From assembly GCA_015680635.1 (NCBI GenBank), contig JAABOA010000010.1, forward strand, positions 1 to 39,519: 39,519 bases of DNA, in the 5' to 3' direction. Below are positions 1 through 39,519 of this stretch, piece by piece. The position numbers and the translations under genes are program-made. Numbering within the stretch: the stretch's first letter is position 1; every line of letters begins with the position of its first letter. Source of the stretch: Lunasporangiospora selenospora (lineage: Eukaryota > Mortierellomycota > Mortierellomycetes > Mortierellales > Mortierellaceae). The notes under the pieces were generated by a model that was given only the letters and a program-made list of their open reading frames with translations, was not told the origin of the DNA and ran no database searches.

Positions 1-1170
1 CAACCTTGAGAAGCTGAGCCTTAAAGTCTCTTTCTATCTCTCCTTGCAGCATGAATATGACAACATCAGCCCTGTATCCAGTCTTGCCATTGAGATAATG
101 AGACCTGAGAGTATGGAACCAGGATTCCAACAGGTTGTTTGTATCGACATGTTGATGGTTCTATTGGCGACAAATGAAATATTAGTGGGAAGGTTTAGAC
201 ATCTCATCCATCACAGCAAACTATTCCACACACCTCTCGGACGAAAAGTACCTTCATTCTCTTCTTGTGATCAAGCCAATTTCGTTCCAGGAAAGCACAA
301 AAGCGCTCAGTCCCTGGAAAGGTGACTTTGAACTTTTGCCACAATCCATCCAGCTCCTCATTGGATCTAGCACCACATATGGTTTTAAGTGCAGGCCCCA
401 TTTGGTGCCAGTGTCTCGAAGATCTGTTAATGTAATGAGTGTCGATGGCTTTGATATCATTCATATAATCTCTTTTTTACATTGTAATTCTGCCACATGG
501 AAGAGGTAATAATAAATGGTAGTTTGTGGAAAGATAGCCTGCACGGCCACCGTCTCTATCGGTGAGCAATCCATCATGAACTTTGACACTTTAATCTGGC
601 ATGTATCCTTAAGCCAGCTTAGCCATTTCTTGAGCAAAATCTACAGATCTTAGTTAGAGACCATGTCATGCTTCAAGTTTCAATTATCCTCGAGCAGAGC
701 CAATTTCTTACGTTTATTCGGTACTGCAAATCATGAATGCAATGGGAATGCCTTTCTGTAACACGACATCCTTGACGAGGATGCCGAAGCTTCTCTGATC
801 TTTTTGACGTAAGGTACCAACGTCCTGACCACCTTATGTGTGGAGTCCATGCAAGCTATGAGGCTGTTGCATTGCATAATCTAACGGGACAATCATACAG
901 GGAAGTAGATTAGAGTCGACCAGGAAAGCACTAGCATAGTAAAACCAGACTTAACCCTACCTCCAAATGGAATTTCGTGCACCATGCAACCATGTACGAC
1001 TTCGCTTTGCCTTCTATCTCGATCTGGAACATGCCTTCTTCTCCTCCTCTCATCTTGATGTCCTTGATCCAAAGGCGAATGCCTTTGAAGATATCATTGT
1101 CTTTGGTGGCTTCTTTTATCTGCCGACGATAAAACACGCCATGCACAGACCTTTTAATTTACCCATCAGT
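1..1170 (-). pseudogene. MULE-type (Mutator-like) DDE transposase, degenerate, truncated by window edge
   Basis: On the minus strand, blocks typical of fungal Mutator-like transposases appear in order although they fall in different frames. A block with YRRQIKEATKD...IRLWIKDIKMRGG lies near 1040-1146. A first-Asp block ACMDSTHK has its Asp codon at 845-847. LVKDVVLQKGIPIAFMIC lies near 725-785. A second-Asp block FMMDCSPIE has its Asp at 569-571 and is followed by a degenerate FHV block. LWQKF...RNWLDHKKR lies near 265-355. A Glu block TNNLLESW has its Glu at 125-127. The D-D-E order fits the catalytic triad of the family. Stops and frame changes separate the blocks, so no full product can be made, though some breaks could be introns. 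The 3' end continues past base 1. It is divergent from the Fanzor remnant and probably part of the same element. Confidence 0.75.
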
Positions 1171-1463
1171 GTCGACGCTCTGGCGACCAATTGGACAAAA
1201 TGCTCGACGGCGGTTCTAGGTTTATGAAAAGCAGGACGTTGCAACCTCCATTGGTCTCTCTCCATCGCAGCTTACAGTTCTAGGGATTGTGAGCAGGAAT
1301 GATTACAGCAACAGTATCCCATCTCTTGGCATTCACTCCAATGGCAAATTGGTGAAAGAAATTCCCGACGGAGGTAATGATCATATCGGAAAGTATTATT
1401 CTAAGAGTGTTTGCATTGAACCATACTCACCATACACCCTAATCCAAATTAGACGTCGCTGAA

Positions 1464-4010
1464 ATGGTGACAAGTTACCTGAGGAACGATCAAGTCGTTC
1501 GTAAGAACAAATGCCGTGATGCTTTCTCTACTGCCATCAAGGTATTCACAACCATGTCCCAGACACCGGCTTCCGCCTCTGTTGAGGTATCGCCAGATGT
1601 GGTAGTATCAGATGATGTATTACGCTCCAAGATGGACAACATTCGCGACCAGTGGCTCAAGAACCAAAATGAAGAATATGAAAAACGCAGAGCTAAAAGA
1701 AGGTAAATACAATCATTGATGTGAACTCCAACAATGAATGTACTAGACTTAGTTTTCTAACAGCCTACCTTATTTAACAGGGAGTCAACAGACTCCAGAA
1801 CGCGACGGTATCAAGTCCTCGACCGCACCGACCTATATCACCGACCAAGATACTCACACAAAGAACGCTCTGAGCCATTCGTGAATCACGATGCTCCAGA
1901 AATCATGCATCAATACGCATTCAAGGCATGGCCACAGGTTCCCGAACCGCCAGATGAAACTCTTGCAGAGCCCGAGATAAAGAAGAAAGCCACGAATAAG
2001 AAACCGTTGCCTCCCGATGCAAACAAGGCAAAAATTCTCCAAAGGATGGCGTGGGAACACCCAACTGTCAACCTTGACGTTGGTACCGTTCGTGCCAATG
2101 TCCAAAGGACTCAAGGAGAAGGGGACTCGGCAAACATCGTCATCGAGCTCATTCATGGCGCGGTCTGAGAAGCATCCATTATCAAACGCCGATGCCAAGA
2201 ATTTTGGGCCGGTATCTTGAGGCAGTGTTGCTTTCACCAGATGTGTTCGATCTTCTTGAGGCATATATGCCCTCGTCTCACTAACCCAGACAGCAATGAC
2301 CACGATGACGAGGCTGGAGACAGACCAGTTGACATAGAAATGACTTTCATTCAGTGTTTTATAACATTTCTCTATTCCAACAACCTTCCACGTGAGAGCG
2401 ATATCGGCGTTATTGTCAACAATTTCATCCGTCGGCTAGAGCAGCTTGAGATCCCGCCCGAGCACGATAGAGGCCCTCTGGTCACTCGCAACAAGACTGA
2501 GTTCATCCCCTCCTGTCTTATTCGCTCTGCCGCTTCCCAGGTATCTGCTGAATTGCAAAGACACTACGAGCAAGGAACGGGCGAGCTGATAAACAAGGTA
2601 CCCTATTACACTTACAATGATTTTATTATTGTATTCACCTGCACAGAAACCAACTCTGCCAAACCACTTCTAGGCCAGAGATATGCAACGGAAGGGCCAA
2701 CTCTCTTCAACCCCATTTACTACAAATCCAGACGCTTCAGCCATTGAGAAGTTTTCCTATTACAACCAGCTCACTGGTTGTGCATGGAAGCTTATGCCGA
2801 GTTCACTCATTGAAAACGGATTCTTAACGTTCACTGAGTACAATTTGGCGGCATTCTTTTGCACAAGAATGTCTTGCGCGGATCTATCAGGACCGATGGG
2901 TTTTGCCTCCAGCTGCTAGCTTTCAAGCTGCGGGAGCTTTAGTCCGTCCGCTTCAAAAGGTATCGGAGTGGTTTGCTGCCCGACCCAGTTGTCTCTACCA
3001 TCGGCGGCACGATCTCATATCTCGGAATTGACCTCGGGCAGGCCTGTGTCGTTGGAGCCTGCGCACTACTTGCTAAAACAAGTGGCCAATGGAGAGACGT
3101 AAACGAAAGAAAAACAAAAAGAAACGCGGCAGTAGAAAGCGAGACAAAAAGAAGCGAGGAAGCGGAGGAAACTTCTCAAGATGTCGTTGAAGGAAGGAAT
3201 GAGGCAGAGAAATGTGCTCGGTACTTCAATCTTGCGGTCAAGCAAAAGGCTGTCTCACAGCCCACATTCCAGCACAGGAAATGGATGGAGTTCCAAAAAA
3301 AACCACCATAGTCAAGTCAGCTGAACATCGGATTCAGGACCATCACGATACTAACGAGGCAGTGGCGAACCATGGCCTTTCAATAGCCGATGTAGAATCG
3401 ACCCTTCCTGCAGTACATGGTGAAGGCGCACGATTGTCAGAGTATCTCGACCAGAGGAACAGGTTTCTGAATAATAGCGGTAGTAAGTTTAAAAAACACA
3501 AGTGGGACATGCGTCGTGCCAGAGCCGATAGCCTGCTACGAATTGTAGGAGGAAGCATAGGTGCCAGGTGTGACCAAGGTCATAATAGGTATCGGCTTGG
3601 GTGAGTTTTCATCGAATGCTAGGCTCTCTTCTCTGCACGAAACTTTTAAGGCATTCTTTGTCCAAAAGGTAGGTACCTCATCAGATCCACTCTTTCCCAT
3701 TGTCCATTGTTTGCGGCTCTTTCCGATTGTTCTTATCTCTACTACTAGGCAAGATTACTTGGATATGTGGTTGTTGGAGTGAACGAGTACTACACGTCCA
3801 AAAAAATGCCCTACTTGCAACAACTCCGGCGCTTGTACTGCCCCCATTATCGAAAGTTCATGCACCGGGCAATATGTGCCAGGTTATACTTGCGCAGATC
3901 AAGTCTCAACAACGACCGGATTATCCTTGGAAACAAGGCAGACGCAAGAGAAAGGCTCCAGCCACCAAGGAAGACTCAGCGAAGAAGGCGCGACTTGCAG
4001 AAGCTGTAGG
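1464..4010 (+). pseudogene. Fanzor-type TnpB-like RNA-guided nuclease homologue, degenerate
   Basis: Fanzor proteins are eukaryotic relatives of TnpB with a split RuvC nuclease fold and a zinc ribbon. The N-terminal part reads through exon 1464-1702, an in-frame GT-AG intron 1703-1780, and exon 1781-2165, then meets TGA at 2166-2168. The same frame continues to 2597, followed by a probable intron 2598-2646. Later blocks include GSIRTDGF (near 2883), a RuvC-I-like GIDLGQACVVGACALL (Asp codon 3030-3032), NLAVKQKAV (near 3230), HKWDMRRA...IVGGSIG (near 3500-3560), IGIGLGEFSS (near 3588), an in-frame intron 3669-3748, and GYVVVGVNEYYTSKK (3764-3805). The C-terminal zinc-ribbon and RuvC-III blocks are damaged: CPTC lies out of frame, CPHC has become CPHY, and the usual HRD reads HRA. 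At least one nonsense codon and several frameshifts make it inactive. Family assignment rests on recognised motifs, not a search. Confidence 0.8.
1703..1780 (+). other. Recognisable spliceosomal intron in the Fanzor remnant
   Basis: GTAAAT at 1703 and TTTAACAG ending at 1780 bound a 78-nt stretch with stops. Joining the flanks keeps one reading frame across a split Arg codon. A second intact intron with exact frame continuity lies at 3669-3748. Retained splice signals suggest the copy was once an expressed, spliced gene before it decayed. Confidence 0.65.
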
Positions 4011-4361
4011 ACGCGGTTGTCCCCTCCCATTCTTTTGTGTGATTGCAAACACACTCTCAGATTGTCTGCTCGCGCTGGAATTACTCACTTCGGTGACGTA
4101 ATTTCAGCCGCCGATGCGTGGTGTGCTGATGCTCAAAGTTCATTTCCATGCACCCTTTGACATCTCCATTGCTTCAATACACCCCAATTCAACAACTAGG
4201 CCGGAGAAATCGTCGTTTTACCCTCTCTTGAGACACAATTCGACCCTCCAGCATTTTGCCCTGAGTCGACAATCATCCATTCCTGCCCTGCACCTCCTCC
4301 CTTTTGATTTCACACACCTTGATACCAGTGATAATTCGACTAGTGGTCGACCACCAGTACC
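4011..4361 (+). promoter_or_regulatory. Upstream region of V-ATPase subunit a
   Basis: This 351-bp stretch lies between the end of the Fanzor remnant and the V-ATPase start codon. From about 4150 it is pyrimidine-rich on the plus strand, as is common for fungal 5' leaders. I see no clear TATA box. The right end of the transposon remnant must lie somewhere in it, so part of the promoter may be transposon-derived. Confidence 0.4.
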
Positions 4362-7300
4362 ATGTCTGAATCTACTCTCTTCCGTTCGGAAGAGATGTCG
4401 CTGATTCAGCTGTACATTCCAGCTGAAGTTGCCCAGCAGACTGTTTCTGAGCTGGGTGAGCTTGGTCTTGTCCAGTTTCGCGACGTACGTTTCATTCCAT
4501 CGACTTGAAGGGCCTATTTATTTATTATTTCGACTTTATGCTCAACACAGTCCACCCAAGCTACATGACTACTGCTGATTGAAAGGAACTAACCGGCGCT
4601 CACTCTCCAAATCACTTCTATTATCCATGTCATAGCTTAACCCCGATGTTAATGCATTCCAGCGCGCGTTTGTGGGCGACATTAGACGATTTGATGAAAT
4701 GGAACGCCAGCTCCGTAAGGACATTCTACCTTCTGTGTCTTAGCCTACTGTGATTATCAAGCGTGATAGCCAGCTGCTCTTGCACACAACCCCTTTTTTC
4801 ATTACTGACAGTCTTACCCTTTGTATGGTCGACTTTGCATGATCGCGTGTACACCGTTCCTGACGGAAATATCATAGGTTTCTTCACGTCACTGATTGTC
4901 AAGGCAGAGATCCCTATCCATCCCTCTGTCACCTCGTCATATCTCACGCGTGCCCGCTCGCGCCAGGAGCTAGACGATCTTGAGGAGCACTTGTCTGAGC
5001 ATGAAAACCGTCTGCTGCAGATGAACAACTCTTACGAAAATATGCAGAGGCGCTACCTCGAATTGACTGAGCTCAAGCATGTTCTTCGCGAAACTGATGA
5101 GTTTTTGGTAGGTTTCTAACCCACTCTAGACTATGCCATGTACATTGCTTATCACTCGTAGAACTTTTACTGATTACCTTTTTATTTTGTTTGTTTGTCA
5201 ATGTTATAGGCTGTCTCACGTCAGGATGACATTCGCCACTCGTTCGATGAGCCTACTGCTCCTCTCTTGGATGACCTGGAGGCAGGGCCTTCTCAAGAGG
5301 CTCATGGCACCAGTTTGAACCTCGGCAATGTCACTGGTGTTATCCCCCGCAACAAGATGCAAACTTTTGAGCGTATCCTCTGGCGATCGCTCCGCGGCAA
5401 CTTGTACATGAACACGGCTGAGATTGAGGAACCTATTATTGACCCTTCGACCGATGTTGTTGTCGAGAAGAACGTGTTCATCATCTTTGCGCATGGTCGC
5501 GAAATCCTCACCAAAATCCGAAAGATAGCCGAATCGCTTGGTGCGACGCTCTATCCTATTGACCCAACTCATGATCGACGTCGTGAGGCACTGGTGGATG
5601 TCATGCGCCATATTGACGAGTTCAACTCAGTCTTAGTCAACACTACCCAGACGCGTCGCCAGGAGTTGATGCGCATCTCAGTGAATTTGACTGCATGGAT
5701 GACAGTTGTTAAAAAGGAAAAGGCTACATACCATACCTTGAACCACTTCAATTACGATACCAACCGCAGATGCTTGATTGCTGAGGGTTGGTGCCCTACC
5801 AACGAAATTAACAATATCCAGGCTGCCCTGCGAGGCGTGACTGAGCGATCTGGCTCGATGGTGCCCTCCATCCTGAACGAACTGCGGACCCACCGGGAAC
5901 CCCCTACGTACCACAAGACAAACAAGTTCACGGCAGGGTTCCAGGCTATTGTCGATGCTTATGGTATGGCCCGTTACCGTGAGGTCAATCCTGGTCTGTT
6001 CACCATTATTTCGTTCCCATTTCTCTTTGCCGTCATGTTCGGAGATGTTGGTCATGGTGTTTTGGTGCTCCTGATTGGCTTGTACTTGGTCTTGAATGAA
6101 CGCAAACTTGCAAGTGTCGATGGCGAGGTTAGTAAAATGAGATTGCACTTGCTATTTTCTAACACTCTTGTTCTTTCATACTTGCAACGGTCTCTAATAC
6201 AGAAGTAAAACTAAATCTTGCTTCCCCTCTTTGCACCGTAATAGATGTTTGGAATGCTCTTTGGAGGACGCTATATCGTCTTGTTGATGGGTGCTTTCTC
6301 TATTTTCACCGGCATGATGTACAACGATATCTTCTCTCGCGCCCTCCCTTGGTTCCAGACCGGCTGGCACTTTACCATTCCGGATGATTATAAAGAAGGA
6401 AATCCCATTGTCGCCCAGCCAAACGGCCACATCTATCCATTCGGTATTGATTACTCATGGCACGGAACTGAGAACTATCTACTCTTCACCAACTCTTATA
6501 AGATGAAGATGTCGGTCATTCTCGGAGTCATCCACATGTCGTTTGGTATCTGCATGGTTTACTACAATGCCAAATTTTTCCGCAAGCCTATCGACATCAT
6601 TGGTGGATTCATTCCTCAGATACTCTTCATGCAATGTCTCTTTGGTTATTTGGTGATGATGATCGTGTACAAGTGGTCTGTGGACTGGTTTGAGCACGAT
6701 GCTGCTGGTCACACCATCCGCAACTCCCCGCCCAGTTTGCTGAACACCATGATTTACATGTTCCTGACTCCAGGAAGCGTCCAGCCAGGAGACAAACTGT
6801 ATCCTGGACAGGTATGATAACGCAACTTTTATTTAACGTTGATTTTCAGATGCAGAGCACCGCTCAGGACCTAATCTTTTCTCGATCATTTGATTGCGTC
6901 TAGTCTTTCATCCAAGGACTTCTTGTTCTGGTTGCGTTGATTTGTATTCCATGGATGTTGTTCTTGAAGCCATATTACCTCAAGTGGGAGCACAACAAGG
7001 CTCGTGCCATGGGATACCACCAGCCATCGGAGCATAACGTCCGTATCAGTACCGACAGCACACACTCCGATGATATTGGTGGAGCTGTTGTGGCGGAGGA
7101 TGCTGAGCATGAGGAAGAGTTTGATTTTGGCGAAGAGCTTATCCACCAGGTGATTCACACGATTGATTTTTGCCTTGGTTGTATCTCGAACACAGCGTCA
7201 TACCTCCGTCTCTGGGCCTTGTCTTTGGCGCACGCGCAATTGTCGGAGGTCTTGTGGACGATGACTATTGGCATGGCCTGGAACTATTCGGGAGCTATTG

Positions 7301-7605
7301 GAGCCATCATGACAATTATTATGTTCTCGGTTTGGTTCACTTTGACAATCTTTATCCTGTGTGGTATGGAGGGTCTCTCGGCCTTTTTGCACGCTCTTCG
7401 TCTGCATTGGGTCGAGTTCAACAACAAGTTCTACCAGGTAGGGAACTGATTTGTGTTGATATTATTGTATATATTCCGAATGAAAGCATGTATTTTGAAG
7501 CTCAACATTCGCTTTTTTGTCTCGCGATCACGATTATAATAGGGTACTGGATATGCTTTCGAGCCCTTCTCGTTTGCAACTGTCTTGTCAGAGAAGGACG
7601 CCTAG
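4362..7605 (+). CDS. VPH1: V-type H+-ATPase subunit a (Vph1/Stv1 type), 7 exons, about 837 aa
   Basis: Subunit a is the large membrane subunit of the V-ATPase Vo sector; it forms the proton half-channels against the c-ring in vacuolar, endosomal or Golgi membranes. Exons are 4362-4484, 4636-4714, 4878-5107, 5210-6127, 6245-6811, 6904-7437 and 7543-7605, all with GT-AG borders and continuous frame. The N-terminal cytoplasmic half includes LIQLYIP (residues 14-20) and a coiled coil around residues 85-145. The membrane half has [10 protein letters not shown] at the start of exon 5 and [15 protein letters not shown] in exon 6. Arg741 and Arg805 sit where yeast Vph1 has Arg735 and Arg799, with the same spacing of 64. 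Length matches Vph1 (840 aa). The start [14 protein letters not shown] is typical. Whether it is the vacuolar or Golgi isoform cannot be told, so the symbol marks the family. Confidence 0.96.
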
Positions 7606-7730
7606 AAGGGCAACTGACATGATCACATTAGCGCATGCCCTTTCATGATACCTCGGAGCATCCTGATGACTGACTGTCCAATGGACTTTAACTATGCTCA
7701 AGAGGACATGAATGTAATGGTATTCATGAC

Positions 7731-7736
7731 AATAAA
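7731..7736 (+). terminator. Polyadenylation signal AATAAA after V-ATPase subunit a
   Basis: An exact AATAAA lies 126 bp after the stop codon, within the 267-bp gap between the convergent V-ATPase and sugar-porter genes. Confidence 0.55.
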
Positions 7737-7815
7737 ACTCTATTTGAGATAACTCCCTTCCTCCCCCGATTGTTTTTAAACAACCTGACAGACAAATGTT
7801 CAGCAGAATAGTGTA

Positions 7816-7825
7816 TTTATTTATT
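7816..7825 (-). terminator. Overlapping AATAAA signals after the sugar porter
   Basis: TTTATTTATT on the plus strand gives two overlapping AATAAA motifs on the minus strand, about 50 bp beyond the sugar porter stop. With the plus-strand signal at 7731, both convergent transcripts have a signal inside the short shared 3' region. Confidence 0.55.
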
Positions 7826-7872
7826 AAGGCGGGTATTGCATGGGAATGGAGATAGCTCTGCTTTTGGGAGAT

Positions 7873-9584
7873 CTATGTCGAGATCTCATTCTTTTCGCCA
7901 TGCTGTTGCATCCTGATATCCTCGATGTCCTTCTCGAGGTGTGAGGCAGGGAGGGCGCGCGTCTTCCAGGCGGGGACATCCGAGTTGAAGAGTTCATCCA
8001 TCTCCTCAAGGGTTCGGCCCTTGGTTTCGGGGAACATGAAGAAGATGTGAATGGTCATAGCAACACAGCAAGCGGCAAAGATAAAATAGGTGCGATACTG
8101 AATCTTTTCCAAAGCAGGAGGCACTGCATAAGCAAGAATAAAGTTAAAGGCCCAATTGGAGGCAGTTGAAAGTGAGACAGCCTTTGCACGGATACGGAGT
8201 GGGTAAATCTCGGCGGGGTAGGTCCAGGAGACAGGGCCCCAAGAGATGGCGAAAGAGCAGACAAAGAGGTACGAGCAAGCAATGACTGCCTTGGAGGCAG
8301 GGTCGTTGTTGACGATGGCCCAGGTCGTGGTGTCGTTGCCCTCAAAAGCCAGAGCAGATCCATATCGGCCCATGAGGCCACCAATGAGGAAGAGCCAGAG
8401 TGCCATCATAGTCGAACCGATCAAGAGCACAGGACGACGGCCCCACTTGTCGATGAACAAGATTGCAGGGACAGTCATCACGACGTTAAGGACATACTGG
8501 ATCGAGGAGGCTTGAAGGTTGACATTCTGGCCAGTGAGACCGGCACCCTGGAAGATATAGACGATATAGTACATGGCGACATTCATACCCGTGAGCTGCG
8601 ACCAGGACTGGAGAGCCATACCGAGGAAGACGCGACGAGCAGCGGGCTTTCGGAAGAGCTCAGCGTACGAGCGAGCAGCCAAAGTTTTGTCAAAGTTGAC
8701 AGCATCCTCGATTTCCTTGTACTCAGCCATGACTTCGGGATCGTTCTTGTTTCCACCAGCCCTCAAGTTTGCAAGCACCTCCAGCGCTTCCTCCCAGCGG
8801 CCCTGATCAGCCAACCAACGAGGAGAGTAAGGGAAGAAAAGGGTTCCGATAAACAGAATGATGCCTGGCACAACTTGGATACCCCAAGGGACGCGGAAAG
8901 CAGCCTCCGAGTCGATGAAGGAGCAACCATACTGGATGAAATACTGGATTAAGATACCCCAAGTAATTGCCCACTGTTGAAGAGAGACGATACGACCACG
9001 GATGTCTTTGGGTGCGATTTCGGATTGGTAGACAGGGACGATCATCGAGGCCAGACCTACGGCAACACCGTTGATCATTCGGCCAACAATCAACATGGCG
9101 ACATTAATAGCAGCACACTGGATGATCGAGCCGACGCACCAGATGAGAGAGGCAACCATGATTGTTCGCTTGCGTGAGATCTTGTCCGCGAGCGTACCCG
9201 CGACCAGAGCGCCGAAGAAAGAGCCTGCAGCCATAGACGCGACAATGCCTCCCTGGAGCGAGGACGAAGGACGGTGAAAGTAATCCTGGTAGCGCTGAGT
9301 GCCAACAACTCCGGACATGGACGAGATATCAAAACCAAAGAGCATGCTAGAAATATGTTATCGAAAGGTCACTGATGATTAGAGTGGGTCGGATGGGGAT
9401 TGAGTCTTGTGTGTTGGAGGCCCGACGAGATGGTGGGGTATAGTGCAGGAGCGACTGTACTTCTGAAGGGCTCTAAAGAAGTGGCAGTGGCAGCAACAGT
9501 GGCCACAAGAGAAACTTACCCGCCCATGGTAGCGAACCCGCCCAGGACGTAGACGTTGTTCATGAGAGAGAACTTGCCGGGCAT
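7873..9584 (-). CDS. MFS sugar porter (hexose transporter type), 2 exons, about 512 aa
   Basis: This is a twelve-helix plasma-membrane sugar transporter of the major facilitator superfamily. Exon 1 is 9520-9584 (start MPGKFSLMNN) and exon 2 is 7873-9346, with a GT-AG intron 9347-9519 giving GGMLFGFDISSMSG across the join. Family signatures are visible: DKISRKRT between helices 2 and 3 (about 76-83), PYSPRWL (194-200) where PESPRWL is usual, QLTGMN (272-277), DKWGRRP (321-327) and PETKGRTLEE (461-470). Length is normal for the family. The gene is convergent with V-ATPase subunit a and has a TATA box about 190 bp upstream of its start. Substrate specificity (glucose, other hexose, polyol) cannot be read from the sequence. 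Confidence 0.92.
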
Positions 9585-10215
9585 GATGAAAAGTGGACAA
9601 ACACAGTCCTTGAGAAGAGTGGGTTTAAGAGATTGTACGGGCGAAGAGTGGGAAACTTATAAACAAAGCGAAAGAAATGTAAGCTGTGAAGGTGAAGGAG
9701 ACGGAAGGTGAGGAAGAGAGGGGTTGGCTGCAAAGAACAGTAGGGAGCAATGGAGAAAGGGGTGCCTCCCTTTTATACGCATCCACATCAGGAGCAAGCC
9801 AAAGGGCCATGAGGCTATGACGGACCGGTGGAACGGCCAAGTGCAGTTCCGAAGAGGCACAGGGCCAGGCCTGGCAAGCAAGAATGCCCTGCAACTCACA
9901 ACTCACTTTGGATGGTCTCCTCTTTTCCCATCCTCGTGCCATTTGGGGATATATGCTCCCTTGGTTCGGGCAGGGTACCTCGCGAGAGTATGTCCCCTCT
10001 CTGCCCTTGTTCCTTCTTGTTGTTCATTCTTTACTCTGGGGTAACAAGACCTCGCATGGCTGCCGCCAGTCCTTCGCACAGAGAGGACGTCTGAATCCCA
10101 GTTGAGTTCTTTAAACCCAGCCGCCCGTTGAACCTGTCCCCGTTAAGGTTTTTCTTTGCTGGGGGTGGGGTGTTCGTTCGAGGAGTACAGTACTTTCAGC
10201 AATGAGGCGCCGATG
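9585..10215 (-). promoter_or_regulatory. Upstream region of the sugar porter, with TATA box
   Basis: On the minus strand TATAAAA lies at 9771-9777, about 190 bp before the sugar porter start codon, implying a 5' leader of roughly 150 nt. The rest, up to the assembly gap, contains no convincing gene. ORFs on either strand here are short and unlike known proteins. Confidence 0.5.
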
Positions 10216-10225
10216 NNNNNNNNNN
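10216..10225. other. Assembly gap (10 N)
   Basis: Ten consecutive undetermined bases. A run of exactly ten is a common placeholder, so the true missing length is unknown. The 6.4 kb to the right therefore may not be contiguous with the sugar-porter gene as drawn. Confidence 0.95.
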
Positions 10226-13200
10226 CTTCTATTGCATCAATGACCCTGATGGCGAAGCTGCATCCATTCTGCTCAGGGTTGTCGCCCAACCCGTCCCCTC
10301 GCTTCACGGCATCTGCCTTTGGGCTAGCGCGAACAAGTTCGCGCTTGCCCCAATCAAGTATGGGCGTACAAAGAGGATCCGCTCCACACCACCATTCATT
10401 CCAATTCAATAGAGCTTAATCCTGAGAGTATAGGGATTTTGCACATACAAAGGTACGGCAATTGCTGCCCGTACTCACCCTTTGCTCGATCACATTTCCT
10501 TTTCTTCATCTGGCAGGGAGGCGTAAGCATGCATCGAGAGTAAAAGTAAGCATCGGCACTATTCTGCTCTCGGTGAGCTCTTACCTTCCCACCTTCATTC
10601 TAGGTCCCCACCGACGCTCGCCAGAAAGCAAGAAAGTCAAAGGGAACAGGTTGTTCTATGGACTATTTGAAAACTAGCACTCCTGCAGAACTGTTCTCGA
10701 ACCTGTGAACCTCCGCCATCTTCTCTCTCTCTGCCTCCTCCTTTTCTCTTTCTTTCCCATGATTTCCATGTCCGGGTGCGTGTGCCTGCATTCGAGCTCT
10801 CTTACATATCGAGTAACGAATGACACGAGGGTGGGAATGTACTTCTGCTAGCGGGTTCGGACTTGGATGAGGGACATTACTCAAACTTTTCACAGCTCTC
10901 ATCCCCTTTGTCCCTTCCTAGTCATCTACTCTGAGGCTGTTGCTATTGCTTCCATCACTGCTCTACTATTCCTGGATCTCTGGGTTCGACAGGGTCCAGT
11001 CTAGAAGCAACACTTTTGGAAAAGAATGCAGGGTGGTAGCAACCTCTCCCTATTTAATCGGAATTTTACTATAGCTCTGATATTGCCGACGCCCTCTTCG
11101 TGGCCTGCAAAAAAAGAGGGGGATTTTTTTATCTCTAGCAACAGTAGGGTCGTTTTTCAAGCTGCATGGTAGGGCTATGTGACCACACTGATGACAACAA
11201 AAGGGCCGATTGGGGCAATTACAGTGGAGAATAACAACTGCTTATCTCTCGTAACTGAACATCTCTCTCGACCTTGTGCCACGGTCTAGTTGGAGAAAGA
11301 AGCATAGGATAGAGTTGATTCGTTATTGAGTGGACGGGGGAGAAAAACGCATCCAAAGAACAGTTGTCGTAAAAGAGTGTGTCATGGAGAATCTAGCACT
11401 TGCTCCTCCTCCAGCCCTTCCTCTGGTCTTATCTTGCAGAGTACCTTCCACGGAGCATGTTGTGGGGTCATGCGACTCAATTCAAAGGAACATGGACAGT
11501 GATAGCCCAGCCAATGCGCATCAAGAAAAAAAGGCTAACAGACGAGATATTGGAGTACCTATGGAAGAGAGCGTGCGGTCTGCGCCTGCGTCTAATAAAC
11601 AGTGGCCGTTTCTTCAGTTACAAATACCAGTCCTCAAAAGTCTTATTGGGTATCATTCGTAACAGTAGCACGCCACGAAACTTGCATTGGTAAAAGTACC
11701 ACGATGTACCAAGATACCAAATTGATACCTGTGTTGTGGGGAAGAAAGAGGATGTGGAGGAGAAGTGTGGGAGAGGGGAGCTAGGCTTTCTTGTCAGTCG
11801 ACAGAAGGCCCATGTGTCTCTAATACGGTCTCCGAATGAAAAAAGAGGGGCTATCGTATGGTTTCTTCACCCTTTTTCCAACGCAGGAGAGAGAGAGAGA
11901 GGTGTGCAAAGTGTACTAGTTCATGCTGTGCAAATTGGCTACCCAAATTCTCAAGTCTTAGATACAATGTACCGGTGGACAATCAGGGTCCAAGGACCAT
12001 TAGGAGGCTAGATCCCCAGCTTTCAAATATACAAACCTGATCCCAAAAACAGAGGACCCCCCCCCCCTCACTCTTTGCTAGTCAGCAAAGGACAAGACTC
12101 GGTTCACTTTATTCATTGTTGACATTGTGCTTATCCTCTCTCTTTTGGCCATGGTCACACCATATTGTTATATTTCTGTTTCTTGACATCCGCCAACATG
12201 AAGTCTGACTAATTTTCTAGTATGGGGCCACAGTCTCCAGCAAAGCGGATAAACACCTCCCGCCATTACATTCATACCCTTCCTCTCCACACATTGGGTA
12301 GTGTTTAAACACACACACATACACACACATATGCATTGGAGCTAACCTTCCTGGTTAGTAGCTTTATTGTGTTTATTCCTGGTCAAAACGGTGGTGAACC
12401 CTTCCGGTTGCACTGCGGACCGATTTATGAATTAGACTGAGAGTAGATCGATCGAAGGATCTCGCATACTACAGTCTCCATCGTAACCAGAGACTGTGAC
12501 TAGAATGTCATCCATTCTTGGCCGATTGATAATCTCGCAAAGATAATTTCAAAGCGAGCAGCCAAATTCATCTGGAGTAAAGTCTCGCTATGAAGTTCCT
12601 TCCCGCCCAAATGGGACGTAAAGGAGAAACTGGGCAAATGCTGTCTCCACTTCATCATTTGGCTAACTACCCCAAGCTTTTATGTTTGTCAACAACCTCT
12701 AATATCTTTCAGACGCATTGGGGTTATCCAAACCCTCCCCTATGGAGAGTCATAGACTAATCATTCGTGACTATGATATGTGGTCCCGGAGATGCTTTGG
12801 GGAGGGGGGGGGGGTGTATCTTATGATGCCAGGGGTACGTGCAGGTTCGAGAAGCCTCTTGCTTTATCTGCTATCTCTATTTTTCTTGTCCACGGACGAA
12901 CAAATGGCAGAACACGACCCTCACAACTCTCTTATCCTTGACCCAATCTGCTTCTTCTGAACGACTTTCATTTTACAAAGGCACAGATTAGTCCTACCAG
13001 TCAGAGTCTGTGTAACTAGGCCCAAGGCCAAGGCACAGAGTGCCGATTGGCTGAATGGCTGACAATGATGCCGACATTCGAATAAGGTTCGCCGTTGCTC
13101 TTCTCTCAAAATTGCCCTGTCGTGTTCAAGATACGTGTAGTGTACATTTACGAAACAGCGAGATAGCCTACCGGACTAACAAGTGAGAGTAAGAGTGCAC

Positions 13201-13577
13201 GAAAGAAAAGACCGACAAGGTTTATGTCCATGGAGCAGGCCTTCAGCTGCAGAGGTCGAAAAAGGTACGGTGGGCTATCTGAGAGCACCGGCCGTATTTA
13301 CCATATCGGCCATATCGGGCGATGTCTTCGAGTTCAGGAGACAGACAAAGGACGAACTTTCGCTTCGTCGGCCAACTCTATTGTACAGTATCATAGAGAG
13401 AGCAGAGCGTTCGTCTCGAGGGGATAACCGAAGGCGAGGAAAAATGAAGTTATTCGGGCCTGCAGTCTGTGTAACTGACAACAATCCTCACTTCCTTGGT
13501 ATCAAGGTCAAGGAAATAGGGACTCTGTAACAATCTTCGAGAGGAGCAAAAGTGTCTAACGGATGTGTGAAAAAGAA

Positions 13578-13609
13578 CTTACTTTACCGATAGCTTACTT
13601 TACCGATAG
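13578..13609. repeat. Perfect tandem duplication, 2 x 16 bp
   Basis: The 16-bp unit CTTACTTTACCGATAG occurs twice head to tail without a mismatch. It lies in the gene-poor interval. A recent slippage event or a duplicated protein-binding site are both possible. Confidence 0.85.
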
Positions 13610-15880
13610 ATATGAGCAGTCTGTTGGCCACTTTTCCCGCCCCTAACGGTCTTCCAAGAGCGTAGGACGAAGGGGAAGGGAGGTTCAGTGGTGTATCTTT
13701 CACGAGTTCCGTCGGCGATAAGAAAAATAGGACTCAGTCACTCCATGTGAGGATAAACTGAACTTATCATTCAAGCAGGGACTCTAACACACTGCCCTAA
13801 TTGTACACCAGTGACGAACTCATCTACCCGGCATCGTCGCAAAAGGAAGGATGGCAAGAGGGCGCAAAAGAAGGGGATACCTATCATGACAGTCTTTTGT
13901 GCCGCTTTCTGTGTTCCTGTTCTCCTGTGTTCCTTTTCTCCTGTGTCCAATAGTTTGGTTTCGCTGAGATGTAGGGTTGTTGCCAGAGAGCTCAGTCCAA
14001 CGAGGTACGGATCATGGTAGAGTCATTCGCATACCACTCTCTGTACCCTCGGTGTTTTTTTTCCTTCAGCGCATCCCATCGGGCTATAGCTAAAAGAAGT
14101 GGTATGCAGTGTACTTGAAAACAAATGTTCCGGGCGCGAGATTTGAAAGTGTCTACAGCATTGTTACCAACAGTTATTGTGGGAGACCGACTCTATGGTT
14201 CTATTGAGCTACCAAAATAACCGCACTAGCTCGTGCATTTGTAACAAGGATCTGAAATAAAACGATGCGCTTTGGAACATCAGAATATTACTGCGATTGA
14301 AGAGGAGGACGAGAAGGATGAGGAGAGGTGGCGGGGGTAGCACACTTGTTATTCGATCATCTCTCTATCTTAGACGCACTACTTACATTTCCGACCAACC
14401 GGGCTTGGGAGTATTTCCACGGCTATAAGATAAGTCCATCAAACAATGAAAACAGACAGCTGATAGTCAGTCTCTGTGAGAGAGGAGAAAAAGGAAATTG
14501 GCGGCCACTGTCTCCTTTCTCTCTCTCTCTCTTTTTTTTTTCTTTTTTTCGCCGTTTCTTCTCACCAAAGGTGCGACAAAATGGGTGCAATGGACCCAAG
14601 GGGACCGTCCAGGACATGGGAACGAACAGGGGCTCAGGTAGTGGCATGGGCCTCGTGAGGGGAGGGGGAAAGAGATTATGCGAGTACTGCAGCTGCACTA
14701 CATTACACAGAAAAAAAAATGCGACGATTAGCAAAACCTACCAGTTCTAGTTAGGAAAAGCGTTCATGCTGGCCCAGCCTATCGAGCAAAAGTGAGGAAT
14801 AATAATTCAACCAATAAGAATGGGAATTCAAGGATGGGTGGAAGTGTCTCAACATTTTTTTTTCCAGCGATTTTGCTACGAGGAGTGCTGAGAATTTTTC
14901 CCTCGACATTTTTTTCGTGCGTGCACTTTGTGACAGCCTGCAGTCGGATGAATTGCTTCCATTCCCTTAGAACCAAACTGTCTATCCCGCTCAGGCTAAT
15001 TCAGGCTATAGTTTCTATGTTGGGCGTGGGTACCAATGCAAGTTTTTTTTTCAAAAAAAACCAACAACAACAATAACAACAACGGTAACTTATTCAGGCC
15101 CTTCGCTCGTGATGACGAGTGAGATAGAGCCCTTTCATGTCAGCTCATTCTCTCTTTCTCTGTGAATGCAAGATGCAGTCGTTCTTCGAGCAAGAAGAGG
15201 ACAAGTGTAAACAAAGAAGTGCAGATGCAGTGTCCGTGTGTTAGGTGAGAAGGGCAAGGGGGAAGAGGAAGTCGTGTGGACTCAATGAAGATCATTGTTT
15301 TTATTTCTCTGCCTGGGCTGAGTTGTGAACGAGAACAAATCTATCCGTGAGCGAATGAGCTTGTCTCCATTTCGCCGTCTGGCCAAATCGTTTTACAACC
15401 CTCTCAAAGCAAACCTCCACAACTGTAAGCAGATACCCTCTATCTTACGCCTTTCACTCTTTTTTGAGGGTTACCAGGTCCCTTCTCATGAGACAAGAGT
15501 AAGGCGTAGTTATCATGGTTGTGAGTATGAGAATATGTAGGCAGGCAAGTCCTCTCTTGGTCCCTATTCTTGTTGGAGAAGTAGTTTAGAGTCTTGGATT
15601 CTACACATCTAGGCCCCATTCTTCCCCACTTCATCAATTCAGAACTCTCCACAACCTCACAGTTCTTGAAAGGTGTGACAATCGTGCCCACTGTTAAAAA
15701 TTGGCAGTGATTATACTTCAAGGCTACGTGTTGCCTGACCAACTGCTGGCTCGGGGTTGTGTAGCATTTAAAAAGGCAGACAAGTGGACCTGACTAGATG
15801 CGACTGCTCCTGGCCTTGACTGATTTTTTTCCCCACTCCTGGGCTTAGCCCAAAGCCCATTGACCTCCTGTCCATTTGGA

Positions 15881-15888
15881 TATAAATA
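15881..15888 (+). promoter_or_regulatory. TATA-like site followed by a pyrimidine-rich leader
   Basis: TATAAATA is followed by about 70 bp rich in C and T, the arrangement seen at the other TATA genes in this window. No credible coding sequence starts downstream, and the next real gene starts at 16659. If used, it would drive a non-coding transcript or a long leader of the downstream gene. Confidence 0.3.
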
Positions 15889-16658
15889 CTCTTCAACATC
15901 CCATGTCATTTCATCTCTCATTTCATCCCATCTCATGCTCTTCTCATCCTCTCTTCATACTCTGTGCATGTCCAAAACTAGGGCTGCCAGGTCATCTCGA
16001 TGACCCTTCAGTCTTGGACTCCCTTCGGAAGGAGAATATCTGTCACTCTTCTCGCTCCGCTTTGAATCCAGTGCGCCCTTATTTGTCAACTATCAATAGG
16101 GAGCAGCGTGGACAAGAGGCGAGAAAAGCCCAGCTACCTTGTGCGGCTCTGCTCTAAACACAGTTGGCCATGGTAGATTGACGCATAATCACTAGCCCAA
16201 GCAATTGTTGAGATGGTAACTTTGCCAAGAGAGAATTTAGACCAGTGGCGCTTGTTTCAAGAGAGTGTGACAATAAACTCGTACTGAACGGTGAAAAAAA
16301 ACTGATACGTTGGGGCCGAGCACAACCAGATGGTGGGGGTTGGTGATGGAGAACGGCTCAGTGTAGGTGTGCTGTCGAGCCAAGCGTGCTGTTGGCCACA
16401 GCCCACAAAGTCAGCAATTGGCATTGCGCAGAGGTAGGAATATCGAAAACAGCCAGTGGATTTCTTGGCAAGCAAATAAAATACCGCCATTTATACTCTT
16501 GTTCCTTCTCTTGCGTGACATGAACTAAAGAGCCTTCATCCATCTTACCATCTTCATGCTCTGATCAGCTTCAATCGTTCCCTTTGTCGCATTCCATCGC
16601 TCTGTATCATACCATAGTAATCATTAATCTCTTTGCCTATTCACTTTCACCTTCCTCA

Positions 16659-17616
16659 ATGGATCTCAAGCAAGACCTTGAACCGCCATCCTATGGCGAG
16701 ACTGCCAGATTCCCCGCTGCGCCAATTATGCCTGGGCCGAGCAGACGTGACACCATGGATAGTTCTTCCACCAGTATGAGCCTTGGCACAGCCAGCATTG
16801 TTCCGTTGCCGCCCACAACTGCCGATAGCATCCGGATCTGCACCGTTGCTCTCACAAGCACAGACAAGATCCGACTTATTGGAACACCCCCTGAACTTAC
16901 GGCACCTCTACGTTCAGGTATTCTTGAGTCATGGGGCACTATCCAACGCGAGTCATGTTATGCAGGCTCGCATGAGTTCAAGCTCAAGGGCAAGCCTTGG
17001 CATGTTGAGGGCCCCGACTCTGTCCGCGCGAGACGACTACTCGCGGCTGTCCTCTTGATCATGGCCCGCAATGGCTGGAATCTGCTGCAGTCTACGGGCA
17101 TGACAAGACGGGATCAGGATCGAGACACACTCTTTTTCGAGCATGGAGTCCCGGATGCACAAGTCGAGTTGTTCACTGTATCCTTTAATCGATCGGATAG
17201 AATTCGCGTTATCGGGCTAGCTCCGCTTGTTAGTCAGATGGTAACCTTGCTCAAGCAAGCTATCAGTTCACAATGGAAATATGGGTATGAAAAGAAAAAG
17301 GAAAGCGTATTCAAGATCAATTACAAGTCTATAAGACATCACTCCAGACTCTTACTAATGCAGGGCCGTTTCTGTTATGAATAGAATCCAGCGAGAAAAG
17401 GACTATTGTGGAGCGTACGAATTAAAGCTGGAAGGAAGACCGTTTGTCGCAGGCGGAGATCAGTCTATCTTTACACGGATGATGCTCGCACAGATGCTCG
17501 CCAACTTTAGAGCAGCCGGATTCAAGCTTTATGGATCCGTTAACATTGGAGAAGGCAGTGATGAAAATGAGGTCGAGAGCTGGGTTTTTCGACGGGCTAC
17601 TCCTTGCTTCCCGTAG
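16659..17616 (+). CDS. Orphan fungal protein with two related domains and a PPxY motif, 292 aa
   Basis: I do not know a function for this protein. Exons are 16659-17284 and 17364-17616, joined in frame through a 79-nt intron ending in CTTACTAATGCAG. An N-terminal tail (1-56) rich in Ser, Pro and Thr contains PPSY at residues 9-12, a PPxY motif of the kind bound by WW domains such as those of Rsp5-type ubiquitin ligases. Two copies of one domain follow (about 57-162 and 168-287). Shared features are SDRIRVIG versus TDKIRLIG, a Trp eight or nine residues before the GTIQRE/NRIQRE segment, EFKLKGKP versus ELKLEGRP, and a closing stretch with a Gly-Trp or Gly-Phe and DTLFF or SWVFR. No signal peptide or membrane helix is apparent. 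The ATG chosen is the last one before the conserved tail; an upstream in-frame ATG at 16584 is less likely. Confidence 0.75.
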
Positions 17617-17718
17617 GGTATATTCTTTGACGAGAACCAGAGCCATGACCATACAGCTCCTCAATAAGCCAATTTTACTCCAAGTGTATGGAGATAGCTC
17701 TACCATATTAAACAATTG

Positions 17719-17724
17719 AATAAA
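17719..17724 (+). terminator. Polyadenylation signal AATAAA after the orphan gene
   Basis: An exact AATAAA lies 103 bp past the stop codon. The remaining 279 bp to the NDUFS6 start shows no other gene and presumably holds that gene's promoter; no clear TATA box is seen there. Confidence 0.5.
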
Positions 17725-18003
17725 CACCCTGATACCCGGAAAAGTTGGTTCTATTTATTTTCGCTTTATCACAACCATGCTAAGATGAGGAAATGCTGAC
17801 CCAGAGTTTCTCTTTCCAATGTCCATTGCTCGATATCCAAGCCACTTAATTTTCGGGATCGAGTCCGAGGCTTCACTGTTCTCGGACTGAATGTTTTTCG
17901 GAGATCCTAGCAAAGGGCTAGCGCGTTTCCATTGATACGGCCAAAAGATCCACATTGACATCTTCCTCATCATCTCTCCCCTCACTCCAAACTGCTTTTC
18001 ATA

Positions 18004-18842
18004 ATGAATGCTCTTAAGTGCATCAGGGCCCCCTTGGCTGCTGTTTCATCGCGTGTGGCTGTCACCCGTGGCATCTCCTCCTCCGCGATCATGGCCAAGA
18101 ACATTCGCGAAGACCTCAAGCAGGCCTCCAACAGAGAATCAACATGGAGCGAGAACCAGATTGAGAAAAGCTTCGCTTTCCGGGGACCCCGCTTTGAGAA
18201 CACCGACATTGAGGCCCAGGTACTTGATTTTTTTTTCTTCAAGACATGAGCCAGAATACGTGTGGCATGGCTGGAATTTGGAGAGCTGCGATGATTGCGA
18301 TGACTAATGCTTTCTATATTCAATCTCACCCTGATTAGCCCCAACCACCAGCTGCTATTGATCTCATTGCTGAAGAGCCTATCCGCCTGGTTGAGAGTCG
18401 CCGTGCACGCTGCGACGGTGGTGGTGGATCCTTGGGCCACCCTGCCGTTTGGATTAACTTGGTAATTTACCGTCAGCGCACTTTCCAACGACACAGAGAT
18501 CGAGTGAACAGGAATCATGGGAGCATTTATGATCAAAATAGACCGGCTTGGCCTCGGCATCCCTAGTAATACATGCATAGGGAATAGCTCTTTTACTTAT
18601 GGATAATATCGCTGTTTTCTTTTCAAATTTAATAGGACCGCCCTGGTGCCCACGCTTGCGGATACTGTACGTACCCATTTCTTTTTCGGAAATCGAAGAT
18701 TATAGGAGATGATTATTACAGCTAACATAGGCTGATATGAAGACAATTGGACAATGGATCACTGACATTTTTGTGGACACTCTGCTTTATTCTCCTCATT
18801 TTAGGCGGTATTCGTTTTGAGCAGAAGCCCCACCACCATTAA
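18004..18842 (+). CDS. NDUFS6: NADH:ubiquinone oxidoreductase 13-kDa zinc subunit (NDUFS6 homologue), 4 exons, 135 aa
   Basis: NDUFS6 is an accessory subunit of mitochondrial respiratory complex I that binds zinc near the N-module/Q-module junction and is needed for late assembly. Exons are 18004-18219, 18339-18461, 18636-18666 and 18805-18842, all GT-AG and in frame. The N-terminus ([20 protein letters not shown]) is basic and lacks acidic residues, as expected of a mitochondrial presequence. The C-terminal zinc site is complete: Cys97, His106, Cys121 and Cys124, in [14 protein letters not shown] and HACGYCGIRF, with nearly the same spacing as the human protein. It ends in three His residues. 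It shows that this fungus keeps complex I. Confidence 0.95.
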
Positions 18843-19196
18843 ACGGATAGAACACGATGGAGTCGCACAGGAAAATCGTGAACTCGTATTATACAACCTC
18901 CTCCCCTCCCTCCTTTCTCCAATGCCTGAGTAGGCTAAAAATATTAAGACGGATGACTGGATAGAACAAGGATCCGACTACCAACACCTTTTTTTTTCAA
19001 TATACAGCTTTTTTTTTCTCAGTCGGTACTTGATTTTGAGGATGAATCTCATTTATTCTTGTCAGGACCATATTTGCTTATCAGAGCACTGTACCTCACC
19101 TTTGTGCCAATTGCAAGCTGCTGGGTCAAGGACGTGTAGCAATCATCTTGTTAACTCAGATATGTGCAAATTCGACAAATGATACAGGTTCTCGAA

Positions 19197-19224
19197 TTTT
19201 TTTTAAAAAAAAGGGGGGGGGGGG
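19197..19224. repeat. Homopolymer stack T8-A8-G12
   Basis: Eight T, eight A and twelve G follow one another without interruption. Similar 11-12-nt G or C runs occur at 12057, 12804 and 23395. Exact lengths may be unreliable in the assembly. Confidence 0.85.
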
Positions 19225-21306
19225 CTTCCTAGGATGCCATAGAGATAGGTGAGAAGTAAGCATACTAGAAAGCACGAATACGTGGGTTGCTAGGTTTTGC
19301 AGGATAGGCTAGGAGAGTGTGATCATTGGCAAGACCCAGGTCAGAGTGGGATACACAAGATAAATTTGGACAACTGCATGGCAGTGGGATATTGCTCCAA
19401 CATTATGAGATCCAAATTGGTGTATGGGCGCGGTAGCCTGTTGTGTTGCAGATCCGATATTGATCTTTTGCAGGAGGGTCAGGAAATGCCACATTCATGT
19501 ATATGCATGGCGTAGATTGTCTACTAGCTTGTCCCGCCCCCTGCGTATTGCCTTTCATGTCTAGTATATGACACATTGAGGAGTCTGGCTTCTGCTCTGC
19601 TTCAATCAAAGGAGAGCTCTAGCGTGCAAAAATCATTTTCGTCCATATGGCTCTGCTGCCCCAAAGAATTGCCCCCTTCCCCCAGCGTCGTGGTTTCATT
19701 TTGCAGCAGTAAGTATACCTGTGCTCGTATGATTTTGATCTTTTGTTCTAGTGGGACTGGCAAGGGCTCAAAGACCAGGAAGTGGGCGGCAAAGGCTGGG
19801 ATAGGCAAACACGAACAAGCACTCTGCCAGTTGGATGTTCCATAACCCAAACCAATGTGGCGAATCTATGGTGGCTGCAGGAAAAGTGTGCTGGAGGATG
19901 GAGAAATCAAGAGAGCTGTTAGATGCAAAGGCACTAGAGGTTTCGATCGAACTGTATGACTGCATCATCCGTTAGTGGATAAAGCTTCCTCCTTTGCAGC
20001 TGGGATTGCAATGTATTGCTCGACAGTAATCCTGACTAAAAGCAGCAACGATGTCAAAGAGAGTACCGTCATGAACCCCATCGGTCGAGTGCGGAGGACA
20101 TCCGGCTGTTTGCAGCTCCCAATCCTGTGCAATGTCAAACGGGCAGAATGGTCAACACTGTACTACTTTCGCGTGTGATCACGCATTCTCAGGAGAGCCA
20201 ATGAAAATTCTGGGCCTTGCTAGCTTGGTGTGAATTTCAGGGTGGCAAAAGGGCATACGTGGAGTACATAAGCTAGCCCGTCTTGCTGTTTGCTCGCATG
20301 TACTACAGTCATGGTAGACCGATTATCAAGATCTCTGATGGCTCGGGAATGTGTTTGCATTTGGCGTTGCGAATAAAGAGACACCACGGGCACGCCCCTC
20401 TCCCAGGGTCGAATGCAAGGGACAAGGTTTGGGTGATGAGCAGGGCCCATCACTCGATCATAGAAGCAAATATACATTCCAGTCCATCAGGGACGAATGC
20501 AGCAGAGTTCTTATTTACTATCAATTTGTGATGAATGCCACCTATCCTCTTCCTGGTCTAGCCCGTCTCTGGCCAAAACGGCGCAATACTCTTTACACTA
20601 CAATGTTTGTTGTCTCCCCCTCCCCTCCATAGATCCACTCTCTAAACATTGATGGTACTCAGTGGCCTTTACGATTGTGTTCAAGCTCACGGTTTGGCAT
20701 TCTCCCAGGAAAGCCAGTACAAACACTTGATTGGACCATTGGGTAGGCAAAGGATTTCATTCTCACGGATAGCGTAAGGGAATACCTTTGGGTTACTACC
20801 TTGCCTAGGTGTTTACAACTAAACTTTCCAAAATATGGAGTTGCCGAGGAAAGGCCGAGCCTCACGCGCAATGACCAAACAAAGGGCTCCTCTACCTATT
20901 CATATTGCCCAGAGCAATGCAGGGTGGGCCGTTTTGGTCTACTTTGTGTTGCGTTGGGAAATGGGACCAAGGCTCTATCGTTACTTCGGGAAAGGCATAC
21001 GTTTTTCCTGCTGTTTAGAGGAAAGGAAAATCCATTCAGTGGCAATATCTTGAGAGCCATATCGCCGTGTTTGTGTAGCTCAGTTGATTTTGTAACTCGT
21101 TGTCCTGCCAACTGAGGGTTTGTTTATTGACCTGGTATTTCCTCCATGGCTTCTTGGTACGCCACCACGGCAGCGCTTTGGCCGCTCTCTATCCGTTGTA
21201 CATTTGAAGTGGGGCTCGCTCGAGGATGACCGACCGGCATGTTTGTCATTTTGCACTTCAGGATATGCCAGGGATGATTTGCTCCAATCAGTTCCTTCAT
21301 TCATGG

Positions 21307-21334
21307 GACTGTAAACCGCTGACTGTAAACCGCT
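21307..21334. repeat. Perfect tandem duplication, 2 x 14 bp, upstream of the first protease
   Basis: The unit GACTGTAAACCGCT occurs twice directly adjacent and ends 60 bp before the TATA box of the protease gene at 21515. The position suggests a duplicated upstream element, but no factor is identified. Confidence 0.8.
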
Positions 21335-21394
21335 TTAGTGGAGGTAAGGGAAGTCTGGACCACAACATGCATCATACCGATGGTCAAGAATTTG

Positions 21395-21401
21395 TATAAA
21401 A
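21395..21401 (+). promoter_or_regulatory. TATA box of the first subtilisin-like protease
   Basis: TATAAAA sits 120 bp upstream of the start codon within TTGTATAAAAG, a core also present upstream of the second protease (24389-24395). A pyrimidine-rich leader follows. Confidence 0.65.
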
Positions 21402-21514
21402 GCTTGACATTGAGGTGCCATAGCAACATTATTCCTCACTCCTCTTCAGCTCACTCTCCTCTTCCAGACTTCTTTCTAACTACCACTCCAAGTAAACCCT
21501 TCCAAGCTTCCAAC

Positions 21515-22781
21515 ATGAAGTACACCTGCCTCGTCATTGCCGCCTGCGTGGCCGTTTTCAGCTCCTCCTCCGCCGCTCCTTTGATCCGCGGCAATGCCGG
21601 CAAGCCTATCCCCGACTCGTACATTGTCGTCCTCAAGGAAGGAAACAAGGTCGAGGACTTTATCCCCAAGTTTGATGCCATTGCTCGCCGCCAGAACGGC
21701 CGCGGTCGCAAGCCAACCATTGGTCAACAGTACCGTGCTATCCAGGGTCTCTCTGTCACCGTCAACCAGGCTGCTTTGAAGGAGCTCCTTGCTGCCGAGG
21801 AGGTCGAGTACGTTGAGGAGGATCAAATCGTTACCTTGAGTGGAACTCAGACCAGCCCTCCCTCCTGGGGTCTCCCTCGCGTCTCGCAGCGCAACCTCAA
21901 CACTAACGCTCCCTACTACTACCAGGATCAGGCTGGCTCCGGTGTTACTGCCTATGTGATTGATACTGGCATCAACACTGGCCATATTGAATTTGGCGGC
22001 CGTGCTACCATGGGTGCCAACTTCATCCAGGGCTCTGCCAACACCGATGAGAATGGCCACGGTACCCACGTTGCCGGTACTATTGGTGGAACCAATTACG
22101 GTGTTGCCAAGAAGGTCAGACTGGTCGGTGTCAAGGTCTTGAACGCTCAGGGTCAGGGCGCCTTCTCGGGTATTATCGCCGGTATGGACTGGGTTGCTCA
22201 GCGCGCTCGCGGCACCAAGGCTGTCGTTAACATGTCTCTCGGTAAGTCAACAGCCCGTCTTATTGTGCAATGGTTCGAGGCGTGAATTCGAGACTTACGA
22301 TGAATAACTGTCCCTACATCCGATACTAGGTGGTGGAAAGTCCCAGGCTGTCGACTCGGCTGCTACTCGCCTTTTCAATGCTGGCATTCCTCTGATTGTT
22401 GCTGCTGGAAACGATGCCCGCGCTGACGCCTGCAATGGCTCGCCCTCCGGAGCTCAGGGAGCTCTCACGGTTGGTGCCTCGGATCGCTATGACAGAATCG
22501 CCTCTTTCTCGTCCTGGGGTCGTTGCGTTGATATCTTTGGTCCTGGTGTCGACATTCTCTCTGCTTGGATCGGTGGCTCCAACGCTCGCAACACCATCTC
22601 TGGTACCTCGATGGCCACTCCTCACGTTGTTGGAGTTGCTGCTTTGTTGTTGTCTGCGGATTCCTCTTTGACCAGTGCTCAGGCTGTCTACAACAAGCTC
22701 ACCCAGACCGCCACCAACAACGTTGTCACTGGCAACCTCAACGGCTCGGCTAACCGTCTGGTCTTCAACAGCGCTGTCTAA
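21515..22781 (+). CDS. Secreted subtilisin-like serine protease (S8A, proteinase K/cerevisin type), 2 exons, 392 aa
   Basis: This is an extracellular endopeptidase made as a pre-pro-enzyme. Exons are 21515-22241 and 22330-22781. Residues 1-21 form a signal peptide (MKYTCLVIAACVAVFSSSSA). An inhibitor-I9-like propeptide runs from about 34 to 108 (SYIVVLKEGNK ... VEYVEEDQIVTL), and the mature enzyme probably begins near SPPSWGLPRVSQR. The triad is Asp150 (VIDTGI), His182 (GHGTHVAGT) and Ser336 (GTSMATPH), with oxyanion Asn270 (AAGND). Cys277 and Cys308 are candidates for a disulfide and are conserved in its neighbour. The gene has a TATA box and a strongly biased codon choice, suggesting high expression. 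It is paralogous to the gene at 24571 but has an 88-nt intron after NMSLG that the other lacks. An upstream in-frame ATG at 21338 lies before the TATA box and is rejected. Confidence 0.95.
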
Positions 22782-22943
22782 GCAAATCCAACTCGTTACG
22801 GACATTCATGTCCTCACCATGAATAGGGCGACCGTTTTCTTTTCTCTGGTCATCAATCTTTCCTGCCCTTTTTATCTTTAACACGTAGTCTGTCGCTGTG
22901 CCTGGCGCACATGCAGTACAACTTTCCTGACTGGTCAGGGAAC

Positions 22944-22949
22944 AATAAA
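22944..22949 (+). terminator. Polyadenylation signal AATAAA after the first protease
   Basis: An exact AATAAA lies 163 bp past the stop codon and is followed by an A-rich stretch. Confidence 0.5.
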
Positions 22950-24388
22950 ATTAAAAAACCCTCTTGAAGAAATATGAAGTTTGTCGTGTCTCATAACTAC
23001 CATAGTCATCTCAGTTACCGTAGGCACCGCTTCGCTCGGCCAAAATAGATGGTGCAGCTTACTATCACCCTACATTACCTTGAAGCGTTGACTCAAAGGA
23101 AATGAAGAGGTGGTTAAGACACCGTGTGACAACAGGGGGACAAGGCCCGGGCTCTAATCATCTCCACATGAGTTGGAGTGCTGAAGGAAATACAACGGTT
23201 ACAAGAGGCGAAAACTTGCACGACGTTGAATATTTTGATATTTCGAGGTCACCTCGTTTAGAAGTCGCGGATAGTGGAGTTTCAAGGAATATTTTGGCAA
23301 AGATAGGGCCCAATGAGGGAGCCATGCTCCTCTTTTTCCTCGGGAAGGAAGGCGGTAGAGAAGGGACTGTGAAGGACTTAGGTGGCAGTGTAGAGGGGGG
23401 GGGGGGAACGACAGCTTATTAGGAAGGATCTCTCGCAAGAGACGCGTAAAAGATCATATCTTCTATCACTCTTGACAGTCGATCTTCAAGCTACATACCG
23501 TTTTCTCACATATCTTTTCTCATAGACAACAAGATAGTGTAAAAGGGGACAGGTTGGGAGGAATCAAGGTTTGTGCCTAGCACGTTTCGAGGTACTACAT
23601 CTTGTAAACCCTGGGCTCTCTGGTGGATAAGAGTCAATTACAAAGCATGGGTGGACCCGCCCTCTGGCGGTTTCCAGTTGACTCTCAAACTCGCACAAGC
23701 GGGGATGCGGAAAAGGGTTTACGAGGGTGGGAATGTAAAGCGGGGAAACCCAGTAACCATGAGAGGCAATGTAGTTTCTGGCATGCACCATGTATTAAGA
23801 ATTTAGTGTCATATATCCTTGGTGACATACCCGGAGCACGGGCGATCCTTACTATGCTTCCAAGTGACACTGCGTTAGCGCCCTTCAGCATTAATAAGGT
23901 ATCAGCTGGTGGGAACTACGGGAAAGGATAGGTAGGAACGAAGGCCCGCAAATGTACCTAGAATGAGATGTTATTTAACCTTGGAGCAAAATGCAGGAGG
24001 CACGGTTACACTTTATCCAGGGATAACGCTCGAGCGCCCTCCCAGCGATGTGATACGGTCAAGCTCGATCTGGTGCTCTCAAATTACATTTTCGACTGGC
24101 AGTCCGCTCTTGTGATGCCTGCTTAGGTAGAGTCGCACGGAGGAATAGCCCTTTTGGCTTCTTGAGTTCGCTGGATTGGTTGGGCAGTGCATGTACCTGG
24201 ATGAGTCTAGAGCTCTTTCAATTGCTCTTGAAATGATGTGGAGACGATATCAAATTCAGCATCCAATGGCATTCTTATGCAAGGGTGGCAAGAGAAGGGA
24301 CCCTGTCAGTTACACCTCGGTCATATTCTCTTTTAGGCCCTGGTAAGCAGTAGAGCCTTTGTTTGTTCGATGGCTTCCTTTTCTTTTG
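22950..24388. other. Intergenic region between the two proteases, no supported gene
   Basis: About 1.4 kb without a recognisable gene. It holds a run of 12 G at 23395-23406 and a nested inverted repeat at 23604-23722, listed separately. If the proteases arose by tandem duplication, this spacer has diverged too far from the DNA upstream of the first copy for homology to be seen by eye, apart from the TATA core. Confidence 0.55.
23604..23722. repeat. Nested inverted repeat, three stems
   Basis: Three perfect arm pairs are nested on one axis. The outer arms are GTAAACCCT (23604-23612) and AGGGTTTAC (23714-23722). The middle arms are AGAGTCAA (23630-23637) and TTGACTCT (23678-23685). A core hairpin CCGCC/GGCGG has a 4-nt loop (23657-23670). 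The arrangement could be a foldback element remnant or a structured RNA. No terminal duplication was found. Confidence 0.6.
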
Positions 24389-24395
24389 TATAAAA
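24389..24395 (+). promoter_or_regulatory. TATA box of the second subtilisin-like protease
   Basis: TATAAAA, within the same TTGTATAAAAG core as at the first protease, lies 182 bp upstream of the start codon. The leader that follows is rich in C and A, with repeated CAATC/CAACA-like stretches. Confidence 0.65.
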
Positions 24396-24570
24396 GGTGC
24401 ATGACCAATCCATATTTTGTTCCTCAGAACCATCATCACTCCTCTCCCACTCCACAGCAACCAAGCCTACGCCCACCACAGCTTTGACAAGCAATAAAAA
24501 AGCGATCTAGCCTACACGATCAACACTCTACAACACTCCCTCAACTCCCTTCAAAACCTCAATCATCATC

Positions 24571-25770
24571 ATGAAGTGCCTTTCTCTCCTCGTCGTTGCC
24601 TGCTTGGCCTGGTCTTCCGCCTCCACCACCGATGCGGCTACCTTCATCAACAACGGTGCTGGAACTGCCGCCGTCCCCGGCTCGTTCATCGTTGTCCTCA
24701 AGGACTCCAAGAGTGTCAAGAGCTTCGAGCCCAAGTGGAACCAGATGCTGAACCGCCACAACAGCCGTAATGGCCGCCGTCCTAGAATCAACCACAAGTT
24801 CAAGGCCATGCCTGGCTTCACTGTCACCGGCTCGAATGCGACCTTGACAGAGCTCCTCAACATGGATGAGGTCGAGTACATCGAGCAGGATGCCATTGCC
24901 TCCATTCAGGCCACTCAGGGTAACCCTCCCTCCTGGGGTCTTCCTCGTGTCAGCCGCCGTGGCGCGCTGAACGGTGGCGCTGCTGCCTACAACTTCCCAG
25001 ACTCTGCTGGCAGTGGAGTCACCGCCTATGTGATCGACACTGGTATCAACACCGGTCACGTCGACTTTGGTGGTCGTGCTACCATGGGAGCCAACTTTAT
25101 CCGAGGCTCCCCTAACACTGATCAGAACGGCCATGGTACCCACGTCGCTGGTACGATTGGTGGAAACACTTATGGTGTTGCCAAGAAGGTCAGACTGGTC
25201 GGTGTCAAGGTTCTTGATGCTCAGGGCCAGGGTGCCTTCTCGGGTATCATCGCCGGTATGGACTGGGTTGCCCAGCGCGCTCGTGGCACCCGGGCTGTCG
25301 TCAACATGTCCCTTGGCGGTGGTGCCTCCCGCGCTGTAAACGACGCCGTCTCTCGCATGGTTAATGCCGGTATCCCTGTGATCGTCGCCGCTGGTAACGA
25401 CCCAAATGTCAATGCTTGCAATGGCTCGCCCTCGGGCGCTTCTGCTGCCCTCACTGTTGGCGCCTCAGATATCCGTGATAACGTCGCAAGCTTCTCCTCC
25501 TACGGTAACTGCGTCAAGATCTTTGGACCTGGTGTCCAGATCACCTCCGCCTGGATTGGCGGCTCTAACTCTCGCAACACCATCTCAGGCACTTCCATGG
25601 CCACTCCTCACGTCGCTGGAGTTGCCGCTTTGTACATGGGCGCCAACCCCAACCTCCGATCCCCTCAACAGGTTTACAGTGCCTTGACCAGCAATGCCGT
25701 CAGGAACGTCATTCGCGGCAACACCCGTGGTGCTGCTAACCTCATGGTCAACAATGGTGCCAACAACTAA
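24571..25770 (+). CDS. Secreted subtilisin-like serine protease (S8A), single exon, 399 aa
   Basis: This is the second copy of the protease pair. Residues 1-23 form a signal peptide (MKCLSLLVVACLAWSSAS then TTDAA). An I9-like propeptide spans about 38-113 (SFIVVLKDSKSVKSF ... VEYIEQDAI), and the mature part begins near PPSWGLPRVSRR. The triad is Asp156, His188 and Ser342, with oxyanion Asn276. Cys283 and Cys314 match the Cys pair of the first copy. The gene is uninterrupted, reading NMSLGGGAS straight across the point where the first copy has its intron. Similarity to the first copy is strongest around the active-site Asp and His and includes a stretch of 38 identical bases (25174-25211 against 22100-22137). 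The propeptides and C-termini differ more. No exact AATAAA is seen in the 248 bp after the stop. Confidence 0.95.
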   Translation: MKCLSLLVVACLAWSSASTTDAATFINNGAGTAAVPGSFIVVLKDSKSVKSFEPKWNQMLNRHNSRNGRRPRINHKFKAMPGFTVTGSNATLTELLNMDEVEYIEQDAIASIQATQGNPPSWGLPRVSRRGALNGGAAAYNFPDSAGSGVTAYVIDTGINTGHVDFGGRATMGANFIRGSPNTDQNGHGTHVAGTIGGNTYGVAKKVRLVGVKVLDAQGQGAFSGIIAGMDWVAQRARGTRAVVNMSLGGGASRAVNDAVSRMVNAGIPVIVAAGNDPNVNACNGSPSGASAALTVGASDIRDNVASFSSYGNCVKIFGPGVQITSAWIGGSNSRNTISGTSMATPHVAGVAALYMGANPNLRSPQQVYSALTSNAVRNVIRGNTRGAANLMVNNGANN

Positions 25771-26018
25771 GTAAAGTTTCAACGGGTAGATAATACACTC
25801 CCCTCAAGATCTCTCAAGATCCCAAGTAGCAATGGCCCAAAATATTTGTTCATAGAAATCAATTAGCCACGCTCATGTGAATAGAATACACTCATCTCAA
25901 TTATGGAAAATATGATATATTTGCAGCAGTTCTTTAAAGTGTTGCATTTGGTCCTGGCCTGCCGAAGCAACACTCCTTATCTAGGGTAATAGACTAGTAA
26001 GGGTGGTGCATGTGTGCT

Positions 26019-26400
26019 TCATCCACGGTACTTCTTAAAAGTCCCAGCAATACTTTCGCCGGCCTTCAGGGCAGCCATACACTGGTCGTCAATGGCAGTG
26101 GACTTCTTGCACCGAGCCTCAACCTCGCTTAGTAATGCTTGAGGGATCACAACAATTCCATCGGCATCGGCGACAATATAATCACCAGGATGGATTGTGA
26201 TAGGAGGGTGGTTAGGATTTGGCTGCATTACAATAGGAGCATTGAGGGTGGAGGCTCGTGTAAATGGACCAGCGCCCATAATCGAAGTTGCTTTGGCAAA
26301 TACCTATTGAAGAAAAGGGTTGTGCAGATAGTTCAGAGGGGCCAATCGGTTAGCTGTATGAAGATCTACAGCTTCTTTCCTAACTCTTGTTGGCCTGTGT

Positions 26401-26432
<32 letters not shown>

Positions 26433-27036
26433 CCCTCTCCATTCTCCTTTCCCATTTATGCCTACGGGGAAACCGGCTTCGCGTTGTTCGTTCAAATCGC
26501 GGATACGGCCATCTACAATGACACCAAGAGCACCTTTGGCTTGAGCACGCGCTGTCATAAGGCCACCCCACACAGCATTGACCATATTACTGGGCTGGGA
26601 GATACAAATGACAGAGCCTGCTGGGGCAGCATCAACAAAGTGCTGGTCAGGCTTGGGAGCATCGGTCTCCTTGACAGAGACCATCTAGCGTGACATTTGA
26701 TGCATTCAAGATGGATGCATGAGTGGACATTGCAGGAGAAGATGAAGACAAATAATCGTTTTGCAAAGCTTTGGAAACAAAGGCACCTGAACAGTATATG
26801 CTGGTCCGAACACTAGGAGGTTGAGGAGGAATAAAAGCAGGCACAGTAAGCAGAAGAACCAGTGCGGGAGCTATTGGTTCGCGAAAGTCTCGACAGTAAA
26901 TACCTCGGGTGTTGCCAGCTTTGAACTCTGGACTCCAAAGATGGATGTCGGGGATGTAGCCGCCATGGGGCAGGCCGAGGGCAAGGAGTGCATCGGCAAC
27001 ATCGCAGCTGGCATAGAATGGCTGTTCAGAGGACAT
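26019..27036 (-). CDS. RraA-like / HMG aldolase family protein, 4 exons, 220 aa
   Basis: The family includes 4-hydroxy-4-methyl-2-oxoglutarate/oxaloacetate aldolases and RraA regulators of RNase E; fungal members are mostly uncharacterised, and an aldolase or decarboxylase role is the usual guess. Exons on the minus strand are 27036-26904, 26812-26787 (a 26-nt microexon coding VFGPAYTVQ with one base from exon 1), 26684-26466 and 26303-26019. All introns are GT-AG and joins are in frame. Visible family blocks are SCDVADAL near the N-terminus, FGPAYTV, NMVNAVWGGLMTARA, GVIVDGRIRDL (Arg115-Asp116, the conserved catalytic or metal-site pair) and GDYIVADADGIVVIP. Length is normal. It shares a 306-bp divergent promoter region with MED12. 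An in-frame ATG at 27096 would add 20 residues. Confidence 0.87.
26405..26432. repeat. CT/GA dinucleotide microsatellite in an RraA-like gene intron
   Basis: About 14 CT units (GA on the coding strand) lie inside the intron between exons 3 and 4 (26304-26465). Length variation would not alter the protein unless it affected splicing. Confidence 0.85.
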
Positions 27037-27342
27037 GGTGAGACGTGAGGATTTGGATGGGGAGAGGAGGTGATCTGTGGGCGAGGCCACGCGCAAACCG
27101 ACACCGGGGTCGACCCTGTCCTGCGGCTTTGCTCAATTGCAGCCGCATGCATAGCCAGGCCATCATGCCACTACGCGCTTCTTGCCTGACTCCACGCCAT
27201 CGGCCGCCATCCTTCCGCCCCGTGCCCCGTGCCCCGTTGCTCATCCTCCATCCACCCGCTGCATCCGGCCCTCTGTTCTGGCCACCATCTCCACTCTGTC
27301 TCCTGATCTTCGGCCTGCCGGTGCCCTTGCGAATTCATCGAC
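27037..27342. promoter_or_regulatory. Divergent promoter region between the RraA-like gene and MED12
   Basis: A GC-rich 306-bp gap separates the two start codons, which face away from each other. No TATA box is clear on either strand. Both genes probably use this stretch for initiation. Confidence 0.5.
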
Positions 27343-30300
27343 ATGTCCAAATTTCCAGGTAGAGATGCCACATTGCAATCGTCCAAGTGATCAATTCCTT
27401 CGATGGGACGATGTCCTGTAAAATGTTCCGTCAGGATGCCATCGCTTGCCTTTCCTTGACTGACATCTACCCTCTCAACGTCCTAGGCCATCATTCCACG
27501 AACCATACCCGGGGCAGCCTGCCCCAGCTCAACAACCATGGCGGTAACTATCCATCAGGCGTCGGTATTGCCCCTGGAGGCGTCAACAATTCACCGGGAA
27601 TATCCAACCAAGGCATCGCGGGAAGAGTGCCCTATCCCGCGGGACGGACGACCATGCCTCCATTCGGGACTTCGGGACTAGGTGCCGGTGGAGGTGCTGT
27701 CGGACCAGGAGGATTCGCCCCGACTGCTGGAATACCATATCCCAACAGTAATGCCAACAGCAACAGTAGTGGTGGTGTGAGCAGTAGTTCGCAGACATCA
27801 TACTCCCATGTATCGCAGCACACAACGCCTGTTCATTCGCCATACTCGTCTTCACCTTCCTCGACAGCTTACCCCAGTTCAACAAAAAGTCAACTATCAT
27901 CTCCACTGCGGCGTTATGTCTTGTTACCTCCGCCTAAAAAGAAAAAATTACACAAGAACAGCGACCTTGGTATGTGCTCTACTCACATCATGAAACAGGA
28001 TTATGTTTTTGTCCGGATTGAGTGACGGGTATCAGTAGAGGGCATGAGTTCATAGCCTTGAGAAGATTGTTTTACTGACAATGTGTATGTCTTTAGGTTA
28101 TCCTGGAGTGTTTCCTCAGAAGTCAGGGCAGGACGAGGATCAAATGACTCCAAACAATGTCAAAACAGGATATATTGACAAGGGTATCATACAGGTACGG
28201 ATATGGATAAAATATAAACGGCTAAGAGAATCGAAAAAAATATCCTGGTTATCTTGGCGATCAGCAACAGACTAACAAGGCTTGTTGTACCAATGGGCGT
28301 TTTCTCCGCCAAACCTCTTTCAGAACGAGACAGTATCAGCACAGGGTATCCTAGCGGATGGATTGCGTGATCCCAAGAAGTTGCAGGATCTAGGTACATT
28401 CATGGTTGAGGTGTTGAAGAAGCGGCAAGAATCCAGCAAAATCACAAGGTACTTGACGAAGGTGCTGTTGCGTGAGCTAGTTAATTTCATACAAGGAGGC
28501 TGACTACTATTTTACTTTGTGTTGTTTTACGCTAGCCCCAGCACCTTCCGGCCGCCCAGCCGTGCAACACTCAATGACCAGAAGAAGGAGCAATGGATGT
28601 CGGACCTGGCAGGAACAACGCCTCTACGCCGACTCTCTAAAAGCGTACCTCATGGCTTTAAGGGCGAAAAATTGTTGGAGGCTCTGGCACAGCGCCAGGT
28701 ACCGATGCTGCGAGCCACGTGGTATATTAAGATCATTGCACTCAGTGAGATGCAGGCCCAGCGAAGCCGCCCCGCCGTTCCGCAACATTCGTACTCCAAT
28801 GAGTGGACTATCACCGTGAACACATTCTTGAAGAAGCAACTTATGGAGATCAACCCAAACCCCGCCACCAAACCCGCGGTTTCTGCACTGAACTCGGCTA
28901 GTGGTACTCAGAATATCAAGCCTTGGGCCAGTGACGAGGCCAAAGAAAAATGGGAAACAAAGTGGCGATACAGCATCCTGTTAACAAAGTGGCAATATAA
29001 TGAAGGACTTCTGGACCACCGACAGTTCCTCAGGTCAACTGTAGAGCAATTGACCACATTCAGCTTCGAACAAGTGGCACTGCTATTGAGTCTAATCTCA
29101 ATTTTTCTACCAGAGTATGCCCGGTCGCGGCTACTGATGCGACTTTTGATCGATGGACTGTTGATCACCCTTCAAGCGGTAAGATTTGGCTTATCAATAA
29201 CTACGAAGACTGTTGTTAGCTTTAATTTCCAAGTGGTGTTGCCTCTGATACATTGTTTACGCTGAAACCCTGACCCCTTTACTGGAAATAGGTCCAAAAC
29301 TGTCTCACTCAAAACAAAGCAGCGTTCCGGTATTCATACTTGGAGTTGGAGCTCAAGAGGATGTTACAGGTATTAGTGGCGACTGAGCGCTAATTGGAAA
29401 CAACGGTCAGCATAGCGAGATCTTAATAACAAACATGCTTTTGCCTTGATATCGCATCTAGTCAATCTTCTTGTCTACACCAGACATGTTTGTAATACCT
29501 AAAGCTTGGGCGTCTCATAACAATCTGCTTGGTCAAGTTCTACTAAAAGATATTCAGGCGACTGTGCACCGTCCTTCCGTTTTTCCAAGCGTCGGATCAG
29601 TCTTGGAGTCCCACTACAAGATGATACGTTCAAGAGTAAAAGTTTTTACTGACCTTGCAGCGGCAACATCTGATCCGGAGAGACCAATTCTCCAAGAAGG
29701 CAGCAACATTGAAGTAGGTTTATCGTCAGCATTCTAATCATGAAGCATAGCCGGCTTAACAATATCTCTGATAAGATAGCTCTGATCCCCCCTCCCTAGT
29801 ATTTGGACAAGATGGACTACACAGCGGATCTTGAGCAGCTTTCAATGGATTTTTTTGAAGGTGACGACCAGGAAACAATGCCCACGCCTCTGTCGGCATC
29901 GCCCAATCCAAATGACGCCTCGCCAACCGGGCCGTCCTATCAGCATAATGGTTCTAATTGGAGACTACAAGTAGTAAATCTCTGCAAGTGGGGAATTACA
30001 AATTCCCGCAATGGACGGCACCGGGTCTATCTCGTTGGAACTTTACTGAGTCATTGGAAAGATGGACCACTCTCAGCCCACCTTTCACCTGGCGAAAAAT
30101 CGAAAGCACTCCAGTCAGCTCTCATGGACTTTCTTGACGAATATGCTGGCACGAATCATTACGACTCGCAGCGTTCCAGTAATATGCGCTATCATCTTCA
30201 CAAAAGCGAGGATACTCGGGACGCGATTGTCCGACTTTTTGGAAACCTCATCTATGATAGACTTTTCTCTTACCAACAGTACCTGCAACGACTGATTGCC

Positions 30301-33300
30301 AGAGGAGATCTTCATCCAAACAACCTGGGGCAAGGATCAACTATTCGAGAGCTACTCCAGGCTTTTCCGCTCCGTCGAGATGCTTTACCGTACCAGCTGA
30401 ATCAGCGACGTGTAATATTGTTTGGCGTCAACAGCGAGGACGAAGATAAAGCCTGTATTGACAACATTGTCTGCCAAACCAAGACAAAACTCCCGTACAT
30501 GTTCTCTCCAGAAGGTAAGCCGGCGCACAGATTTTATTGGTAATACAATCCTTGTCATCGTTTCTCTTGTCTGACATGAAGATGTTTTTCCACATTATTT
30601 TTGTATATATCATAGCGACTGGCATGACAGCACCTGTCAAGGACACGCTTCAAGAGGAGAATAACTTATCTGCTTTACTGCCCTTGCAAATGATTGACTA
30701 TATTTCGACCGCAAGTCGATACTGTCAGTTGAAGGCTACACAATGGCTCTTAGATTCAGTGTATTCGTTTGTCGTCAAGGACGTCCAGATTGGTGAAGAT
30801 AACTGGAGAGTGATGACATCCCCCGGCTCATCGCTTTTGAATGGACGTCAATTTGCAACGATTGTTTGCATCATGGAGATAGCGTTTGATTTCCACTCAC
30901 TTTATGAGGTTAGTGTAATTTTGATCGCCGAGGAGGCATGGAGAAATATTGGCTGTCCTTTTGGGCTGGGACTAATTCCTGAGCTTTATTTCCTAAGATG
31001 TGTATTTGGTTGCTAGACCACACGTCCGATAAGCAGTTGTTAGTGTACATTGTAAATATCACGAAGAGGCACTTGTCTGTATGGGCGGCGATGGGCGTTA
31101 TTACCACGCTATCACAGGCCATTCTTACGAAGGTATAATTGACCAAGAGAGAAAGACGCAGGCGATCTTTTTTTTTTTTTACAAAGTCTGGATACTAATT
31201 GCTCAATTCAATCTTTAGCACTATCAACTTCAAGGAAAGAACATTCTCCTCAAGCCATTGCCACGGTACATTGCCTTTGAAGCGCCTAACGTTCCTGTGG
31301 ATATTCGACAGCAGGTAATTAGATAATTGGCAAACAATGATTGTAGATAGAGCAAGAGGGCATTTATCTAATATTCTCCTCTATGGTTCTGCTTTAGATG
31401 GAAATCGTTTTGGAGACGCGGAAAACAGTTGTTGCGTCCGACGCCGCGATGCCAGCCCAGATCCCAGAGTTACAGCTCATACTTAAAGACTCGTCATCTC
31501 TATCCGTTTCCAGTCTTGCATCAACACTCTATTACAAGTATGGAGGGCATTCACACTGGCCTCTGCACCTGTTTGATGGATGCATAGATGCACTGCAAAA
31601 ATATGATGTCTTGTTACGAACGAACGAAAGGGAGGTCAAGGCTGCCAATCCAACGCTGGCAAGTCTCCCGGTTGGCGGGATTCCTGGAAGCATGGATCCA
31701 ATCCAGGAGCTTTCACGGACGGCTAGAATTTTCTCAGCATTACTCGTTGACATGGCGGAAAGGACGGGAACAGGATGTGCCAACGATGTCGTGCATTCTT
31801 GGTTGAGACTGCATGAATCAGATTGGATTTCTAGTGAGCTAGCAAAGTCAGGACTCCCCCCAGCGTTACTTGCAGAAGAGGCAGATGAATTTCAGGAAGG
31901 CCAACATTTTTGGTTCATGGTGTTTATGGTACAGCTGGTTGTTCAAGGTTTCTGCACAATCGAGACTCTTGTACAGGATTTATGTGGAAGTATTGTGGAC
32001 AGAGTCGCCCGCTCAATACAGCCGTCTTTCTACGATTCAGGGCTGCTCGACCAGTACCATCACGATGAACCTCTTTCATCAATGACCAAGCCGGACAAGG
32101 CCAACCTCCGACTTTGTTTGACCATGCTCGAGCTATTGCGCGTTCTCCTCATTGATGAGCCCTCGCCGTACATGATGGCGAGCGTTAGCCACAGTATTTC
32201 GACGGGACACCATCGACTTCTCGATGTCCAATTGACTACCTCGGAATACCATGCATTGCAAACTCAACGCTTCTCAAGGCTTCAGTCTGAGGATCAGGTC
32301 TTGAAACAATTTCAGATTTGTCGAGACCTTTCCTGGATCGAGGCGTGCCTTCCTCTTAATCACCCAGTCCTCCATGCCATTTACGAGTACAGGAAAGACT
32401 GGGCACTCTCAGCAGACTGGTTGCGCGAGAAGTGCCATGCCGATGTTGACGGAGCCTACAAAATGTTTTTACAGACTATGCAACAGAATCAGCAGTTGAT
32501 CAACCCCTCATTAGAGGGAGGAATGATCAACAGCAACTCCAAAGAAACCCGAGCATTAGCGTACAAAAAGCACATCGAGATTGTAGACCGGAAAATGATG
32601 GAGACCTTCCTGATGTTGGTTGCCGAAGTTCCGGAGAGCCCGACAATGATGGATTCATACGGACATCCACTGACGCCTGACATAATCCATCAAAGGGCCT
32701 TGCGTAGTATCTTTAGCCGGGTAGACAGTTGGATATTCGACAGATGCAAAGTGGAGTTCTGGTTATTGCTGGATAATGTGATGCTTGAGCGTCGTGGACG
32801 GGATAAACACGAGCTGGAAGTAGGGTCTGCTGGCACAGACATGAAGATGGACGCTTCAGCTTCATCAACTTCTACAATGTCGTCCACTGCTTCAGGATCT
32901 ATGCGCTCGGATGGTTTGATGATGATGGACGGCATCTCGATGACGTCTCCTCATTGTGGCTCTACTCTGACCAGATTGCCTGATAATCCTATGGGAATGG
33001 AGGATGGTCTTGGCGAAGGAAGCAGGGATCCCTCGGGTCTTGGCGCTGATGTCTCGCATGGACTAAACGACCGTGGGAACGACGATTCGATGCAGAAGTT
33101 GATTCACGTATTTTTCCAAGAATTTGTTCTCGTTGAGGATATTGACAAGGAGCTCCTTGGGCGAATGTTGATAGGCATGAGACGCGATGTCATTGAAGAG
33201 GTAACTCCATTCTCAATATTCAAAAAGTAGGGATGTTTGCTCCAGATCGTTTGCCACTTCTCTTTTACTTTACTTATCTAATTTTGTCTCATTCGCCAGT

Positions 33301-34874
33301 TCATTCGATATGGCTACAACCTTTTGGCAGGATCACCCTCAGCAGAGTTCCCTTACAACATTATGATTGTCCAGCGAAGAGTTTGTAGTTCAGACTACAC
33401 CAAGATTGTCGCTAATTTCCACTATGTGATGGAGACCCTACTCAAGGAAGGACAGCCCGCGGCTGCCCTGGTGCTTGCTTCAGAGGAAACAGCATCGCAG
33501 ACACAGCCCGTCATGACTGCGACTGCTACACCCTCCGCAATGACACCCTCTCTGTCGACATCTCAGTCTGGGGCGTCAACTCTTAACAATGGAAGCAATG
33601 GGATTCAGGCTTTAGCATCGCATGGGTTAAATCCAGCCCAACTTGAGAACAGGATCAAATTTGCAAAGAGCCTTCTATGGCAGCTAAAGTCATTCGAAGA
33701 CAGGGTCCAGTACTTTGACGTCATGCACTCAATCGGCGTTTCCTTTGAAGATGCAGAGCGGATCGTTCAAGAGAACATGTCGGGAAATAAGGATATGGAA
33801 GATTTGTTGCTGAACGCCTCTGTGCGAGGACCACTAGCCGCTAATCCAGGCAATGGGCTTGGTGGTATAGGCGACGTGTTGTCTTCCGCGCCCAACAGTA
33901 TTTTGATGGGTGCAGATCATGAGATGTCTTATCTTGAACGTCAAGGGACACTGCCACCAACTTCTGGAACCTCTACTACGCAACACCCGATCAATTTAGT
34001 AGACCTTCGGACAAGCCTTTGCCTTCGGCTCCGTCTTTTGGTCCCTCTTCTCCCTGTGGTTCTCCAACACCCAAGTTCTACAGCCTGCGATCTAACCTCC
34101 CTTGTGATCCGGCTTACAAACCTCCTGGTCAGCTCGATTATTCATGGTCATGGATCTGAAGAACGACTGTTTGAGTTTTGTCTAGATATGGTCTCTTGTC
34201 TAATGGATGAGGTCCTACTTTTAAGCGGAGGGGGAGCAGACTCGAAGGCTATGAGGAATGATATTTTGAACCAACTCCGGGCCGGACTTCCCCAGATGAC
34301 AATGTCGATTCCAACGGTCTTTGCTAGCCGGATTTTCCGAATCTTGCCGTTCCAACAGCACAATGTTTATTTCACCAATTTGAGGGTTATGGAACATAGT
34401 GCTGTGAGTACAGGGGATTCCGGATCTGGATCCAAGGGTCTGCTGACACACAAGGAGATTCAGCCGCGGCCATGGGACTGGCTGGAGGACTGTGTAGGCG
34501 ATGTGGAACATCAGGGACCAATCCAACAGTCTCACCCATCACATTACTACCAACAGCCGACGCTTTCTAGTCCCGCGCAAGTTCATGGGTTCGGAGGGAT
34601 GGGAGGAAATAGCCATGATCTGACTAGTCTGAGTAACGGTAGCACTGGTTCGTCGTCGAACTTGACAGGTGGTGGAAGCGGATCTTCCTCAGCCTTGAGC
34701 CTGGCCAATGGTCATTCGCAGACGCACGAGAACTGGAACGACACTTCCATATCACTGACAATCTTTGGAGCCAAACATGTCCGAAAAACCGAGGGGACGA
34801 CCTATCAGACACAGTTTCGGCTAGGGCATGGTGGTGGGGATGATGATCAAGGCTTGTTACAGGGTACGAGGTAG
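27343..34874 (+). CDS. MED12: Mediator complex subunit 12 (Srb8), 13 exons, about 2103 aa
   Basis: MED12 is a subunit of the nuclear Mediator kinase module (CDK8, cyclin C, MED12, MED13) and activates CDK8. Exons are 27343-27358, 27487-27969, 28097-28194, 28324-28448, 28536-29178, 29292-29369, 29462-29713, 29800-30514, 30616-30908, 30998-31132, 31219-31314, 31398-33200 and 33300-34874, all GT-AG and in frame. A Gly/Ser/Asn/Pro-rich tail (about 1-140) precedes the conserved head: LPPPKKKK, then YPGVFPQ...NVKTGY (168-192), aligning with human MED12 residues up to Gly44 (here Gly191). WMSDLAGTTPLRRLSKSVP and the LCKWGI motif (626-631, LCEWAV-like) follow. Low-complexity linkers mark the C-terminal third. 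The first exon codes only MSKFP plus one base; an unspliced start inside intron 1 is the alternative. MED13 starts 2.6 kb downstream. Confidence 0.94.
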
Positions 34875-35099
34875 AAATCTGTAGGGTGCTGTGGGTACAT
34901 TTAGTTTTGTCGAATAGACAGCCTCGATAAAGGCGGTTATCATCATCAAAAAGAATAGCAAATGGCCACGAAGGGCACCTGACCGAAATGCACTGGTAGA
35001 GAGGGCTACCGAGAACAAATTTGCGATAGACTGCCAGAGAAACACACAAGAACATATGCACAAAAAAAAGAGTATATTGCTATTATTGCGGTGGGGTTG
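34875..35099. other. Shared 3' region of MED12 and the UNC93-like gene
   Basis: 225 bp separates the convergent stop codons. I see no exact AATAAA on either strand, so both transcripts presumably use variant signals or overlap each other. Confidence 0.4.
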
Positions 35100-36446
35100 C
35101 TATTGAGTCGGGTCTATAATATTGGACTTGATCTCTGGAGCAGGAGAATCATCAACATCGTGCACGTCCTGGGAATGGTCCTTGATCCGTAGAGCCAAGA
35201 AGAGAGCTCCTGGGATGGAGGCAACAAGAAGGGCAAAGCAGACAATCAACTCTGTCATGAAGGCTGTTCCAACAGCGTTGATACGCCAGGCAATGGCTGC
35301 GCCACTAGACTGAATGCACTTGTAAAAGCCAGCATAGCGTGAGAGAACGGTTGCGTCGTTGGAAAGAGCACCCATGAGCCAGTAGATAAAGGTCTGCCAA
35401 GCAGCATCGTTGAGGCCGTAAAACATATAAAGGAACAGAGGTCCGACGTAGGAGGCGCCTTCGCTGAAATCATGGTTGAGTTTTGGATCGTCAATCGTGT
35501 AGGTGCGTTGGAAGAAGATGCCACCAATCCATGTAGCGATAAAGGCGACAGAGATGATGACGAGGCCCCAGAGGGCACGAGTGCGACGGTTAGCACCCTG
35601 GTAGTCGAGCACACGAGCAAACGAGTAGGAGCCGATGATCTGGGAGGCCCAGTAAAGAATGTTGTTGAGAGACTGAGTACGGGTCGAGAAGTAGCGGCCG
35701 TTGACAGTAGTAAACTGGTAGGAGTAGAACCAGTTGGATGAAAGGAACATGGGGATGAGGACAACCATTCTCCAGTCGAGGAAGAGTAGGAAGATGGCCT
35801 TGATTTCGCCAAGCCAGGTTGGGAACTTTTGGATGAGGATGTGATCTCCATTCGAGTGCGTGACCTTGGATGGGGGTGCGAGTAGAAGCGCGACAAGAGT
35901 TCCAAGGCCCATAATGGCAATGAAGACAGCATATGTGGCATCGCCTAGGGACTTTGCTTCCTTTACATTAAAGTTAATGCCGAATGCGATAACAGAGCCG
36001 AGAACTGCACCCATGTTGAAGATAGCCCAGAAGTAGCCGATGAATTTGCCCTTGTCCTTCTCTCTTGGGTAAGCCATCATCATTGCGCCCTGGGCCGTCC
36101 AGAGCATGCCAGCACCAACACCGAGGATACCACCAGCGGTAATGGTAAAGGCGCCGGCCTGGGTGTGGTTATAGCAGAGAAGAGAGCCTGCATAAAGGAC
36201 ATAGGTCGAACAGCCGATGAAAATTGTCCACTTGGGGCCAAGTTTGTTATGGATAGCACCGGAAAGAAGGCCAAAGACGGCAAAGCAGGTGTAGAGGGCG
36301 ACGTTGGCATTCTGACCGACCTTTGAGTCGACCTGGCCACCACCGCCGAGCGAATTCAAGGCATTGAACATGCCCGGACAGCAGAAGCAAATGACGCCAA
36401 CTGCAAGGACCTGGGCCAACGGCGAGGTCCAGCGGAATCGAGCCAT
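35100..36446 (-). CDS. UNC93-like MFS membrane protein (DUF895), single exon, 448 aa
   Basis: This is a polytopic membrane protein of the fungal UNC93-like branch of the major facilitator superfamily. The hallmark early block ICFCCPGMFNALNSLGGGG lies at residues 19-37. It is followed by hydrophobic helices including LYTCFAVFGLLSGAI, FIGYFWAIFNMGAVLGSVIAF and VVLIPMFLSSNWFYSYQF, about a dozen in all. The tail after residue 415 is charged and cytosolic in character. No substrate is known for these fungal proteins; the animal namesakes act in ion-channel regulation or receptor trafficking. The gene has no intron, unlike nearly all its neighbours. It lies between MED12 and MED13 on the opposite strand, and its leader on the minus strand is a long pyrimidine-rich tract. 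Confidence 0.87.
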   Translation of the reverse strand: MARFRWTSPLAQVLAVGVICFCCPGMFNALNSLGGGGQVDSKVGQNANVALYTCFAVFGLLSGAIHNKLGPKWTIFIGCSTYVLYAGSLLCYNHTQAGAFTITAGGILGVGAGMLWTAQGAMMMAYPREKDKGKFIGYFWAIFNMGAVLGSVIAFGINFNVKEAKSLGDATYAVFIAIMGLGTLVALLLAPPSKVTHSNGDHILIQKFPTWLGEIKAIFLLFLDWRMVVLIPMFLSSNWFYSYQFTTVNGRYFSTRTQSLNNILYWASQIIGSYSFARVLDYQGANRRTRALWGLVIISVAFIATWIGGIFFQRTYTIDDPKLNHDFSEGASYVGPLFLYMFYGLNDAAWQTFIYWLMGALSNDATVLSRYAGFYKCIQSSGAAIAWRINAVGTAFMTELIVCFALLVASIPGALFLALRIKDHSQDVHDVDDSPAPEIKSNIIDPTQ

Positions 36447-37512
36447 GTTACGGCGACAGGAGTGGGGAAAGGTTGGAAGAGGAGGAAGAGGAGGAAGAGG
36501 AGGAGGAGGAGGAGGAAGAAGAAGAGGAAAGAGGAGAGAGCGTGTGGCGGTTTCTTTCCAGCAGAAGGGCCGTCAGAGTTAAGGTAGACGAGGGGCAGTG
36601 GCAGGGAGGGGATAAGAGGGCGAATGGGCGGAAGAGTGCAAGAAGAAAAGAGAAAAAAGGAAAAGGAAAAGGAGAAGGGGAAAAAAATGAAGAGAGACGG
36701 CGTAAGAGATGCGGGGGATAAGGTGAACGCGGGAGGATTGGATGGGCAAGCCGGGAACCACGGGGACGACAAATGTCTACACAGGCGGAGACAGGGCCGC
36801 ACCACGACAATGGAGAGCGCAGTGGGCAGGAGTAGGGTAGCAAGGCCCAGTTGCGAGCAGACAAGGAGAGTAGCAGAAAAGAGTATGGCTGTCTGCAGCC
36901 GACAGATTAAGCGAGACAGGAAACAGTTGGAATTGTAATTGTTGCAGTCTGTTGCCGTCGTGACTCCTCTCCACTGCGCGACACTCGGCCATGCATCTAC
37001 GCCCGTGCCTCCAACCGCTGCGTCCCTGCGAATCGTGTGGCCGCTGGGTCCTACCAACGCGTTCATACGTCTGTGTCTCACCGCCATCCCTCCAATCTGT
37101 TTTGTCCCCTTGTGTCCTTTCCCCCAGCATGCATCAGGACCAAGTGCTGGGGATATATTGTATTTTTTGAATAAATAAATATGGGGTGTGCCTGTATGCA
37201 GCGAACACATTTGGCTATGCTATGACTGCAACGGGGCCTGCCATAGTCCAACTCGCAATCGAGATCGAAATGGGGCTTCGCCCACGGTTGGGGCTTTCTC
37301 CACAAAGTAGACCAAAGCTGTGCAACCTTTCAACCACAAAAGGTGTTTTTGGCTAAGCCTCGTCGTCAGGTATCCATGACCTTGTTCCTGATGGTGTCCA
37401 GCCGAAAGGCAGTCATATCACATGACTCTGAGGAGAGGAGAAGGGAAGTGGTCTTCTGGATGGTTGCTTCATCGTTGCTCCCATTCTTCCCGCCCGAACC
37501 GATTCGCCCACG
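36447..37512. promoter_or_regulatory. Divergent upstream region between the UNC93-like gene and MED13
   Basis: About 1.07 kb. The part next to the UNC93-like gene (about 36474-36720) is a polypurine tract on the plus strand. The middle is mixed, and 37147-37180 is AT-rich with overlapping AATAAA motifs not close to any plus-strand gene end. A 284-codon minus-strand frame across it is mainly low-complexity Ser/Leu/Phe/Pro made by the polypyrimidine strand, so I do not call it a gene. Confidence 0.5.
36474..36720. repeat. Polypurine/polypyrimidine tract with GGA/GAA triplet runs
   Basis: The plus strand is dominated by G and A, with the purest part a GGAAGA/GGA run at about 36474-36540 and A/G-rich stretches continuing to about 36720. 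It overlaps the inferred 5' leader of the UNC93-like gene. Such tracts can adopt triplex structures and often vary in length. Confidence 0.75.
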
Positions 37513-39519
37513 ATGCTCAGTGGCAATAGCCCGACCAACATTATTTCCATTGTACGCGCCAAGACTGGCATGGATGTGTCCAATTTGCTGTAGCAGTAGA
37601 ACGGTAGCATTCCTAACTAATGCATCATTGCATCATTAAAACCCTTTTCATCCTTTCTTTCTCTAGTCGGAACTCTCTACTTTTAGATACACGCGATATA
37701 CCTACAGCTGCCCAACGCGACAATTTACCCGCCAACTTAACGCAGAGACAAGACCAAGAGCCACATCTGCGAGATCTCGACACCCAGCTTCAAATGCCGA
37801 TGGTCATCAGGATTGTAACTTTCAAAGTCACGTACATAATGAATCAGCGACCGACACTCGGCATCAGGAATCAGATCCACTGTTAGCGGCATATATCAGC
37901 CTTTTGGAATCAAGGATACCATGTGAATGGCGTTACTCGGAAAACACAAACTCGTACAATATCCCCGAGCCTGATCCTAAAAAGAGGCCAAAGACTCTGG
38001 AGCGGGAACTCTGGGTATTTTGGCTGAATGACCAGTCAAAGCTGAAGAACCATGGACTGGAACACTTGACAGGTATACAGACAGATAATTCCATCTACCT
38101 ATTCCCTCGAGATGCGCTCGACGGGAAGGATGAGTTGAGCAAAGATATATACTGGCGCAAGGGATAAGTATTAGTGTCAGGGGCTGGCTCCTGGATCCAC
38201 TTATCAGCTCTTAACAACAGTTGCCCCCCTCCTCCTCCCTTTTTTGTGGATCATATAGAGTGTCAGTCAGGGGTTTTGGTGTGGGATACTCTTCTGCAAA
38301 GTAACATACCAGTGCACTTGGGAGGAACGCCAAGACCAAATACTCCATCGACCCCGACAATGAGTACGCTTGATGTCAACGTAGAATACGAGATCTTTAC
38401 ATGCGCGCTCCGAAATGTTTTGGATCGGTAAGCGGCTACCCAGCTGTGTTGTTCGAATCTTCTTTGAGAGGTCATCCATGGCTCGTTGAGTTTAAAGAAT
38501 TGATCGGAAATACTATGTTTCCTATTTCATAGGAGGATGATTTCCAAAGGAGGATACAGGCTTGGCGATTCGTACGTCTTCCCAGCATCATTACAACAAA
38601 GACTTGAGAACAGTGTCCTTCCCAATAACTCAAAACCGCCGCCCATGTGAGTCACCTTGGATTTGACATTCGACGAGGAACTGTGCAGTCGTTATTCTAA
38701 TTGATTTGCATGATTTCACTGACACCGGGGTCGTCTGGATATTGGATAGGACAATGCTCTCATGTACTCTCTCCCTCTATCTGACGTCTTCCAACCTGGT
38801 TTTTCAGCCAATCTTTCAATATCACCGACTTCGGACTTTGGAAATGGCGGATTTAGGCGTACGGAATTCAGCAGACATAGAGTTAAAAGGTACAGACCAG
38901 CAAAATTCACGAGCTAGTCTAATCCCATTCCCCCTTTTTTTTGAGTTTAAGCAAACGAATAATGTTTTATTAACACGATTGGATATTGTCATTCAATACA
39001 ATTTAGTCATTCTTAGTCCACATGGGATCCCTGCAGTGTTGAAGACAGACACAGCAGCAAACTTATCCGAAGAGCAGATGCAGTACTGTCTTGAAGAGTG
39101 GAAGGCTCTATTCGGGACCAATGAAGACTTGTCAGGGACAGACTTGAAATCGCTACCGCCACTTGTCACTGTGTATGTGAACATTGGAGCAAATGAGGTT
39201 GTACTCCAGTATCCGACCGACAGGGTCTTTGTTCCTGTCGCTTGTAAGGATTCACCTAGCGATGTTGGCCACCTGAACGGGATGGGATCAAGGAACCTTG
39301 GGTTCATTGAAGACCTTGGCGCCAAATTTGCGCTGTGGTCTTGGCAAGAGAAAACGAGAAATGCTATTGCATCTCCCGCCGTTCCAAAACTGGCCCAGCC
39401 TGTGGCGGATGCTACTCCGGTGTTGGCAGAGCCAAGGAATCGACTCAAGGCAGGTTCATCTGCTTGGCAGCAACAGCAACTTCAACTTCAACAACAACAA
39501 CAGCAACAACAACAGCAAC
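37513..39519 (+). CDS. MED13: Mediator complex subunit 13 (Ssn2/Srb9), N-terminal 460 aa, cut by right edge
   Basis: MED13 links the CDK8 kinase module to core Mediator. Exons are 37513-37551, 37667-38072, 38259-38427, 38533-38646, 38750-38889 and 39007 to beyond 39519, all GT-AG and in frame. The first join gives TNIISI/SELSTFRYTRYTY, which matches the human start NLFCLADLTGIKWKKYVW position for position in character. Other conserved blocks are DPLLAAYISLLESR, ELWVFW (127-132; human ELWIFW), SGVLVWDTLL, CALRNVLDRRMISKGGYRLGD, LSCTLSLYL and QMQYCLEEWKALF. The visible part ends in a Gln-rich run encoded by CAG and CAA codons. For the second intron a GC-AG alternative (donor 38157) would also keep frame and add 28 residues; the GT-AG version fits the human alignment better. 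The C-terminal half lies outside the window. Confidence 0.9.
39463..39519 (+). repeat. CAA/CAG polyglutamine-coding repeat at window edge
   Basis: A mixed CAG/CAA run with two interspersed CTT (Leu) codons encodes a Gln-rich segment of MED13 and continues past the right edge. Mixed codons make it less prone to slippage than a pure CAG run. Confidence 0.85.

Follow-up and report, generated by a model that had tools for sequence, protein, structure and literature searches.

The left end of the window (the whole stretch of DNA analysed, 39,519 nucleotides of the Lunasporangiospora selenospora contig JAABOA010000010.1) carries a decayed MULE transposase on the minus strand and a decayed Fanzor1-type gene on the plus strand, arranged head to head. 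With nearly even confidence, we read positions 1-4127 as a dead remnant, shortened by internal deletion, of a composite transposon with divergent genes that belongs to Mortierellaceae-type fungi. Such an element would pair a MULE transposase with a flap nuclease-Fanzor1-type gene on the opposite strand, the latter ending in a hairpin right end. This decayed composite is preferred only narrowly over an old nest of separate transposons.

Two decayed genes at the start of the contig

The features of this region are as follows.

2..1191, minus strand: MULE transposase of lineage A, decayed, cut off on its 5' side at about 1147 and running past the contig start on its 3' side
1147..1177, no strand: junction between MULE homology and flap-nuclease homology, where both genes are truncated
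about 1145-4127, plus strand: decayed Fanzor1-type gene overall, including flap-nuclease tail and right end
1145..1373, plus strand: tail of an XPG/FEN1/EXO1-like domain (end of the I-region and H3TH-like part), interrupted by one stop
1374..1452, plus strand: probable intron of 79 bp, GTAATG...ATTAG, separating the flap-nuclease tail from the N-terminal part of Fanzor
1453..2600, plus strand: Fanzor N-terminal half, decayed (P0009 residues 7-393 match 1464-2600)
2683..3311, plus strand: Fanzor middle; it contains the RuvC-I-type block YLGIDLGQ, whose D lies at about 3030 (P0001, P0002 and P0009 matches)
3332..3945, plus strand: Fanzor C-terminal part, with EYYTSKK, a broken zinc ribbon and HRA for HRD (P0010, P0013 and P0001 matches)
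4040..4127, plus strand: right end, a hairpin region, candidate guide-RNA scaffold and element terminus (conserved 3' arm 4085-4121)

Base 1 of the window is also the start of the contig, and the 3' side of the MULE gene and any left end are therefore missing. A profile search of the genome with Pfam PF10551 gave no matches, so single relatives served as queries. P0018, an L. selenospora protein with the source name “MULE transposase doma...”, matches the minus strand by tblastn in four pieces, all in order: 160-2, 413-234 and 844-485 (summed E 9.6e-70), and 1191-994 (E 2.3e-17). The minus-strand translation still reads CMDSTHK, SKFMMDC and HVDTNNLLESW, which we take to be the D, D and E blocks of MULE. 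Homology to P0018 and P0019 places the gene among the MULE DDE transposases; P0019 itself has an E of 2.9e-5 against Pfam MULE, just under the cut-off, and a piece of contig C125 one of 0.0017, below the cut-off. The genome holds two diverged MULE lineages, A and B, with 48% amino acid identity. The window copy shares 80% DNA identity with that of C125, the similarity ending at 1147.

On the plus strand, pieces of five relatives (P0009, P0013, P0001, P0002 and P0010) are ordered across 1464-3945 by tblastn, with best E values of 3e-34 (P0010) and 1e-32 (P0009). The Fanzor1/TnpB signature, which the available text of Bao and Jurka (2013, PMC3627910) gives as D-X(125,275)-[TS][TS]xx-C4 zinc finger-X(5,50)-RD, is found in the relatives: D and TS are 220 apart in P0010 and 151 apart in P0013, CxxC...CxxC and HRD come next, and the TS block, judged by eye only, reads YTSK and is not strictly TSxx preceded by T or S. 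The whole C-terminal part is kept in C174. Of this signature the copy in the window retains the first D and the TS. It is dead: it contains frameshifts and stops, the second cysteine pair of its zinc finger is broken (CPHY) and the final HRD has become HRA. Its positions 3749-4009 match Pfam Cas12f1-like_TNB (PF07282) at E 0.0034, below the cut-off, while P0013 scores above it. Against the PDB neither window 3783-4160 alone nor the Fanzor of C196 gave a match, and P0013 gave a single one, a TnpB-like protein (E 0.19). RNA-guided DNA cleavage by these Fanzor relatives is a predicted activity.

The earlier note had identified the two genes as MULE and Fanzor, head to head on these same strands, and both protein assignments are confirmed. 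The gap of about 300 bp that it placed between them disappears, since the homologies meet at 1147-1177, and its right edge at 4050 has to be moved to about 4127. The junction lends itself to a second reading, in which MULE and flap-nuclease-Fanzor are separate elements, inserted into or beside each other in repeat-rich islands, and the pair in the window comes from an old rearrangement whose junction cut both genes short. That both genes are indeed truncated there speaks for such a nest, which we regard as a serious contender at somewhat less than even probability.

A flap-nuclease-like domain ahead of Fanzor

The Fanzor gene appears to carry an N-terminal XPG/FEN1/EXO1-like nuclease domain, of which the window retains the tail. 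Homology sets in at 1145-1177, and the tail matches the domain of C218 at 43% (E 4e-8). A profile of six decayed copies finds FEN1/EXO1 structures in the PDB (best E 2.2e-7), and the PDB matches of three profiles are FEN1/EXO1/RAD2/XPG in 7 of 7, 23 of 23 and 30 of 34 cases, the second and third of these profiles containing the tail from the window. The homology runs through the I-region and H3TH and includes acidic residues: several copies possess EAD, DSD and NDY blocks, presumably the catalytic metal-binding residues of the domain. Every Pfam XPG match of these domains is below the cut-off, and the C421 copy gave no XPG family match in Pfam.

Positions 1374-1452, which lie between the flap-nuclease tail and Fanzor, are probably an intron. 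Its removal by eye leaves an open frame of 136 aa across the junction (1220-1706), which matches the N-termini of P0013 (0 of 1000 shuffles) and P0002 (1 of 1000). Moreover, two annotated Fanzor-family relatives begin within the tail of the flap-nuclease domain, and in C218 a flap-nuclease ORF and a Fanzor ORF follow in a row; in C356 the stretch inspected downstream of the domain holds no Fanzor piece. A full-length fusion is what we infer from these joins. It is apparently the new part of the system, Fanzor in MuDr-type elements being known already. The open-access literature returned no co-mention of Fanzor with XPG, PIN domain or Mortierella, and none with FEN1 among the matches listed. 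Co-mentions with flap endonuclease and with Exo1 do occur; one paper, in the part available, terms viral homologues “Fanzor flap endonuclease homologs”.

Recurrent pairs and a shared right end

A MULE stands head to head with a Fanzor or flap-nuclease gene at 4 of the 7 MULE contigs: C10 (the contig of the window), C125, C218 and C421. Such sharing of contigs has p 2.2e-4 under random placement and 2.4e-3 with larger assumed numbers, and the chance that all four pairs adopt the same one of four possible end-to-end arrangements is 0.004. Under a model that is crude, and whose 26 contigs include a flap-nuclease place (C303, E 0.021) left outside our counts of seven, the occurrence of four pairs head to head within 1.3 kb has p 2.3e-4 even if 20-fold clustering is allowed for. 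The uniform orientation and this last value argue against a nest. So does C421, the best-preserved pair, which keeps both 5' regions: the flap-nuclease N-terminus lies at 1128 (minus) and MULE homology starts at 1276 (plus), and in the 148 bp between them no element end was recognised.

Other observations favour the nest. Partners are absent at 4 of the 7 flap-nuclease loci (C356, C149, C466 and C115, where the 3.1-4.3 kb inspected upstream contain no MULE) and at 3 of the 7 MULE contigs (C175, C68 and C144, with neither a Fanzor nor a flap-nuclease match). The identities of the modules are discordant: window and C125 share 77% in MULE and 57% (aa) in Fanzor, C218 and C125 48% in MULE and 79% (aa) in Fanzor. 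This discordance is softened only by a 41-49-bp MULE-A sliver just 5' of the flap-nuclease-Fanzor gene of C218 (score 25; the best of 200 shuffles reached 20). Junction positions also differ among the pairs, one or both genes being truncated. Finally, two of the loci are mosaics of several repeats. Within 5 kb, C125 combines a Fanzor N fragment, which seems to belong to another lineage, with an LTR-like repeat, MULE-A and half a Fanzor; C218 combines MULE-B, a MITE, the same LTR-like repeat and the MULE-A sliver.

Three candidate structures were discarded. A 94% match of C325 to C218 (117 bp), considered as an internally deleted composite, is a palindromic MITE-like repeat that is matched also at C337 and, partly, at C427. 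The 90% block common to C125 and C218 is a repeat with 13 matches on 11 contigs, LTR-like and putatively an LTR, rather than element structure. Insertion of the C125 MULE into one single Fanzor gene was judged unlikely: the right half of the Fanzor is 86% identical to C218, whereas blastn finds no match there for the left fragment.

The divergent arrangement is common to four loci, and the only end in common is the right one, at three of them (window, C125 and C218). There the Fanzor gene closes with a conserved motif, about 30 bp long, that forms the 3' arm of a hairpin. The core of the motif occurs at 8 places in the genome (reversed control, 0). The z value of the hairpin fold is below -2 in 4 of the 6 copies tested (window -2.1, C174 -5.5, C196 -5.4, C218 -3.7) and not significant in C125 (-0.07) and C325 (-1.4). 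The hairpin is a candidate guide-RNA scaffold. As a terminal inverted repeat the motif was rejected, a search for an inverted partner having found none.

The right end also bears on a third explanation, improbable in our view: flap-nuclease-Fanzor would be a transposase-less element with its own hairpin end, moved in trans, upstream of which two MULE lineages tend to insert. Reportedly, the Spu-1 elements of Saito et al. are of this kind, transposase-less and with their own hairpin end. Two MULE lineages as diverged as A and B do lie on the same side of the gene. The motif is present, moreover, at C325, C415 and C1, where the stretches inspected hold no Fanzor, and these places resemble the “ghost loci” described in the available part of PMC10432273. 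Against it, the searches revealed neither a left end of such an element nor, between the two genes, a MULE terminal inverted repeat or a target duplication.

For the composite, the earlier proposal of one divergent MULE-Fanzor transposon, the result is divided. Recurrent head-to-head pairing agrees with it. Fanzor copies lacking a MULE neighbour, which had been named as counting against it, do occur: 17 of 20 Fanzor contigs have no match to two MULE queries at E 0.01 or better, many pieces being without their 5' side. Terminal inverted repeats were not found where looked for, in copies none of which shows both ends; the left side of the copy in the window lies beyond the contig. The MULE target site duplication is 8-11 bp; here it is not definable because no copy has a recognisable left end.

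Proposed mechanism and known systems

In intact copies of the composite, the MULE transposase would move the element, and the right-end hairpin plus flanking DNA would be transcribed as a guide RNA. The guided Fanzor could then cut the sister or homologue where it carries the matching empty site, and the fused 5'-flap nuclease trim or resect the break, with the result that the element is copied back in by repair. We propose, tentatively and at a probability well short of even, that Mortierellaceae have a divergent MULE transposon with an EXO1/FEN1-like nuclease-Fanzor fusion as cargo, one protein both breaking and processing ends and thereby favouring homology-directed recopying. If so, the presence of a flap/5' nuclease within a Fanzor carried by a transposon would point to end processing after guided cutting, in other words to repair-driven recopying. 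Engineered nuclease-exonuclease fusions exist, and the flap nuclease-Fanzor would be their natural counterpart. Fanzors are eukaryotic RNA-guided nucleases whose benefit to their transposons is described as an open question in the available part of PMC10432273.

Fanzor1 is known from MuDr-type elements of Rhizopus, Phycomyces and Mucor (ROr-4, PBl-3 and MCi-4), which have MuDR-like terminal inverted repeats and 9-bp target duplications but, in the available text, “do not encode MuDR Tpase” (Bao and Jurka 2013, PMC3627910). The window likewise links a Fanzor1-type protein with the MuDr/MULE superfamily in an early-diverging fungus. It differs in that MULE transposase sequence adjoins the Fanzor, and in that no terminal inverted repeat or target duplication was found. 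If the composite is real, it would supply the case missing so far alongside these transposase-less elements, a MULE that has its own transposase and lies next to a Fanzor. According to the same text, MCi-2 of Mucor has a conserved 3' Fanzor side and variable 5' regions, one subfamily carrying a partial Crypton transposase, and MCi-5 has a Harbinger-type transposase in three copies. Recognizable terminal inverted repeats are lacking there, and none were found here. In the window, though, the linked transposase is a MULE in divergent orientation, and a flap-nuclease-like domain belongs to the Fanzor. SpuFz1 of Spizellomyces, a TnpB-type nuclease too, has a guide RNA from a 3' inverted repeat, and “ghost” loci with guide RNA and without protein (Saito et al. 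2023, PMC10432273); the guide RNA is shown there and predicted here, and the accessible part of that paper does not mention a flap-nuclease domain for SpuFz1. The Fz1 of Parasitella and Rhizopus is, like ours, a Fanzor1 of early-diverging fungi with an extra domain, there FRI and linked with cyclophilin (available part of PMC11423790), here XPG/FEN1/EXO1-like. With FEN1, EXO1 and XPG(Rad2), finally, this domain shares the order of I-region then H3TH-like part and, in several copies, the EAD, DSD and NDY blocks; unlike them, it is highly diverged, multi-copy, decayed and N-terminal to Fanzor.

MULE and Fanzor remnants at the left end of the window

The genome searched was an 8.2-Mb assembly of 475 contigs, and the contig of the window, C10, starts at window base 1. 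The features are the following.

2-1191, minus strand: four ordered pieces matching P0018, a Lunasporangiospora MULE transposase (E 9.6e-70 for three pieces, 2.3e-17 for the fourth)
1220-1706, plus strand: one open 136-aa frame after removal of a probable 79-bp intron
1464-3945, plus strand: ordered matches to Fanzor-type proteins (best E 3e-34)
~4040-4127: right end, a conserved motif/hairpin 3' of the Fanzor gene
4363 onwards, ~240 bp past the right end: what we take to be a host gene resembling V-ATPase subunit a
21329-25770: two adjacent ORFs, presumably subtilisin-like proteases

The P0018 and Fanzor-type matches confirm the earlier note, which placed a MULE on the minus strand and a Fanzor on the plus strand. 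The copy is dead: its reading frames are disrupted, and HRA stands in place of the terminal HRD. P0013, a Fanzor-type relative, scores above cut-off for the Cas12f1-like TNB zinc-ribbon family. Those protein relatives that carry an organism name come from Mortierella, Podila, Lunasporangiospora, Actinomortierella, Gamsiella, Entomortierella and Dissophora; one distant MULE relative comes from Podosphaera. Lunasporangiospora belongs to the Mortierellaceae (taxonomy look-up), as presumably do the six other genera of the first list.

The spacer of about 300 bp that had been proposed between the genes is absent. Similarity to the best MULE copy (contig C125, 80% at the DNA level) ends at 1147, and plus-strand homology, to the domain that precedes Fanzor in the C218 copy, starts at 1145-1177. 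Both genes are cut at the junction: the N-terminal part of the MULE is missing, as is the front of this flap-nuclease-like domain in the plus-strand gene.

The flap-nuclease-like domain and its junction with Fanzor

EAD, DSD and NDY blocks are present in the domain in several copies. In several copies Pfam hits (XPG_I, XPG_I_2 and DUF188) fall at the same place, all below threshold; the C421 domain matches none of the three, its best hit being Pox_G5 (E 0.027). Profiles, all built from pieces joined by eye, were compared with the PDB. With four copies, 7/7 matches were EXO1/FEN1 (best E 0.0074); with seven sequences, 23/23 were EXO1/FEN1/RAD2/XPG (best E 1.5e-4); with six copies, C421 and C356 supplying the N-terminal part, 30 of 34 belonged to that family (best E 2.2e-7) and the other four, outside it, had E >= 0.71. 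These comparisons indicate the EXO1/FEN1/RAD2/XPG family more clearly than Pfam does.

The 136-aa frame crosses from the tail of the flap-nuclease domain into the N-terminal part of Fanzor. In tests of 1000 shuffles per comparison, the real score was reached by 0 (window with the P0013 N-terminus), 1 (window with P0002, Fanzor-type), 0 (C466 with window), 2 (C466 with P0013) and 1 (C466 with P0002), unlike C466 with P0009, also Fanzor-type (67/1000). Fanzor directly follows the domain at two of seven loci, the window and C218. At C466 the domain continues into the same linker, where the contig ends, and at C421 the domain, judged by eye, leads to the shared LG..TNFK.IK segment. Downstream of the domain, C149 keeps a short HRD remnant (0/1000 shuffles), and at C115 all that is seen is 13 residues matching P0002 (E 0.031); C356 has no Fanzor piece on the flap-nuclease strand in the stretch fetched. 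That the domain and Fanzor form one gene is strongly suggested by these sequences; no intact ORF or transcript spans the whole fusion.

One element or two

MULE matches lie on at least 7 contigs (C10, C125, C218, C421, C175, C68 and, weakly, C144), Fanzor matches on at least 20 and flap-nuclease matches on at least 8, one weak. A head-to-head Fanzor or flap-nuclease gene lies within ~1.3 kb of the MULE on C10, C125, C218 and C421; on C421, 148 bp separate the flap-nuclease N-terminus from the first MULE match, the first 56 residues of the MULE (P0021 numbering) being unmatched there. Under random placement, a crude model applied to loci partly found by following the pairing itself, p was 2.2e-4 for contig sharing (2.4e-3 with larger assumed numbers), 1.8e-9 for the four pairs (2.3e-4 with 20-fold clustering) and 0.004 for orientation; with these reservations chance placement is unlikely.

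Against a single element, no MULE was found within the 3.1-4.3 kb upstream of the flap nuclease at C356, C149, C466 and C115, nor any Fanzor match at the MULE contigs C175, C68 and C144; neither TIR nor TSD was found, module identities are discordant, and other repeats are mixed in at C125 and C218, making these two loci mosaics. We give one divergent composite element of MULE and flap-nuclease-Fanzor close to an even chance; a nest of separate elements has an only slightly smaller one.

Two MULE-Fanzor mosaics contain an LTR-like repeat of 216 bp (C125 stretch L010:3153-3368; C218 stretch L024:3149-3361), with 13 matches on 11 contigs. A 117-bp MITE-like palindromic repeat lies within the C218 MULE (L024:2192-2308), also at C325 and C337 and partially at C427. 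In C196 two Fanzor fragments lie in tandem (L023:2634-5880), one of them containing an open frame of 465 aa; the contig shows no MULE match.

The right end and known Fanzor systems

A genome search places the 19-bp right-end core at 8 sites and its reversed pattern at none. About 30 near-invariant bases align in six copies, the flanks beyond diverging. Fold z-scores, with the sliding windows of the same locus at least as stable in brackets, were -5.5 for C174 (2/238), -5.4 for C196 (2/409), -3.7 for C218 (21/409), -2.1 for the window (85/1643; 5/200 shuffles equally stable), -1.4 for C325 (11/283) and -0.07 for C125 (129/291); C415 and C1, folded without z-score, were weak. The fetched stretches of C325, C415 and C1 (L012, L025, L026) hold the motif and no Fanzor match, and are possibly solitary right ends ("ghost loci").

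In the part of the literature covered, no published case was found of Fanzor joined to an XPG/FEN1/EXO1-type domain. The right-end region sits 3' of the Fanzor ORF, the same position that PMC10432273 gives for Fanzor guide RNAs. According to Bao and Jurka (PMC3627910), Rhizopus, Phycomyces and Mucor have MuDr-type elements with Fanzor1, assigned via TIRs and 9-bp TSDs and devoid of MuDR transposase; since such elements are already reported there, the MULE link is a variant of a known theme.
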